Of a stretch of DNA of 64,000 nt, positions 1 to 64,000 are shown piece after piece. A program made the translations under genes and the position numbers. Each line of letters begins with the position of its first letter. The stretch's first letter is position 1. The DNA lies in contig NZ_CP007542.1 in NCBI RefSeq assembly GCF_000478825.2, positions 1,054,001 to 1,118,000 of the forward strand, in the 5' to 3' direction. The stretch is from Synechocystis sp. PCC 6714. Its GTDB lineage: Bacteria > Cyanobacteriota > Cyanobacteriia > Cyanobacteriales > Microcystaceae. The notes under the pieces were generated by a model that saw only the letters and a program-made list of their open reading frames with translations, was not told the DNA's origin and did not search any database.

Positions 1-51
1 TAACGATTTGTAAAGGCTTTTCTGAAAAAATCTAGTCCGAGCCTTGTCAAT

Positions 52-65
52 GGTTCAATTGAACC
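52..65. promoter_or_regulatory. Perfect 14-bp palindrome upstream of dnaE
   Basis: The sequence GGTTCAATTGAACC is a perfect dyad about 185 bp upstream of the dnaE start. It could be an operator for a dimeric regulator, or chance. The rest of positions 1-249 shows no gene and no convincing promoter. Confidence 0.3.
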
Positions 66-249
66 GGTAGCCTCATGGTTGATAAAATTAGAACAAATAC
101 ACGAAATATTTAAAAGATTTCCCCAGGTATCTTGGAGATAGGCGAATGCCTTCGTTTTTCATTTGGCCCATCCTGGTTTGGGTGAAATTTAGACAATGGC
201 CTCCAGGGCAAAGGGTTTATCATGGGGGTCTGTTGTTGAACTGCTAGCC

Positions 250-2913
250 ATGTCCTTCGTCGGTCTTCATATCCATAGTGACTATAGCCTTCTAGATGGG
301 GCTTCCCAATTACCGGCCTTGATTGACCGGGCCATTGAGCTGGGCATGCCGGCGATCGCCTTGACGGACCATGGGGTGATGTATGGGGCGGTGGAGTTGC
401 TGAAAGTCTGCCGGGGCAAACCGATTAAGCCTATCATTGGCAACGAAATGTATGTAATCAATGGTGATATTGAAATCAATAAGCGTCACCGTCGTTTTCA
501 TCAGGTAGTTTTAGCGAAGAATAATCAGGGCTACAGAAATTTAGTTAAACTCACCACCATTTCTAACTTGAAAGGTATTCAAGGCAGCGGTATTTTTGCC
601 CGACCTTGTATTAACAAAGAGTTGCTAGAGCAGTATAGGGAAGGTTTAATTGTCACCAGTGCCTGTCTGGGGGGAGAAGTGCCCCAAGCTATTTTAAAAG
701 GTGATCTGGGTCATGCCCGTAAGGTAGCAAAATGGTATAAAGATTTATTTGGTGATGACTACTATCTGGAAATTCAAGACCACGGTTCAGTGGAAGATCG
801 TTTGGTTAATGTTAACCTGGTCAAAATTGCCCAAGAGTTAAGTATCAAAATTGTTGCTACTAACGACTCCCATTTTATTTCTTGCAACGATGTAGAAGCC
901 CACGACGCTCTCCTTTGCATTCAAACGGGCAAGTTAATTACCGAAGAAAAAAGATTACGCTACAGCGGTACAGAGTATCTTAAATCTGCCGAGGAAATGC
1001 ACTTGCTCTTTCGGGATCATTTACCGGATGAAATTATCGAAACAGCGATCGCCAACACTCTAGAAGTAGCTAATAAAGTTGAACCCTACAGTATTTTAGG
1101 GGAACCCCGCATTCCCCATTACCCTATTCCCCCCAACCATAGCCCCGAAACCTATGTGGAAGACATTGCCTGGGATGGTCTGTTAGAACGGTTGAAATGC
1201 CGAGAGAGAAGCGATATTCCTGCGGTGTACAAAGAGCGTCTGGAATATGAATTAAGAATGTTAGAAAAAATGGGTTTTTGCACCTATTTTCTTGTAGTTT
1301 GGGACTACATTAAATATGCTCGAGACCATGGCATCCCCGTTGGGCCAGGGCGGGGCTCAGCGGCGGGATCTTTAGTGGCCTATTGCATGAGAATTACCAA
1401 TATTGATCCGGTACACCATGGTCTTTTATTTGAAAGATTTTTGAATCCAGAGCGAAAATCTATGCCTGACGTAGATACGGATTTTTGCATCGATCGCCGG
1501 GATGAAATGATTGAGTATGTCACCCGAAAGTATGGGGAAGATAAAGTTGCTCAAATTATTACTTTTAACCGCATGACCTCTAAAGCGGTGCTTAAAGATG
1601 TGGCTAGGGTATTGGATATTCCCTACGCAGAATCAGACAAAATGGCCAAAATGATTCCTGTTTCCCGGGGTAAGCCAGCCAAATTAAAAGTGATGATTTC
1701 TGACCAAACCCCTGAACCTCAATTTAAATCCCGTTACGACAACGAACCCTGGGTAAAAAAATGGATTGACATGGCAATTCGCATCGAGGGCACCAACAAA
1801 ACTTTCGGTGTCCATGCTGCTGGGGTGGTAATTTCATCAGAACCACTGGATCAAATTGTCCCGTTGCAAAAAAATAATGATGGGGCTGTAATTACCCAAT
1901 ATTACATGGAAGACGTGGAAGCCATGGGTCTTTTGAAAATGGACTTTTTGGGCTTGAAAAACTTGACCACATTGCAACGGGCAGTGGAGTTGATAGCAGA
2001 AAATAAGGGAGTGCAACTGGATTTAGACGATTTGCCCTTACAGGAGCGTAAAGCCCTGCAAATTCGAGCTCGCAATGGTTCTAAAAAGTTACCTGATGAC
2101 GTTAAACAAACCCACAAATTATTGGAAGCGGGGGATTTGGAGGGGATTTTTCAGTTGGAATCCCAAGGCATGAAACAAATTGTGCGGGATCTCAAACCTT
2201 CGGGCATTGAAGATATTTCCTCCATTCTAGCTTTGTATCGCCCTGGACCATTGGATGCGGGACTAATTCCCATCTTTATTAATCGTAAACACGGTCGGGA
2301 AGAAATTTCCTATCAACATAAACTTTTAGAACCAATTTTGAATGAGACCTACGGTGTTCTGGTCTACCAAGAGCAAATCATGAAAATGGCTCAGGATTTG
2401 GCTGGTTATTCCCTAGGGGAAGCGGATCTACTGCGGCGAGCCATGGGAAAAAAGAAAGCTGAAGAAATGCAAAAACATCGGGCGAAATTTGTCGACGGTT
2501 CCACTAAAAATGGAGTTCCTTCCCGCATAGCTGAAAATTTGTTTGACCAAATGGTTAAGTTTGCGGAATATTGCCTCAGCTTTGACGCCGAAATTTTAAC
2601 CGTTGAATACGGTCCATTATCCATTGGTAAAATTGTTGGCGAAGAAATTAATTGTTCTGTGTACAGCGTTGATCCCCAGGGTCGGATTTATACCCAGGCG
2701 ATCGCCCAATGGCATGACCGGGGAGTGCAGGAAGTGTTTGAATATGAATTGGAAGATGGTTCGGTGATTCGGGCTACCCCTGACCACCGTTTTTTGACTA
2801 CCGATTATGAACTATTGGCGATCGAGGAAATTTTTGCCCGGCAAATGGATTTGCTAACCTTAACGAACCTCAAGCTTGAAAATCTGGCTACTTTGCCCAT
2901 TACGTCAGGGTAA
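250..2913 (+). CDS. dnaE: DNA polymerase III alpha subunit, N-terminal half with split intein N-fragment
   Basis: This is the N-terminal half of the replicative polymerase catalytic subunit. Residues 1-774 are the extein: a PHP domain starting [16 protein letters not shown], then the C-family polymerase core with the acidic PDVDTDF motif. Residue Cys775 (codon 2572-2574, after KFAEY) begins a 113-residue N-intein ([14 protein letters not shown]) with the block B motif TPDH. By analogy with the PCC 6803 split intein, the protein trans-splices to a DnaE C-half encoded elsewhere. The ATG at 250 was chosen over an upstream ATG at 196 because [13 protein letters not shown] is the conserved start and gives the expected 774-residue extein. 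The intein tail ([16 protein letters not shown]) differs from the roughly 123-residue PCC 6803 fragment I remember and is shorter. The stop lies 2 nt from the stop of the convergent gene. Confidence 0.96.
352..359. repeat. HIP1 octamer GCGATCGC (representative of many copies)
   Basis: The octamer GCGATCGC, often inside GGCGATCGCC, recurs throughout the window in genes and spacers, for example here and near 2700, 9304, 13074, 17275, 24603, 34844, 46581 and 56031. HIP1 is the characteristic over-represented palindrome of Synechocystis and many other cyanobacteria. Its core CGATCG is the probable target of the C5 methyltransferase at 30692-31960. Confidence 0.9.
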
Positions 2914-2915
2914 TT

Positions 2916-3695
2916 TCAAACTAATAATTGTTGATACTGATTGAAATATTGACGGTAAACAGCGGCGGTAACGGCAATGGTGCTGAGGGTATTGGTCAAC
3001 AAAATTAAGAACATAATTAAAATCTGATAGACCGAGGCATTGAGGGGATCACCCCCGGCCAACACTTGCCCCGTTAACATCCCTGGCAAACTGACCAAAC
3101 CCACCACCATCATTTGGTTAATGGTGGGAATCAAACTGGCACGAATGGCATCTCGACGGTAATTGGCGATCGCCTGCCCAGGGCTGGCCCCCAAACAAAG
3201 GTGGGTTTCAATTTCCCGAGGATTTTGTTGAATAGCACTGGCTAGCCTTTCGCCGGCTAAAGAGGCACTGTTCATGGTTTGTCCCAAAATCATCCCCGTC
3301 AAAGGAATCAGATATTGGGGGGAATACCATTGGGGAGGTTGAATAATCACTACCAGGGCGTAACCCAAACTAATGGCAGTGCTAGCCCCCAAAGAAAGCC
3401 AGAGCCAGCCGAATAGGGATTGACTCCGGGGATTAATGCGGTTTCTGGCCACCACAGCGGCAATGGTTAACATAATGGCCAGTACCAGCAGCACTGCCCC
3501 AGCATTATCTAGGGAAAAAACCACCGCCAGAAAATAGCCCACCACAATCAGTTGCAGAATGGTGCGCCCTCCGGCCCAGAGCAGTTGCCCTGTTAAATTT
3601 AGCCCCTGCCATTGCAACAGGGCGATCGCCGTGCCCAGCAGTCCCAACATCCAACCAATATCGGCCCAATCCAACTCGATTAAGGCATGTTCCAT
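2916..3695 (-). CDS. FetB/YbbM-like (UPF0014) ABC transporter permease
   Basis: A 259-residue integral membrane protein of the UPF0014 family, whose E. coli member FetB (YbbM) is the permease of an iron exporter. Hydrophobic helices run almost throughout. The family's conserved central segment is present (LIPLTGMILGQTMNSASLAG), as is the C-terminal part (GLVSLPGMLTGQVLAGGDP). The partner ATPase FetA is not adjacent, so the substrate is inferred only from the family. It is the last gene of a psb27-rnc-permease operon, 25 nt after rnc, and its TGA lies 2 nt from the dnaE stop on the other strand. Confidence 0.85.
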   Translation of the reverse strand: MEHALIELDWADIGWMLGLLGTAIALLQWQGLNLTGQLLWAGGRTILQLIVVGYFLAVVFSLDNAGAVLLVLAIMLTIAAVVARNRINPRSQSLFGWLWLSLGASTAISLGYALVVIIQPPQWYSPQYLIPLTGMILGQTMNSASLAGERLASAIQQNPREIETHLCLGASPGQAIANYRRDAIRASLIPTINQMMVVGLVSLPGMLTGQVLAGGDPLNASVYQILIMFLILLTNTLSTIAVTAAVYRQYFNQYQQLLV

Positions 3696-3720
3696 GGCCT
3701 TTTTCCACTTATTCCCTGAG

Positions 3721-4413
3721 CTACAACAATCCTAAATTTTTCAATGCATCCAGAGCCGCCTGTTTGGTGGCCATTTGTTTACTAGGGCCAGAACCCTTTC
3801 CTTGGACTTTGCCAGACACACTAACAGTGAAAGTAAATTCCCGGGCATGGGGAGGGCCTGCGGTATCGATCAGTGTGTATTCCGGTAACTGTTTGGTTTT
3901 CTCCAAAGCCCATTGTTGCAGCATATTTTTTATGTCCACCGTAGGGGAGGGTTTTGGCGATCGCCCGTCCTGGCTTTGTTCCCACTGTTCCAAAATGGGA
4001 ATAAATAGCTCTTCAACAAAATCCCTCACAGTTTCCAAACCAGCATCCAGGAAAGAAGCCCCCAACCAAGACTCAAACACGTCCGCTAGTATGGAGGGAT
4101 TATCCTGGCCGTCATCCCTTGCTAAACTGCGGCTTAGGCGAATTTCTGGGCCAATTTCCAAAAATCTGGCCAGATAAGCTAGCTGATTTTGGTTAACCAA
4201 CTGGGCCCGTAAACGACTCAGCTCTGCCTCCGTAAAATGAGGGTAACGTTCAAAGAGAATCTGTCCCACTAAAAAGCCCAGCACCGCATCACCAAGAAAC
4301 TCCAACCGATCATAGGAAGGAGTACCTGGATGTTCGTTGCTATAGGAGCCATGGGTCAGGGCCTCTAGCTTTAACTGGGGATCCCCAATGGCAGGTAAAT
4401 CAGGATGGTTCAC
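3721..4413 (-). CDS. rnc: Ribonuclease III
   Basis: RNase III cleaves double-stranded RNA in rRNA processing and antisense-RNA turnover. The 230-residue protein has the endonuclease signature [16 protein letters not shown] near residue 40, the second acidic cluster [18 protein letters not shown] that supplies metal ligands, and a C-terminal double-stranded RNA-binding domain from about residue 155, ending [14 protein letters not shown]. The start is GTG and overlaps the psb27 stop in a GTGA arrangement, which implies translational coupling in a psb27-rnc operon. Confidence 0.96.
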
Positions 4414-4814
4414 ACGCCCCGTTCAATGGATCTTTCTGCTTGGGTAAATTCTAGTTGTAGACGCTTTTTCAACTTTTCGGGAATGGGGCGAGCACCATAG
4501 GAGGTGTAATAGCCAGCTAAGGAGTTGAGGGCCGTTTGCATGGTGGTGAAAGATTTCAGTCCACCGGCATTACCCTTGCGGCGGTAACGGGAAATGTAAT
4601 CGTTAATTTGGGCCCGGGCAGTGTCCTGTAATTCCTGACGATTGGGGGCATCCTGGGGCAGATCAACTGCTTCCCGCAGAGTAGCAATAACAGTTAGGGT
4701 ATCTTGGCTATAGTTGCCGGTGAGTCCTGTGCCACTGTCGCAGGCCGTCAGACCGATCGTCACTACTAAAACTAAAGCTAACAGCCGTGACAACTGATTT
4801 TTTAAAAAGGACAT
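4410..4814 (-). CDS. psb27: Photosystem II assembly lipoprotein Psb27
   Basis: Psb27 binds the lumenal face of CP43 in photosystem II assembly and repair intermediates. The 134-residue product starts at the internal [15 protein letters not shown]. It has a basic n-region, a hydrophobic stretch and a lipobox LTAC with Cys25 as the predicted lipidated residue. The mature part is the helical Psb27 domain ([16 protein letters not shown], then [20 protein letters not shown]). A longer in-frame extension upstream to 4910 is rejected because it would bury the signal peptide. It overlaps rnc by 4 nt. Confidence 0.95.
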
Positions 4815-5228
4815 CACTGGGGGTTCCCTCGCTGGAATATTACTAGATTTTGCAGCTGAACTACCCCTCCCTGTTAAATCCAGGAAGGAGCTTCCTATCC
4901 AAAGAATCACTTTCCATTCCGAAAAATAGTAAGCCTTAGATTCTGCTGATAGGCGGACTCCCCAGTTCCTGAGGACAAAACCACGGTTACAAAAATATTT
5001 CGCTGTTTATTTAGCTTAGTTTTCGCTGTCCGTTGCCGTGTTAACAAGGTCACTTTATCAAAAATCGAAGCTAAGTCGCAAGGCACATCCCGCCCTCTGC
5101 TTCTCCCAGTAAACCAGCCTGTGGGGAGGGGGACTTCCCACAACATAATTTTGTTAAATTTTTGTTAAATTCTCTGACGGGTTCAACCCTGATCTGTGGA
5201 TATGTTGAAAAGCTTGGCGGGAGTGGTG
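4815..5228. other. Intergenic region upstream of psb27
   Basis: About 410 bp between the histidine kinase stop and psb27. The psb27 promoter must lie here on the minus strand. A short AT-rich tandem (TTTTGTTAAA then TTTTTGTTAAA) sits at about 5151-5171. An 79-codon open frame at 4907-5146 has no recognisable domain or good start context and is not called. Confidence 0.5.
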
Positions 5229-8174
5229 CTAAACTCGCTCCGTTGGGGTAATGGGGGGAATCTCCATTAAGCTAGCCCTATATTGGGGAAATTCTCCCAT
5301 AAGCTTTTCGAGGTGGCGACTATCAAAATTTTCCAATGCTTTGATGATTTCATGCCCGTAGGCCTCTAAGCCATCCCAATGGTGTTCTTTTCCCAGCTTC
5401 CTGAGGCGATCGCCAAAGTTTCTGAGTTGTCGGGAAATGAGTGTGTGGCGCAGACTTTGCCAAATTTCGTTTTCCTGCTCTGTCAACAGGGAAATTAATT
5501 GTTCCCGCTGGCCTGGGGTCAGTAGGGGTACGGCGGTGGGTTGGGTCAACAGGGCGTTATCGATGCTTTCCGGAAAAGATTCTGCTGGAATAGAAGATTT
5601 ACTTTGCTCAGCAATGTTCAGCTGGCCAGTCAAACCCAGGCGATCGCCGTCGACGGAGACAGAATTTTCCACCAAACGCACCGAAGGAAAACGTAAAATA
5701 AAAGTACTTCCTTCCCCCGGTTGACTCTGCAAACTGATGCTTCCCCCCAATAATGCTGTTAACCGCTTGGTAATGGTCAAACCCAGGCCAGTGCCACCAT
5801 ATTTTCGGGTACTTTGTCCCTGACTTTGGGTAAAAACATCAAAAATCCGGCTTTGATCTTCCGGTGCAATGCCAATGCCTGTATCGGTAACTTCAATGGC
5901 CAAAGAAACATATTGATCGGATTTTTGAATGTGCGTGTCCTCTACACCAATGTAAACAAAAACTTGACCTGTATCAGTAAACTTAATCGCATTACCCACC
6001 AAGTTAAACAAAATCTGCCGCAGACGTACCGCGTCAAAATAAATTTCTTGGCTTAAACTGGCATCTAATTGAGTGATTAAAATTATCCCCTTATTCTCCG
6101 CTGTGTAGTCAAAAATTTGTTTAATTTCTACCAAGGTTGATTTTAGATTCACCGGCTCCTCATTAATAATTAATTTGCCAGCTTCAATTTTGGAAATATC
6201 TAAAATATCGTCAATGAGAACCAATAATACTTTACTGCTGGAGTTAATGGCATTGAGATAACTTTCGGTCTGAGCTGGGCTAATATTTTTCTGCAGGAGT
6301 AAATCACAAAAACCAAGAATAGCATTCATTGGGGTGCGGATTTCATGGCTAATATTGGCAAGAAACTCACTTTTAAAGCGATTGGCAAATTCCGCATTTT
6401 CTTTTGCTTTCCTCAGCTCTATTTCAATGTGTTGACGTTCTTCAATTTCCCCCGCTAGCTGCTTATTAATTGCTATTAATGTGTTGGTTCTTTCTGCCAC
6501 CCTAACTTCTAGATTGTCCCGAGCTTGCTTAATAGTTTTAAATTGATTTTGTAGGGTTGTCAACATTTCATTAAAGTTTTCATTCAGCGTCACTACTTCG
6601 CTGACTTCACTGTGGAGTGCAACGGGAGTTAAGCCCTGGTATTGTAACTTGGCTGGGATGTCGGTGGTAATCTTAGCTAAAGTTAATAATGGCTTAGCAA
6701 CTCGCTTACTAATGCCAATGGCAATTACTAGGCCTATCAGGGTCAAACACAATAGTAAGCCTAGTTTTTGTACGGAGTGACTTTGCAATTGTTCAACGCT
6801 TTCCTGGGCAGGTAAACCAATGATTAATTGCCAACCATTAATATTTTCTAAAGAGCTAATATGATAATAGTAGGAATTGCGCCAACGGAGGGTTGGATTT
6901 GCCGGTTGATCCGGATACCAATGGTAAGTATTTTCATCAAGATTGCGGATTTCTCCTGCTTGGAATGGTTGGTAAACTTCCAGAGGTAAAAGGTTTGCAA
7001 TGGTACTGGCTACCACTTGATTTTTGCCATCGGTGAGGGTAATGCTTAGTTGATCATTAACCCGGTCTGCATATAAAAGATTTTCTGCTTTAGATAAATT
7101 TAAAGAGGCATTGACAAACCCTTGTAAACCATTGTCATTCATCAGGGGAATGGTGATGCTTATGTGAGGCTTAATATCGAGGCTAGTACGATGCAGTGGC
7201 GAAATTTTCATTCCTGGTTGGGCAAGGGAAAAATTAGCCACTTTTTGCGATTGAATCAAGCCTAAGCGTGATTGACCCACTTCATTGAACTCAGGGGAGC
7301 TGGCAATTATTTTTCCTTGGCGATCGCCGATGTAAATATAGCTGAAACCATCGAAAGCTTTTTGGGTAGTTTCCGTTTCCAGGGAGAGGAAGAATAACTG
7401 TTCATCATTTCCCCGATTAACTTCTGTTAACAGAGGCAGAATTTGTTCGGAAAAAATCTCTGCTCCCCTTAAATGATTTTGATACCAGTCTTGAATGGAA
7501 TTTTGAACTGGAATAGATAATGAGGTTAAATTCTCTGCCATTTGCTTTTCCATTTCCAAAAAAGATTCCTGACCGTTAAATACGGTAACAAATAGTAGAG
7601 GAAAAAAGATAAATGCAACTAGTAGATTAAATAAAGTTTGTTCAAAAGATAATCTTTGCCAGCGGGGGTAAGTAGGTTTTAAAAGAACAGGAAGTGTTAC
7701 ATTTGTCAGCCCAAAACTAGTAATTAGAAAGCTGGCAATTAAGCTATTAAAAATGCCATTAGTTGCTTGTTTTAACGTTACCAAACGAGCCGGCACCGGG
7801 GTCATATTTAAGCCCCAATGATAAAAAATATAAACCAGAGGCATACCGATTAATAGCCAAAATAAACTATTAAGCAGCACCAAGTTCCTTTGCTTCTGAC
7901 GTAACATGATTGCCACCACTAAGGCTTCGAGTAAAATTACCACTAATGCATAGCCATGGTGCCAAATTAATAGGGTGTAACTACCGGCGATCGCCGCACT
8001 AATTAAGCCCCAAAATAAGCCGAAGTAAACGATAACTAATAGGGTGGCAATACTACCAAAAAGAAAATCAACACCAAAGAATAAATGTAAGCGAAAGTAA
8101 TTTCCCCCATAACCGGCTAACAGCAGACAGGGCAACAGCCAATATTTTTGCAACAAAGGGAGAATTTTACCCAT
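5229..8174 (-). CDS. Membrane sensor histidine kinase without receiver domain
   Basis: A 981-residue sensor kinase. The first ~205 residues hold about six hydrophobic helices, like MASE-type membrane sensor modules. A large extracytoplasmic Cache-like region follows to about residue 470, then a transmembrane helix (LGLLLCLTLIGLVIAIGIS), a HAMP domain and a coiled coil. The HisKA H-box is FLANISHEIRTPMNAILGF with His610 as the phosphoacceptor. The ATPase domain has the N box NLVGNAIKFT, G1 DTGIGI and G2 GGTGLGL. The last ~90 residues, from LLTPGQREQL to the end, resemble the helical tail usually found after a receiver domain in cyanobacterial BarA-like hybrid kinases, but no receiver is present. 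No response regulator is adjacent and the signal is unknown. Confidence 0.92.
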   Translation of the reverse strand: MGKILPLLQKYWLLPCLLLAGYGGNYFRLHLFFGVDFLFGSIATLLVIVYFGLFWGLISAAIAGSYTLLIWHHGYALVVILLEALVVAIMLRQKQRNLVLLNSLFWLLIGMPLVYIFYHWGLNMTPVPARLVTLKQATNGIFNSLIASFLITSFGLTNVTLPVLLKPTYPRWQRLSFEQTLFNLLVAFIFFPLLFVTVFNGQESFLEMEKQMAENLTSLSIPVQNSIQDWYQNHLRGAEIFSEQILPLLTEVNRGNDEQLFFLSLETETTQKAFDGFSYIYIGDRQGKIIASSPEFNEVGQSRLGLIQSQKVANFSLAQPGMKISPLHRTSLDIKPHISITIPLMNDNGLQGFVNASLNLSKAENLLYADRVNDQLSITLTDGKNQVVASTIANLLPLEVYQPFQAGEIRNLDENTYHWYPDQPANPTLRWRNSYYYHISSLENINGWQLIIGLPAQESVEQLQSHSVQKLGLLLCLTLIGLVIAIGISKRVAKPLLTLAKITTDIPAKLQYQGLTPVALHSEVSEVVTLNENFNEMLTTLQNQFKTIKQARDNLEVRVAERTNTLIAINKQLAGEIEERQHIEIELRKAKENAEFANRFKSEFLANISHEIRTPMNAILGFCDLLLQKNISPAQTESYLNAINSSSKVLLVLIDDILDISKIEAGKLIINEEPVNLKSTLVEIKQIFDYTAENKGIILITQLDASLSQEIYFDAVRLRQILFNLVGNAIKFTDTGQVFVYIGVEDTHIQKSDQYVSLAIEVTDTGIGIAPEDQSRIFDVFTQSQGQSTRKYGGTGLGLTITKRLTALLGGSISLQSQPGEGSTFILRFPSVRLVENSVSVDGDRLGLTGQLNIAEQSKSSIPAESFPESIDNALLTQPTAVPLLTPGQREQLISLLTEQENEIWQSLRHTLISRQLRNFGDRLRKLGKEHHWDGLEAYGHEIIKALENFDSRHLEKLMGEFPQYRASLMEIPPITPTERV

Positions 8175-8192
8175 GGAAAACTGAAGCTAAGG

Positions 8193-9611
8193 CTAGGGAA
8201 TGGCAGGAGAACGGCGGTAAAGAATCACCTCATTGTCTTGATATTCTGGCGCAAAAGCTGGGTCTTCGCTCACCTGTTGGGCTAATGTTTCTACGGTGCC
8301 CTGGGAATTTTCCCAACCGGCATAGTTTATCTGTAACAACACCGCATCAAAACGGTTTAAATCAAAGGGTGCTTCCGCTTCGATGGCTAATTCCAAGTCC
8401 GGTCGATGGCTGAGGTGAGCAGCAATGTGGGGGGAAGTCAACACTCGATCGCCTGGTTGAACCAACTGCACCGCCGCCTGTAAATTTTCTAACTGCCCCC
8501 AATGTTGCCAGTATCTCCCGAAAAAGTAGGTGTATTTGCCCAGGGCTAAAAAGGCGATCATCGTCCAGAGAATAATCCAGCGGGGTTGCTTGAGCCAACT
8601 ACTGCCCCGGTACCAATGGGTCATCACCACCAATAATAAAAAGGGCAAGATGGGAATGGCATATTGATGAATTAAATCTTTTTGGGGTAAATAATCGGTA
8701 ACCAGATTAATAAACAGAGCTGGAATAGCTGGGATAAACATAGCCCAAGCTCTACCCCAAATGCCCCAAATTACGGGTGCGGTTAATAGGACTAAATAAA
8801 ATAAATTATCCAGGGTAAATAATGCCCCTAAAACAATTTGGGGTTTCAACACTAAGTTGATGATAATTTCTAGCACCGAATCGCCGAGAAAACTATAACG
8901 GCCCACCGCCGCCGCTTCTTCGCCGCTAAAAGCAGGAATAATCCCCTTAGTGGCAATGATAAACCAGGCTAAACCGGTCACTGTGGCAACTAATCCCATC
9001 AATCTTTTTCTTTCCCAAATCAGCAACCAAATGCCCAACATAAACACGGTTAGGGAAAGCACTGCTTTACTAGCTAAAATGACAATTAAACTAATGACAA
9101 AAATTGTCCATTTATTAGCCCTGGCACTCCACACCGCCCAGAGTAAGGCCGGTAAGGCCACCACCTCCGTATGGAAATCAAACAAATTAACATTAAAAAT
9201 TAGGGGATATAGACCATAAACCAAAGCCATGGTTAAACTTTCTTTTTCCCCTAACCCCGTTTGTTTTGCCAATTGCCAGGTAGGCCAAGCCCCCAGAGCC
9301 AAGGCGATCGCCTGAATAAGAAATAACCAATAAACAGAAGGATAAATTTTATAAAAAATCGCCAGGGGATAGACCAAAAAGGCGGCGTGGTCCCCCAAAA
9401 TATGAAAGCCCCGAAAGGAAACCCGGGGATATTCCCCTTGGCTAATCAGGTAAATGGACTGATCGAAAAAGCCCAAATCCAAAGCGGTGGACTGGAAAAG
9501 CCAATGGCGCACCGTGGCACAGATAAAGAAAATAAGGGCACCGATCGCCATGCCAATTAGCAGGGGACGGGGGAGAATAACTTGCTCAACGGGGGACTGA
9601 TTTCCTTCCAT
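8193..9611 (-). CDS. DUF2079 multi-pass membrane protein
   Basis: A roughly 472-residue integral membrane protein with about ten hydrophobic helices. DUF2079 signatures are visible: LDLGFFDQSIYLISQGEYP, then GFHILGDHAAFLVYPLA, then FDFHTEVVALPALLWA. The fold resembles GT-C glycosyltransferases, but no biochemical role is established for the family. The ATG at 9611 (MEGNQSPVEQ) is preferred over an in-frame TTG at 9641. It ends 18 nt upstream of the histidine kinase start on the same strand, so the two may be co-transcribed. Confidence 0.85.
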   Translation of the reverse strand: MEGNQSPVEQVILPRPLLIGMAIGALIFFICATVRHWLFQSTALDLGFFDQSIYLISQGEYPRVSFRGFHILGDHAAFLVYPLAIFYKIYPSVYWLFLIQAIALALGAWPTWQLAKQTGLGEKESLTMALVYGLYPLIFNVNLFDFHTEVVALPALLWAVWSARANKWTIFVISLIVILASKAVLSLTVFMLGIWLLIWERKRLMGLVATVTGLAWFIIATKGIIPAFSGEEAAAVGRYSFLGDSVLEIIINLVLKPQIVLGALFTLDNLFYLVLLTAPVIWGIWGRAWAMFIPAIPALFINLVTDYLPQKDLIHQYAIPILPFLLLVVMTHWYRGSSWLKQPRWIILWTMIAFLALGKYTYFFGRYWQHWGQLENLQAAVQLVQPGDRVLTSPHIAAHLSHRPDLELAIEAEAPFDLNRFDAVLLQINYAGWENSQGTVETLAQQVSEDPAFAPEYQDNEVILYRRSPAIP

Positions 9612-9759
9612 GGGGGATAATGCGGGGTGAAAAATGCCCAAAACTCCCCCAAGATTAGCAAACCCTGGCCCAGGTTCAATTTCCCGGAACGGCGATCGCC
9701 AAAGGGAATTTAAGTGGGGAGTAGGATGGAACCAGGGACAGTATCAGCTCACCAAGTCA

Positions 9760-9766
9760 GGAGGTG
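9760..9766 (+). promoter_or_regulatory. Strong Shine-Dalgarno for fructokinase
   Basis: The sequence GGAGGTG lies 6 nt before the GTG codon at 9773. It settles the choice of this non-ATG start. Confidence 0.75.
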
Positions 9767-9772
9767 TGAACG

Positions 9773-10702
9773 GTGGCCACAGCCCAGGTGCTATGTTTTG
9801 GCGAAATGTTGTTTGATTGTCTGGCCGACCAGTTGGGGCAACCGTTGGAATCGGTGCATTCCTGGACTAATTATCCCGGTGGTGCTCCCGCCAATGTGGC
9901 CTGCGCTTTGGTTAAACAGGGAGTTTCCTCCACCTTCATTGGCCGTTTGGGGATGGACAGGGCAGGGCAAGAATTAAAAAGTGTTCTCCAGCGATGCCAA
10001 GTAAATCTGGATGGCCTCCAAATTGACCCCCAGCGACCCACCCGTTTAGTTTACGTTACCCGCACATTGGACGGCGATCGCCATTTTGCTGGATTTGGGC
10101 AATACTCCACCGGGGATTTTGCGGACACTGCCGTAGATCCCAGCTTGATCCCTGAATCTTTATTTGCATCCGCTCAATATCTAGTAATGGGCACCATTGC
10201 CCTGGCCTATCCCGACAGTCGGGCCGCCACGGAGCGCATAGTAGCCTTCGCAGAACAGCATCAGGTAAAGATTTTTTTAGACATCAATTGGCGATCGGTC
10301 TTTTGGCAGGATGAGGCAGAAGCAAAGGAACGCATTCAAGCCCTGATTCCCCAGGCCGAAATTTTGAAATGCACCGACGAAGAAGCGGTCTGGCTCTTTG
10401 GTCGCCAAGATCCTGTCACCATCCACGACAAGTTTCCCCATCTCCAAGGGGTGCTAGTGACCGCGGGAGAAAAGGGTTGTGCCTATTCCTTGGGCGAAAA
10501 CTACGGGGAAATTCCAGCGTTTAAAGTCAATGTGCAGGATACCACCGGCGCAGGGGATAATTTTGTGGCGGGATTTTTAGCCCAGGCCCTTACCCATGGG
10601 GAAAAGTTATTTACAGATAGCAATCTCAGTCGCCAGGCTGTGACCTATGCCAGTGCCATGGGAGCTTTAACCACCCTCCATCCAGGGGCGATCGCCAAAT
10701 AA
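9773..10702 (+). CDS. frk: Fructokinase, PfkB/ribokinase family
   Basis: Phosphorylates fructose to fructose 6-phosphate, probably using fructose released from sucrose. The 309-residue protein has the N-terminal PfkB signature (NYPGGAPANVACALVKQG, then FIGRLGMDRAG) and the C-terminal signature DTTGAGDNFVAGF, where Asp262 is the expected catalytic base and GAGD forms the anion hole. Translation starts at GTG behind a strong ribosome-binding site. It is transcribed divergently from the DUF2079 gene. A degraded partial copy of this gene lies 3 kb downstream at 13071-13371. Confidence 0.93.
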   Translation: MATAQVLCFGEMLFDCLADQLGQPLESVHSWTNYPGGAPANVACALVKQGVSSTFIGRLGMDRAGQELKSVLQRCQVNLDGLQIDPQRPTRLVYVTRTLDGDRHFAGFGQYSTGDFADTAVDPSLIPESLFASAQYLVMGTIALAYPDSRAATERIVAFAEQHQVKIFLDINWRSVFWQDEAEAKERIQALIPQAEILKCTDEEAVWLFGRQDPVTIHDKFPHLQGVLVTAGEKGCAYSLGENYGEIPAFKVNVQDTTGAGDNFVAGFLAQALTHGEKLFTDSNLSRQAVTYASAMGALTTLHPGAIAK

Positions 10703-10844
10703 TCATTGCCCATCAAAATGAAGTAATTGCAGATGAAACTTGAAAACTCAAGGTTAATGGGCCAAAATCTTCTACATATCATTATCTCGGAGAAGTTTAT
10801 ACAAAGTTTTTTATACAACTTCACCGCTCTCCAAAAAAGAAATC

Positions 10845-11576
10845 ATGGCCAAATCCTTAACAGAAAAATCTTCCATCGAAGAAATTCGAGCACGGTTCGA
10901 TGCAGATGTGGAAAGATTCTCCAATCTTGAAACAGGACAAGTCACCACCATTGACGCTCCCCTATCCATGGAGCTAATAACCCAGGCCGCCATTGCCGCC
11001 ACACCAAAGATTGAGCGCATCTTGGACATAGGGTGTGGAGCGGGAAATAACACAATCCGCCTGGTTAGGGAATATAAGGGAAATTTTGCCTGTGATCTTT
11101 GTGACGTTAGTCAACCCATGCTGGAACGGGCAAAACAGCGTCTTTCTCAGGAAACAAACGATGAAATACGTCTTTTTGAGGGAGATTTCCGAAGTATTCA
11201 ATTTGAAGAATCCAGTTACGATGTTATTATCGCCGCCGCAGTGCTCCATCATTTACGGGATAATGCCGACTGGGAGAACGCCTTCAAGAAAATTTACGGA
11301 TTGTTGCGTCCCGGAGGTAGTTTTTGGATCACAGATTTAGTAATCCAAGAATCCGCTGCCGTTGATGCCTTGATGTGGCAAAGGTATGGCTCCTATCTTG
11401 AAGATTTAAAAGGAGCAGAATATCGGGAAAAAGTATTTGAATACATTGACAAGGAAGATTCCCCCCGTCCTCTAACCTTTCAGCTTGAACTTATGCGGCA
11501 GGTTGGCTTTCAATCCGTTGAAGTACTGCACAAAAATTCCTGTTTCGCCGCCTTTGGTGCCATTAAAGGAAAATAA
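10845..11576 (+). CDS. Class I SAM-dependent methyltransferase
   Basis: A 243-residue Rossmann-fold methyltransferase. Motif I is ILDIGCGAGNNTIRLV near residue 65, the acidic residue of motif II follows in FACDLCDVSQPMLERA, and the post-motif region has FEGDFRSIQF and YDVIIAAAVLHHL. The layout resembles trans-aconitate and small-molecule methyltransferases; the substrate cannot be named. It is the first gene after fructokinase in a stretch that ends with the fructokinase remnant, so it may have arrived with the neighbouring accessory genes. Confidence 0.88.
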   Translation: MAKSLTEKSSIEEIRARFDADVERFSNLETGQVTTIDAPLSMELITQAAIAATPKIERILDIGCGAGNNTIRLVREYKGNFACDLCDVSQPMLERAKQRLSQETNDEIRLFEGDFRSIQFEESSYDVIIAAAVLHHLRDNADWENAFKKIYGLLRPGGSFWITDLVIQESAAVDALMWQRYGSYLEDLKGAEYREKVFEYIDKEDSPRPLTFQLELMRQVGFQSVEVLHKNSCFAAFGAIKGK

Positions 11577-11713
11577 TCGGATAAGGCGATCGGTAATTAA
11601 TCATTGCTATAGTCATTGGGAGATAATACGCAGCTCAATCCACAAGGTCAGCCAAGGTTGAGTTCTGAGTGAGCGGCGGCAAGATCTATCGGCAGTTTAC
11701 TCCAGCCATATTT

Positions 11714-12472
11714 TTAGGTCGCTTTCACAGATCGCTCCTCCCAAGTTGCAACCAAAAATGCTGCCATTGAACCGGCTAAATTAACGGCAAGTGTAGCGTG
11801 CCGAGGAGAGGGTTTGACAGCTTTTTTGCCTCTACCATGAGCATCGCTTAGCCTATTTCGTAAAGTACCAAGCCCTTGAATTACTGACTCACAACCACCA
11901 AGAATTTGCTTAAAGATCTTTTCTTGATGCTGTTCAGGAGCCATATTAAGTTGTTTAGCAGTTTCTTTATAAAGTTTAGGCAAATCATCTTTATAGCTGT
12001 GAGCAATACCTGCTTCATCCAAAATATGTTTGCAGACTGATTCAATTAATGTGCGTGCCATAGTAATTGCTGCTTCTGGATCTTCACTACGCCGCTCAAG
12101 AGCTTTTTGCCAAGCAATGTGAACGTGTTCAATATCGAAATCGACAAGAATCGCAGAAATGTCGTCATCTGCTGGATGAGCTTCAATAACATTTTGCTCT
12201 AAAAAATTAATTAATGAACTAAATTTTTCCCATATGAACATCCTTCGTTCTTGGTAGGTATCAAAGCTTCCTTTAATGAAACCCCAAAATTTTGAGAGTT
12301 CATCGTAAGTCTTCACAAATTGAGGAAGACGATCTCTGACAGTGGGATCTCTTAATAATTTTAAACGGAGTTCACTGTACTTTTCCTCACTGGCATTACT
12401 ATCTGTGGCGCGAGCAATTAATATATCTTGTAGTTGTCGTACTTTGTCTAATTTTCCCAAAAGTATTGTCAT
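11714..12472 (-). CDS. AbiC-type abortive-infection family protein
   Basis: A 252-residue soluble protein. The C-terminal ~100 residues match the Abi_C family: TLIESVCKHILDEAG, DLPKLYKETAKQLNMAP, KQILGGCESVIQGLGTLRN, SDAHGRG and HATLAVNLAGSMAAFL. The RN-x-x-x-DAHG segment resembles the R(x4-6)H motif of HEPN-type RNases, suggesting an RNA-targeting effector; that is inference. The ATG at 12472 (MTILLGKLDKVRQLQ) is preferred to a TTG at 12529, because related proteins as I remember them begin there and GGAAA lies just upstream. The gene stands alone, opposite the methyltransferase, in an accessory patch. Confidence 0.8.
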   Translation of the reverse strand: MTILLGKLDKVRQLQDILIARATDSNASEEKYSELRLKLLRDPTVRDRLPQFVKTYDELSKFWGFIKGSFDTYQERRMFIWEKFSSLINFLEQNVIEAHPADDDISAILVDFDIEHVHIAWQKALERRSEDPEAAITMARTLIESVCKHILDEAGIAHSYKDDLPKLYKETAKQLNMAPEQHQEKIFKQILGGCESVIQGLGTLRNRLSDAHGRGKKAVKPSPRHATLAVNLAGSMAAFLVATWEERSVKAT

Positions 12473-12610
12473 CGTTTCCAAAAGCTGAATTCTAAAATGT
12501 GCTAACCCAAGTTGTCCAACAACAGTCAAGTTAACACCAAAAGTCTATAGATAACCCCAAACAACAGCCTTAACCATTAACCACGTAACATTTTATCTCT
12601 ATTGATTATA

Positions 12611-12640
12611 CAAAAACTTTCCATGTGATGTTTCAAATTG
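12611..12640 (+). repeat. Short degenerate direct repeat, copy A
   Basis: CAAAAACTTTCCATGTGATG followed by TTTCAAATTG. It resembles copies B and C on either side of the antitoxin-like gene, but lacks the terminal HIP1 site. Confidence 0.5.
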
Positions 12641-12647
12641 AGTGATT

Positions 12648-12690
12648 GCAGAAAAACTTTATGTAATGCTTGAAATTATGGCGATCGCCA
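12648..12690 (+). repeat. Short direct repeat, copy B, ending in HIP1
   Basis: GCAGAAAAACTTTATGTAAT, then GCTTGAAATTATGGCGATCG and CC. It is close to copy C at 13039-13081. B and C bracket the orphan antitoxin gene as direct repeats. Confidence 0.65.
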
Positions 12691-12727
12691 GTGAAACAGG
12701 TATTGGTTTATGATTCTTTGAATAGGA

Positions 12728-12919
12728 CTAGTCATAATCTGATTCTTGCTGGTCTAAGGCCAAGAATAACTCCTCAGCATTTAAGCTTAAATCTTCGTCT
12801 GTCAAGGGTAGAGAATCAAAATGAGCTATTCGCCTGAAGATTTCCAATGCTATCTTTCTTTGTTCTATATTGGGTAACTTGTCAAAGTTATTAAGAATTT
12901 CTTGAGCTAAGGCAGTCAT
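12728..12919 (-). CDS. Orphan antitoxin-like small protein
   Basis: A 63-residue acidic protein starting MTALAQEILNNFDKLPNIEQ and ending LDQQESDYD. The pattern (helical N-terminus, PLTDEDL, then AEELFLALDQQE) matches small cyanobacterial proteins usually annotated as antitoxins upstream of a MazF/PemK or PIN toxin. The ~200 bp downstream hold only repeats, so the toxin is missing. An in-frame extension to 13054 exists, but it runs through repeat copy C and shows no domain, so the internal ATG at 12919 was chosen. The function is a family-level guess. Confidence 0.6.
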   Translation of the reverse strand: MTALAQEILNNFDKLPNIEQRKIALEIFRRIAHFDSLPLTDEDLSLNAEELFLALDQQESDYD

Positions 12920-13038
12920 AGAATTATACTGAACACCTACTTTAAAGCCTAGCATAGTTGCCAGAACGTAAGCATATTTCCTTAGAATCGCTGCCAACAT
13001 TGGTTTAAGGACATTTAACCTGTTCAAATAGGGTAATC

Positions 13039-13081
13039 GCAGGAAAATTTCCATGTAATACGTGAAATCATGGCGATCGCC
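13039..13081 (+). repeat. Short direct repeat, copy C, ending in HIP1 at the remnant junction
   Basis: GCAGGAAAATTTCCATGTAA, then TACGTGAAATCATGGCGATC and GCC. It matches copy B with a few differences. Its final GGCGATCGCC is also the first ten bases of the fructokinase-like remnant, so the two sequences join exactly at a HIP1 site. Confidence 0.65.
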
Positions 13082-13371
13082 ATTTTGCTGGGTTTGGGGA
13101 ATACTTCAGCGGGGACTTTGCCGACACTGCGGCATCCAGAGGCCGCCATTCCTAAATCACTATTTAACTCCGCCCAATATTTGGTGAAGAGCACCATTGC
13201 CCTGGCCTATCCCGACAGCCGGACCGCGCGGAACGTATAATCGCCCTGACAGAATAGGATCAAGGAAATATTTCAAGTGGTGATCGGTGGTGTGGGATGT
13301 GCCCCGTCGTCAGGCTGTAACCTATCCCAGTGCCATGGGAGCTTTAACCACTCTCCATCCAGAGGCGATCG
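13071..13371 (+). pseudogene. Decayed internal fragment of fructokinase
   Basis: This stretch is clearly related to the intact fructokinase gene. Positions 13071-13288 follow 10074-10299 (shared runs include GGCGATCGCCATTTTGCTGG and GCACCATTGCCCTGGCCTAT). Positions 13307-13371 follow 10628-10692 (shared run CAGTGCCATGGGAGCTTTAA). About 330 bp of the parent between them are missing, and substitutions and small indels leave no usable frame. It lies in the same orientation as the parent and marks the far edge of the accessory genes between the two copies. Confidence 0.85.
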
Positions 13372-13568
13372 TTGCTTCAAATACAGCTAAAATTTCCCCA
13401 ACCCGATGAACTTCTCCAGGTAAAAGGTTTAAATTTGGGTAAGTAGGAGTCTGTCACCACTACAGGAAAAAGTATTGCAAAATACATAACTGGCAAATGA
13501 GGATGGGCAAAATATAGAAAGAAGCAAATCGCAAGCATAGAAAACGGCAAAGTTAAACCACTAAAACT

Positions 13569-14024
13569 ATGGAATTTACATTTTTGCTCCCCCTCACCAT
13601 TGGTTTAATGGTGGGCTATAAGGCCTGGGGTTCTCAGCACGACATTGCCCATCTAGCAGTGGTTTTTGCCATTGTTAATCTACTGGTGAGCTTACTATTG
13701 GCCCCGTGGGAAATACAAGTTGTTTTGCTAATCTTAATAGTTGTTTTAGCTGGGCCATTGTGGCAAAAATTTGACAATAAAAATAATTTTCAAGTTGCTC
13801 AAACTAACGAAGATAAAGATGCCACACTTCATTACCGTGGAGTTACCTATGAATCTCCAAAATCAGCTGTTTCCATAGAAGAAACCAAGAAAGTTACGAA
13901 GTGCTACCGAGGCATTGATTACGAATCCTCTGGAGCGTACACCCGAAGCGATAATGATCCCAAGGGCAAGGTAATTAAATATCGAGGCATTAATATAAAA
14001 ACCAAAGCAGAAGACCAAGATTGA
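13569..14024 (+). CDS. Membrane protein with DUF4278-type YRGxxY repeats
   Basis: A 151-residue protein with two or three hydrophobic helices in residues 3-65 and a charged cytoplasmic tail. The tail carries three copies of a short motif: LHYRGVTYES, KCYRGIDYESS and IKYRGINIK. This is the hallmark of DUF4278, a small cyanobacterial domain of unknown function. No ribosome-binding site stands out before the ATG. Its promoter must lie in 13372-13568, which holds no other gene. Confidence 0.78.
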   Translation: MEFTFLLPLTIGLMVGYKAWGSQHDIAHLAVVFAIVNLLVSLLLAPWEIQVVLLILIVVLAGPLWQKFDNKNNFQVAQTNEDKDATLHYRGVTYESPKSAVSIEETKKVTKCYRGIDYESSGAYTRSDNDPKGKVIKYRGINIKTKAEDQD

Positions 14025-14060
14025 CCGAATTATTAATGATTAAATGCTGCTGGTCAAATT

Positions 14061-14092
14061 CTCCCCCAAACACTCTGACAATTTCGGGGGAG
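14061..14092. terminator. Possible bidirectional hairpin between convergent genes
   Basis: CTCCCCC (14061-14067) pairs with GGGGGAG (14086-14092) across an 18-nt loop, between the convergent DUF4278 gene and chlN. No T-run follows on either strand, so termination is uncertain. Confidence 0.35.
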
Positions 14093-14162
14093 TGGAAGAT
14101 GCTTACCTCCCTATTGATAATGGCTTGGGAGGTGTGCTCAGTGCGATTAATAGTTAAGTCCG

Positions 14163-15575
<1,413 letters not shown>

Positions 15576-15605
15576 TTAGGTTCTCCTAGGATAATTTTTA
15601 TCTTG

Positions 15606-16092
15606 CCCCCCTAACCCCCCAATACTGGGGGGAATAGAGTTTGTGTTGTCTGAGTAATTTTTTCTAAAACTTTTGGTAAATCATCAATAACTTGATCGTT
15701 GGTAAATCGTAAAACATAATGACCAAATTCTTTGAGTTTTCCAGATCGATATTGGTCATACTCCTGTCGGCTATGATGAATACTTCCATCCACCTCTATT
15801 ACTAATTTTAGTTGTGGACAATAAAAGTCAACAATGAAATTACCAATAGGATGTTGCCGACGAAACTTAAAGCCTAAAATTTGGCGATTTCGTAATGAAT
15901 GCCACAAAATTTTCTCAGCCTGTGTTGCTCCTTTTCTCAAAGTACGAGCTGCTTGCTCAATTTCTTTAGTTGTTCCACGAATCCTATGGGAATCTTTCAT
16001 CAGAAATGAATTCAAGCTTGTCTAAAATACTGTCGGCAACTCTTTGAAAATTTAGGGTTACCAAGTCCCCCAATTTTGGGGGATTTAGGGGG
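15606..16092. mobile_element. DUF559 gene bounded by inverted G/C-palindromic repeats
   Basis: The left end (15606-15634) reads CCCCCCTAA then CCCCCCAATACTGGGGGG. The right end (16067-16092) reads CCCCCAATTTTGGGGG then ATTTAGGGGG. The left end reverse-complemented gives palindrome + TTAGGGGGG, so the ends are inverted copies of one motif. A further GATTTAGGGGGGC lies just outside at 16117-16129. Together with the endonuclease-like gene between them this looks like a small mobile or homing unit inserted between chlL and chlN. Confidence 0.6.
15611..16000 (-). CDS. DUF559 (Vsr-like) putative endonuclease
   Basis: A 129-residue protein with the DUF559 pattern: RTLRKGATQAEKILWHSLRN, then GFKFRRQHPIGNFIVDFYCP, LKLVIEVDGSIHH, and FGHYVLRFTNDQV near the end. 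D-x-Y-C-P and E-V-D-G supply the acidic residues of the very-short-patch/restriction-endonuclease-like fold. The final residues PPVLGG are encoded by the left boundary repeat itself. The ATG at 16000 is preferred over a TTG at 16015. The gene interrupts chlL-chlN on the same strand, so chlN transcription from the chlL promoter would have to pass through it. Confidence 0.82.
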   Translation of the reverse strand: MKDSHRIRGTTKEIEQAARTLRKGATQAEKILWHSLRNRQILGFKFRRQHPIGNFIVDFYCPQLKLVIEVDGSIHHSRQEYDQYRSGKLKEFGHYVLRFTNDQVIDDLPKVLEKITQTTQTLFPPVLGG

Positions 16093-16132
16093 CTTAGTTA
16101 TCAATCGACGGATCAGATTTAGGGGGGCAGGC

Positions 16133-16999
16133 CTAAACCATCATCAAGTCTAATTCTTTGGTTTGGCTAGCGGGCTGGGTAGGATTGAGGTAGAAATCAG
16201 AGAGTAGGCTAAACAAATCCCGATCCTGGGCATCCTTGGGCACTACTCCTTCCGGTTGGGCCAAAAGTTGATCCGCAATATTCAAATAATATTCACAAAC
16301 GTATTCCAGGGAAGGGTCGGACTCGGCCATTTCAAATAAGGTTTTGCCTTTGACTCGGGAAACCCGAATGTCTTCAATTAAGGGCAAAATTTCCAACACT
16401 GGCATGGGAACGGCTTCCAGATATTTATCAATTAAGTCCCGTTTGGAAGTGCGATTGCCAATTAAACCAGCCAGGCGGAGGCTATGGGTACGAGCTTTTT
16501 CCCGCACGGAAGCAGCGATTCGGTTGGCAGCAAACAGAGCATCAAAACCGTTGTCTGTAACAATCAAACAATAGTCGGCATAGTTTAACGGGGCGGCAAA
16601 ACCACCACAAACTACGTCCCCTAGCACGTCAAACAGAATCACGTCGTACTCGTCAAAGGCGTTGAGTTCCTTCAGCAATTTCACTGTTTCCCCCACCACA
16701 TAACCGCCACAACCAGCTCCAGCGGGGGGTCCACCGGCCTCTACACAATCAACCCCAGCATAACCTTTGTAAATTACATCCTCGGGCCAGATGTCTTCGT
16801 AGTGAAAATCTTTTTCTTGCAACGTGTCAATGATGGTGGGAATCAAGAAACCGGTGAGGGTAAAGGTGCTGTCATGTTTGGGATCACAACCAATTTGGAG
16901 AACTTTTTTACCCCGTTTGGCTAACGCTGTAGAGATGTTGCAACTGGTGGTGGATTTACCGATTCCGCCTTTTCCATATACCGCAAGTGTCAGTGTCAA
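16133..16999 (-). CDS. chlL: Light-independent protochlorophyllide reductase iron-sulfur ATP-binding protein
   Basis: ChlL is the NifH-like ATPase dimer that donates electrons to ChlN-ChlB for dark chlorophyll synthesis. The 288-residue protein has the P-loop GKGGIGKS at residues 9-16 and the [4Fe-4S] cysteines Cys97 (GAGCGGY) and Cys131 (VVCGGFA). Translation most likely starts at a TTG codon (16997-16999). The frame is open further upstream, but homology starts at [11 protein letters not shown], and AGGAG at 17008-17012 lies 8 nt before the TTG. The resulting length fits the family. An ATG start at 17074 would add 25 residues foreign to ChlL. Confidence 0.96.
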
Positions 17000-17527
17000 G
17001 GGAGTTGCTCCTAAAAAAATGCTAGGTCTGGGATGATGCTCAGGAAGTTTCATTCTCCGCTGGGCTGATCGCATTATTAGCGAGGTTTAAGGTCTTGGTG
17101 AAATAGATCAGGGCAGAAATTCAGCTTAAAAAAGTTCATTTATAATTTAAATCACATTAAAACATTCGTTTAAGTCTTTAAATCTATAAAAACGACTATT
17201 TTGAAATTTTGTGTTTATATTTTTATTAAAGTAAGACAAAAATAAAATATTGCTTTTGAGTAACTATACCCACGGCGATCGCCGATCAACTCTAGACCCC
17301 CCTTGCGTTAACTGTACTTAATCAAACTTGAGTTATACTCCTTAAGGATAGAGTGTTTAGAGATTAACTCAGGGAAGTTTCCACCAAAATGAACTATCTA
17401 AACTCCAACTTGTCCCATTGATCCCCAGAAAAATTTGGGCCCCTGGGCCGGGAAAAAAGCAGAGAAAGATTAATAAATGTGAATTTTTGCCAAAAGTACT
17501 CAAATCAGCCCAATACCGCAATCAAAC
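17000..17527. other. AT-rich region upstream of chlL
   Basis: About 530 bp without a credible gene. It contains the chlL ribosome-binding site (AGGAG, 17008-17012), a strongly AT-rich tract at roughly 17130-17260 that probably holds the chlL promoter on the minus strand, and a HIP1 site near 17275. No clear terminator was seen for the 17528-18223 gene that ends here. Confidence 0.5.
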
Positions 17528-18223
17528 TTAACGAATTCGGCCATAAGTTCCCAATGATTGAGGCCGACGGCGACGGGGTCCGGGGGCACCAAATTGATCA
17601 CTAATATCCCGGAAAATATCTCGACGCACCACCGGATAATCCCCCACCCAGAGATCCAACTCCGGCAAATGGAGATCGCTGAGTTTATCCACCCGTTCCA
17701 ACTCCGCATTTTTGGAGAACAACAACATTTCCGCCACCATGCCCGCACGAATTGCTTTATACGTCTTTTGTACCGGAGCCTGCACCACCGCCCGGAATCC
17801 CTGGCGATCGCCTACTTCAAGGTTAATGCGCCGCTCAATATTTTCCACCACCACTAAGCGACCAAACTGATCCGCCTGCTGGGTTTCATTAATAACCTCT
17901 TCGGTAATAAAAATATCCAGCACTTCCCCCCGCCAAAAACCCACATAGGGAAAACGACGGTACTGATTATTTCGCACACTGGCCACATACACTGGGCACC
18001 AGAGCCAATACATGCCGCCGATGATGAAACAAACCAATTCCACCCCCTGGGCTCCATGGCCAAAAATTAGGCCCACAATCCAGATGGAAACTACGATTAA
18101 TAGGGAGATCAATAACCGGGCCAAGAGATTGTAGACCTTACCCCAGGCGAAGGAATATTGTGCCCCGGTGGCGATGAGTGGCACCACTTGATCAAACGTT
18201 TCTCTGGTTAGGGGAACGAGCAT
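17528..18223 (-). CDS. Conserved membrane protein of unknown function
   Basis: A 231-residue protein with two hydrophobic helices at about residues 33-55 (LLARLLISLLIVVSIWIVG) and 60-80 (VELVCFIIGGMYWLWCPVYV), followed by a soluble domain of about 140 residues ending in a basic, arginine-rich tail (GAPGPRRRRPQSLG). The family looks cyanobacterial; transport annotations sometimes given to such proteins have no support in this sequence. It is divergent from the GH57 gene. Confidence 0.72.
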   Translation of the reverse strand: MLVPLTRETFDQVVPLIATGAQYSFAWGKVYNLLARLLISLLIVVSIWIVGLIFGHGAQGVELVCFIIGGMYWLWCPVYVASVRNNQYRRFPYVGFWRGEVLDIFITEEVINETQQADQFGRLVVVENIERRINLEVGDRQGFRAVVQAPVQKTYKAIRAGMVAEMLLFSKNAELERVDKLSDLHLPELDLWVGDYPVVRRDIFRDISDQFGAPGPRRRRPQSLGTYGRIR

Positions 18224-18380
18224 GGCATTAACGGCGATGGGCTATGGGGTGTATTATATCGAGCTTGGCTAAATGATCCCCGCCCTGCAAAGCAAAATTT
18301 TCCCGTGGCCATATTTTGATAAGATTGGCTACAAGTTAGCCGCTAACTTTGTACTATCCCGCATCAGGTGCGTAACTCCT

Positions 18381-19970
18381 ATGGCTCTTGGCTATGTTGC
18401 CCTTGTCCTCCACGCCCATCTTCCCTTCGTTCGGCACCCAGAAAGCGATTACGTTTTGGAGGAGGAATGGTTATACGAAGCCATCACAGAAACTTATGTT
18501 CCCCTTATCCATGTATTTGAGGGTTTAAAGCGGGATGGGGTAGATTTTAAAATTACCATGAGCATGACGCCGCCGTTGGTTTCCATGCTCCGGGATCCCC
18601 TGTTGCAACAACGTTACGAAGCCCATTTATCTTTGTTGCAGGAATTATTAGAAAAGGAAATCGTCCGCAACGAACACAATGGCCATCTACAATATTTAGC
18701 TGATTTTTACGCCAAAGAATTTGCCGCTATCCGAGAAACTTGGGAGCGTTACGATGGCGATTTAGTAACTGCTTTTAAACAATTTCAAGATAGTAATAAT
18801 TTAGAAATTATTACCTGTGGTGCCACCCACGGATATTTTCCTTTGATGAAAATGTATCCCCAAGCGGTGTGGGCTCAAATTAAAGTCGCCTGTGAACATT
18901 ACGAAGAAAATTTCGGGCGATCGCCAAAGGGCATTTGGTTGCCGGAGTGTGCCTATTACGAAGGGGTAGAAAGGATGCTGGCCGATGCCGGTCTGCGGTA
19001 TTTTCTGGTGGATGGCCATGGCATTTTATACGCCCGTCCCCGACCCAGATTTGGCACCTATGCTCCGATTTTCACAGAAACTGGAGTAGCCGCCTTTGGC
19101 CGGGATCACGAGTCTTCCCAACAGGTGTGGTCTTCCCAAGTGGGCTATCCCGGCGATCCGGTTTATCGGGAATTTTATAAAGATTTGGGCTGGGAAGCGG
19201 AGTATGAGTACATCAAGCCCTATATTATGCCCAACGGTCAGCGGAAAAATATTGGCATTAAATATCACAAAATCACCAGTCGGGATGGGGGGTTATCGGA
19301 AAAGGCTTGGTACGATCCTTACTGGGCTAAAGAAAAGGCTGCTGAACACGCCTCGAATTTCATGTACAATCGCCAGCAACAGGTAGGTCACCTATCGGGC
19401 ATCATGGGTCGTCCGCCCCTAGTGGTGTCCCCCTACGACGCAGAACTATTTGGCCATTGGTGGTATGAAGGCCCGTGGTTTATCGACTACCTATTCCGTA
19501 AATCCTGGTTTGACCAAGACACCTTTGAAATGACCCATTTAGCGGACTATCTCCGGGGCAATTCCACCCAACAGGTATGCCGTCCTTCCCAATCCAGTTG
19601 GGGTTATAAAGGTTTCCATGAATACTGGCTCAATGAAACCAATGCTTGGATTTATCCCCATTTGCACAAAGCGGCTGAGCGCATGATTGAATTAAGCCAT
19701 CGAGAAGCGGTGGATCAGTTGGAAGAACGGGCCTTAAACCAAGCGGCCCGGGAATTATTGCTGGCCCAATCCTCCGACTGGGCGTTTATTATGCGGACGG
19801 GAACCATGGTGCCCTATGCGGTGCGTCGTACCCGCTCCCATCTATTGCGCTTTGATAAGTTATTTGATGATATTCGGGCTAATAAAGTGGATTCCGGTTG
19901 GTTAGAAAAAGTCGAGGTGATGGATAATATTTTCCCTAGTATTGATTATCGGGTTTATCGCCCCATTTAG
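18381..19970 (+). CDS. GH57 family 1,4-alpha-glucan branching-type enzyme
   Basis: A 529-residue glycoside hydrolase family 57 protein. Conserved regions are visible: VLHAHLPFVRHPE (region 1), GATHGYFPL (region 2), GIWLPECAY with the likely nucleophile Glu (region 3), and SPYDAELFGHWWYEGPWF with the likely acid Asp (region 4). Length and motifs match the branching-enzyme subgroup rather than amylopullulanases, suggesting a role in glycogen structure. The ATG at 18381 (MALGYVALVLHAHL) was chosen over an in-frame start at 18273. It is followed 17 nt later by a glycosidase-like gene. Confidence 0.88.
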   Translation: MALGYVALVLHAHLPFVRHPESDYVLEEEWLYEAITETYVPLIHVFEGLKRDGVDFKITMSMTPPLVSMLRDPLLQQRYEAHLSLLQELLEKEIVRNEHNGHLQYLADFYAKEFAAIRETWERYDGDLVTAFKQFQDSNNLEIITCGATHGYFPLMKMYPQAVWAQIKVACEHYEENFGRSPKGIWLPECAYYEGVERMLADAGLRYFLVDGHGILYARPRPRFGTYAPIFTETGVAAFGRDHESSQQVWSSQVGYPGDPVYREFYKDLGWEAEYEYIKPYIMPNGQRKNIGIKYHKITSRDGGLSEKAWYDPYWAKEKAAEHASNFMYNRQQQVGHLSGIMGRPPLVVSPYDAELFGHWWYEGPWFIDYLFRKSWFDQDTFEMTHLADYLRGNSTQQVCRPSQSSWGYKGFHEYWLNETNAWIYPHLHKAAERMIELSHREAVDQLEERALNQAARELLLAQSSDWAFIMRTGTMVPYAVRRTRSHLLRFDKLFDDIRANKVDSGWLEKVEVMDNIFPSIDYRVYRPI

Positions 19971-19987
19971 ACTTTCTAAAAGCCCCC

Positions 19988-21202
19988 ATGTTTAAGTTTT
20001 ATTTACGTAAATTACTGGTGGGTTTAGGTCTGTTTTTAGCAACATTTACCATAGTGGCCGGTGTGACTTGGCTGGAGAAAAGTTCCCTGGCTTCCCCCAA
20101 CAAAATTCGGGGAGTTTGGCTAACCAATGTTGATAGTAACGTACTCTATGATCCGGCCGAGCTAAGAACGGCGATCGCCGACTTGAAAAGCACTAATTTC
20201 AATACCCTTTACCCGACGGTGTGGAACGATGGCCATACCCTTTATCCCAGTGCCGTGGCTCAAGAATGGTTAGGGCAAACCCAGGATCCAAAACTTGGCG
20301 ATCGGGACATGTTAGCGGAGGCAATTAACCTAGGCAAGGAACAGTCTTTTCGGGTTATTCCCTGGTTTGAATTTGGCTTTATGGCTCCAGCGGAGAGGGA
20401 GTGGATCAAAAACCATCCCCACTGGTTGACCACCAATGCCCAGGGGGAAACTATTTGGCTCGAAGGGGGCGTTATTCCCAGGGTGTGGTTAAATCCTCTC
20501 CATCCGGAAGTGCAACAATTAATTACTGCTTTGTTAGTGGATTTAGTCCGTCGCTATGATGTGGATGGTATTCAATTGGATGATCATTTTGGTTATCCCT
20601 ACAATTTTGGTTATGACCCCATCACCGTTGAGTTATACCGCCAGGAAACTGGCAATGAACCTCCCCCTACCCCTGAGTTAAACCTCAATCAAAACTGCGT
20701 TAGCTCCGACCCGGCGTGGCAGCAATGGACCGATTGGCGATCGGCTAAAATTAGCCGTTACGTACAGAGTTTGGTGCCTATTTTAAAAGCAGTAAAACCG
20801 GATTTAATCGTTTCCATTTCCCCCAATCCCCAAACCTTTTCGAAAAATTGCTTTTTATTAGATTGGCAAACCTGGCATCAAGGGGGGGTAGTAGATGAGC
20901 TGGTTCTGCAAGTTTACCGGGAAAAACAAGCCTCTTTTATTGGGGAATTGCAACAGCCTTTGGTACAACAAACTAAAACGGAAATTCCTGTGGTGGTGGG
21001 TGTCCTCAGTGGCCTAAAGAATCGTCCCATTCCCCTCCAAAGAATTAAGCAACAGGTCGAATGGGTTGATGGAGATGGTTTTGGTGGCACCGCCTTCTTT
21101 TTCTATGAAAGTTTATGGAATCTGGAAGCAGAAGCTAACCCCAATCCCTTTGGTTTACGACAACAGTGGCAAAGATTTTACCGAGGGTTAAACCACCCAT
21201 AA
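19988..21202 (+). CDS. GHL10-type (DUF187) glycosyl-hydrolase-like exported protein
   Basis: A 404-residue protein with an N-terminal signal/anchor (YLRKLLVGLGLFLATFTIVA) and a TIM-barrel-like family-10 glycosyl hydrolase-like domain: IRGVWLTNVDSNVLY, FNTLYPTVWNDGHTLYPS, RVIPWFEFGF, VDGIQLDDHFGYP and DLIVSISPNP. Related proteins act on glycans at the cell surface, but the substrate is not defined. It lies 17 nt downstream of the GH57 gene and is probably co-transcribed. Confidence 0.85.
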   Translation: MFKFYLRKLLVGLGLFLATFTIVAGVTWLEKSSLASPNKIRGVWLTNVDSNVLYDPAELRTAIADLKSTNFNTLYPTVWNDGHTLYPSAVAQEWLGQTQDPKLGDRDMLAEAINLGKEQSFRVIPWFEFGFMAPAEREWIKNHPHWLTTNAQGETIWLEGGVIPRVWLNPLHPEVQQLITALLVDLVRRYDVDGIQLDDHFGYPYNFGYDPITVELYRQETGNEPPPTPELNLNQNCVSSDPAWQQWTDWRSAKISRYVQSLVPILKAVKPDLIVSISPNPQTFSKNCFLLDWQTWHQGGVVDELVLQVYREKQASFIGELQQPLVQQTKTEIPVVVGVLSGLKNRPIPLQRIKQQVEWVDGDGFGGTAFFFYESLWNLEAEANPNPFGLRQQWQRFYRGLNHP

Positions 21203-21267
21203 ACAGCACTAAAGTCCAAATAAATTGATAGACTCTGCAAAACGATGGACTTTACCTCAGTTGTGGA

Positions 21268-22557
21268 TCAGTAAGAGTTCTGCAACCGGTAAAAATAAGC
21301 TCGCCGACGTTGGGCCGCCTGTTTAAACACCGTTACATACTGTTCATAGCCACCGGGAAAGGCCACATTGATCTTCAATGGTTCTTCCGTATCTCGCATA
21401 TCCCCTGGGCCGGCCACCACTTGGGTTTGTCCCGCAACGGTTTCCAGTTGTAGAGGTTGGCGGTTTTTCACTTCCCCTCGGGAACTGTCCACATACACCA
21501 CTAAGTTGCCGTGATTTCCCAAATCCCCCAAATCTTGAATTAATTGCAAAAATTGGCGATCGCTCCCGCCGCGTCGAATTTCTCCCGTGGCTTCATCCAC
21601 CTGGCTGGTGACCGTATCCCCTACCCCAATGATCAGGGGCATCAAGTCCGGATCAAATTTCGTTTTCACCAGATGCAACAGGTCCTGATGGGATGGTGGG
21701 GCTTGCCGAGCACTAAAACTTTCCCCCAAAGGATATTCCCCTGTCCGACTGTGGTAATAACGATTGAGCAGAGCCAAAACCCCTGCCTCTTTGACCCCCC
21801 CCCGCAACATAAATTGGAAGTCGGTGGTGCCGGAATCCCCAACTTTGGCCCAACGAACAATTTCCTTACCATTTTCATCCCGACCCAAATTGGGGGCATA
21901 GTGGATAAAAAAACTGTTTGCCAAACCCTGTTGCTCTGCCTCAGTTATTAACTCATCTAATAACTGAGCAATGGTTGCCTGCAAATCTCGGTAAACGTGT
22001 GGAACATCCTGCAATAAATTAGCCAAGGTATTCAAATTAGCCGTGGGGGAAGCCACATTATCTAAAACCGAAGCTTCTATGCCCATTTGCAGTTGTTCTG
22101 GGGACAAAGGATGGAGGCGATCGCCAAAGAAGGTTTTTAAACAATTGGTGATTTTCTTAGGCACCGCCGCTAAAAACTCCAACTCCACTGGCCCCACTCC
22201 GGGATGACCTACATTGCCATGGCGATCCTGCCACTGCACTCCCCCGGCCGCCAAACCCGGCAAATATAAACCTTCCCGTTGGACAAAGGAAACATCTCCA
22301 AAGGCCCGTTCCACAATGCCCTGAACTCCCCTTTTCCCCACGTGCTCCCCATTGGTCAACACATAAAAATGTCCAGCAAAAAGCCTAGTGGCCCGCACAT
22401 AATCAGCATCAAGGCGACGGTTGAGGGGATCTTGCACTAGCTCCATGCAAACCCCGTCCAGGTCTTGGACGATGAGTAAATTTTCAGTTTGGGCTAGGGT
22501 GTGACAAAAAGCTCCATGGTCGAGGGAGAGATGTTTTTGGTGTAATACCATTATCAA
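21268..22557 (-). CDS. ggpP: Glucosylglycerol-phosphate phosphatase
   Basis: Dephosphorylates glucosylglycerol phosphate in the last step of synthesis of glucosylglycerol, the main compatible solute of Synechocystis under salt stress (also called StpA). The 429-residue protein has the HAD-type N-terminal motif LLIVQDLDGVCMEL, the segment YVLTNGEHVGKRG, and MPLIIGVGDTVTSQVDE, which carries the metal-binding acidic residue of motif IV. It agrees with the PCC 6803 protein as I remember it. MVLHQKHLSL, two residues in, is an equally possible start. The REC-EAL gene lies 28 nt upstream on the same strand. Confidence 0.93.
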   Translation of the reverse strand: MIMVLHQKHLSLDHGAFCHTLAQTENLLIVQDLDGVCMELVQDPLNRRLDADYVRATRLFAGHFYVLTNGEHVGKRGVQGIVERAFGDVSFVQREGLYLPGLAAGGVQWQDRHGNVGHPGVGPVELEFLAAVPKKITNCLKTFFGDRLHPLSPEQLQMGIEASVLDNVASPTANLNTLANLLQDVPHVYRDLQATIAQLLDELITEAEQQGLANSFFIHYAPNLGRDENGKEIVRWAKVGDSGTTDFQFMLRGGVKEAGVLALLNRYYHSRTGEYPLGESFSARQAPPSHQDLLHLVKTKFDPDLMPLIIGVGDTVTSQVDEATGEIRRGGSDRQFLQLIQDLGDLGNHGNLVVYVDSSRGEVKNRQPLQLETVAGQTQVVAGPGDMRDTEEPLKINVAFPGGYEQYVTVFKQAAQRRRAYFYRLQNSY

Positions 22558-22585
22558 TCTGAGGGATTTTTCGCGTCTTGATTAG

Positions 22586-23854
22586 CTAAGGGTGGCGTAG
22601 GGGCAAAATAGGGCTATCAGTGCCCCGGCTCAACAACTCTGTGAAATCCGCCACCGGCAGAGGGCGACTAAAAAGATAACCTTGCAACTCGTCGCAGCTC
22701 ATGTCCGCAATGGTATCGTATTCTGCCCAAGTTTCCACCCCTTCAGCCACTACCCGCAAATCCAGTTCATGGGCCAGGTTAATAATTGAGGCGGTAATAG
22801 TTTTATTTTTAGCATTTTGGTCAATATGCCGGACAAAACTTTGATCTATTTTGAGCACATCAAAGGGAAATTGTTGTAGATAACTAAGGGAAGAATAACC
22901 TGTGCCAAAGTCGTCGATCGCCACGCTAAAACCTTCAGCCCGGAGAACGTTGAGCTGTTCAATGGAATCCTGCACATTTTTGACCAAGAGAGTTTCTGTT
23001 AACTCCACTTCCAACTGTTGGGGGTCAATATGATACTTGCGGACGCCAGCCCTCAGAATGCCAATGAGATCTTCTCCATGGAATTGATCAGCGGAAATGT
23101 TGATGGCCACCTGGATCGGATTCAGCCCCAGACATTGCCATTGCTGACATTGGTTCAGGGCGGCCTCAATCACCCATTGCCCCACCACGCTGATAAAACC
23201 AGTTTTCTCGGCAATGGGAATAAAAATTCCCGGTGAAACAAAACCCTTACGGGGATGGTGCCAACGAATCAGGGCTTCACAACCCACCAAACAGTGATTG
23301 TGGATAGCCACCTTCGGTTGATAGTAGAGGTAAACTTGACCTGCGTTTAAACCCTCTTCCAACTCCCGCCAAATTTCCCCTTCCTCCGGGGTCAGGGTGG
23401 GGGTGCCAGAACGGTGGGAACGGCGACGCCTCTCAGTGGACAAACCAGGGGTTTCCGATTGGTAAAAAGCCGACAGTTTAGCTTTTTTTTGTAAACGACT
23501 ATTAACCGCGGTTAATAAATCCTCTTGCTTGAAAGGTTTAATCAAATAATCATCTGCGCCGGAATTCATCCCTTTACGAAAATCCTGCATCGTCCCTAGG
23601 GCCGTCAGGAAAATGAAGGGAATGGCCGCTGTTTTAGGATTGTGCTGTAGAGCTTCAATTAGGCCATGGCCGTCCATTTCCGGCATCATGATGTCACAGA
23701 TGATTAGGTCGGGCATCACCGGCAAAGAGTCGAGCAAACCCAGGGCCATGACACCGTTTTCAGCTTCTAAAACATCGTAGTTTTCCAAGCTGAGGGTTTC
23801 CCCAATCAACTCCCGGATAATGGCCTCATCTTCAACGATTAAAATGGTGCTCAT
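22586..23854 (-). CDS. Response regulator with EAL cyclic-di-GMP phosphodiesterase domain
   Basis: A 422-residue two-domain protein. Residues 1-120 are a receiver (acidic pocket VEDE, phosphoacceptor Asp54 in IICDIMMPEMDG, Lys in IKPFK). Residues ~165-410 are an EAL domain with the catalytic set intact: CEALIRWHHP, VELTETLL, AIDDFGTGYSSLSYL, LKIDQSFV, VVAEGVET and ELQGYLFSRPL. It is therefore probably an active c-di-GMP hydrolase controlled by phosphorylation. The cognate kinase is unknown. It may be transcribed with ggpP, which would link second-messenger and osmolyte genes. Confidence 0.92.
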   Translation of the reverse strand: MSTILIVEDEAIIRELIGETLSLENYDVLEAENGVMALGLLDSLPVMPDLIICDIMMPEMDGHGLIEALQHNPKTAAIPFIFLTALGTMQDFRKGMNSGADDYLIKPFKQEDLLTAVNSRLQKKAKLSAFYQSETPGLSTERRRRSHRSGTPTLTPEEGEIWRELEEGLNAGQVYLYYQPKVAIHNHCLVGCEALIRWHHPRKGFVSPGIFIPIAEKTGFISVVGQWVIEAALNQCQQWQCLGLNPIQVAINISADQFHGEDLIGILRAGVRKYHIDPQQLEVELTETLLVKNVQDSIEQLNVLRAEGFSVAIDDFGTGYSSLSYLQQFPFDVLKIDQSFVRHIDQNAKNKTITASIINLAHELDLRVVAEGVETWAEYDTIADMSCDELQGYLFSRPLPVADFTELLSRGTDSPILPLRHP

Positions 23855-24188
23855 GTATGTTAATCCATCAAATCCCTGTCAGGGTAGGGTAAACGAGGGT
23901 TCCTTGATGCTCTTAGCACCATCCACCGGCAGTTTACTCCATGGAACCCAGATTTTTTTCGATGGAGCAATTAATTTAGACCAAATTTTGGAAAATTGTT
24001 GATTATCGGAGCACCCAGGGGTCCCACCAGCCCAAGTTTTAAAACCTAATTCCTCCCTCAGCCAATACTTTCGGTAAATTTTAGGTTCCATTTTAACGAC
24101 CCTCAGGTCAAGCTAAGATAGTGGCAGTTACAACCATCACCAATTTTTTCGTCCTCTGTGGGCGATCGCCCTGTCTAGACTTCCACCT
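23855..24188. other. Divergent spacer between REC-EAL gene and leuC
   Basis: This 334-bp spacer must contain promoters for both genes. A 15-mer CGGCAGTTTACTCCA at 23928-23942 also occurs at 11690-11704. An imperfect inverted pair (AAAACCTAA near 24040, TTTTAGGTT near 24079) lies in the leuC leader region. No gene was found. Confidence 0.4.
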
Positions 24189-25595
24189 ATGAGCGCAAGA
24201 ACCTTATTCGATAAAGTTTGGGATCTCCACACCATCACCGTTTTGCCATCGGGTCAAACCCAACTCTTCATCGGTTTGCATCTGATCCATGAAGTCACTA
24301 GTCCCCAGGCGTTTGCCATGCTGAAGGAGCGGGGCCTGCGGGTGATGTATCCAGAACGAACAGTAGCCACCGTCGATCACATTGTCCCCACAGAAAATCA
24401 GCAGCGGCCTTTCACCGATTCCCTCGCTGAAGAAATGATCCAGGCACTGGAAGAAAATACCACCGCTCACAGTATTCGTTTCCACCATATTGGTTCCGGT
24501 AATCAGGGTATTGTCCATGTCATTGCTCCAGAGCAAGGCCTCACCCAACCCGGCATGACCATTGCCTGCGGTGATTCCCACACTTCCACCCACGGAGCTT
24601 TCGGGGCGATCGCCTTTGGCATTGGTACTTCCCAGGTGCGGGATGTGCTGGCGGCCCAGAGTTTGAGTTTAAATAAGTTAAAAGTTCGCAAAATTGAAGT
24701 TAATGGTGAGTTGCCCCCAGGGGTATACGCCAAGGACGTCATTCTCCACATCATCCGTAAGCTAGGGGTGAAGGGGGGCGTGGGCTACGCCTATGAGTAT
24801 GCAGGGTCCACCTTTGCTGCCATGGATATGGAAGAGCGCATGACCGTTTGCAATATGTCCATCGAAGGGGGGGCCCGCTGTGGGTACATTAACCCCGACC
24901 AAGTAACTTTTGACTATCTCCAGGGACGGGATTTTGCCCCCAAGGGAGAGGATTGGGACAAAGCAGTACAGTGGTGGCGCAGTATTGCCAGCGACGAGGA
25001 TGCGGTGTACGACGATGTGGTTACCTTCCGGGCTGAAGACATTGAACCCACTGTCACCTGGGGCATTACCCCCGGCCAGGGCATTGGCATCAGTGAACCG
25101 GTACCGACCCTAGACAGTCTTGATCCCGACGACCAGGCAATCGCCCAGGAAGCCTATAAATATATGCAGTTTCAGCCGGGGCAACCGCTGAAGGGGACAA
25201 AAGTTGATGTTTGTTTCATTGGTAGTTGCACCAACGGCCGTTTAAGCGATCTGGAAGAAGCGGCCAAAGTAGCCAAGGGAAACCATGTGGCAGAAGGGGT
25301 GAAAGCTTTTGTCGTACCGGGTTCAGAACGGGTGAAACAACAGGCGGAAGCGGCGGGGCTAGACCGAATCTTTGAAGCGGCAGGTTTTGAATGGCGGGAA
25401 GCAGGCTGTTCCATGTGCTTGGCCATGAACCCCGATAAGCTCCAAGGGGATCAACTCAGCGCTTCTTCTTCTAACCGTAATTTTAAAGGTCGTCAGGGCT
25501 CCGCTTCTGGTCGCACATTACTGATGAGTCCAGCCATGGTGGCGGCGGCGGCTATTAAAGGTCAAGTGGCCGATGTGCGGGAATTAGTGCACTAA
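24189..25595 (+). CDS. leuC: 3-isopropylmalate dehydratase large subunit
   Basis: LeuC with LeuD isomerises 2-isopropylmalate to 3-isopropylmalate in leucine synthesis. The 468-residue protein has aconitase-family signatures: [30 protein letters not shown] with the first cluster cysteine, and [15 protein letters not shown] with the other two. leuD is not adjacent. The gene is convergent with glpX, with a shared hairpin between them. Confidence 0.97.
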
Positions 25596-25665
25596 TTTCT
25601 GCTTTCTGCCGGGTTATTGCCGAACTCAGGATTCAGTTCCAGCTAAAACAGCAAGGGAAAAAACA

Positions 25666-25695
25666 AGTCCCCCAAGATGTGAGCCTCAGGGGACT
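25666..25695. terminator. Hairpin between convergent leuC and glpX
   Basis: AGTCCCC (from 25666) pairs with GGGGACT (to 25695), followed by TAAAAAGA on the plus strand and by an A/T-rich flank on the minus strand. It is placed to end both convergent transcripts, but no long T-run is present. Confidence 0.5.
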
Positions 25696-25758
25696 AAAAA
25701 GACCTAATTTACCCATTTACGCCCCTAGCTCATCCAGTGACTGGGGAGATTTAGGGAA

Positions 25759-26796
25759 TTAATGCAGTTGGATCACTTTGGGTTGTTCGGTCATGTGAAC
25801 GGTGTCCACAAAGCGGGCGGTGCTGGACTGGCTAGAAATTACCAAGCTCTGGGTCCGCACACCACCATGGAAGAACCGTACTCCTTCCATCAAGGTGCCA
25901 GGGGTGATGCCACAGGCGGCAAACAGAACGGTTTCGCCACAGGCCAATTCTTCGCAGTTGTAAACCTGGTCGGGATTTTTGATGCCCATGGAAGCTAAAC
26001 GCTCTAGGTTCCCTTCCCGACTCTCACCGATTAGGCCGGTTTTAACCACTTCGGGATCATAAATTAACTGTCCTTGGAAGTGGCCACCAAGGCAACGCAT
26101 GGCGGCGGCGGAAATTACCCCTTCAGGGGCGGCCCCGATGCCCATCAGAGCATGGATGTTTGTACCGGAGAAAGCACAGGAAATGGCGGCGGAGACGTCT
26201 CCATCACTGATTAGACGTACCCGGGCTCCGGCATTGCGGATTTCTTGGATCAACTCTTTATGGCGAGGACGGTCCATGACCACCACCACTAATTCCTCGA
26301 TGCTACGGTTGAGGCAGTCGGAAAGGATTTTCAGGTTTTCGGTGGCGGATTTGTCGATGTCCACATGGCCTTTGGCTGCCGGGGGAGCTGCCAGTTTTTT
26401 CATGTAAAAGTCGGGGGCGGCAAACAAACCACCTTTTTCGGAAATGGCCAACACGGCCATGGAACCGTTCTGGCCATAGGCCACTAGGTTGGTGCCTTCA
26501 CAAGGATCAACGGCAATGTCAATTTCCACTAATTCGTCGGGATTGCAGAAGGACTTAGCATCTTCCCTGGTGCAAATGCCTACTTCTTCACCGATGTAGA
26601 GCATGGGAGCATCGTCCCGTTCCCCCTCGCCAATGACAATCCGGCCCCGCATATGGATTCTGTTCATCCGTTCCCGCATGGCTTCCACAGCCACTTGGTC
26701 GGCGGTGTTCTTTTCACCTTTGCCCATCCATTTTGCCGAGGCGATCGCCGCTTGTTCTACAACTTCGATAATTTCTAAACCGAGGGTGCTATCCAC
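25759..26796 (-). CDS. glpX: Fructose-1,6-/sedoheptulose-1,7-bisphosphatase, class II
   Basis: The bifunctional Calvin-cycle phosphatase of cyanobacteria (FbpI, GlpX family), which hydrolyses fructose 1,6- and sedoheptulose 1,7-bisphosphate. The 345-residue protein shows the metal and substrate motifs [15 protein letters not shown] and [13 protein letters not shown], then VVVMDRPRH and [10 protein letters not shown]. Translation starts at GTG behind GGGAGGA. It agrees closely with the PCC 6803 enzyme as I remember it. Confidence 0.96.
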
Positions 26797-27022
26797 TAAT
26801 TAAATCCTCCCAACTGCTGATTAGGTTTCCCTAGCTTGTGATATAGGTTATTAGTCAAAAGTCTATCAGAGGGGGGGATCAGCGTACAGCATCGACTTGA
26901 GGAGACCCCCTAAATCGATGGTGGCGGTTTAATCGGCTATGGCCTGGGGAACTAATCCTCTAACATTAAATGTTGAGCACAATGTAACTGCTCAATTTTC
27001 TCTAGCTCAAGCGTAATTTGCC

Positions 27023-27451
27023 ATGACTGAGTCCGTACTTTCCCAGGAAGATGCTTTCAACCAGGCGATCGCCAGATATAACGAAGGGGAGGAGCCCGAA
27101 ACCCTAATTCCGGTGTTCAAAGAAATTGCCGAAGGTGCCCCCAAAAATGCAACGGTCTGGGCTTGTTTGGCTTGGTTATATCTCCTGGATGATAAGCCCA
27201 GTTTGGCGTTTAAAGCGGCCCAAAGGTCTATTAAAATTGACGGCTACCATCCCCAAGCCAGAATTAATTATGCCCTGGCCATGCTAGCCAACAAGCGGAC
27301 AGGAGTAAGAGAGCAAGTGGAATTAGCCGCCCAAATGATGTCCTTTGACAAAGAAATTGCCGATGGGGTAATGGAAAGTCTTGAGGATGGACTTCAGCGG
27401 AAACCGGATTGGCGGGACATTGAAAAAATTAAGAAATGGCTGACTGAATAG
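27023..27451 (+). CDS. TPR-like small protein
   Basis: A 142-residue soluble protein of helical repeats: NATVWACLAWLYLLDDKPSL, then AFKAAQRSIKIDGYHPQARI and NYALAMLANK follow tetratricopeptide spacing (roughly residues 40-95). TPR proteins act as scaffolds; the partner is unknown. It stands alone, with the glpX gene divergent upstream and a 95-bp miniature element 114 bp downstream. Confidence 0.75.
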   Translation: MTESVLSQEDAFNQAIARYNEGEEPETLIPVFKEIAEGAPKNATVWACLAWLYLLDDKPSLAFKAAQRSIKIDGYHPQARINYALAMLANKRTGVREQVELAAQMMSFDKEIADGVMESLEDGLQRKPDWRDIEKIKKWLTE

Positions 27452-27564
27452 CCTGACCTCCAAGTCCGTTGGGTCGGTTTTCATTCACTCATTAAAGCTC
27501 CGGCAGTAGCTAAGCCCAGAGCGCTCCTACCGCCTTGGCCAAAATACTCCCATGGACTGAAAGT

Positions 27565-27659
27565 TATAGTCAGTCAAAGTAAGATCGAGATGGCTAAGGT
27601 CTTTACCAAAGAGGCTTTTAGCTCTGGTCAGTGTGTTAACTTTCAATTAAATCAACTAT
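27565..27659 (+). repeat. 95-bp miniature element, copy 1
   Basis: It starts TATAGTCAGTCAAAGTAAGA and ends TTAAATCAACTAT. The centre (GGTCTTTACCAAAGAGGCTT, then TTAGCTCTGGTCAGTG) is shared with copies at 30238, 42000 and 46735. The ends form imperfect inverted repeats with TA at the edge, as in elements moved by IS630/Tc1-type transposases. This copy follows the TPR gene and lies 35 bp from the stop of the WD40 gene. Confidence 0.75.
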
Positions 27660-27694
27660 GGTCTTCACCCATAAATGATTTGCATCTGCAGGAG

Positions 27695-29176
27695 TCAAGA
27701 ACCTGTTTGTTTATCTACCCGCCAGACTCGAATACCTTGTCGGGGAATATAAACCGTCAGGGTTGTACGGTCAGCGCTGAGGGCCGAGGGGCCAAGGGGA
27801 AACCTGAGATCGCTCTTTGCCCTTTCCTCTGGTGGTTGTAAGTCCAGCTTTTGCCGAGCCTCCCCCGTTTGTGGATCCCACACCTGGAAAGCACCATCGC
27901 TACCCACAAAAATTCCCTGTTCCGTCCAATACAAAACTTCAGCCCGGTCAGCCTTGGCAATGCTCTTAATTTCCTTTGGCGATCGCCAATCCCAAATGGA
28001 AAGGGGTGAACCTTGACCCAGAGCAACGGCCAATTGTTCTCCATCGGGGGAAAATGCCAGGGATAAAACCCCCGCCGGCTGGTTACTGGTCAGGGCCGCA
28101 ATTTGTTTCTGGTCGCCCATATCCCAGATTTCAATGCGATCGCCGTAAAGTCCAGGGGGAAAAGCCAGTAAACGACCATCGGGGCTAACCGCAATGGGTA
28201 CACTTAATCGTTCCGTAGGGGCAAGGTCAGCATCAATGGTTTGTAATAATTTCCCAGTGTCTAAATCCCAAACCTTGAGGTTATGGGGTTCTGGCTCATT
28301 GGCCCAGGCATCCACCGATGCCAGAGTTACCAGCTTATTATCGGCGATCGGATAGGCCACTTCCCCTCCGTCTAAGCGCATTTGCACTCCACCGTTGGCC
28401 AAATTCCGCACTTGCACCTGTCGAACCGCCGCAGTGATTAACTGTTGGCCATCTTCACTAAATTCTAAGGATGAAAGAATATCTTTTAGGGTTACAGGGC
28501 CGTTGGGTTTTGTCCGAAAGGAATATAAAACTTTTCCACGGGGTAAATCCCAAATTTCAACCTTATCTTCCCCATATCTCACCGTCACCACCGCCAGCTG
28601 TTGACCACTATCACTGAGGGCAAGGTCTTTAGGCCCACTTTCATAACCCTTCAATTCAGCCACCACTGGAAAAGGATCACTCCCGGTCGGTTTGTCCATG
28701 ACCAGTGCCGGGGGAGCCAGGCCAACGTAAAGGATAACAGTTGCAAAAAAGTAGGTTAGCAGCAAGATAATACCAATTAACCTTTGCCGCCTAATTTGGG
28801 AAGACTGCTTAGTTGCAAGGGTTGCACCGATAATAGCCCCAGTAATAGAACCGAGGGGAGCCAAAAACACAAACATCATCAAAAACCAGAGTCCTCCGTA
28901 GGGCCCACCAACAAGGGAAGCTTGATTGGCTTCGATGGGCAACAGGCCGATGAGTACCATGCCAATGAAGGAACCGAATATGGCCGGTTTGATTAACCAT
29001 GCCCTGGGATTAGGGGAATCTGACAAATCCGATAAATTTTTTCCTCGCCAAATTAGAGTGGCGATCCAGCCCACCACTACCCCCACAACACTGGCGATTA
29101 CAAAGCTAACCAGGGTCATGCGTAAAAGTTTAGGCAAAACCAATGTTATGAATGTGTCTAGGTTTAAATAGCTCAT
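27695..29176 (-). CDS. Membrane-anchored WD40-repeat protein
   Basis: A 493-residue protein with about four hydrophobic helices in residues 1-160 and a beta-propeller of WD40 type from about residue 190. Repeat units end in WD-like dipeptides (KVEIWDLPRGKVLYSF, LKVWDLDTGKLLQTI, RIEIWDMGDQKQIAAL, LSIWDWRSPKEI, FQVWDPQTGEARQKL, IRVWRVDKQ). The propeller probably binds protein partners near the membrane; the target and process are unknown. It is monocistronic as far as can be seen. Confidence 0.82.
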   Translation of the reverse strand: MSYLNLDTFITLVLPKLLRMTLVSFVIASVVGVVVGWIATLIWRGKNLSDLSDSPNPRAWLIKPAIFGSFIGMVLIGLLPIEANQASLVGGPYGGLWFLMMFVFLAPLGSITGAIIGATLATKQSSQIRRQRLIGIILLLTYFFATVILYVGLAPPALVMDKPTGSDPFPVVAELKGYESGPKDLALSDSGQQLAVVTVRYGEDKVEIWDLPRGKVLYSFRTKPNGPVTLKDILSSLEFSEDGQQLITAAVRQVQVRNLANGGVQMRLDGGEVAYPIADNKLVTLASVDAWANEPEPHNLKVWDLDTGKLLQTIDADLAPTERLSVPIAVSPDGRLLAFPPGLYGDRIEIWDMGDQKQIAALTSNQPAGVLSLAFSPDGEQLAVALGQGSPLSIWDWRSPKEIKSIAKADRAEVLYWTEQGIFVGSDGAFQVWDPQTGEARQKLDLQPPEERAKSDLRFPLGPSALSADRTTLTVYIPRQGIRVWRVDKQTGS

Positions 29177-29605
29177 CAGTTTTGGCCAGATGGGGATTAC
29201 AAAGAAAAAAGGTCAACTAAGCTTAAAATTTTGTTTACAAATCTTTAAATTTTTTCCTAACTAATATCGACCAACTGAAGTTAAAGCAACATCAATGAGA
29301 TTTTATCTGTTTTTTCTCCCAACCAGGCGTTGGAAAGGCTTTATCAATAGACTCTGACAACTTTTCCCCAAACCCAGGGGAACCGGATAGATTGTTCATT
29401 TTCTCTGAATTCCTCGGCTATGGGTTGACTATTATTTATACATCCCTGGCAAGGTTGACTACAATACCAATACAATCAACTTGGATTAGTAGAATAGTAA
29501 TTGCCTGTCTTCTATATTTAAGCAAAGCAGTTTATCATCAACCACTAAAGCAACATAAATATTTTAGTAAATCTTTACTTTAGAGTTTTTGGAAACTTAA
29601 GTTAA
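29177..29605. other. Intergenic region with no convincing gene
   Basis: About 430 bp, AT-rich. It should hold the promoter of the WD40 gene (minus) and that of the small membrane protein (plus). A 63-codon open frame at 29392-29583 is hydrophobic in part but shows no family signature and is not called. Confidence 0.4.
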
Positions 29606-30037
29606 ATGTTGTTACCCAATCAAATTCCTTTTCTTTTTAGTCAAAAAATTCAGATTGGACAACTAAATATACCAGTCGGAATATTTTTTTACTTACTGGC
29701 ATGTTCCTCTGTTGTTGCAATTTTAAACTATAAATATCTACAAAAGTATAATCAGCTAATAACATATATCAAAAGACATTACCCAGACACCTATGAACAA
29801 ATACGCCACAGACCAGACGTGGCAGGCATAGGCTATTCCAAAGGCTATAAGCGCTTAACACCATTGATTAAACTTTCCAAGGGCATAGATGAGTTTAACG
29901 ACCCCAAGCTAAGTAAAATGTTGTTTGATTTTATTGAATTTGATAGAAGCTTCATGATTTTTAGCTCAGCTTTGATAGTTTTCATGATTATTGTTGGCTT
30001 AACCATTGGCATCTATTTATTCACATCTACAAATTGA
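29606..30037 (+). CDS. Small two-helix membrane protein of unknown function
   Basis: A 143-residue protein with one hydrophobic helix at about residues 22-40 (IPVGIFFYLLACSSVVAIL), a charged loop rich in Lys, Arg and Tyr (IRHRPDVAGIGYSKGYKRL), and a second helix at about 116-137. I do not recognise a family. Base composition is AT-richer than the neighbours, and it lies next to a miniature element and a transposase remnant, so it may be an accessory gene. The reading frame is open and codon use is plausible. Confidence 0.5.
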   Translation: MLLPNQIPFLFSQKIQIGQLNIPVGIFFYLLACSSVVAILNYKYLQKYNQLITYIKRHYPDTYEQIRHRPDVAGIGYSKGYKRLTPLIKLSKGIDEFNDPKLSKMLFDFIEFDRSFMIFSSALIVFMIIVGLTIGIYLFTSTN

Positions 30038-30237
30038 TAATTATCGTCAATTTTTTAACGCAATGGTTTTTATTGGTGTTTTGCTCTAATTAACTGACAA
30101 AGTTTGCTGGGCAATGGGACATCGGTTGGCAATGGGGAATTTTGAAAAATGAATCATCTTGTTTCCTTTGAGTAATGATGGGGAGAATATCACTTCCTTC
30201 AATAGCCGAAAATTTATCTCCTTCCCAGAAGGGAGTG

Positions 30238-30331
30238 TATAGTTGACTTAATTGAAAGTAAGACAGTGACCGGAGCTAAAAGCGTTTTTGGTAAAGACCT
30301 TAGCCGTCTAAATTTTACTTTGATTGAATAT
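30238..30331 (-). repeat. 95-bp miniature element, copy 2 (inverted)
   Basis: Reads TATAGTTGACTTAATTGAAA at its left edge and TTTGATTGAATATA at its right edge, the reverse complement of the other three copies. It lies 150 bp before an IS630 transposase fragment. Confidence 0.72.
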
Positions 30332-30455
30332 AAATTGATGCAGTGATGGCAGAAGTTGACATTTGATGAAAACTTGCTGATTAAAATCTTGTTAAGACTC
30401 CTATTGCCCTTTATTTGCTCTGCCTTGGTGGCCTGTAGCCTTTCTCCCGATGCTG

Positions 30456-30484
30456 TCCTAACTTACACAATCTTTGCTATAGCA
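30456..30484 (+). repeat. Direct repeat left of IS630 fragment
   Basis: TCCTAACT, six variable bases, then ATCTTTGCTATAGCA. It is repeated at 30641-30669 with a few changes, so the transposase fragment lies between two 29-bp direct repeats. Confidence 0.65.
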
Positions 30485-30640
30485 AAAGTCGGGTGTGAGG
30501 TTATATTCTCGCCACCATATTCACCAGACTTGAACAAAATTGAGAAGTTTTGGATAAAGCTAAAGTGTTATGTTTCTCGGTGGATTAGCAATGGAGAGTC
30601 GCTTATTTCTTTTACATTAAATATAGGCTTGAGAAAGCCA
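30479..30640 (+). pseudogene. IS630-family transposase C-terminal remnant
   Basis: About 54 codons from AKVGCEVIFSPPYSPDLNKI through EKFWIKLKCYVSRWISNGES. The PPYSPDLNxIEKFWxxLK motif carries the last acidic residue of the IS630/Tc1 DDE catalytic triad. The N-terminal two thirds are absent, so it cannot be active. A related fragment lies at 46841-46992 on the other strand. Confidence 0.8.
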
Positions 30641-30669
30641 TCCTAACTATCTCGATCTTTGCTATATCA
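30641..30669 (+). repeat. Direct repeat right of IS630 fragment
   Basis: TCCTAACT, six variable bases, then ATCTTTGCTATATCA. It pairs with 30456-30484. Confidence 0.65.
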
Positions 30670-30691
30670 ATCTAATTCTTGATAATATTGT

Positions 30692-31960
30692 TCACCGTTC
30701 TACCGACAGATACCGGCTAGCCTGGGGTAGATTGTAGTGTAGTAATGCACGGTCTTGGCGATCCAGGTTATAAACAGGTAAATCCTCAACGGAACAATTC
30801 AATGCTGCCCTAATCTCTTCTCCCAAAGCCTTGGCCAGCAAAGGCACAACGGAGTTACCGATTTCCCGAAAGCCGTGCCAGATGGTGTTGTGGAACTGGA
30901 ACCAATCCGGATAGGTATGGAGTCTTGCGGCTTCTCTAATAGTAATACATCTAGGTAAAGCGTAGTGTATTGGCCTGGGAGCAGTGTAAGCACCCTTATC
31001 ACTAGCAGTGCCGGCCCTTAAGGTATTACATAAACCAGTTTTTGATAAACGTAAAAACCGACTGGTTTTTTCTACCGTGCCAGGGATAGTATCGGCAAAT
31101 CTTTTTATTGATTTTTCAGTATGTTGAGAACCAATATGGCCATAAACTAAATTATTGACTCGACGCTTATGGCAGAGGGAAAATGCTCCGTTTGCGTTGA
31201 TGGCATAGCTTTTTCTGAGGGCTGAATAGTCTAATAAATCTGCCGAAATACCCAGATCTTCTCCTACTAAATAGGGTGTATGTTTAATTAGATCATCAAT
31301 GGCTTCCCCACAGGTAAATAGAGGTTTACAAGCTATGTTAGAAATTAATTTTCCAGAACAATTATTTTGTTTTAATTCAGCAAGGTCAAAATGAAATGGA
31401 AGGGGATAAGTGACAGGCTTGACATCTTTTCTGGAGCCGAGAATGATTAACCTTTTTCGTTTTTGGGGAGCACCGTAAAGGGATGCGTCCATTACTAAAA
31501 TTGGTTTTTCTATATGGTAGCCAATGGTTTCAAATTCGCTAATCAACTCTTCTAAAAATTTTTTATGTTTCCCCGATTGGATGCCCGGAACATTTTCAAA
31601 TAAAAAATATTTGGGTTTGATATCCCGAATCATTCTCACATATTCAAACACCAACGAGTTACGAGGGTCATCCAACTGCCTTTTACCCATGAGGGAAAAT
31701 CCTTGGCAGGGAGGGCCTCCGGCAATCAGATCTATGTCATTTGAGTAACCTTTATTATTTAACTTTCTCAGAATTTCGCCCGCAGTTACCAGAGCAATAT
31801 CCCGACAAATAGTAACACCATAGGGGAAATTGTGATGATGCACCAAACAATGTACGGCATCAAATTCCACCGCGGCGACAATATCAAATCCAGCGGCTTC
31901 TAAACCCAAGGACATGCCGCCACAGCCCGCAAACAAGTCGATGGCAATGGGTCTGGCCAT
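30692..31960 (-). CDS. DNA (cytosine-5) methyltransferase, probable CGATCG specificity
   Basis: A 422-residue C5 DNA methyltransferase. Motifs in order: I, IDLFAGCGGMSLGLEAAGF; IV, GGPPCQGFS with catalytic Cys85; VI, LFENVPG; VIII, QKRKRLIILG; X, GNSVVPLLAKALGEE. It matches what I remember of M.Ssp6803I, which methylates CGATCG, the HIP1 core, and in PCC 6803 likewise lies next to guaA. No restriction endonuclease gene is adjacent, so it looks solitary. Specificity is inferred from that resemblance. guaA ends 98 bp upstream on the same strand. Confidence 0.92.
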   Translation of the reverse strand: MARPIAIDLFAGCGGMSLGLEAAGFDIVAAVEFDAVHCLVHHHNFPYGVTICRDIALVTAGEILRKLNNKGYSNDIDLIAGGPPCQGFSLMGKRQLDDPRNSLVFEYVRMIRDIKPKYFLFENVPGIQSGKHKKFLEELISEFETIGYHIEKPILVMDASLYGAPQKRKRLIILGSRKDVKPVTYPLPFHFDLAELKQNNCSGKLISNIACKPLFTCGEAIDDLIKHTPYLVGEDLGISADLLDYSALRKSYAINANGAFSLCHKRRVNNLVYGHIGSQHTEKSIKRFADTIPGTVEKTSRFLRLSKTGLCNTLRAGTASDKGAYTAPRPIHYALPRCITIREAARLHTYPDWFQFHNTIWHGFREIGNSVVPLLAKALGEEIRAALNCSVEDLPVYNLDRQDRALLHYNLPQASRYLSVER

Positions 31961-32058
31961 GGTTTTTCGGTTTTCTGCTAATGCCTAAATTTGACTGCGT
32001 TGCTTAAATTCGTTGCTTAAAATTGGGGAATTTACTTACATCTTCCCCATTGTTGTCA

Positions 32059-33687
32059 TCATTCCCATTCAATGGTGCCAGGGGGCTTAGAAGTAATGTC
32101 ATAAACCACCCGGTTAACTCCTTTGACTTCGTTGACAATGCGGTTGGAAATAGCTTCGAGAATATCGTAGGGAACCCGAGCCCAATCGGCGGTCATGCCA
32201 TCCTCACTGGTGATGAAGCGTAGGACAACTGGATGGGCATAGGTGCGTTTGTCGCCCATTACCCCCACACTCCGGATGGGTAACAGTACAGCAAAGGCCT
32301 GCCAATAATCATGGTAAATACCCCGTTTGGAAATTTCGTCCCGCACAATGAAGTCCGCATCCCGCAAAATATTGAGCCGCTCTGAGGTGACTTCGCCAAT
32401 GATGCGAATGGCTAGGCCTGGACCAGGGAAAGGATGACGACGGACAATTTCCTCTGGCAGTCCAATGGATCTTCCTAATTTTCGTACTTCGTCTTTGAAT
32501 AGTTTGCGGAGGGGTTCCACCAGCTTAAAGCGGAGATTTTTGGGTAAGCCCCCAACATTGTGGTGACTTTTAATTTTCACCGCCACCCGTTCGCCGGTTT
32601 TGGGGTCCACATTGCTGTCAGCCGACTCAATTACGTCGGGATAAAGGGTCCCCTGGGCTAGGTAATCAAAGGGCCCAAGGCGGTTAGATTCTTCTTCAAA
32701 AACCTGGATGAATTCGTGGCCAATCAGCCGACGCTTTTCTTCGGGATCGGTCACCCCTTCCAGTTGCTTGAGGAAACGATCACGGGCGTTGACGTATTGA
32801 ACGGGAATGTGGAATTGGTGATCAAATAGTTCCACTAACCTTTCCGGCTCCCCTTTACGCATGAAGCCTTGGTCAATGAACATGCAGGTGAGGTTATCCC
32901 CGATCGCCCGATGGAGCAGAAAAGCTAAAGTGGAGGAATCTACCCCACCGGATAGGGCCAGCAGTACTCGGCGATCGCCTACTTGGGCCCGCACTTCCCG
33001 TATGGATTCTTCAATGAAAGCGGCGGTGGTCCAAGTGGGTTCACAATGGCAAATGTGGTAAACAAAGTTACGAATGAGGGCAATGCCCCCCACAGAATGC
33101 ACCACTTCCGGGTGAAACTGCACCCCAAACAAAGCCTTTTGATGATCGGCGATCGCCGCACAGGGAGTATTGTCCGTGTGGGCTAGAATTTCAAAGCCGG
33201 TCGGCAGATCCACACAGGAATCTCCGTGGCTCATCCACATGGTACTGTCGTTTTCTACATTGGTGAGCAAATCAGTAGGGTCGTCAATGTGCAAGCTTGC
33301 TTTGCCATATTCCCCCCGCTTGGCCCGCTCCACCCGGCCGCCCAATTGTTTAACCATCAGTTGCATGCCGTAGCAGACCCCCAACACAGGAACCCCCAAC
33401 TGGAAAATTTCCGGGTCACATTGGGGTGCTCCCTGGTCGTACACGGAACTGGGACCGCCGGAAAGAATGATGCCTTTGGGCTTAATCTCCCGTAACTGCT
33501 CCGCTGTGGTGCGGTAGGACAAAACTTCGGAATAAACTTCAGTTTCCCGGATGCGTCGGGCAATCAGTTCTGAATATTGGGAACCAAAATCTAAAATAAC
33601 AATGATCTGCCCCTTGAGGCGATCGGATATGCTGTCTGGCACAGAATGGTCGTTTACAACGGGAGGAATGGGGATTTGGGTAGTCAC
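32059..33687 (-). CDS. guaA: GMP synthase (glutamine-hydrolysing)
   Basis: Converts XMP to GMP using glutamine and ATP. The 542-residue protein has an N-terminal class I glutamine amidotransferase domain (GVCYGMQLM with nucleophile Cys105, and FGVQFHPEV) and an ATP-pyrophosphatase domain with the P-loop [14 protein letters not shown], ending with the dimerisation domain ([14 protein letters not shown]). The ~20-residue N-terminal extension before the amidotransferase core is ordinary for cyanobacteria. The DNA methyltransferase gene lies downstream. Confidence 0.97.
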
Positions 33688-33912
33688 GGCGATCGGCAGT
33701 CAGGAATTTATACTGGAGGTGAGGGCGAATCCCCAGGCAAACCTCAGAGAGACTAGATTCGTGGTGTCGTTTCGGGGTCTAACTGACGGCAAGGCCATGG
33801 TCGTCAACAATCCCAGTATTCTAACCCAATACCTGGAGCCCAGAATGACCCACGGCAAATCTGCGCTAAGATGGGGGCGGAAAATTGCAGAAATTCTTCG
33901 CGAAGATTCCCT

Positions 33913-33997
33913 GGAGAGGTGGCAGAGCGGTTGAATGCGGCAGACTCGAAATCTGTTTTGGGGCAACTCAACGGGGGTTCGAATCCCCCCCTCTCCG
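33913..33997 (+). tRNA. tRNA-Ser (anticodon CGA)
   Basis: An 85-nt class II tRNA. The acceptor stem GGAGAGG pairs with CCTCTCC. The anticodon stem is CAGA/TCTG around the loop CTCGAAA, giving anticodon CGA, which reads UCG. A long variable arm precedes the T arm GGGGGTTCGAATCCCCC. CCA is not encoded. It lies divergent from guaA. Confidence 0.95.
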
Positions 33998-34208
33998 TAG
34001 CTAAAATAATCCTTAACCCATTCATGTAGGTTCGATGGATTGGTGGCAGTTTGGGCCGATGATTACCCGACCTTCTTCCTAACTTCCTTGACCCTAGCTT
34101 GACAGAATTGATGTTAATGCAGTAGGAAAGGGCTTGTTGCCGAAACTATTCTCTTGTTAAGCTGGTCTTTTTTAATCAGATTCGGTCTCCCCGTGCCTAC
34201 CCACCGCC

Positions 34209-36869
34209 GTGTTTAAATCCTTCTCCCGCAAACTTAAGCGCTCCACTGTCAACTTTCTCCACCAGTTAGCGAACACATTGGAAGTGGAGGAAGGGGGTCA
34301 ATCTTCGGCGATCGAGGAAAAGGCTCTCCCCATTGAACAAGATTTTGAGTCCGAAGCAGAAAATTCCGTCGATGGTGATGATGAGTTGATCCCCCCTGTT
34401 GACGCCAATGCCACCAAAGTTGAACCTGGTTATGGCAGGGGAAGGGAGATGGTTACAGCCATCAATATTCAAAATGTTCAACACCATAGCTCAGCTAATG
34501 GGATAGTGTCACCGGAGCAAAGCAAAAAAAGCAAAAGTGGTGATGGTGGTCTAGGCCCATCCTCCAATCTTCCTGAAGAAATTAACCCTGTTCCCCCATC
34601 TTCTGCGACCGCCACATTGGAGCGGGGTAGCCGTCGCCGTCGACGCAGAAAAAAAGTTAAGAATAAGCAGTCCAAAACCCCCCTTGCCTTGGCCACAGGA
34701 CTGAAAACCTTTGGGCGCTCGGTTTCCCGATTGACCCAACAGCCTCGATTTTGGTTTGTGTTTGGCTTTGGTCTGGGGGCTGGGATGGGGACTTCCGCTT
34801 TGGTTTGGGGTTTTTATCAGTTGGAGACCATGACCCAAGTAGCGATCGCCGATGTGGTGACCTATGCTCCTCCGGGCACTATGACCATCAAAGCAGCCAA
34901 TGGTGCCATTCTCCAGGAAATTGGTAATGTTAGCCACGATAAGCTCACCATGGGTAAAATTCCCCCCCTCATTGAGCAAGCGTTCATTGCCAGTGAAGAT
35001 AGTCGCTTTCGGGAACACCGGGGCATTGATCCCCAGGGCATCATTCGGGCTTCCCTATCCAATGTGCAATCAGGGGATGTGGTGCAAGGAGCGAGCACCA
35101 TTACTCAACAGTTGGCCCGCCTGGTTTTTCTCACCCAAGACCGCACCCTAGCCCGCAAATTGAGGGAAGTGCGACTGGCGCAAAAAATTGAAACGGCTTT
35201 GCCCAAAGATCAAATTCTGGAACGCTATTTGAATCTGATCTATCTCGGCTCTGGGGCTTACGGTGTGGCGGATGCGGCCCATGCTTATTTCAGTAAGGCA
35301 CCGGAGGATTTGACCCTAGGGGAAGCGGCTACTTTAGCAGGGGTAGTGCCGGCCCCGAGCGTTTATTCTCCCCGACAAAATTTGGAACTGGCCACCCGTC
35401 GCCGCAATGAAGTGCTGAATCGCATGGCGGAAGTAGGTTTTATCACCCCCGCAGAGGCCCAGACGGCGATCGCCGAACCATTGGTACTTAAACCCAGTCC
35501 CCTGAAGCGCTTTAACCGGGAAGCGGAATTCTTTGCTGATTACATTTTGGATGAGTTGAGGGCCAAAGTACCGGAAGAAGAACTCCAACAGGGGGGGATA
35601 ACGGTGAACACCACCCTCAATCAACAATGGCAAGAAGAAGCTCAAACCATCCTCAGTGATGCAGTGCAAAAATATGGCCGTTGGCAACGGTTTTCTGAAG
35701 GGGCCATGGTGGCTATGGATCCCCGCACCGGGGCCATCAAAATGATGGTGGGGGGCAAAGATTACAACACTAGTCAATTTAACCGGGTGACCCAGGCCAA
35801 ACGGCAACCGGGCTCCACCTTTAAACCCATTCTTTACGGAGCGGCGATCGCCGCCGGCATTTCCCCCAACAAAAGTTATCCCAATGTGCCCATTGATATT
35901 GGTGGTTACCAACCGGCCAACTATGGCGATCGCTATACTGGCGGCAACATGTCCCTGGGGGATGCCCTCACCAGTTCTGTCAATGTGGTAGCGGTGCGCT
36001 TACTGCTGGATGTGGGCTGGAATCCAGTGATCAATTTGGCCCGAAAAATGGGTGTTACTTCCAAGCTCGAACCCACCTACTCCTTGGCCTTGGGAGCTTG
36101 GGAAATGACTCCGTTGGAAATGACCAGTGCCTACGGGACCTTCGCCAATAAGGGCACCCATGTGCAACCCTACGCCATCCAAAATGTGGTCAACGCCAAA
36201 GGGGAAGTAGTGTATAAGGCAAAGCATAAGCAAACCCAAGCTTTAGATCCCGAAAGCAATGCCATCCTCACTTCCATGATGCGCCGCGTAGTGACTTCCG
36301 GCACTGGTCGCCCAGCCCAATTAGGCGATCGCCAAGTGGCAGGGAAAACTGGCACATCGGATGAAGCAAAGGATCTTTGGTTTATTGGTTATATACCCCA
36401 ACTGGTTACGGGGGTATGGTTAGGCAATGACAATAGTCGACCCACCAATGGGGCTAGCACCACCGCCGCCATGGTTTGGGGACAATTTATGCGGGATGCC
36501 ACCAAGGGGATGCCCGTGGAGTCCTTTCCTGCCCTGCCCAAAAATCTAGACCAGCGCAAACCCAGCATTAAGGCTGAACCCATCAAACGTCGAGTCAGAG
36601 CCCTTGCTCCTCCCAGCTCACCGGATAGAGAAGAGCAAACCACCAATGATCAACCCCGCCGTCGCCGTCGTAGTCAGACCAACAATACCCAGGCGGCTAG
36701 TAATACTTCTCCTCCCAGGGCATCGGCATCGGCCCCAGCTTCTGCGCCGTCAGCCCCTCCAAGGACAATCAGTGCCCCAGCCCCGGCTTCCGTACCCGCC
36801 GCTTCTTCCACCGCTCCCCCTGCTGATAGTGGATTACCGGCTCCCCCCTCAGCCCGCAAATCGGAATGA
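34209..36869 (+). CDS. Class A penicillin-binding protein (bifunctional transglycosylase/transpeptidase)
   Basis: Polymerises and cross-links peptidoglycan. The 886-residue protein starts at GTG and has a long charged cytoplasmic N-terminus including an Arg/Lys cluster near residue 145, a transmembrane helix at about 181-203, a GT51 domain with the catalytic motif IASEDSRFREHRGID (Glu263) and STITQQLARL, and a transpeptidase domain with SxxK at Ser536 (PGSTFKPILYG), SxN in TSSVNVVAV and GKTGTSDEAKD. The last ~110 residues are a low-complexity Pro/Ala/Ser-rich tail, probably disordered in the periplasm. It is of the PBP1 type; which PCC 6803 paralogue it matches is not certain. Confidence 0.93.
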   Translation: MFKSFSRKLKRSTVNFLHQLANTLEVEEGGQSSAIEEKALPIEQDFESEAENSVDGDDELIPPVDANATKVEPGYGRGREMVTAINIQNVQHHSSANGIVSPEQSKKSKSGDGGLGPSSNLPEEINPVPPSSATATLERGSRRRRRRKKVKNKQSKTPLALATGLKTFGRSVSRLTQQPRFWFVFGFGLGAGMGTSALVWGFYQLETMTQVAIADVVTYAPPGTMTIKAANGAILQEIGNVSHDKLTMGKIPPLIEQAFIASEDSRFREHRGIDPQGIIRASLSNVQSGDVVQGASTITQQLARLVFLTQDRTLARKLREVRLAQKIETALPKDQILERYLNLIYLGSGAYGVADAAHAYFSKAPEDLTLGEAATLAGVVPAPSVYSPRQNLELATRRRNEVLNRMAEVGFITPAEAQTAIAEPLVLKPSPLKRFNREAEFFADYILDELRAKVPEEELQQGGITVNTTLNQQWQEEAQTILSDAVQKYGRWQRFSEGAMVAMDPRTGAIKMMVGGKDYNTSQFNRVTQAKRQPGSTFKPILYGAAIAAGISPNKSYPNVPIDIGGYQPANYGDRYTGGNMSLGDALTSSVNVVAVRLLLDVGWNPVINLARKMGVTSKLEPTYSLALGAWEMTPLEMTSAYGTFANKGTHVQPYAIQNVVNAKGEVVYKAKHKQTQALDPESNAILTSMMRRVVTSGTGRPAQLGDRQVAGKTGTSDEAKDLWFIGYIPQLVTGVWLGNDNSRPTNGASTTAAMVWGQFMRDATKGMPVESFPALPKNLDQRKPSIKAEPIKRRVRALAPPSSPDREEQTTNDQPRRRRRSQTNNTQAASNTSPPRASASAPASAPSAPPRTISAPAPASVPAASSTAPPADSGLPAPPSARKSE

Positions 36870-36901
36870 TCAACCCTAAAACTGATGTCAAGGAATTTTA
36901 T

Positions 36902-37501
36902 CTAAGTAATTTGGTATTGATGCTGCTCCACGGCAATGCTGGGGATTAGGTTTACTTTGCCTATGAGTTCGACAAAATACAACTCCACCCTTAAATCTGA
37001 GTAACGCCGACGAATTTCTGCTTCAGCTTGGTGGAGATAAGGGCTATGGAAACCTTGCTCCGACTGGCGATCGCCAAAGGGTTGGGGATGAACTCTAGCA
37101 TAGGCTCCACAATCTTCATGATCGAAAATAATCACCTTATTGATGTTGTGTAACTGTTTGGACAGGGCCAACTGATCCCAAAATGTTTCTGCTTCAGCAG
37201 GGTGGGGGAAACCAGTCAAAGCGAGGGAAGCCCCCGCCAACGCAACCCAATCATAGGCTTGGTCCAAATTTTGCCGGCTCAGAAAAGAGCGCTGGTGGTC
37301 GAGGAAACGAAAATCAATGCAACTGAGCACCAACGCCTGGGCTTGGTATGGATTCGGCAGCTGGGAGGAAGTAACCAAGGGTGTTAATCCCAGCATTCCA
37401 CTCGCAGCCACACCGCGGAGAAAACTGCGACGGGAAATAGAGTTCGTTGGCGAGCAACAAGCACAGAAAGAATGATGAGGGGCTTTAATCGGTGGAGCCA
37501 T
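36902..37501 (-). CDS. Tat-exported beta-carbonic-anhydrase-like protein
   Basis: A 199-residue protein with a twin-arginine signal (SRRSFLRGVAASGMLGL, residues 23-39). The mature part keeps the zinc-site pattern of beta-carbonic anhydrases: Cys61, Asp63 and Arg65 in LSCIDFRF, and His128 and Cys131 in IFDHEDCGAY. It is shorter than typical beta enzymes and the rest is divergent, so it may be an enzyme or a zinc-binding relative. It ends 32 nt from the penicillin-binding protein stop on the opposite strand. Annotating it as an active carbonic anhydrase would go beyond the evidence. Confidence 0.78.
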   Translation of the reverse strand: MAPPIKAPHHSFCACCSPTNSISRRSFLRGVAASGMLGLTPLVTSSQLPNPYQAQALVLSCIDFRFLDHQRSFLSRQNLDQAYDWVALAGASLALTGFPHPAEAETFWDQLALSKQLHNINKVIIFDHEDCGAYARVHPQPFGDRQSEQGFHSPYLHQAEAEIRRRYSDLRVELYFVELIGKVNLIPSIAVEQHQYQIT

Positions 37502-38063
37502 GGCTGGAGAATACTGGGATCAGTATTATTAAATTATTAAGGCCTGTGCTAGAATCAAACCTCAATAGATAACAGTATCAAGTCAGCCTAATTTTTGTCG
37601 CCTAAAAGTGTACTAAGTTTGCCTAACTTCTGTATTTAGGACGACAAAGAGCGGGGGAACCAATTCTGGGGCTTATTTCTAAGTAAATTAGGAAGGAAAA
37701 ACTCTCATTTCTAGCCCGTCAGCTAACCCCGTAGGCATTGAGGGAGGACTAATAAATCATCATTGTTCAACGATGTTTTGACTTTATTCAGGAACTCAGC
37801 TACGGACGCGACTGTTATTTCATCCTGTTCTAAATAAAGTTGAGATTGATGATGAAAGAATTTTTTGATTAATTGTTGTTCATATTTGCCACTAACTGGG
37901 GAAAAGTTTTTGCCTCCTGGTTTTGTGCTAGTTACAGCCTAGTTATGCCCTGGTCTGATTGTCTGCAGGCTAGAAACTCTGGCTATTGCTTGTGGGCTAA
38001 TTTTTTTGCTTTTGCTATTTTTTTAATCACGGCTTACTTTAACTTTAATCGTCCGGAGATTTT
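37502..38063. other. Intergenic region with a long imperfect inverted repeat
   Basis: About 560 bp without a convincing gene. Positions 37756-37855 form an imperfect inverted repeat: TCATCA, TTCAAC and ACTTTATTCAGGAAC on the left face GTTCTAAATAAAGT, GTTGAG and TGATGA on the right. A 74-codon open frame at 37873-38097 overlaps the start of the next gene and has no recognisable domain. The transporter has GGAG 6 nt before its ATG. Confidence 0.5.
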
Positions 38064-39413
38064 ATGGTGGCCAATATACCTGCTTTGCTCTCCCTAGGGA
38101 TTTTCATTGGAGTTATCCTCCTAATCATGTCGGAGAAACTCCACTTAACCATAGCGGCTTTTCTGGGAGCATTAATCCTCGTTTTTACCCATGTAATTAC
38201 CCTTAAGGAAGGCATTGATTACATCAGCCAAAGTTATGCCACCCTAGCGTTATTCTTTGGGGTGATGGTCCTGGTGAGATCCTTTGAGCCGACTAGGATT
38301 TTTGAGTATTTAGCCACCCAAATGGTACTACTGGCCCAAGGGAGTGGGAAACTACTCCTCCTAGGGGTAATTGCCATCACCACCCCCATCTGTGCGGTAT
38401 TGCCCAATGCCACCACGGTTATGCTTTTGGCTCCGCTAATTCCGCCCTTGGCTCAGGAAATTGGTGTGGATTTTGTGCCGATATTAATCCTAATGGTCTT
38501 TGTGGCCAACAGTGCCGGACTATTAACCCTAGTGGGGGATCCAGCAACTTTTATTGTCGGTGATGCCATTAATATTAGTTTTAATGATTACCTATTTAAA
38601 CTCAGTTTTATGGGGGTTTTAGCTATTATTAGTATTGTGGTGATCACTCCTTTTTTATTCCGACATATTTGGCGCAGCCGTTTTACCCATCTAGAAGATT
38701 TACCCCATCCTAAAATCAATCATCCGAAGGTATTAATGGCCGGTGGGGTTATTATCGCTTTAGTGCTTATCTTTTTTGTCATTGGCGAAAATTTGCCAGT
38801 TCCCATTCCCCCTGCGTCGGTGGCTTTAATGGGAGCTTGCCTTGCTTTATTGCTGGCCCACCAAAGCAAAATTGATACTGTACATAATATTTTACGGGAC
38901 GTGGATTGGAGTACTTTGATCTTCTTTATGTCCATTTTTGTCATTATTGGTTCTTTGGAAAAAACCGGAGTGACTGCTTCCCTAGCCCAACTTTTAGCTG
39001 TGGTGGTGGGTCAAAACATTGCTTTCGGCGCGATCGTTTTAATATTTACAGTAGGGTTACTATCCAGTGTGGTACCCAATATTACCTTGGTGGTGGCCAT
39101 GGTGCCCTTACTCAAGCAATACGTGGTTAATATTGGCCTTGCCGGGCCAGAAGTGTTGAGCCCTGACTTTGCCGGACAATTTCCCCCTGCGGTGTTGCCA
39201 TTGTTTTACGCCATGATGTTTGGCGCCACTTTAGGCGGTAACGGCACTTTGGTAGGGGCTTCCTCCAATATTGTGGCAGCGGGCATTTCTGAACAACACG
39301 GCCGACCAATTTCTTTTCATCGTTTTCTCCGCTATGGTTTACCGGTGATGGGGGTGCAATTAGTTGTGGCCGCCGCATTTGTGGCCTGGTTGATGTTAAC
39401 CCAAGCAGGTTAA
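38064..39413 (+). CDS. Ion transporter (ArsB/NhaD/P-protein superfamily)
   Basis: A 449-residue permease with about eleven hydrophobic helices. Family segments include CAVLPNATTVMLLAPLIPPL, FVANSAGLLTLVGDPATFIV and GATLGGNGTLVGASSNIVAA; the two G-D/N-x-x-T/L-V-G-like hairpins are typical of the IT superfamily, which includes ArsB, NhaD and the P protein. The substrate could be sodium, an organic anion or another ion; arsenite is unlikely to be assignable, as no arsR or arsC is adjacent. It lies 141 bp upstream of pta on the same strand. Confidence 0.85.
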   Translation: MVANIPALLSLGIFIGVILLIMSEKLHLTIAAFLGALILVFTHVITLKEGIDYISQSYATLALFFGVMVLVRSFEPTRIFEYLATQMVLLAQGSGKLLLLGVIAITTPICAVLPNATTVMLLAPLIPPLAQEIGVDFVPILILMVFVANSAGLLTLVGDPATFIVGDAINISFNDYLFKLSFMGVLAIISIVVITPFLFRHIWRSRFTHLEDLPHPKINHPKVLMAGGVIIALVLIFFVIGENLPVPIPPASVALMGACLALLLAHQSKIDTVHNILRDVDWSTLIFFMSIFVIIGSLEKTGVTASLAQLLAVVVGQNIAFGAIVLIFTVGLLSSVVPNITLVVAMVPLLKQYVVNIGLAGPEVLSPDFAGQFPPAVLPLFYAMMFGATLGGNGTLVGASSNIVAAGISEQHGRPISFHRFLRYGLPVMGVQLVVAAAFVAWLMLTQAG

Positions 39414-39554
39414 TGGGAAGATTGAAACTCGTCTTGCGTGGGGGAGGGATGATTTTTATCCAAAGCCATCGTCTGCCCCACTGAGTTAGGGAAAGGCCAG
39501 GAAAAAAGACCAGCACAGGGAAGTTATAGTGGCCCCAGTCAAACGAGATTAACA

Positions 39555-41648
39555 ATGACTAGTTCCCTTTACTTGAGCACCACCGAAGCCCGCAGTGGGA
39601 AGTCCCTAGTGGTGTTGGGCATTTTAGATTTAATTCTCAAAAAAACCACTCGCATTGCCTATTTTCGCCCCATTATCCAAGATCCAATCAATGGCAAACA
39701 CGATAACAATATCATTCTAGTGTTGGAAAATTTTCGGCTCCAACAAACCTATACTGATTCCTTTGGTTTGTATTTCCATGAGGCGGTCAGTTTAGCGGGG
39801 GAGGGAGCCATTGATGAGGTCTTAGACCGCATTTTGGCTAAATATCGCCATTTGGCCGATCAGGTGGATTTCATTCTCTGTGAAGGTTCTGATTATTTGG
39901 GGGAAGAATCAGCTTTTGAGTTTAATCTCAATACCAAGATCGCCAAGATGTTAAATTGCCCTATTTTGCTGTTGGGGAATGCCATGGGCAATACCATTGA
40001 GGACAGTTTGCAGCCCATTGAAATGGCCCTCAATGCCTATGGAGAACAATTCTGCCAAGTGGTGGGGGTAATTATTAACCGAGTTCAGCCGCAATTGGTA
40101 CCTGCAATTCAAGCTCAACTGGAAAAACTTTACGGCGATCGCCGGATGGTTTTGGGTACTATTCCCCAGGACACCATGCTGAAAAGTTTACGCCTGAGGG
40201 AAATTGTCAGTGGTTTAAACGCCCAGGTGCTCAGCGGTGCGGATTTGCTCGATAACTTGGTCTATAACCATTTGGTGGTGGCTATGCACATTGCCCATGC
40301 TCTCCATTGGTTGCACGAGAAAAATACTCTGGTCATTACCCCCGGCGATCGGGGGGACATTATTCTGGGGGTAATGCAGGCTCACCGTTCCCTCAACTAT
40401 CCCAGCATTGCCGGTATCTTGCTCACAGCGGACTATCATCCTGAACCAGCAATTATGAAACTAATTGAAGGTTTGCCCGATGCCCCTCCCCTGTTGCTGA
40501 CCAGTACCCATACCCACGAAACTTCCGCTCGTTTGGAGGCAATTCATCCCGCCCTCAGTCCCACGGATAATTACAAAATCCGCCATAGCATTGCCCTATT
40601 TCAAAGGCAGATTGATGGGGAAAAGTTACTTAATTACCTCAAAACCATTCGTAGTCAGGGGGTCACCCCTAAATTATTTCTTTATAACCTAGTCCAGGCA
40701 GCCACCGCCACCCAACGACATATTGTTTTACCGGAGGGAGAAGACGTTCGCATTCTCAAAGCCGCCGCTAGTTTGACTAACCATGGCATTGTGCGTTTAA
40801 CTCTACTGGGTAACATTGAGGCCATCGAACAGGCGGTAAAAATTAATCATATTGACCTAGATCTGGGCAAAGTTCGTCTCATGGACCCCAAAACTAGCCC
40901 TGACCGGGAACGCTACGCGGAGACCTATTACCAGTTAAGAAAACATAAGGGAGTCACTCTAGCCATGGCACGGGATACCCTCACCGATATTTCCTATTTT
41001 GGGACAATGATGGTGTATTTGGGGGAAGCGGATGGCATGGTGTCTGGCTCCGTTAATACCACCCAACATACGGTGCGTCCAGCTTTGCAAATTATTAAAA
41101 CTCAGCCCGGGTTTTCCCTTGTTTCTTCTGTCTTTTTTATGTGTTTGGAAGACCGAGTATTGGTATACGGCGATTGTGCGGTCAATCCCGATCCCAATGC
41201 GGAACAGTTGGCGGAAATTGCCCTTAGTTCTGCGGCCACGGCGAGAAATTTTGGCATTGAACCCAAGGTAGCACTATTGTCCTATTCTTCTGGTTCTTCT
41301 GCCCAGGGGGCTGATGTGGAAAAAGTGCGCCAAGCCACGGCGATCGCCAAGGAAAGGGAACCAGATTTGGCTTTGGCAGGGCCTATTCAGTATGATGCAG
41401 CGGTAGATCCCACTGTGGCTGCCCAAAAAATGCCTGGGTCAGCGGTGGCCGGCCAAGCAACGGTATTTATTTTCCCCGACCTCAATACGGGTAATAACAC
41501 TTACAAAGCAGTACAACGGGAAACAAAGGCGATCGCCATTGGGCCAATTTTGCAGGGACTGAATAAACCAGTCAACGATCTCAGTCGAGGTTGTTTAGTG
41601 GAAGACATTATCAACACAGTGGTGATCACAGCTCTGCAGGTCAAATGA
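39555..41648 (+). CDS. pta: Phosphate acetyltransferase
   Basis: Interconverts acetyl-CoA and acetyl phosphate for acetate overflow and fermentation. The 697-residue protein has an N-terminal P-loop-like, BioD-related domain (STTEARSGKSLVVLGIL), a DRTGG-type middle domain (residues ~215-330), and the C-terminal PTA/PTB catalytic domain from about residue 375 (HIVLPEGEDVRILKAA, GEADGMVSGSVNTT, LSYSSGSS). The length fits the long Pta form. ackA is not adjacent. Its last 54 bp overlap the tail of a broken DUF488 frame on the other strand. Confidence 0.95.
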   Translation: MTSSLYLSTTEARSGKSLVVLGILDLILKKTTRIAYFRPIIQDPINGKHDNNIILVLENFRLQQTYTDSFGLYFHEAVSLAGEGAIDEVLDRILAKYRHLADQVDFILCEGSDYLGEESAFEFNLNTKIAKMLNCPILLLGNAMGNTIEDSLQPIEMALNAYGEQFCQVVGVIINRVQPQLVPAIQAQLEKLYGDRRMVLGTIPQDTMLKSLRLREIVSGLNAQVLSGADLLDNLVYNHLVVAMHIAHALHWLHEKNTLVITPGDRGDIILGVMQAHRSLNYPSIAGILLTADYHPEPAIMKLIEGLPDAPPLLLTSTHTHETSARLEAIHPALSPTDNYKIRHSIALFQRQIDGEKLLNYLKTIRSQGVTPKLFLYNLVQAATATQRHIVLPEGEDVRILKAAASLTNHGIVRLTLLGNIEAIEQAVKINHIDLDLGKVRLMDPKTSPDRERYAETYYQLRKHKGVTLAMARDTLTDISYFGTMMVYLGEADGMVSGSVNTTQHTVRPALQIIKTQPGFSLVSSVFFMCLEDRVLVYGDCAVNPDPNAEQLAEIALSSAATARNFGIEPKVALLSYSSGSSAQGADVEKVRQATAIAKEREPDLALAGPIQYDAAVDPTVAAQKMPGSAVAGQATVFIFPDLNTGNNTYKAVQRETKAIAIGPILQGLNKPVNDLSRGCLVEDIINTVVITALQVK

Positions 41649-42008
41649 CCGTGTTATGACAAAAAGTGGGCTGTTTAGGACATTTTCAATCTTCAGTAAT
41701 CTCTCTATTCCCCGCTGAAAAGCGTCGGTGGTGGCAATTTTTTCGTAGGGCGCCTTGCCGTCAACATAGCAATCTGGATTATCAGGCCGGGCCCCCAACT
41801 CTGCCCCCAGGAAAACATAGCGAATTTCCGCCATCGGTAAATAGGCCTGCAATGCTTGCTTATTAAAATGGGGCAAGTAGGGACTATAGGAGGACGAGCG
41901 TACGTCTGCCAGGGCTGTAATACCATGACCATCCAAAGGTTTCATAAATTTTTCTTGACTATGGTTAGAATGGCCAATAGTAAATAGGGGTTGTACAGTT
42001 ATAGTCAA
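41595..42008 (-). pseudogene. Truncated DUF488 gene
   Basis: The frame encodes the N-terminal ~110 residues of a DUF488 protein: FTIGHSNHSQEKFMKPLDGH, ALADVRSSSYSPYLPHFNK and EIRYVFLGAELGARPDN. The family's C-terminal part with its conserved Cys-His-Arg segment is missing. From about 41678 the frame runs on into non-homologous sequence and the antisense of pta. The only start codon is a TTG inside a 95-bp miniature element that abuts the 5' end. It is therefore damaged at both ends and probably not functional. Confidence 0.75.
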
Positions 42009-42094
42009 TCAAAGTAAGATTGAGATGACTAAGTCCTTTACCAAAGACGCTTTTAGCTCCGTTCAGTGTCTTACTTTTAATTAAATCAACTATA
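42000..42094 (+). repeat. 95-bp miniature element, copy 3
   Basis: Starts TATAGTCAATCAAAGTAAGA and ends AATTAAATCAACTATA, with TTTACCAAAGACGCTTTTAG in the centre. It covers the 5' edge of the broken DUF488 gene, which suggests the insertion separated that gene from its promoter and start codon. Confidence 0.78.
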
Positions 42095-42330
42095 ACCCTC
42101 TTTCGTCAGTCTGAGCAGGAAATTTCAGACCAAATCACCAAAACTCTTTGATAGCATAGGTTTTAGGGATCGTACTCAATAAAAATTCCATCTCCTATTT
42201 TTTCTCTTCAAATAATGCTGAGAGGCATACCTGGTAAGAACCTTAGCGATTCAAGTTTAAATTTGTTTCCGAGATCGACGGAAGGGGGATAATCCTCTAT
42301 TTCGGTTTTTGCTTATAGACTGCCTGTTAA

Positions 42331-43206
42331 CTAATCAATTTCCGGATCTAACACTTCCACTATGGGTTCTTCTGTCTCTTTTTCTAGAACCAAAGGGGCT
42401 TCTATTTTTTGTTGTAAAGGCAAGGGTTCCACCTGACGTTGAGGCACTACAGCCTTTTCTAATTCCGGCAGGGCCACCAATTGCCGTTGTTTTTCCCGAA
42501 CCTGATTGGGCAGAAGCATGGGCAGAGGTTCATTCTCGTCCAACCAATAGGTAGCTACCGGCAGGGTATGTTCTAAGTCCTCCAGCAGTCGGGGAATAAT
42601 CATCACCGCATGGAGCTCGCCGATCCTTTCGGCTTCCTGCATACCGACCTCGATCGCCATGGCTACATTAGCCACGGTTCCCCGGACAATGGCAGTGCAA
42701 AGGCCGTCTCCAATGATTTCGTAGGAAGCTAATTGCACATCGGCGGATTTCAGCATTGCATCGGCGGCCCCCACCATAGCAGGAAAACCCCTAGTTTCCA
42801 GCAGGCCAATGGAACGGTTGCTCAAACGACTGTAACCCCGCTGTTGTTGAGCGATTTCCACCAGATGACTACCAATGGGAAACACCGCCTGGAGGTTAGG
42901 CATGGGCCGGGGAATAACCAATTTTGACACCAACTGTCCAAACTGTTCCGCCGTTCTGGCCCCCTCTTCCACTGCTAGACGCACATCGGCGACCTTTCCT
43001 CGTACCACCGCTGTGCAGTAACCACTGCCAATTTTTTCGTAGCCCACCAGGGTCACTTGGGAAGATTTCAGCATCATATCCGCTGTCCCCACGATCGCCG
43101 GAAAGCTTCTGGTGGAAACCAATCCCAAAGCACTATCACTGGGCTGGTGCTGATTTATTGGTTGATAGCTGGTGCGGGGGGAACGGGCAATGGGGACACT
43201 AGTCAT
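42331..43206 (-). CDS. ccmO: Carboxysome shell protein CcmO (tandem BMC domains)
   Basis: CcmO is a double-domain shell protein of the beta-carboxysome. From the ATG at 43206 the product is 291 residues. It has two BMC domains: LGLVSTRSFPAIVGTADMML to about residue 115, and IGLLETRGFPAMVGAADAML to about 225, each with the pore-loop context seen in BMC proteins (GSGYCTAVVRG, GDGLCTAIVRG). A charged, Pro/Glu-rich tail follows. An in-frame TTG at 43293 could add 29 residues, but CcmO proteins I remember have short N-termini. As in many cyanobacteria, ccmO lies away from the main ccm operon; here it is 131 bp downstream of cysE. Confidence 0.93.
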   Translation of the reverse strand: MTSVPIARSPRTSYQPINQHQPSDSALGLVSTRSFPAIVGTADMMLKSSQVTLVGYEKIGSGYCTAVVRGKVADVRLAVEEGARTAEQFGQLVSKLVIPRPMPNLQAVFPIGSHLVEIAQQQRGYSRLSNRSIGLLETRGFPAMVGAADAMLKSADVQLASYEIIGDGLCTAIVRGTVANVAMAIEVGMQEAERIGELHAVMIIPRLLEDLEHTLPVATYWLDENEPLPMLLPNQVREKQRQLVALPELEKAVVPQRQVEPLPLQQKIEAPLVLEKETEEPIVEVLDPEID

Positions 43207-43337
43207 TGTTGGGAAATTCGGCACAACCGGAGAGGATTGGGGCCGCTGTGGCGATCGCCTTCCATAATAACTCACCGAGTTGGAAGGACTCAATTGAAGG
43301 CTGGGGGAGTAAAAACTAGACCCAATGGAATTACTTA

Positions 43338-44087
43338 CTACAGCGTACCACCCAAAAATTCTTCAATCTCCCGATCGCCAAGGCGACAGAGCACGGGTTC
43401 CCGGTCAGTTTCCGAGCAAGAACGATAATCCGATTCCCACTGCTGTTCCGACTGTTGTTTTTGTAAGTTGGCCACCTGTTGCTCCAAAAGTTCAATGCGC
43501 TCCAACAGAAGACGAATTACTTTACCTTCCGAGTCTGGTAATTTGCCATGCTCCAAAGGATTTACCCTTTCCCCGGAAGGATGGACCATGCGGCCAGGCA
43601 CCCCCACCACAGTGAAATCCGGCGGCACATCCCGCAAAACCACCGAACCAGCCCCAATACGTACATTATCGCCGATGGCAATATTACCTAAAACCTTAGC
43701 CCCAGCCCCCACCACCACGTTTTCCCCCAGGGTGGGATGGCGTTTGCCACTTTCTTTTCCCGTTCCCCCTAACGTTACCCCCTGGTAGATCAAGGAATAA
43801 TCGCCCACAATCGCGGTTTCACCAATCACTACTCCCATGCCATGGTCGATGAATACCCCCTGGCCAATTTGGGCCCCCGGGTGAATTTCAATGCCGGTTA
43901 AAAAACGGGCAATGTGGGACATTAAGCGGGGGAAGAAAGGTAGCCCCAGAGTATAAAGGCGATGGGAAAATCTGTGTATTAGTAGAGCTTGTAAACCAGG
44001 ATAGCAAAAAAGCACCTCTAACCAATTGCGGGCGGCGGGATCTCGCTCGAAAATAATCCGAAAGTCAGCAATTAGTGAATTTAGCAC
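43338..44087 (-). CDS. cysE: Serine O-acetyltransferase
   Basis: Acetylates serine in the first step of cysteine synthesis. The 249-residue protein has the N-terminal helical region (FERDPAARNWLEVLFCYPGL) and a left-handed beta-helix of hexapeptide repeats (IEIHPGAQIGQGVFIDHGMG, VTLGGTGKESGKRHPTLGEN). Translation starts at GTG. It lies between ccaA (86 bp upstream) and ccmO on one strand, so all three may share a transcript. Confidence 0.95.
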   Translation of the reverse strand: MLNSLIADFRIIFERDPAARNWLEVLFCYPGLQALLIHRFSHRLYTLGLPFFPRLMSHIARFLTGIEIHPGAQIGQGVFIDHGMGVVIGETAIVGDYSLIYQGVTLGGTGKESGKRHPTLGENVVVGAGAKVLGNIAIGDNVRIGAGSVVLRDVPPDFTVVGVPGRMVHPSGERVNPLEHGKLPDSEGKVIRLLLERIELLEQQVANLQKQQSEQQWESDYRSCSETDREPVLCRLGDREIEEFLGGTL

Positions 44088-44173
44088 CCGGTCAATACCT
44101 ACCTAAAATTTGCATTGTTGATGTCTATCGGACAAAAGCTTGAAGGGGTTTTCAACCAGTCTAACGGCCATGG

Positions 44174-44998
44174 TTACCGGGAACCCCGATAAATACGCTC
44201 CGCCTGTTCCTTCGGTAGATGACCAAAACCTGGCAGAGGGGAAAGTTGGGGGGAAGGGGACTTTTTCCCGTTGCCATTCTGGGGGGGAGTTTTACCAGGA
44301 ACCTTGAAAGAATCGTAGGAAATCAAAGGGGAGTTAGGGTGTAATTCATACCCATATTCCGGTTCTAGAGCGTTAATGCGGCTTTGGGGCGGGACAAAAT
44401 CGTGGAGCACTCCGTCATAAGCCAAAACCTCGCCGGTCTCAATGCGATAAATCCAGCCATGGAGGGAAAGATTACCCTTATGGAGCCGGGAATGGATGGC
44501 GGGATAGGTTTGGAGATTTTTCAGTTGGGTGAGAATATTTTCCGCCACAGTAACTTCAATCAAATCTTCCCCTTCCAGATGGCCATAGTTATCCAACACC
44601 AGGCGACGGGTAGCTTCTGTGTGCTTCAGCCAATCGAACACCAGAGGTAGTTTTTCTTGAAGAGAATTGAGTTTCAGCAAACCCTTCATGGCTCCACAAT
44701 GGGAATGGCCACAGACAATGATCTGATTAATTTCCAGTGCCACTAGGGCATATTCCATAGCAGCCCCTTCCCCACCGTTGGCCGCTCCGTAGGGGGGAAT
44801 GATGTTGCCAGCGTTGCGAATAACAAACAGATCGCCCACTTCCGACTGGGTGATTAGATTGGGATCCACCCGGGAATCAGAACAGCAGATGAACAAAATA
44901 CGGGGATGTTGGCCGTGGGAAAGTTGCTCAAAGAGGTCACGGTGGGAGGAAAAATAACCCTCTCGAAATTTTTGTAGTCCCTCGATGAGTCTTTGCAT
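44174..44998 (-). CDS. ccaA: Carboxysomal beta-carbonic anhydrase CcaA
   Basis: Dehydrates bicarbonate inside the carboxysome to feed Rubisco (also called IcfA). Starting at MQRLIEGLQKFREGYF the protein is 274 residues, the length I remember for the PCC 6803 enzyme. Zinc-site residues are Cys39, Asp41 and Arg43 in ICCSDSRVDP, and His98 and Cys101 in GHSHCGAM. The C-terminal ~75 residues beyond the catalytic core, Pro/Gly/Ser-rich, are the extension that tethers CcaA to other carboxysome proteins. A longer upstream frame to 45154 is rejected because it overlaps the divergent panC promoter. Confidence 0.96.
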   Translation of the reverse strand: MQRLIEGLQKFREGYFSSHRDLFEQLSHGQHPRILFICCSDSRVDPNLITQSEVGDLFVIRNAGNIIPPYGAANGGEGAAMEYALVALEINQIIVCGHSHCGAMKGLLKLNSLQEKLPLVFDWLKHTEATRRLVLDNYGHLEGEDLIEVTVAENILTQLKNLQTYPAIHSRLHKGNLSLHGWIYRIETGEVLAYDGVLHDFVPPQSRINALEPEYGYELHPNSPLISYDSFKVPGKTPPQNGNGKKSPSPQLSPLPGFGHLPKEQAERIYRGSR

Positions 44999-45155
44999 AC
45001 GATCGCCGTTAATGGAATTCCAGCCTCCCATTGTATCATTGAAGACTTGCGGCAGAAGGTCTAGGCCAAAGGGGCAATGGGCTGAAAATTTCGGCCAACG
45101 TGCTGGCCATAGACCGGCCTGGTTGGCAAAAAATCCAAGGGATAGCAAAGGCAAA

Positions 45156-46688
45156 ATGGTGCAGGTTTTTCGGACAATAGCAGGGTTACAAACCTATCTC
45201 CGCAATGCTGGTCGGGGTAAATCCATTGGCTTGGTGCCCACCATGGGGGCCCTCCACGCTGGCCATGGTAGTTTGCTCAAACGGGCCATAGCAGAAACGG
45301 ATCTGGTGGTGCTGTCTATTTTTGTCAATCCGCTCCAGTTTGGTCCCCAGGAGGATTTAGAACGTTACCCCCGCAATTTTGATGGCGATCGCCAATGGGC
45401 GGAATCTTTAGGGGTGGCAGCAATTTTTGCTCCGACGGTGGCGGATTTAGGCATTGACACCAAGGGAGGTCAAACCAGCGTACTCCCTCCCCCGGCTATG
45501 ACAGAGATTTTATGTGGGGCCCATCGTCCCGGCCATTTCCAGGGAGTGGCCACCATTGTCACCAAATTGTTCACCATTATCTGCCCTGATGTGGCCTATT
45601 TCGGTGAAAAAGATGCCCAACAATTGGCCATTGTGCGTCGCCTAGTGCGGGATTTAAACTTAACCGTTAATATCCGTAGTTGCCCTACGGTACGGGAAGA
45701 GTCCGGCTTGGCCATGAGTTCCCGCAATCAATATTTGACCAGTCAGGAAAAGGAACAGGCTGCGGTGCTATACCGAAGTTTACAAGCCGCCCAACAACAA
45801 TATCGCCATGGCGATCGCCAAGCGTCTTCCCTGTTAACCAGCGCTGAGGCAATTTTGGCCACGGAACCGGCCGTTAAGGTGCAATATTTGCAACTGGTGG
45901 AAGCTGACATCCTCCAGCCCATTACCGGGGAGTTACCTGGTCAAAGTCCCGTCCTAATGGCGATCGCCGCCTATGTGGGTCAAACCCGTTTAATTGATAA
46001 TCTTGTGCTAAATAATCGACTGCCCATTATTGCCATTGATGGCCCCGCTGGAGCTGGAAAATCCACCGTAACCAGGCAAGTGGCGGACCGTTTGGAGTTG
46101 ACCTATTTAGACACTGGGGCCATGTACCGGGCCTTGGCCTGGCTGATTTTGAATCAAGGCGTTGATTCCCAGGATGAAGCGGCCGTAGCGGAACTGACCA
46201 GCCCGGCTGAAATTGAACTAATTTCCCGCCCTGCGCCCCAGTTAACCGGCGTGAAGGTAAATGGACAGGATGTCAGCGATGCTATTCGTACCCCAACAGT
46301 AACCCAGTTGGTTTCCACCATTGCTGCCCAGGGAGCCGTTCGGGCCAAGTTGCTAAAACTACAAAGACAATATGGCGATCGAGGGGGAATAGTGGCGGAA
46401 GGTCGGGATATTGGTACCCAGGTTTTTCCCAATGCAGAACTGAAAATTTTCCTCACCGCTTCAGTGCAGGAACGGGCCCGCCGTCGCCTCAAAGATTTTG
46501 AAGCCCAGGGCAATCAGACCGTGGATTTATCCCAATTGGAAGCGGACATTGCCCAACGGGATTACCTCGACAGCACCAGGGCGATCGCCCCTTTGCAAAA
46601 AGCAGGGGATGCGGTAGAAATTGTCAGCGACGACCTCACCATTGCCGAGGTGGTAGAGATAATTATTGATCTTTACAAAGCAATTTAA
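45156..46688 (+). CDS. panC/cmk: Fused pantothenate synthetase / cytidylate kinase
   Basis: A 510-residue bifunctional fusion. Residues 1 to ~280 are PanC, joining pantoate and beta-alanine (IGLVPTMGALHAGHGSLL, VVLSIFVNPLQFGP, YFGEKDAQQLAIVRRLVRDL). Residues ~290-510 are cytidylate kinase, phosphorylating CMP/dCMP (IIAIDGPAGAGKSTVTRQVA with the P-loop, then LTYLDTGAMYRALAW and VAEGRDIGTQVFPNA). The fusion is usual in cyanobacteria. The ATG at 45156 (MVQVFRTIAGLQTYL) was chosen over an upstream start at 44985 that would overlap ccaA. Confidence 0.95.
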   Translation: MVQVFRTIAGLQTYLRNAGRGKSIGLVPTMGALHAGHGSLLKRAIAETDLVVLSIFVNPLQFGPQEDLERYPRNFDGDRQWAESLGVAAIFAPTVADLGIDTKGGQTSVLPPPAMTEILCGAHRPGHFQGVATIVTKLFTIICPDVAYFGEKDAQQLAIVRRLVRDLNLTVNIRSCPTVREESGLAMSSRNQYLTSQEKEQAAVLYRSLQAAQQQYRHGDRQASSLLTSAEAILATEPAVKVQYLQLVEADILQPITGELPGQSPVLMAIAAYVGQTRLIDNLVLNNRLPIIAIDGPAGAGKSTVTRQVADRLELTYLDTGAMYRALAWLILNQGVDSQDEAAVAELTSPAEIELISRPAPQLTGVKVNGQDVSDAIRTPTVTQLVSTIAAQGAVRAKLLKLQRQYGDRGGIVAEGRDIGTQVFPNAELKIFLTASVQERARRRLKDFEAQGNQTVDLSQLEADIAQRDYLDSTRAIAPLQKAGDAVEIVSDDLTIAEVVEIIIDLYKAI

Positions 46689-46734
46689 TAAGTTATGGCA
46701 AAGAGTAAGATAATCAGTACAGTTCTCTCAATGC

Positions 46735-46829
46735 TGTAGTGAATCAAAGTAAGATTGAGACGACTAAGGTCTTTACCAATGCTGCTTTTAGCTCTGGTCA
46801 GTGTCTTACTCTCAATTAAATCAACTATA
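46735..46829 (+). repeat. 95-bp miniature element, copy 4
   Basis: Starts TGTAGTGAATCAAAGTAAGA and ends TCAATTAAATCAACTATA, with GTCTTTACCAATGCTGCTTT in the centre. It lies 11 bp from an IS630 transposase fragment, which supports a common origin. Confidence 0.75.
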
Positions 46830-46840
46830 CATTCAATGCA

Positions 46841-46992
46841 GAAGAAATAAGCGACTCTCCATTGCTAATCAACCGAGAAAGATAGCGTTTTAGTTTTGTC
46901 CAGAACTTCTCAATTTTGTCCAATTTCGGTGAATATGGTGGCAAGAATATGACCTCACCCCCGGCTTTTGCTAGCAAGTTCTTTATTCTTTT
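46841..46992 (-). pseudogene. IS630-family transposase C-terminal remnant, second copy
   Basis: On the minus strand this encodes LLAKAGGEVIFLPPYSPKLD, then KIEKFWTKLKRYLSRLISNG and ESLIS, clearly related to the fragment at 30479-30640. Only the end of the DDE domain remains. Confidence 0.78.
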
Positions 46993-47003
46993 CTAAGGGT
47001 AAT

Positions 47004-47041
47004 AAAAATCCCCCTCCCAGTTAGTCAAGGAAGAGGGATAA
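47004..47041 (-). terminator. Rho-independent-like terminator after groEL
   Basis: On the minus strand, ATCCCTCTTCC pairs with GGGAGGGGGAT (11 bp with two G-U pairs) across a 10-nt loop, followed by TTTTTATT. It lies about 80 bp after the groEL stop. Confidence 0.75.
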
Positions 47042-47123
47042 AAGGCGACAGAGCCTTCAGATTAGCAATAATGGGCCAGCAATTCTATCGCCTAACAAAC
47101 GGGGAAAATTTATATGGGTTTTA

Positions 47124-48791
47124 TTACATCATGCCCATGCCACCCATGCCGCCCATACCTCCCATTCCGCCCATGCCACCCATATCGGGCATAGCAGGGG
47201 CCGCAGGTTCAGGCTTTTCCACCACCAAAGCTTCAGTGGTCAATACCATACCAGCAATGGAAGCGGCATTTTGCAAAGCGGAACGCACCACTTTGGCGGG
47301 GTCGATGATACCAGCGGCGATCAGGTCTTCAATTTTGCCAGTGATGACGTTGTAACCCTGATTACCCGTGGCTTCTTTGACCTTTTCGACAATCACAGAG
47401 CCTTCTACCCCAGCATTACTGCCCAATTGGTGGAGAGGAGCTTCCAGGGCTTTGGCAATGATGTCAGCGGCAACCCGTTCTTCATCGTTACTCAACTGTC
47501 CTTTAAAGCCTTGGATTTTAGCGGCTAAACGAATTAGGGTTGTGCCACCGCCGGGAACAATGCCTTCTTCCACAGCGGCTTTAGTGGCGTTGAGGGCATC
47601 TTCAATGCGGAGCTTACGATCCTTGAGTTCGGTTTCCGTAGCAGCACCGACTTTAATCACGGCTACACCACCGGCTAGTTTGGCGATGCGTTCTTGGATT
47701 TTTTCTTTGTCGTAATCAGAATCGGAAGCGGCATATTCCTTCCGTAACTGCTCAATGCGCTCCTTAACTCCAGCGGAGGCCCGTTTGTCGGCCCCAGCAA
47801 CCAGGATGGTGTTGTCTTTTTCCAAGGTGGCTTTAACGGCTTGGCCCAATTGATCGAGGCTGACGGTGTCAAGACTCAAACCAATGTCTTCGGAAATGAC
47901 GCTACCACCGGTGAGGATGGCAATGTCTTGCAGCACAGCTTTACGCCGATCGCCAAAGGCGGGGGCCTTAATGGCGGCTACGTTGAGTACACCCCGAGCT
48001 TTGTTAACCACCAGGGTGGCGAGGGCTTCTCCTTCAATGTCTTCCGCAATGATTAACAGGGGACGACCGGCCCGGGCAACGCTTTCCAATACGGGCACCA
48101 GGTCAGCAATGGCGCTAATTTTTTTGTCGGTGATTAGGATTAAAGGATTATCAAACTCCACCAATTGGCGATCACTATCGGTGATGAAGTAGGGGGAAAT
48201 ATAACCCCGATCAATCTGCATCCCTTCCACCACTTCTAACTCGGTGTTGAGGGATTTGGATTCTTCTACGGTGATGACTCCGTCTTTGGTGACTTTGTCC
48301 ATGGCATCGGCAATCATGGCACCCACTTCGGGATCGTTGCCGGAGGATACGGTGGCCACCTGGGCGATCGCCGAACCTTCGACGGGTTTAGCCAAGGCTT
48401 CGATTTCTTGAACGAGAAAAGTGGTGACTTTTTCAATGCCCCGACGGAGAGCCACAGGGTTAGCGCCGGCGGCCACGTTCCGTAAACCTTCCCGGACTAA
48501 AGCTTGGGCAATGATGGTGGCGGTGGTGGTGCCATCTCCAGCAATTTCCTTGGTTTTGGAAGCAACTTCCTGGATTAACTTAGCCCCAGCATTTTCTTCC
48601 GGGTTGGAGAGCTCAATTTCCTTAGCGACGGTGATGCCATCGTTGACAATCTGGGGAGCACCGTACTTTTTTTCTAATAAGACGTTGCGACCTTTGGGGC
48701 CGAGGGTAATGCGTACTGCATCGGCCAGGGCATTAATCCCCGCTTCCAAAGAACGTCTGGATTCATCCTTAAAGGAAATAAGTTTAGACAT
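47124..48791 (-). CDS. groEL2: Chaperonin GroEL (stand-alone copy)
   Basis: A 555-residue 60-kDa chaperonin. It has the ATP-binding segments [15 protein letters not shown] and [16 protein letters not shown] and ends in the repetitive GGM tail ([11 protein letters not shown]) usual for GroEL. No groES precedes it, which matches the second, monocistronic cyanobacterial groEL (groEL2) rather than the groESL operon copy. A CIRCE operator lies 55 bp upstream, so heat-shock derepression of HrcA probably controls it, and a terminator follows the gene. Confidence 0.96.
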
Positions 48792-48845
48792 AGACTAAAA
48801 AGTTACAAATAACATCAAAGGTGGCGCACAAGTCCATAAAGCACT

Positions 48846-48872
48846 CTAGCACTCTTGGCAGTGGAGTGCTAA
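48846..48872. promoter_or_regulatory. CIRCE operator upstream of groEL
   Basis: CTAGCACTC, 9 nt, GAGTGCTAA. It matches the CIRCE consensus TTAGCACTC-N9-GAGTGCTAA with one mismatch in the first base. CIRCE binds the HrcA repressor, linking groEL to heat shock. A partial extra GCACTC lies just before it at 48841-48846. Confidence 0.93.
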
Positions 48873-48929
48873 GTCAGGCAAGGTTCGGTTTTCCGCTCTT
48901 GGGGCGGCTTCTGGATATTTCTGGCTCTT

Positions 48930-49907
48930 TTACTGGCTGGTGGTGATGCCCCGTTCCCGCAATTGACGGATGAAATAATCTTCTAGGGAAGGACGGGCCA
49001 GGTTCATGCTGATCAAACGGGCATTGAGGCTGGGTAGTGCATCCACTAGGGCTTGGGCATCCCCCTGGTAATGGCCGTGCCAAACATCCTGTTCCCGACT
49101 AAGATTGCGTAAATATTTGCTCAATTGTTCCTCTTCTCCGCCCTGCAACACCACTTGATAACCTTCGTCGTTGCCCAGCACTTCTGCGAGGGAACCACTG
49201 CAAAGCAATTCTCCCCGGGCCAAAATGGCAATGCGGTCACAAATTTGCTCCACGTCCGCCAAAATGTGGGAGTTGAAAAAGATGGTTTTGCCTTGCTCTT
49301 TGAGGGAGAGGATAATTTCCCGCACTTGGTAGCGCCCTAGGGGGTCTAAACCGGACATGGGTTCATCCAGGAAGACCACTTCGGGGTCATTGATTAATGC
49401 CTGGGCCATCCCCACTCTTTGCAACATACCTTTGGAGTATTGTCGCAACTGCTTCTTTTTAGCGGTTTTTTGGGCCAGGCCCACCAGGTCACACATGGCT
49501 AGAATGCGCCGTTGCCGTTCCTGTTTACCAATTTGAAATAGACTGCCGATATAGTCCAAAAATTCCCAGGCGGTTAAGAAGTCATAAAAGTAGGCATTTT
49601 CCGGCAGATAGCCTACCCGTTGCTTAGTCTGGCGATCGCCGATGGGTTTACCCAGTAAAGTACCCCGGCCGCCGGTGGAGCGGATTACCCCCAGTAAAAT
49701 TTTCAATAGGGTAGTTTTACCTGCCCCATTGGGGCCCAATAGGCCAAAGGTTTCCCCCTCCTGAACGGCAATGGACAAAGGTTTAAGGGACTCTACTTTT
49801 TGGTTGAGCCAAAAACCGGTGCGGTAGGTTTTACTAATTTCCCAGGTTTCCACCACATGACCCTCAATGGAGGGTTTCTTTGCGGCGATCGGGGTTGACG
49901 CGACCAT
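48930..49907 (-). CDS. ABC transporter ATP-binding protein
   Basis: A 325-residue ATPase with Walker A GLLGPNGAGKTTLLKILLG, signature YSKGMLQRVGMAQALI, Walker B VVFLDEPMSGLDP and the H-loop in FFNSHILADVEQ. The ~100-residue C-terminal extension is like that of ABC-2 type exporters (CcmA/NatA class). No permease is adjacent, so the substrate is unknown. It shares the strand with the downstream groEL gene but is separated by the CIRCE promoter. The pentapeptide gene ends upstream of it. Confidence 0.88.
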   Translation of the reverse strand: MVASTPIAAKKPSIEGHVVETWEISKTYRTGFWLNQKVESLKPLSIAVQEGETFGLLGPNGAGKTTLLKILLGVIRSTGGRGTLLGKPIGDRQTKQRVGYLPENAYFYDFLTAWEFLDYIGSLFQIGKQERQRRILAMCDLVGLAQKTAKKKQLRQYSKGMLQRVGMAQALINDPEVVFLDEPMSGLDPLGRYQVREIILSLKEQGKTIFFNSHILADVEQICDRIAILARGELLCSGSLAEVLGNDEGYQVVLQGGEEEQLSKYLRNLSREQDVWHGHYQGDAQALVDALPSLNARLISMNLARPSLEDYFIRQLRERGITTSQ

Positions 49908-49946
49908 TAACTTTTTTCCTCCCTGAAAAATCTTTTTACAAGTGGA

Positions 49947-50828
49947 CTAGCCAATGACATTAAAAACACATTGGTCTGTTTTGATCATGGTGGGAAAAGT
50001 CTTGAAAATCATTGTGCAGGACTTTACATATTGCTGGGCCCATCCTTGGGCGGCTTCTATTTGCTCCGGGGTTAACTTATCTTCTTTAGAACCTTTATAG
50101 CTTAGTTTAACGCTCTTTTTATCCACTTCAAATTGGGCAAACCATTCCCCTTTTGGCTGGGTTGACTGGAGATACCGACCAGCCATGGTATTACCGAGAT
50201 AATGATTACCCAAATTGCCTAAATGCTCGAAAGTTAACAATAAATCCTCCACACTCAGACCATTGGGTAAAGGAGATTGATTCGTCACTGCCCGATTAAC
50301 AGAGTTTGTGGCACCAACTTGGGCAACATTAGTTCCACTTTCCGTCACCTTTTTCAATGCCAATTTTTCTGGGTTAAAACCAATATCAAATCGAGTTTGG
50401 TCATTGTACTGGGCATCAGTCAACTTTGCTCCGGCCAAATCCGCCCCCGTCAATGAAGCTCCCTGTAAATAAGCCCCTTCAAGGTTGGCTCTGGTCAACA
50501 CAGCCCCCACAAAAATAGCCTCTTCTAAGTGGGTTCCCCGCAAATTAGCCTTGAGCAAAAAAGTTTTGAGTAAAGATGCCCGTTTAAGGTTGGCCTCTTC
50601 GAGATTAGCCCCGGACAGGTCAGCACTGTTGAAATAGGCCTCTTGGAAGTTACAGCCCTGTAAATTTGCCCCCCGTAGGTTAGCTTCACCAAAGTCTGAG
50701 CCGCTGAAATCTGCCCCCACCAAACTAATACCGTGAAAATCAATGCGCCGTAGGGCCAAATTCTGAAAGTTGCGTTTTCCTCCCTGGTACTGACTGAGGA
50801 TTGTTTGGACTTGACTATTATCTACCAT
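49947..50828 (-). CDS. Pentapeptide-repeat protein
   Basis: A 293-residue protein. Roughly residues 25-130 are pentapeptide repeats of A(D/N)LxX type (ADFSGSDFGEANLRGANLQG, then ANLEEANLKRASLLKTFLLK), forming a right-handed quadrilateral beta-helix. The C-terminal ~130 residues are a separate domain without a recognised name. The ATG at 50828 (MVDNSQVQTILSQ) is preferred over a TTG at 50849. Function unknown; the gene precedes the ABC ATPase by 40 nt on the same strand. Confidence 0.85.
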   Translation of the reverse strand: MVDNSQVQTILSQYQGGKRNFQNLALRRIDFHGISLVGADFSGSDFGEANLRGANLQGCNFQEAYFNSADLSGANLEEANLKRASLLKTFLLKANLRGTHLEEAIFVGAVLTRANLEGAYLQGASLTGADLAGAKLTDAQYNDQTRFDIGFNPEKLALKKVTESGTNVAQVGATNSVNRAVTNQSPLPNGLSVEDLLLTFEHLGNLGNHYLGNTMAGRYLQSTQPKGEWFAQFEVDKKSVKLSYKGSKEDKLTPEQIEAAQGWAQQYVKSCTMIFKTFPTMIKTDQCVFNVIG

Positions 50829-50950
50829 CAGAATTTTTTCCGTTGCCAAGGTTACTGGTCAATCACAATTGTCTTTATCCAGTTTAACGAACTGCGTCAC
50901 CAATCTTTTAAAAATTTCCGTTATCAGTCTTGAATCGCCTAAAGCTTAAC

Positions 50951-51958
50951 TTAAAAAGGGGAATTTTTTGTTAGGCACAAGCTAATTGACGCCACCGTAG
51001 TTAACAATAAACCACTGCCAAACAATTGCCCGGCTAGATGTCGAGCCGAATCAAACACTTTTGCTTGCTCAACTTCCACTAACAAGACAAAACGATATGC
51101 GGGCAACCAACGATAAACGCCTAAAACAGGAATTTGATTATGATTCAAATACATAGCTTGGCCACTTTCTGTTCCTAAGCCTCTATCAATGCCATAACTT
51201 TCCAATCTAGGAATTTGGTTGTTATTCTTGTCATTATTTTTCCCATTCTGCCCCTGAGAAAAGTTGTTGCTGACAATGGTATTAGTGGTTAAGGATAGTC
51301 TTCCGACTAAATAACTTTCCATAATCGTCGCTAATTCCTTGATCTGTTCTGTTGGGACGATGGATTGACCCATTAATTGGTCAAGGTCAGATAAGTTCAA
51401 ATCTATGGTCAGCACCCCCACCCTTTTTTCCGACTGGTTGAGGAGGGGGGTCGCCAGGGTAATGGCTGGCATTTGGTTAATAGTGGACTGGTAAAAGTTA
51501 GGGATAGCCTTATCAATATTTTCTAACTTAAAGTAAGTTGTAGTATTTTGTAAGGGCTGATATTGCCCTTCTCGGTCTGGATCGGTGGAAAAAATTACCA
51601 TGCCATTGTTGGTAATTAAAGAGGTGGCAAGACGTTGCTGTCTTTGGCTAAAATACTGATAAAAATAACGGTAAGCTTCTTGATACTCCACACTATTATT
51701 CAATTTTTTACCTAGCAAAATATTGGCATTCTTTCTGACTTCAAAATTCTCTAGATCCGCTTTAAAATCAGTTTTTAATTGGTCAAACCAATGATCTAAT
51801 TGCTCGGCTTTGAGTTCTGAGACTTGTTCCAAGCTCTCAAAGGTAGGTTCAACTCTGGCTTGGCGCAGGGTGATGTAGGTGGAGAAAGCAATCAAACTAG
51901 TCCAAAATAAACAAGCCAAAATCAAGTAGCTTAGGAAACGGCGTCGCCAACGTTGCAT
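50951..51958 (-). CDS. Membrane dCache-type sensor lacking an output domain
   Basis: A 335-residue protein with a transmembrane helix at about 9-31 (LSYLILACLFWTSLIAFSTY), a ~260-residue extracytoplasmic region resembling a double Cache domain (LITNNGMVIFSTDPDREGQY, then LATPLLNQSEKRVGVLTIDL), and a second helix near 312-330. It ends six residues later. Related cyanobacterial sensors continue into HAMP and kinase, cyclase or phosphatase domains; here nothing follows, and the next 100 bp hold no continuation in any frame. It starts 7 nt after a solute-binding lipoprotein gene, so the two are almost certainly co-transcribed and may act together. Confidence 0.75.
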   Translation of the reverse strand: MQRWRRRFLSYLILACLFWTSLIAFSTYITLRQARVEPTFESLEQVSELKAEQLDHWFDQLKTDFKADLENFEVRKNANILLGKKLNNSVEYQEAYRYFYQYFSQRQQRLATSLITNNGMVIFSTDPDREGQYQPLQNTTTYFKLENIDKAIPNFYQSTINQMPAITLATPLLNQSEKRVGVLTIDLNLSDLDQLMGQSIVPTEQIKELATIMESYLVGRLSLTTNTIVSNNFSQGQNGKNNDKNNNQIPRLESYGIDRGLGTESGQAMYLNHNQIPVLGVYRWLPAYRFVLLVEVEQAKVFDSARHLAGQLFGSGLLLTTVASISLCLTKNSPF

Positions 51959-51965
51959 GGGCTTC

Positions 51966-53357
51966 CTACTTCCATTGACGAAAAATATTAGTTATTTTCT
52001 CTATAGCCTGATCTGTCGCCTTTTCAGGGGTTAATTTCTCAGTAGCAACGGCGTAAATGGCCTGCCCCCAGATATTCTGAGCTAAAACTTCACTATAGGC
52101 TGGGTTGTCCACCACATAGGAACTACGGGCATTGGCAAATTGGGTGATAGCCACGGAAATATGGGGATCCTTTCCATTAGACCAAAATTCACTCTCGGTG
52201 ATCGCCGGCATAACGGGTAAAAAGCGGCCCTGGGCCCCTTGTAAATAGGTTTCCAAATTTTCCGGCTCGATTAGGAAAGCGACAAGACTTTTAGCCTCTT
52301 CCAGGCGATCGGTCTCCGCCAGAATGCCGATTTGTTTAACGGAAGTTACATAGCGCATGGGAGTGTTATTGGGCTTATTAGGCCAGGGAATTGTCCGCAT
52401 CCGCTGAAAATAGTTAACTTCGTCTCCCCTTTGGGAGCCGGGGATGGACAAAGAACCGTTGGCTGTCATCAAAGCGCCATTACTCAAAAAATTAATATTA
52501 TTGTCTGGGTCTCCCCATTCTGTGGCATTGGGGGGAACAAATTTGTTTAGATAAGGAGCGGTGTAAGCTTCCAGAGCCCTAATGATGCCCTGGCGAACCT
52601 GGGGATCATCCAAACGAAGGCTACCCTGTGCATCTAGAAGTTCCACGTCATAGGCTTCCAAAAACTGCTCAAACACCGTAAAAGTGTCCGTTGCCACCAT
52701 AGACATTGGCAAACCAATGGCATAAATATCACTCACACCTTGGTTCCTGAGAGTATTCTGGGCCGTTTCCCATAGGCGCCAAAAACTTTCCCATTCTTTG
52801 GGCAGATTGCCCCCATCAACACCGGCTTGGATTAGTAAATCTTGCCAATAGTGAATATATGTTGTTTGTTGAGAAATGGGCACTGCATAATAGGAACGTT
52901 TTTTTGTTTGGTTGTTGAAATAGTAAACATTTTTGAGTGCTTCAGGGAAATATAACTGTTTGATCGGCTCAATAATGCTAGAAACATCAGCTAATTTTCC
53001 TTGCCAAGCTAGCTGGGGCAATAATACCAAGTCAATGCTATAACTATAGATAATGTCAGGAGGATTGCCAGCTTTCATGGCGTTTTCCACTTGTTGTACT
53101 AAATCTTTTTCACTAAAAAAAGTTATTTGGACATCAGTTTCATTCTCGGCTTTCCAGGCATTAACTGAGGCTTGAATTGCTTCCGTTTCCTCCGGATAAT
53201 ATCCTTCACTCCACCAGACATTTAGTACATTTTCATTGGCGTTAGATAAAATAGTATTAACTTGTCCATAGCGGCAGCCAACTAAACTAAGGGAGCTAAA
53301 CGTGACTAGGCAGATGCCTAGGGAAAAGGACAACAACTTTGGCAACGGTTTGTACAA
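51966..53357 (-). CDS. Extracellular sugar-type solute-binding lipoprotein
   Basis: A 463-residue family 1 (MalE/UgpB-like) binding protein. It has a lipoprotein signal with the lipobox LVGC (Cys28). Family features are VLNVWWSEGYYPEETEAIQA at the start of the mature fold, DVQITFFSEKDLVQQVENAM, PPDIIYSYSIDLVLLPQLAW, and SLVAFLIEPENLETYLQGAQ near the end. No ABC permease or ATPase is adjacent. The co-transcribed neighbour is a dCache membrane protein, so it may present a ligand to a sensor rather than feed a transporter. Confidence 0.85.
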   Translation of the reverse strand: MYKPLPKLLSFSLGICLVTFSSLSLVGCRYGQVNTILSNANENVLNVWWSEGYYPEETEAIQASVNAWKAENETDVQITFFSEKDLVQQVENAMKAGNPPDIIYSYSIDLVLLPQLAWQGKLADVSSIIEPIKQLYFPEALKNVYYFNNQTKKRSYYAVPISQQTTYIHYWQDLLIQAGVDGGNLPKEWESFWRLWETAQNTLRNQGVSDIYAIGLPMSMVATDTFTVFEQFLEAYDVELLDAQGSLRLDDPQVRQGIIRALEAYTAPYLNKFVPPNATEWGDPDNNINFLSNGALMTANGSLSIPGSQRGDEVNYFQRMRTIPWPNKPNNTPMRYVTSVKQIGILAETDRLEEAKSLVAFLIEPENLETYLQGAQGRFLPVMPAITESEFWSNGKDPHISVAITQFANARSSYVVDNPAYSEVLAQNIWGQAIYAVATEKLTPEKATDQAIEKITNIFRQWK

Positions 53358-53432
53358 AATATTGAAACTAGTTAATTAATAATTGATGGAAAAGATAAAA
53401 ATTGAACAAACTTAAGGGTAGCTTTATTAAGC

Positions 53433-54503
53433 TTACCAAGTAGCAAAGCCCCATAGCCAAAAGGGTAAGGTGGCAAATAATGCCAAGGAACTCAACCCCA
53501 AAGAAGTTACCACCAAATCCCTATCTAAATCATAGGCCTCCGCCAATACTAAAGTAGCGAAAGCAGAGGGCATTGCAGATTGCAACACCAATACTAGGCA
53601 AGAAGGTCCACTAAATCCCAAACTAGTCAGTGCCATAGCAATAAGTAAAGGGACTAAAAACATTTTAATTGAGACTGCGCTGAAAGCAATCTTGATATTA
53701 CCCCAGGAGTCAAGCTGTTGCAGCCGCATGCCCATCAACACCAAAGCAGTCATTATAACTGACCAGGCAAACCACCCTAAACAAATATCTAACCAATCAG
53801 GAAAAGTCACTAGTCTCAACATTAAACCCAGAACAAAAGCAATTAGGCTAGGGTTTTTAATTAAAATTGCTAAATTATCCTTGAGCCAACGAATAATTCC
53901 GATCAAAATTAATCTTAAAGCACTACTTTTTTTTGCCTGCTTTGTAAAAGAATGGGATGGATTTGAGGAAAGTATATTCAGTTTGTTCTGCTTCAATAAA
54001 ATGCTACGGTTAGCTAAAATTGATCCAAGGCCATAGGCGGCTAAAAAAGTTCCTAAAAGATCATATAAAATGGCCCAACCAAAATATTCTGGTCCCAGTT
54101 GGGGAAGCAGTAGAATAATCGGAAAGCCAATATAACCAGTATTGCCAACTGTACTGACTAGGGTGAAGCTAATTTGGGAATCGGAGGAAAAGCTAGGGCG
54201 ACGGGTTTGCAGCCAGAGCCAGCTGAGAAAAAGTCCGAGCAAAATTGCACACCAAGCAACAATAGGAGATAGCCAAACAGCCCCCGACAGGTTTGCTTTA
54301 CGAATAAAATTGATTATTCCTAGGGGAACCCCTAGCCAAAAAAGAAATTTCCCCAAATACTGAGCAGTGCTTGGGGAAAGCTGGACTGATTTTAAGATTT
54401 TACCCTGTAATTTTTCTAAGCAAAAGCTCAATGTAACGCCAATTAAAATAGCTACGGTAATGGGAAAATAAAGACGAATAATAATAGTAACCAGGGAATT
54501 CAT
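53433..54503 (-). CDS. AEC-family transporter
   Basis: A 356-residue permease of the auxin efflux carrier family. About ten hydrophobic helices are seen, with the N-terminal ITVAILIGVTLSFCLEK and the family segment VSTVGNTGYIGFPIILLL (usually G-N-x-G-x-x-G/x-P). Members export organic acids such as malate or malonate in other bacteria; the substrate here is unknown. It lies 17 nt after the LarA-like gene and 75 nt before the solute-binding gene, in the same direction. Confidence 0.85.
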   Translation of the reverse strand: MNSLVTIIIRLYFPITVAILIGVTLSFCLEKLQGKILKSVQLSPSTAQYLGKFLFWLGVPLGIINFIRKANLSGAVWLSPIVAWCAILLGLFLSWLWLQTRRPSFSSDSQISFTLVSTVGNTGYIGFPIILLLPQLGPEYFGWAILYDLLGTFLAAYGLGSILANRSILLKQNKLNILSSNPSHSFTKQAKKSSALRLILIGIIRWLKDNLAILIKNPSLIAFVLGLMLRLVTFPDWLDICLGWFAWSVIMTALVLMGMRLQQLDSWGNIKIAFSAVSIKMFLVPLLIAMALTSLGFSGPSCLVLVLQSAMPSAFATLVLAEAYDLDRDLVVTSLGLSSLALFATLPFWLWGFATW

Positions 54504-54520
54504 TAAGTCAAGGGAAATGG

Positions 54521-56653
54521 CTAACGACAGATAATGAGTGGCTCTTGTAAAAAAGCAATATGCAGATCTTGAGATTTTTGATTATAGTATTTGCCATAGC
54601 TTATAGCTAAGTCCAAACATTTTTGGGGTGAATAATTTTTTAAATCAATGCCCCAAATGCCCAGCAAATTTATCCGTATATTTTTTCTTTTTAGTATATT
54701 TTTTAATAATGGAGGTAAATAGTTAGTTAGATCCGGATCAAGTTGAGCTAAATAATTCAAAACTTTTTGATTGTCAGTAGCAAGGAAAAATGTTTCAAAT
54801 TTATGTAATAGTTTTAAACACCGCAAAGCTCTTTGTCCCCCTTCCCCTAATCCTTCCGAGAGATGATGTTGTTGCCGTAGTTGCTCGATTTTATTAATTA
54901 GTGGGGGTAAATTTTGTTCAGTAAGATAAATATTAAGCAATGCTTGAATCGATTGTCCTTCCTCGGTATAGTCATTGGCATAATTAGCCAAAGTAGCCTG
55001 TAGAAATTCCTTAGCATGGGTCTCATCCATGGATAGACCCCTCAGTTCTTGGATAATCAGGATTAAGTTGTTGATCATTACTAAAAAATCATCGATTTCA
55101 CTGGTGAGTTGTAGATGGTGAGTCCAGGCAGTCAAGACTTCACGGCGATAATTTTTTACAATCCCCATGGCACTGTCTAAGCTTTGGCAGGTATTTAATT
55201 CTTTTTCGAGCAAATTAATTCTTCTACTAACTAGTTTTTGCAATACATCTAATTGCTTTTTGGTTCCTTGATTACCAATACCACCATGGTTTTGTTCTTC
55301 TCGACAGGGATTAAATAATAGGGCGACCCTCTGGCGGGGGGTATCTGCTAAGAGGCAATTATCTTCGTCGTCCCACTCGCATAAATATTGCAATGCCCTT
55401 GCTCCAGCTAATATATCAGTGCCTTTTTTTTTGTCTGTGTCCACCACCAAGATATGAATTTTTTCTGGTAAATTGACTGTGCGACTTTCCTTGGCGATCG
55501 CCGTTAGGGCTTGGCGATTTTTATCCTTTTGTCCAAACCAAAAGCCATTAATGGATTGATTTTGCAAAGAAACAATAGAAAAGCCGAGGGGATAGGTGCG
55601 GGCAATGTGGGGGGTCTGGGTTAAGAGGGACTGATTAAGACATTCTGCTAGGTAATCCAAAGTATGAACAAAGGCATTTTCTGTTTTTTTTCTGTTTGTG
55701 GGGGAATGGAGTAAAATTTTAGTACTATGGCTGCGACGGATAGCCTGGATGTTAGCTAATCCTACCACCAACATCTTATGTAAACCACCGCTCCCGCCCC
55801 TTATTTCGTAGGGGTGCAATTCCGTATCCCCCGCCACAATAGTGAGGTGATGTTGCCATAATTCCTGGGGCAAGGAAAGTTCGTATGTCTGAGTTGGAGT
55901 TAAGTTATCAAGAATTTCTACTGTGTTTTGTTTGTCTAAATTAATTTGATTACGATTAATTATATTGAGCTGATCTTTTATCAATAAATTTTCGTCCAGG
56001 TCAGACAAACTTTCATCACTAAATCCGGCGATCGCCTGGTGGATAGTATGTTCTAGCTGGGCAATAAAACTATTGATATTAGCAAAACTATGGGTGGAAA
56101 TTTCCCCAAGATTTACTTGGTCTTGGACCTTAATTATAGCCTGAGGTTCCAATGGAGCTATTGTGGTTTGTTGACGAATAACAATCCCAGAAGAAACAAT
56201 CGTTTTATATCGTTCCCTGCCTAAATATTGACTAATACTTTCCTCTGTCATAGGGGGATGAGTGCCCAAGCCAAATAATATTGTCAATTGCAAATTGCTG
56301 TGGCTTTTTTGAAGACAAAAAATTGCATCTAAGAGTAAATGAACTGCAATAGCTGTTCGGGTATTATCGGGTAAAACCAACAATAACTTCGCCGGGAGAT
56401 AGCTATTTATTAAGCCTAATTTATCTAAAACTATTTGAAGATAATCAATGCAATTTGCCAAAACTTCAGCAGAACTAAAATCTGCATACAAATCTTTTTG
56501 AGCTTGTAAAAAATAAGCATTGGCTGGTAAATTCAAACTCAATTCTGGAAAGCTTTGCAAAGTAATCTGTTGTTGTTGTCCATCCCGTCTTTGCCCTGAC
56601 CCCACTCTCCGGGGGGCGATTTGACAATAATCTGGCAGGGGGAGCATTGCCAT
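54521..56653 (-). CDS. LarA/DUF2088-like protein with extra C-terminal domain
   Basis: A 710-residue protein. The first ~430 residues recall the nickel-pincer racemase LarA: LLVLPDNTRTAIAVHLLLDA, then FGLGTHPPMTEESISQYLG, then AGDTELHPYEIRGGSGGLHK. The last of these matches the E-P-H ... F-S-G-G-x-K region, although the residue aligned with the pincer-bearing lysine may be His unless the alignment shifts by one. The remaining ~280 residues are helical and unrecognised. larB, larC and larE are not in the window. It follows the RsbW-like gene by 94 nt and precedes the AEC transporter by 17 nt, suggesting a hydroxy-acid connection. Confidence 0.7.
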   Translation of the reverse strand: MAMLPLPDYCQIAPRRVGSGQRRDGQQQQITLQSFPELSLNLPANAYFLQAQKDLYADFSSAEVLANCIDYLQIVLDKLGLINSYLPAKLLLVLPDNTRTAIAVHLLLDAIFCLQKSHSNLQLTILFGLGTHPPMTEESISQYLGRERYKTIVSSGIVIRQQTTIAPLEPQAIIKVQDQVNLGEISTHSFANINSFIAQLEHTIHQAIAGFSDESLSDLDENLLIKDQLNIINRNQINLDKQNTVEILDNLTPTQTYELSLPQELWQHHLTIVAGDTELHPYEIRGGSGGLHKMLVVGLANIQAIRRSHSTKILLHSPTNRKKTENAFVHTLDYLAECLNQSLLTQTPHIARTYPLGFSIVSLQNQSINGFWFGQKDKNRQALTAIAKESRTVNLPEKIHILVVDTDKKKGTDILAGARALQYLCEWDDEDNCLLADTPRQRVALLFNPCREEQNHGGIGNQGTKKQLDVLQKLVSRRINLLEKELNTCQSLDSAMGIVKNYRREVLTAWTHHLQLTSEIDDFLVMINNLILIIQELRGLSMDETHAKEFLQATLANYANDYTEEGQSIQALLNIYLTEQNLPPLINKIEQLRQQHHLSEGLGEGGQRALRCLKLLHKFETFFLATDNQKVLNYLAQLDPDLTNYLPPLLKNILKRKNIRINLLGIWGIDLKNYSPQKCLDLAISYGKYYNQKSQDLHIAFLQEPLIICR

Positions 56654-56747
56654 GGAAAAATAAGAAATAATAGCGAAAGCGCCGAAGCAATTAAAGGCAA
56701 AATTGAAAAACTTTAATCTATCTGTCTATCTATCCAACACTGACTTG

Positions 56748-57179
56748 CTAATCATTGTCGGCAGAATCAAGGTTCATAACTAGACAACTAATATTTTTAT
56801 CGCCCTTAACTTCATAAGTAAATTCATCCACACTTTGTAATGCTAAAAAAATTCCTAATCCGCCGATGGGCCGCTCTTCCGCCTCTAGACTAAGAATTGA
56901 TTGATCAAACTGGCGATCGCGGGGATCATAGGCAATACCAGTATCCACCATGGTGACGGTCAATTTATTTTCATCTGCTTCCAATTCTATGCTAATTTGA
57001 TTATGCCCTGGCGTTTGAGCATAGCCATAATTAATGATATTAGTAACCAATTCGTCCACCGCCAACCTTAACTTATAGGCTCTTTTTTTCGGTAATCCCA
57101 CTGCTTGGGCCTGGCTTAAGATATGCTTGCCAATGCTATTTAAAGCATCTAAGTCAGCAGGAAAAGTTAAAATACTCAT
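56748..57179 (-). CDS. RsbW/SpoIIAB-like anti-sigma-factor serine kinase
   Basis: A 143-residue GHKL kinase of the partner-switching type. The N box is RLAVDELVTNIINYGYA, G1 is VTMVDTGIAYDPRD and G2 is PIGGLGIFLALQS. It matches the position and size of PCC 6803 Slr1861, reported to phosphorylate the antagonist Slr1856. The ATG at 57179 (MSILTFPADLDALN) was chosen because it lies 4 nt after the icfG stop; an upstream start at 57203 would overlap icfG. The sigma-type target is unknown. Confidence 0.92.
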   Translation of the reverse strand: MSILTFPADLDALNSIGKHILSQAQAVGLPKKRAYKLRLAVDELVTNIINYGYAQTPGHNQISIELEADENKLTVTMVDTGIAYDPRDRQFDQSILSLEAEERPIGGLGIFLALQSVDEFTYEVKGDKNISCLVMNLDSADND

Positions 57180-57183
57180 GGCA

Positions 57184-59082
57184 TTAATTACGATAAACAG
57201 CAATCATGGTAATGTCATCAAACTGAATGGAATTATCAATATGACTAATTAATTCCTGCTTGATTACGGTTAAAATTTCTGTCCTTGCTGAGAAATTTTC
57301 CGTTAACATTGTCATTAGTCGTTGGCGACCAAAAAATTCTTTATTTGGGGATCTTGCATCGGTAACACCATCAGTATAGCCAATTAACATATCCCCAGTA
57401 TCGATTGCCAAGCTATTGATGGTAAAAGTGGATTGGGGCATCATGCCCACCGCTGGACCTGTGGATTTTAATTTATGTTTAATGCCCTGAGAATTTAAAA
57501 TAAAAACTGGCTCATGGCCGGCATTGATATAACTTAAGTTGCCGTTCTTAATATCAATGACCCCGAAAAATAAGGTAGCAAACATCACCATATCCCCATG
57601 TTCAGTGGCAATGTAATCATTGGTGAGTCGCACTGCATTTAAAAATTGAACAATAACTGTTTTTTTGCCGTCATCATCGTCATTATCACTAGCCCTACAC
57701 TTATAGTTAGCATCCCGGATACAGGTATCCCCAGGCATAGTTGCCCCTGAAAATACCCTTAACAGGCTGCGAAATAGGCCCATAAACATGGCGGCGCCTA
57801 CCCCTTTATCACAGACATCACCAATGACGATCGCCAAATAATCATCCCCCAATAGAAAAGCATCATAAAAATCACCAGAAACAGACCGCGCTGGCTCAAA
57901 AACTGCATTTATCTCCCACTGGGGTAGATTAGGTAAACTAATAGGTAGAAAGTTTTGTTGAATTTGTCGGCCTTTTTCTAGCTCTAGACGATTCATCCCA
58001 TCCTTAATTTCCTGGGCAATCAAGGTTTTGATTTGATTTCTCATGTGGATGAAACTATTGCCCAAAATACCAATTTCATCCTCACCTCGTACTGTGATGG
58101 GATAGTCCAAATTTCCCTCAGCCATGGCCCGGGAAGCGCTGGTTAATTGCAAAATAGGAATAGTACTGTGATGAATAACCATCCAAGAAGAAACGGCAAC
58201 AATAATACCAATCACCACCACTAATAGGTAACCAACTCGATTGATGTCGAAAATAGCCCCTTCAATACTGGCCTCTGAATCCTCTAAAATAATGCCCCAA
58301 GTTTTAGATCCCCGTAAATGGATGGGGGAAAGGTAGGCAAACTGACCTTCGCTGTAAATGATGCCATCGCGGTTATTGAGAAGCTGGTTAACGAGGGGAG
58401 AGTCCTGTTTATTTTCTAGATTAGTATATTTTTTAATACTTGTGTCCGCATAAATATAGCCCTGGTAATTAACTAATAAAATTCTGTCCAGCTCTGCATC
58501 TTTGGCTATGTTCTGCACTAATTCAGCAATAACTGGGAGAGGTAAACATTCAACAATAATGCCAATCTGGACCTTGGAACCGGGGCTAAGAATCGGCATA
58601 ATCAGACAATCCTTGCTCTCATTGTAATCTTTGCCGGGAAACAATCGGTTTAAATGTCTATGTGCCTGTGCTACTTCCTCTGACCAACGCTTGAGAGGTA
58701 AAGGCTTGGTGGAATGATAGCCATCACTGCTGGCAACTATTTTTCCCTCCCGGTTAACTACGAGAAAGAAGCCCCGCCATTGGTGAAACTTAATAAATTC
58801 ATTTAAAAAAAAACGAGCTTGCTCAGCTTGAAAATTGACTATTTCGGGTTGGGAGGCGACAAAGGCAGTATTTTCTTGGCGCTCTTCATCTAATCGGCGT
58901 ATCATCTGAGCGGTCAGCTTGGCATGGCCTTCCAAATCTTTTCTGGCAATCTTTTTTAACTGTCTTTCTGTGTATAAATCCAGCAAAAAAATCCCTCCCA
59001 AAGTAGAGGGAATGAGGCAGAGTAGGAGGAGCCCAACAATGCGAAACCGAATTGATTTCATGAAAGATTGAATCAGTTTCAT
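57184..59082 (-). CDS. icfG: IcfG: membrane-bound SpoIIE/PP2C-type protein phosphatase
   Basis: A 632-residue sensor phosphatase. It has a transmembrane helix at about residues 12-32, an extracytoplasmic dCache-like domain, a second helix at about 280-303, HAMP (ASRAMAEGNLDYPITVRGED), and a SpoIIE-type PP2C domain from about residue 385 (EPARSVSGDFYDAFLLGDDY, then AIVIGDVCDKGVGAAMF, and LIGYTDGVTDARSP). In PCC 6803, IcfG is needed to coordinate glucose and inorganic-carbon metabolism and dephosphorylates an anti-sigma antagonist. The kinase gene follows directly and an antagonist precedes it. Confidence 0.95.
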   Translation of the reverse strand: MKLIQSFMKSIRFRIVGLLLLCLIPSTLGGIFLLDLYTERQLKKIARKDLEGHAKLTAQMIRRLDEERQENTAFVASQPEIVNFQAEQARFFLNEFIKFHQWRGFFLVVNREGKIVASSDGYHSTKPLPLKRWSEEVAQAHRHLNRLFPGKDYNESKDCLIMPILSPGSKVQIGIIVECLPLPVIAELVQNIAKDAELDRILLVNYQGYIYADTSIKKYTNLENKQDSPLVNQLLNNRDGIIYSEGQFAYLSPIHLRGSKTWGIILEDSEASIEGAIFDINRVGYLLVVVIGIIVAVSSWMVIHHSTIPILQLTSASRAMAEGNLDYPITVRGEDEIGILGNSFIHMRNQIKTLIAQEIKDGMNRLELEKGRQIQQNFLPISLPNLPQWEINAVFEPARSVSGDFYDAFLLGDDYLAIVIGDVCDKGVGAAMFMGLFRSLLRVFSGATMPGDTCIRDANYKCRASDNDDDDGKKTVIVQFLNAVRLTNDYIATEHGDMVMFATLFFGVIDIKNGNLSYINAGHEPVFILNSQGIKHKLKSTGPAVGMMPQSTFTINSLAIDTGDMLIGYTDGVTDARSPNKEFFGRQRLMTMLTENFSARTEILTVIKQELISHIDNSIQFDDITMIAVYRN

Positions 59083-59209
59083 GGGGATGATTTACCGAGG
59101 ATGGTTCGAGTTCCTGCTAACGCGATCTCCGCTCTATTTTGACGATGTTTACTCCTCCTGGGGAAACGAGACCTAGCTAAGTTGAATTAGGCTGAATGGG
59201 TTTCGGTTT

Positions 59210-59536
59210 TTAGGCCGTAAAGTCGTAACTATCCACCATGTGAAAACTTTGGTGTAATCCAGTTTGCTCGATGGTGTCGTTTACCATTTCCTGGGTTCCC
59301 ACCAAGAAAATTTCCACCCCCGTTCCCATCTTTTGTTTGGCAAACACTAAAACCCTGAGCCCCGCACTGGACATGTATTCCAATTGATCCATAAATAAAA
59401 CCAATTTGGTCGCGTTAGCCTCGGCGGCGGCTTCGATTTTTTCCTTGAACAATGGAGCAGTACCCCCATCCAACTCGCCAATCAGGGTTAATTTTGCTTG
59501 ACCATTAATGGTCTCCAATTCAATGCTAAAAGCCAT
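59210..59536 (-). CDS. Anti-sigma-factor antagonist (STAS), Slr1859-like
   Basis: A 108-residue STAS domain protein of the SpoIIAA/RsbV type. The phosphorylation motif is YMSSAGLRVL with Ser57 as the likely site. It lies 44 nt after glgX and 127 nt before icfG on the same strand. It is a second, distinct antagonist in the cluster (compare 61711-62043), so two proteins may be controlled by one kinase/phosphatase pair. Confidence 0.92.
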   Translation of the reverse strand: MAFSIELETINGQAKLTLIGELDGGTAPLFKEKIEAAAEANATKLVLFMDQLEYMSSAGLRVLVFAKQKMGTGVEIFLVGTQEMVNDTIEQTGLHQSFHMVDSYDFTA

Positions 59537-59580
59537 GGTTTAAAGGGATAATTGAACAGAATTAGGTTTACTTTAGCCGG

Positions 59581-61704
59581 TTATTTAGCGATTAGGATAA
59601 CCACACTTCGATCGCCAATGAGCAAGGACGACTGGGATTCGAGGGGGGGTTCCTGGCCGGGGGCATGTATATCTTCCGGGGGCTGGGCTCCTGTGTTGGC
59701 AAAAACGTGCCAAGCTGTGCCCACTGGAGGAGCTGGCAGTTCAAACCAGAGACTCTCGTAGTGCATATTCATAGCCACATAGATTTGGTTATCTTTAACT
59801 CGGCCACCTTTAGCGTGTTGACCACAAAGCATAAAAGCTAGAACCCGGCCATCGGAGGACCAATCGGCATGCCAAGCCTTGACCCCATGCCAACTAATAT
59901 CGGGAAATCCCACACCAAGGTAATCGCAGTTTTGGAAATGTTCACTATTGCGCAACACGGGATGGGCTAAGCGGAAAGCAATGCAGTGTTTGACAAACCG
60001 AAACCAATCCTGGTTTTGTTCGACTAAATGCCAATTGAGCCAATTCAAAGGGGAATCATGGCAATAGGTATTATTATTGCCCCCCTGGGTTTTGCCCATC
60101 TCATCCCCCATCAACAGCATGGGCACCCCCTGGCTCACCAACAAAATGGCGATTGCATTCCGCATTTGCCGAGCCCGGAGTTTAAGGATATCGGGGTTAT
60201 CGGTAGCACCTTCCACCCCACAGTTCCAGCTGTAGTTGTCATTGGCTCCATCATTGCCATTTTCCCCATTGGCATAGTTATGTTTGCCGTTATAGGCTAC
60301 TAAATCTGCCAGGGTGAAGCCGTCGTGGGCGGTCACAAAATTGATTGAAGTGGAGGGCGGTCGCCCGGCTCCCCGGTAAAGGTCTGGGGAACCCTGTAGC
60401 CGTTGGGCCATTTCCCCAATCACTCCCGCATCCCCTTTGATAAATTTTCGCACCGAATCTCGGTATTTTCCATTCCACTCCGCCCAGCGGCCATAACTGG
60501 GAAAAGACCCGACTTGGTATAAGCCACCTGCATCCCAGGCTTCAGCAATCAATTTAGACCGGGCCAAAATAGGGTCAAAGGCGAGGGTTTCCAATAGAGG
60601 TGGATTGGCCAAAGGATAGCCCCAGGGATCCCGACCCAAAATGGAGGCCAAATCAAAGCGAAAACCATCAATGTGAAATTCCGCTGTCCAGTAGCGCAGA
60701 CAGTCCAGCACCATGCCCCGCACAATGGGGTTATTGCAATTGAGGGTATTGCCGGTGCCACTAAAGTTGAAATAGTAACCCTCCGGGGTAAGCATGTAAT
60801 AGGTTTTGTTATCCAATCCCCGAAAGGAAATGGTGGGACCCCTTTCATTGCCCTCTGCCGTATGGTTGAACACCACGTCCAAAATGACGGAAATGCCTAC
60901 TTTATGCAGTTCCTTGACTAGGTTTTTCAACTCATCAATCTGCATGCCAAATTTGCCAGTGGCCGCGTAACCTGCTTTGGGAGCAAAAAAATTAACGGTG
61001 CTATAGCCCCAGTAGTTAACTAAAAATTCCCCCGTTTCTGGATGGTAACGGCTATGTTCAAATTCATCAAACTCAAACACCGGCATCAATTCAACGGTAT
61101 TAATGCCCAATTCCTGTAGATAGGGAATTTTGGCCAGAATGCCGGCAAAGGTCCCCCGGTGATTTTCCTTTACCCCAGAGGAAGGGTCTTTGGTGAAACC
61201 CCGCACATGCATTTCATAAATGACCATGTCTTCGAGGGGAACATCCAAGGGGGAGTCGTTTTCCCAATCAAAATCGTCAAAGCTGAGGCGTCCCCGATGT
61301 TGGTAGATATCGTCCCAATTAGGTTGGGTCCCCCAAACATCCCGGCCACTGACAACTTTGGCGTAGGGATCAAGAAGTACTTTACTGGGGTCGAACCAAT
61401 GGCCCTGCTGGAAGTTATTGGGCCCTTCCATGCGATAGCCGTATTCCAGATTTTCGAAATCCAGGTCAAACACCACCATGCAATAGACATTACCAATGCG
61501 GAAGGATTCTGGAAAAGGAATCTCCACAAAAGGCTGGGGAGCCCGCTTCTCGAATAGTACTAGGGTGCAAGCGGTGCTATGGCTAGAGTAAATAGAAAAG
61601 TTGACCCCCCCTGGCACAATGGTGGCTCCGAAAGGAAAGGGCTGGCCGCAGCGGAGCTGATAACCGTTGCTGGTGTGGGTTGGATGGACATCAATGCGTT
61701 CCAT
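59581..61704 (-). CDS. glgX: Glycogen debranching enzyme GlgX (isoamylase type)
   Basis: Cleaves alpha-1,6 branches in glycogen breakdown. The 707-residue protein has an N-terminal CBM48 (CGQPFPFGATIVPGGVNFSI) and a GH13 barrel with its conserved regions: DVVFNHT, GFRFDLAS with the nucleophile Asp, LIAEAWD with the acid/base Glu, and FVTAHDGF. It lies between two STAS antagonist genes, 6 nt after one and 44 nt before the other, so glycogen breakdown and the icfG switch share a transcript. Confidence 0.95.
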   Translation of the reverse strand: MERIDVHPTHTSNGYQLRCGQPFPFGATIVPGGVNFSIYSSHSTACTLVLFEKRAPQPFVEIPFPESFRIGNVYCMVVFDLDFENLEYGYRMEGPNNFQQGHWFDPSKVLLDPYAKVVSGRDVWGTQPNWDDIYQHRGRLSFDDFDWENDSPLDVPLEDMVIYEMHVRGFTKDPSSGVKENHRGTFAGILAKIPYLQELGINTVELMPVFEFDEFEHSRYHPETGEFLVNYWGYSTVNFFAPKAGYAATGKFGMQIDELKNLVKELHKVGISVILDVVFNHTAEGNERGPTISFRGLDNKTYYMLTPEGYYFNFSGTGNTLNCNNPIVRGMVLDCLRYWTAEFHIDGFRFDLASILGRDPWGYPLANPPLLETLAFDPILARSKLIAEAWDAGGLYQVGSFPSYGRWAEWNGKYRDSVRKFIKGDAGVIGEMAQRLQGSPDLYRGAGRPPSTSINFVTAHDGFTLADLVAYNGKHNYANGENGNDGANDNYSWNCGVEGATDNPDILKLRARQMRNAIAILLVSQGVPMLLMGDEMGKTQGGNNNTYCHDSPLNWLNWHLVEQNQDWFRFVKHCIAFRLAHPVLRNSEHFQNCDYLGVGFPDISWHGVKAWHADWSSDGRVLAFMLCGQHAKGGRVKDNQIYVAMNMHYESLWFELPAPPVGTAWHVFANTGAQPPEDIHAPGQEPPLESQSSLLIGDRSVVILIAK

Positions 61705-61710
61705 AGTGGC

Positions 61711-62043
61711 CTAAGAAAATGCGTTTTTGCCTTCGGCAAGGGTGGGACAAATCGAAAAAAAGTCGAGAAAACCAGTCACAGCCATGGTGTCCAGCAGTTC
61801 TTCCGACAGACCGACTAAAACGAGCTGGGCCGAGTTGCCTTTGGTCTGGCGATAGAGGTATAGCAAAAGCCGGAGCCCAGCACTGGACATGTAGGGCACT
61901 GCGGTCATGTCTAAAAGTATTTTTGCTCCTGGTTCCGCTAGGGGCAGAATCACTTCATGGATTTTCGGGGCCGTGTTGGCGTCCACTTCCCCGCTAAGGG
62001 TGACAACGGTAATGTCTTCCTGTTGATTAATTTGAATATCCAT
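61711..62043 (-). CDS. Anti-sigma-factor antagonist (STAS), Slr1856-like
   Basis: A 110-residue STAS protein. The site YMSSAGLRLLLYL places Ser54 as the phosphoacceptor, which agrees with what I remember reported for PCC 6803 Slr1856 (phosphorylated by Slr1861, dephosphorylated by IcfG). It lies 5 nt after the epimerase-like gene and 6 nt before glgX. Confidence 0.93.
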   Translation of the reverse strand: MDIQINQQEDITVVTLSGEVDANTAPKIHEVILPLAEPGAKILLDMTAVPYMSSAGLRLLLYLYRQTKGNSAQLVLVGLSEELLDTMAVTGFLDFFSICPTLAEGKNAFS

Positions 62044-62048
62044 GGGGC

Positions 62049-63872
62049 TTAGGCAGTGGGGACTAAACGAACTTTGATTTTGACCCGTTCTTGGCTGTCG
62101 GGTAAGGTCACAGTTAAGCCCTGGGCATCGAAATTTTCATAGGGTTTGCCGTCAATTTCCACACTGGCGATCGCCACACTGCCGGGGGGAAGAATATCGG
62201 GGGATACCCTTAGAATGCCGTCGGCGAAACCATTGGGTAAGGGCTTAAAGTAAAAATCCATGGGGTGCTTGGTGATCAAAAAGTTGGTATACACCGCCGC
62301 CAAATAACAAAGCTCGAAGGAATGGTAACCGCTCATGGAATGGCTACCTTTAGCCCGCTCATTGCCCCCTGCCAGGTAAGGAATGCCGTTGGCGAGTACA
62401 TTGAAATAAATACCCCCATCTTCCAAATCCAGGAACCAGGCATTGTAAAAGGCCGCTGCTTCCCGACCGTGGCGATGGTATTCCCCGTCAGTCAAAATGC
62501 CACCCATGATCAGGTACGCCAGAATGGCTTGTTCCTGTTGCCACCAGGCTTTGCGGTCATGCCAAACAAATTGATGGCAACCACTATGGTTATTAAGTAA
62601 CCGTTCCACCACATCGTACCAACCACCCCGCTGTTGGTCACTGCCCACCGCCGGCATCAAGTCGGCAATTTTTTTGGCCAGCTCCACATACTTGTCCTTG
62701 GGCTTGAGGCTATTCATCCGCATCAAATTCCAGGCAATTTTGAGATTATGGCCCACCACTGCCCGATTTTGTTGCCAGCCCCAGGTGGTGTCGTGGCTCC
62801 AGTCTTCCTAAAAACGCTCTTGGACAAAGGGACTATGGTCGTAGTCAGGGAAATATTTCTCAATGGTGTCGAAGGTATACTCCAACATATCGGCGTATTT
62901 TTCTTCCCCGGTGGCAAGCCAAAGATTAATCAAATAGGCCGGAGCATGATCCCCGACGGAGTTCCAGTTTTTCCGGGCCCGATTTGCCCCGAGGGATTCA
63001 CTGCGGGGATCCAACATCAACGGATCTAGATGGGAAAAATAGCCGCCATATTCGCTTTTGTCCAGAAAGAATTTGTCGAATAGCTTAATAGTTTGTTCTG
63101 CGTCATGGAGAATACGGCGATCGCCGGTGCAACGGTAGGTTTGGATCGGCCCCGCCAGAGCATAAATCTGTTCGTAGGCGGGAATGGCATCATAGTCATC
63201 GCCAAATTCCGAAGCAAAGATTTTTTGTTCCTTTTCCCCCTGCACATCGATGGCGTGGTACCAGTAGACAATATCTTCGTCCTTATCAACAAAGCGCATA
63301 TGCTCCCGCAGGTATTCCGTGCCCTTTTCCGCCGCTTCCAGAAACTGATCCTCTCCGGTCATCATAAACGCGGTGGCAAAGCCATAAACCAACCGGGAAA
63401 TGGTGTCGGTTTCCTGGCGAAAATTCACAGCAGACCGTTGACCACTGACGGAAAGGTCAGTCCGATAATGGCGATAATCGATGGCATCCTCACCAAACTG
63501 GGCCTTCACATAAAATTTGCCCAGGGCGTAAACCTGTTTAATCCACCAATCCTGCTTTTCAAAAACATATTCCTCAATTTTTTTGCCGGCGAAAACCACT
63601 TGTTTGCCGTCAAAAATATCGCTGTCCGGATAAAAAACACCGTAAACAAATAGAAATCTGCCAGGGGTTAACCAGCTGCCCATGGTGGCGGTGGCATCGA
63701 TATAGGCTTCATCAAAGTTTTGGATCACCTTGGCATAGGCCATGGGGCTGAGCTTGACCTGAAACTCCTGACCAGCGGAGGTTTTGAGACCAAAAGTGCC
63801 TCCTTGTTGGTCGTAACTTGTCACATAACCCGCAATCAGATCAGAAAAAGGAAAGTTAATTTTAGGACTCAT
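62049..63872 (-). pseudogene. N-acylglucosamine 2-epimerase-like gene interrupted by an in-frame amber codon
   Basis: Two open segments lie in one frame: MSPKINFPFSDLIAGYVTSY to SPFVQERF (63872-62811), a TAG at 62808-62810, then EDWSHDTTWGWQQNRAVVGH to the end (62049). Together they give about 607 residues of an (alpha/alpha)6-barrel protein of the AGE/cellobiose-epimerase type, with WNSVGDHAPAYLINLWLATG before the stop and ERAKGSHSMSGYHSFELCYL after it. The position matches Slr1855 of the icfG cluster. The start MSPKI is preferred over one at 63950, which overlaps the upstream gene. Either a recent nonsense mutation, a base-call error or a two-piece protein would explain this. Confidence 0.85.
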
Positions 63873-63906
63873 ATTGTTGATGCCACGGGAAGGCGGGAAA
63901 TATTTT

Positions 63907-64000
63907 TTAAGCTTCAATTTGCTCGATAAAGGTCTTGACAAATTGTTCAATCATGCCGGGATGTTTGCCGGTAATTAGATCGCCGTCAATTACCAACTCG
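63907..64000 (-). CDS. DJ-1/PfpI-family protein (C-terminal end only)
   Basis: The last ~31 codons of a gene that enters from outside the window: ELVIDGDLITGKHPGMIEQF then VKTFIEQIEA and TAA. The D-G-(D/N)-L-I-T-G-(K/R)-x-P pattern near the C-terminus is typical of PfpI/DJ-1 proteins. The order matches slr1854 next to slr1855 in PCC 6803. The nucleophile-elbow cysteine is off the window. Confidence 0.8.
   Translation of the reverse strand, partial: ELVIDGDLITGKHPGMIEQFVKTFIEQIEA

Follow-up and report, generated by a model that had tools for sequence, protein, structure and literature searches.

What are the genes that follow the icfG operon in Synechocystis sp. PCC 6714, and do they belong to it? 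The window analysed here, a stretch of 64,000 nucleotides of this genome (G000), ends in a block in which the partner-switching genes of the operon run into a LarA-like gene, an AEC permease gene, a solute-binding protein (SBP) gene and a receptor gene. Our results show that these last four genes are an independent, separately evolved cassette beside the known icfG operon. We propose, with a probability of about 0.5, that the operon has been joined by a cassette that supplies a Ni-pincer nucleotide (NPN) enzyme, an AEC permease and an SBP–dCache pair feeding a phosphatase.

The layout given in the preliminary description was recovered in full. Every gene from the 3' end of the PfpI gene down to position 50951 lies on the minus strand, the spacers are short (kinase–LarA 94 bp, LarA–AEC 17, AEC–SBP 75, SBP–dCache 7), and Pfam domains and gene order agree with the gene content described, that is, the icfG operon and then the LarA-like, AEC, SBP and sensor genes (Table 1). 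The profiles above their cut-offs in the block are GlcNAc_2-epim, STAS (twice), isoamylase/GlgX, HAMP-SpoIIE, HATPase_c_2, Lar_N, Mem_trans and SBP_bac_1. The whole PfpI gene occupies 63907–64503 and is cut by the window end; upstream of it, gene order places CMD and a 188-aa slr1852-like gene. By homology, the epimerase starts at ATG 63872 and not at TTG 63950, and the kinase start was set from the 143-aa frames of genomes G076 and G093. The epimerase frame of the window genome carries an in-frame TAG at 62808–62810, and in G076 and G093 it is a single uninterrupted frame of 607 aa. An Rfam scan of 50700–64000 gave nothing at the gathering score.

Table 1. Coordinates of the features of the block, in window positions
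Feature	Coordinates	Strand	Evidence
PfpI/DJ-1 gene, 3' end	63907..64000	-	Pfam DJ-1_PfpI; gene order
AGE-family epimerase (slr1855-like), frame interrupted	62049..63872	-	Pfam; orthologue frames
STAS anti-sigma antagonist (Slr1856-like)	61711..62043	-	Pfam STAS 1.1e-25
GlgX glycogen debranching enzyme	59581..61704	-	TIGR02100 706.7 bits vs cut-off 640.9
STAS anti-sigma antagonist (Slr1859-like)	59210..59536	-	Pfam STAS 5.9e-21
IcfG, SpoIIE/PP2C phosphatase	57184..59082	-	Pfam; hydropathy
HATPase_c_2 anti-sigma kinase (Slr1861-like)	56748..57179	-	Pfam
Divergent LarA-family (Ni-pincer nucleotide) enzyme, 710 aa	54521..56653	-	Pfam, hhalign, Foldseek
AEC-family (Mem_trans) permease	53433..54503	-	Pfam Mem_trans 8.7e-23
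Orphan SBP_bac_1 solute-binding protein	51966..53357	-	Pfam 2.3e-21
Output-less dCache receptor, slr1865-like by gene order	50951..51958	-	Pfam dCache_1 7.7e-10, below cut-off

In the icfG part, STAS antagonists, a SpoIIE phosphatase and a HATPase kinase stand side by side, as in icfG/Rsb-type partner switching. In the accessible text of PMC12329169, Slr1861 is the anti-SigC kinase and Slr1856 is dephosphorylated by IcfG. In that of PMC8670252, slr1852–1862 of PCC 6803 form a single salt-repressed operon; if the gene order is the same in PCC 6803, this operon would reach the LarA-like gene, and it stops at slr1862, with the last three cassette genes outside. Scans of the block returned 27 promoter sites (26.9 in shuffles) and 18 terminator sites (17.6 in shuffles), and since neither count is higher than in the shuffles, these scans neither split nor join the block.

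IcfG itself is built as TM, dCache-like periplasmic domain, TM, HAMP and SpoIIE/PP2C. Between G076 and G093, no stretch of the block varies more than its periplasmic part (about 58079–58979), where dCache_1 is matched below the cut-off in all cases (2.3e-8 in G076, 5.8e-7 in G093, 0.005 in the window). Profile comparison with dCache gave Prob 90.3 with the TM and HAMP segments included, falling to 16.6 once these were trimmed (30 column shuffles, at most 1.5); against the short dCaches it gave 27.2.

The LarA-like protein is a divergent member of the LarA family, as its computed fold and catalytic residues show. Lar_N scored 30.5 bits with the whole window protein (curated cut-off 23.3) and matched all five members searched at E<=0.5 (best 8.7e-9), although in a six-frame genome search the G000 copy reached 20.7 bits, below the cut-off, and that of G014 gave no match. 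The family aligned with five LarAs by hhalign at Prob 88.2 and E 3e-6, with 21% identity over the match, and 40 column shuffles gave at most 0.6. In this alignment D96, R99, H132, H280, K293 and H309 correspond to LarA D72, R75, H108, H174, K184 and H200. These positions are invariant in the six members, which are 33–37% identical to the G054 protein. The residues tested represent the NPN-tethering lysine, the nickel-ligand histidine, the two catalytic histidines and the DxTR motif of LarA; for K184 the role follows PMC11796402.

Structural comparison relied on low-confidence AF2 models (mean pLDDT 59.8 for G054 and 52.0 for the window protein). With the G054 model, all 10 chains found by Foldseek at E<=0.001 were LarA relatives (4nar counted as one), and nine LarA-relative entries matched end to end at VIA Z 9.3–11.1, among them 5huq at Z 10.8 over residues 2..639. 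The window-protein model gave no Foldseek match at E<=0.001, and its LarA rows (VIA Z 5.9–8.5) were tied with unrelated ones. Rows other than LarA, such as 9n0o at Z 8.6 on the helical insertion (about 462–600 in the window protein), were set aside. With a single LarA-like protein as query, a PDB sequence search found no match, and with the family profile the best match was unrelated (E 0.13), the LarA relative 4nar following at E 0.17. Comparison by hhalign with the three Lar_N proteins of G044, G016 and G013 gave Prob 14.8, and the C-terminal half alone gave Prob 0.4 and lower against LarA. The protein falls short of the lactate/malate racemase NCBIfam equivalogs (24.1 vs 460, 30.4 vs 500 and 27.1 vs 462 bits).

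Could such a protein be a structural or regulatory relic that has lost NPN catalysis? Its strong divergence and long insertions would fit, as would the alignment of LarA K298 with R419, which appears at a lowered alignment threshold, but the invariance of all six tested NPN and catalytic positions, together with a dN/dS of 0.21 between G076 and G093, makes this very unlikely. LarB, LarC and LarE are all present in the five cassette genomes examined (G000, G014, G054, G076 and G093), and in a 175-genome sample LarB and LarC exceed their cut-offs in 103 and 108 genomes. Co-occurrence with LarB was rejected as specific support: across the order and class, G080 and G051 are the only genomes listed without it. 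In G080, LarB and the LarA-like gene are both missing. A 2024 paper left the cyanobacterial NPN client unidentified. The LarA-like protein is a concrete candidate for this client, though restricted to a narrow group: with the gene intact in 6 of the 388 genomes of the order, it does not qualify for most cyanobacteria.

The permease matches Mem_trans at 80.9 bits (cut-off 25.7) and the NCBIfam subfamily TIGR00946 below its cut-off (90.8 vs 246 bits), and a PDB search with it returned none at E<=0.1; its family is TC 2.A.69. The SBP begins with a lipobox-like LVGC, presumably the kind of motif that underlies a lipid anchor, and its four solved relatives are all sugar-type or generic SBPs. Its gene stands beside that of a receptor with a periplasmic domain, with no ABC partner in the cassette, which is the arrangement of a sensor pair. 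Among the 17 full-length SBP homologues of the 175-genome sample, the window's included, 14 adjoin a dCache gene; outside Synechocystis and G054 these dCache proteins carry HisKA in nine of nine cases (one with its ATPase part in the next frame), and one SBP-adjacent dCache is fused on to SpoIIE.

The receptor had been called a truncated sensor, a label that we abandon, as the short two-TM form without output is kept in orthologues. It has 335 aa, with TM segments at 7–31 and 311–330 by hydropathy, and ends just after the second; dCache_1 scores 39.1 bits (cut-off 45; E 7.7e-10), and no HAMP, enzymatic or other further Pfam domain was found. Its length is 333–338 aa in G076, G093 and G014 and 319–371 aa in G054, G362 and G239. 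A pseudogene was rejected on the conserved length and a dN/dS of 0.24 between G076 and G093.

How tightly is the cassette bound to icfG? Six genomes hold it with an intact LarA-like gene (G000, G076, G093, G014, G054 and G362); the rows of G143 (91 residues with stops) and G239 (a 32-residue remnant) and a 67-residue SBP fragment in G157 were left out of the counts. A plasmid search for relatives found none, and a scan of 48 stretches of genome contigs found one, in S. salina. The LarA-like and AEC genes adjoin in all six genomes, and five have the four genes in an unbroken row. In G000, G076 and G093 the cassette is immediately preceded by full-length IcfG. In G362, from another genus, the cassette shares a 25.7-kb contig with slr1852/PfpI/AGE/STAS/GlgX/STAS in a different orientation, these genes lying 3–14 kb away and divergent, and there is no full-length IcfG beside the cassette as far as the contig reaches. 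In four of six genomes, from two genera, the cassette has icfG-operon genes in its vicinity. It also occurs without nearby icfG in G054 and, divided over two places, in G014, and for this reason it is not integral to icfG. Of the fuller system previously proposed for the block, then, the conserved association stands, while an obligate union does not; the published operon, too, omits the last three genes.

The cassette might instead be a passenger of purely metabolic function, with a promoter of its own, that takes up or exports a minor organic acid and racemises it, unconnected to partner switching. Besides its occurrence in G054 and G014 without IcfG nearby, the 94 bp between the kinase and LarA-like genes and the faster evolution of the cassette than of most of the core (G076–G093 dN/dS 0.09–0.24, against 0.04–0.07 for GlgX, kinase and STAS, with IcfG at 0.15) are in favour. 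We nevertheless regard it as somewhat unlikely, given that icfG-operon genes neighbour the cassette in two genera despite differing orientation, that slr1852–1862 are reported, in the accessible text noted above, as one operon, and that an SBP beside a dCache receptor and without an ABC permease would suit sensing rather than transport.

The partner of the SBP–dCache pair is less clear-cut. Five of six cassette genomes have a SpoIIE phosphatase gene no more than 10 kb from the pair, the copy of G014 being split into two frames; none was found in the 19 kb around the cassette of G054. Near that cassette there is a second dCache-HAMP protein without output. In G014 and G362 the pair is directly beside a dCache-kinase/RR/RR-PP2C locus orthologous to that of G000 (full-length kinase 62% and 51% identical, RR 74% and 77%, RR-PP2C 53–55% and 51%, respectively), so that IcfG is one of two plausible receivers. 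It is quite possible that the pair reports to this histidine kinase locus instead of IcfG and that it follows icfG through a neighbourhood effect. The locus exists in G000 (about 116–121 kb) and, with orthologous genes, in G076, in both away from the cassette, and dCache matches of kinase type occur in all four Synechocystis-genus cassette genomes; against it count the absence of a dCache-kinase match in G054, the split RR-PP2C of G014 and the icfG-operon genes near four of the six cassettes. An assignment of slr1983 to the RR-PP2C was tried through a published polymorphism, whose codons were not decisive, and a literature search gave nothing. Most likely, the pair feeds a SpoIIE-type phosphatase, through either IcfG or the dCache-kinase/RR-PP2C route.

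We propose that, in the operon-plus-cassette reading, the LarA-like enzyme with its NPN would racemise or epimerise a 2-hydroxy acid or sugar acid, and the permease would carry this acid, or one related to it, through the membrane. The presumably lipid-anchored SBP would sample the periplasm and dock on the short dCache receptor which, since it has no output domain, would have to pass its signal laterally to a partner that itself contains a dCache-like domain, in a pathway ending in a SpoIIE/PP2C phosphatase. This partner could be the adjoining IcfG, the dCache-kinase to RR-PP2C pathway elsewhere in the genome, or both. The phosphatase may then reset the STAS antagonists and, via the Slr1861 kinase, sigma-factor use; solute sensing might, as the preliminary description suggests, also bear on glycogen breakdown. 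Should the sensor pair act on either IcfG or the RR-PP2C, the SigC/Slr1861 growth switch, for whose Ssr1600 branch no phosphatase has yet been assigned, would gain an input from it.

A Tyr95Cys change in slr1865 is fixed in the glucose-tolerant 6803 lineage. The probable identity of slr1865 with the short dCache is drawn from gene order and from Tyr92/Tyr96 (it is the only cassette protein with Tyr at residues 91–100), the published nucleotide 340 being at odds with the window frame. A bolder version, in which the LarA-like protein (slr1862 position) would use NPN and its substrate or product, sensed by the SBP–dCache pair, would set an IcfG-type phosphatase and SigC-dependent growth control, with Tyr95Cys as a sensor lesion, we consider unlikely.

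With respect to known systems, the window has the same families in the same described order as the icfG operon of PCC 6803 (slr1852–slr1861/1862), whose four downstream genes are undiscussed in the accessible texts, save slr1862 in the salt-repressed operon (PMC8670252). Like the RsbU/SpoIIE-type sensor phosphatases, IcfG is dCache-like-HAMP-SpoIIE, but here an SBP and a second, output-less dCache are encoded downstream. Within the LarA family (L. plantarum LarA, 5HUQ/6C1W; malate racemase, 6D6Z/7S91; single-histidine LarA-like, 9Q3J/9Q3K), the G054 member matches the fold along its whole length, equivalents of D72, R75, H108, H174, K184 and H200 are present, and LarB/C/E occur in the same genomes. 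The window type differs in its size (640–724 aa against about 430, with the helical insertion and a long loop), in lying under every NCBIfam equivalog cut-off, in its linkage to AEC and SBP–dCache genes and in the absence of neighbouring larBCE genes from the loci read. As in SBP-dependent receptors of the LuxP/LuxQ and TorT/TorS type and in the cyanobacterial SBP and dCache-histidine kinase pairs described above, the SBP gene stands beside a dCache receptor gene and the cassette has no ABC permease or ATPase, whereas the window receptor differs in lacking HAMP, kinase and any other output domain.

All genes read in the window from the PfpI end down to 50951 lie on the minus strand, and PfpI is followed by AGE epimerase, STAS, GlgX, STAS, IcfG, the HATPase kinase, the LarA-like gene, the AEC permease, a solute-binding protein (SBP) and dCache, with spacers of 7–94 bp in the downstream part of the block. 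A CMD gene and a 188-aa gene lie upstream, beyond the window edge. The preliminary description had read the block itself, with its genes on one strand, correctly. The epimerase gene carries an in-frame TAG and its frame is uninterrupted in two relatives; the gene may be a pseudogene, or the stop may be a strain mutation or a sequencing error.

Coordinates of the features discussed in this part
Feature	Position	Strand	Detail
Window	G000:C1:1054001-1118000		within the 3.74-Mb source genome (G000)
LarA-like, AEC, SBP, dCache cassette	50951-56653	-	window positions
IcfG periplasmic domain	~58079-58979		window positions
TAG in AGE-family epimerase	62808-62810	-	window positions
HisKA-RR-SpoIIE phosphatase, RR, dCache-histidine kinase	L035:4161-8859		G000:C1 ~116-121 kb
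RR-PP2C counterpart	L031:6730-8471		G014; two frames, 401 + 134 aa
STAS-like, GAF-GAF-SpoIIE, kinase-like triad	L072:7222-10279		G080

Our results show that the last four genes are a cassette separable from the icfG operon, which is new content. In a sample of 175 genomes of the phylum, the IcfG query matched 13 at E<=1e-40, and among these only G000, G076 and G093 have full-length IcfG at at least 78% identity, the others aligning from residue 259 on; the same three share an identical set and order of ten genes. The LarA-like query matched six of the 175 genomes, one of them with a stop-riddled patch, and an alignment query matched seven of 388 genomes of the order, one with a 32-residue remnant. 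The gene is intact in six genomes (G000, G014, G054, G076, G093 and G362). LarA adjoins AEC, and SBP adjoins dCache, in all six, and the four genes stand together in five; in G014 more than 1 Mb separates the two pairs. In G054 the four genes lack IcfG and stand after cNMP-binding and ParA-like genes, and G239 keeps SBP and two dCache genes beside the 32-residue remnant and transposase pieces. We therefore regard the four genes as a cassette that has evolved separately. G080 has a partner-switching triad of a second type, and the 19 kb retrieved there contain neither GlgX nor the cassette.

The proposal that icfG and the downstream genes form one fuller system therefore stands only in part: the cassette occurs without IcfG, and its association with icfG genes is kept in some genomes. 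In G362, from another genus, one strand of a single contig bears slr1852-like, PfpI, AGE, STAS, GlgX and STAS genes, ~3 to 14 kb from the LarA-like gene; the opposite strand bears CMD (74% identical to its icfG-operon counterpart), a glyoxalase-family gene and the whole cassette. RR-PP2C (a response-regulator SpoIIE-type phosphatase), RR and dCache-kinase genes come next. In our reading this neighbourhood is not accidental, and since proximity is retained despite rearrangement, it argues for a functional tie between the cassette and the icfG-operon genes. On this contig (C149; L079/L070) the icfG-like operon stops at the Slr1859-like STAS, with no IcfG frame in the 956 bp between it and the contig end, and EthD/SnoaL, SDR and DUF4432 genes lie between slr1852-like and PfpI.

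Between G076 and G093, dN/dS is 0.09–0.24 for the cassette and 0.04–0.15 for the icfG core. In 300-column windows, DNA identity falls to 66% in those starting at 58379 and 58679 and to 76% in the one starting at 58079, within the IcfG periplasmic domain, the remaining windows of the block showing 84–96%; this local drop suggests that the domain was replaced or that the input sensed by IcfG has diversified.

Among the 175 genomes there are 17 full-length SBP homologues: 14 adjoin a dCache gene, another is a tandem copy, and the last two lack such a neighbour. Nine of the pairs with dCache lie outside Synechocystis and G054, and in each of these the dCache protein is a HisKA-containing kinase or hybrid; in one (G129:C7) the ATPase part is in the next frame, and in G172 the dCache protein is fused on to SpoIIE. 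The last gene had been called a truncated sensor. The short form is not a truncation: the protein ends after the second TM in G239 as well as in the cassette genomes, and second copies in G054 and G239 end shortly past HAMP. A protein that stops there needs a partner.

Slr1861 is reported to phosphorylate Slr1856, Slr1859 and Ssr1600 and to hold SigC, and IcfG to dephosphorylate Slr1856 (PMC12329169). We propose that SBP would bind a periplasmic acid or sugar, that the short dCache protein would read SBP and pass the signal to a phosphatase-coupled receptor, and that AEC and the LarA-like enzyme may act on this compound or one related to it. Only the presence of GlgX in the operon suggests a link to glycogen breakdown. 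IcfG is a candidate receiver, at a probability of about 0.25–0.3. Its periplasmic part matches dCache_1 at 2.3e-8 and 5.8e-7 in orthologues and 0.005 in the window, all under the cut-off, and its profile match to dCache falls from Prob 90.3 to 16.6 once TM and HAMP are removed. That the receiver is instead the dCache-kinase/RR/RR-PP2C locus is quite possible, if short of even odds: it adjoins the SBP-dCache pair in G014 and G362, whose genes are orthologous over their whole length to those of G000, and the RR-PP2C of G014 is possibly decayed. A SpoIIE phosphatase ends both routes. The remaining probability goes to a cassette independent of both, or to something else.

In PCC 6803, slr1852-1862 has been named as a salt-repressed operon (PMC8670252). 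Provided that the genes follow the same order there, slr1862 corresponds to the LarA-like gene and slr1863-1865 to the remaining three cassette genes; slr1862 was not found under that name in our literature search. According to PMC10068330, three point mutations set all GT substrains apart from PCC substrains, among them Tyr95Cys in slr1865; within the cassette, dCache is the only one of the four proteins with Tyr at residues 91–100. Gene order and this residue make slr1865 probably the dCache gene; therefore the sensor may be altered in the glucose-tolerant lineage.

The LarA-like protein of the window matches Pfam Lar_N at 30.5 bits (cut-off 23.3) and reached no equivalog model; in the six-frame genome search Lar_N gave the G000 copy 20.7 bits, under the cut-off, and did not pick up the G014 copy. 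Profile–profile alignment of six LarA-like with five LarA proteins gave Prob 88.2 and E 3e-6 over 264 columns, 40 column-shuffled controls reaching at most 0.6. With the plasmid LarA of L. plantarum as reference (near-identical to PDB 6C1W/5HUQ, numbering identical), D72, R75, H108, H174, K184 and H200 correspond to D96, R99, H132, H280, K293 and H309, unchanged in all six LarA-like proteins; K298 pairs with R419 solely when the alignment threshold is lowered. For the window protein the AF2 model was poor (pLDDT 52.0): its top two Foldseek matches were LarA-family, yet none reached E<=0.001, and its VIA rows tied with unrelated ones. A second model, led by the shorter G054 protein, was better but still low (59.8). 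Here all 10 chains at E<=0.001 were LarA relatives (2YJG, 8e-6; 4NAR counted by its match to LarA), the next, unrelated, being at 0.086; nine LarA-family entries gave VIA Z 9.3–11.1 end to end and two further LarA-like entries 8.1 and 7.6; the unrelated rows reached at most 7.6. A helical insertion and a loop account for the extra length.

LarB, LarC and LarE, the makers of the nickel-pincer nucleotide (NPN) cofactor of LarA, are all present in G000, G014, G054, G076 and G093; G080 has LarC and LarE and lacks LarB. Over cut-off in the phylum sample were LarB in 103 genomes, LarC in 108 and Lar_N in only 6, so that most NPN makers have no LarA-family client by a Lar_N search, which under-detects the cassette family. 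According to PMC11796402, the PCC 6803 enzymes LarB/C/E make NPN, and the cyanobacterial client is unidentified. Our analyses provide good support for the cassette protein as a divergent LarA-family member, new content for an organism whose NPN client is being looked for.
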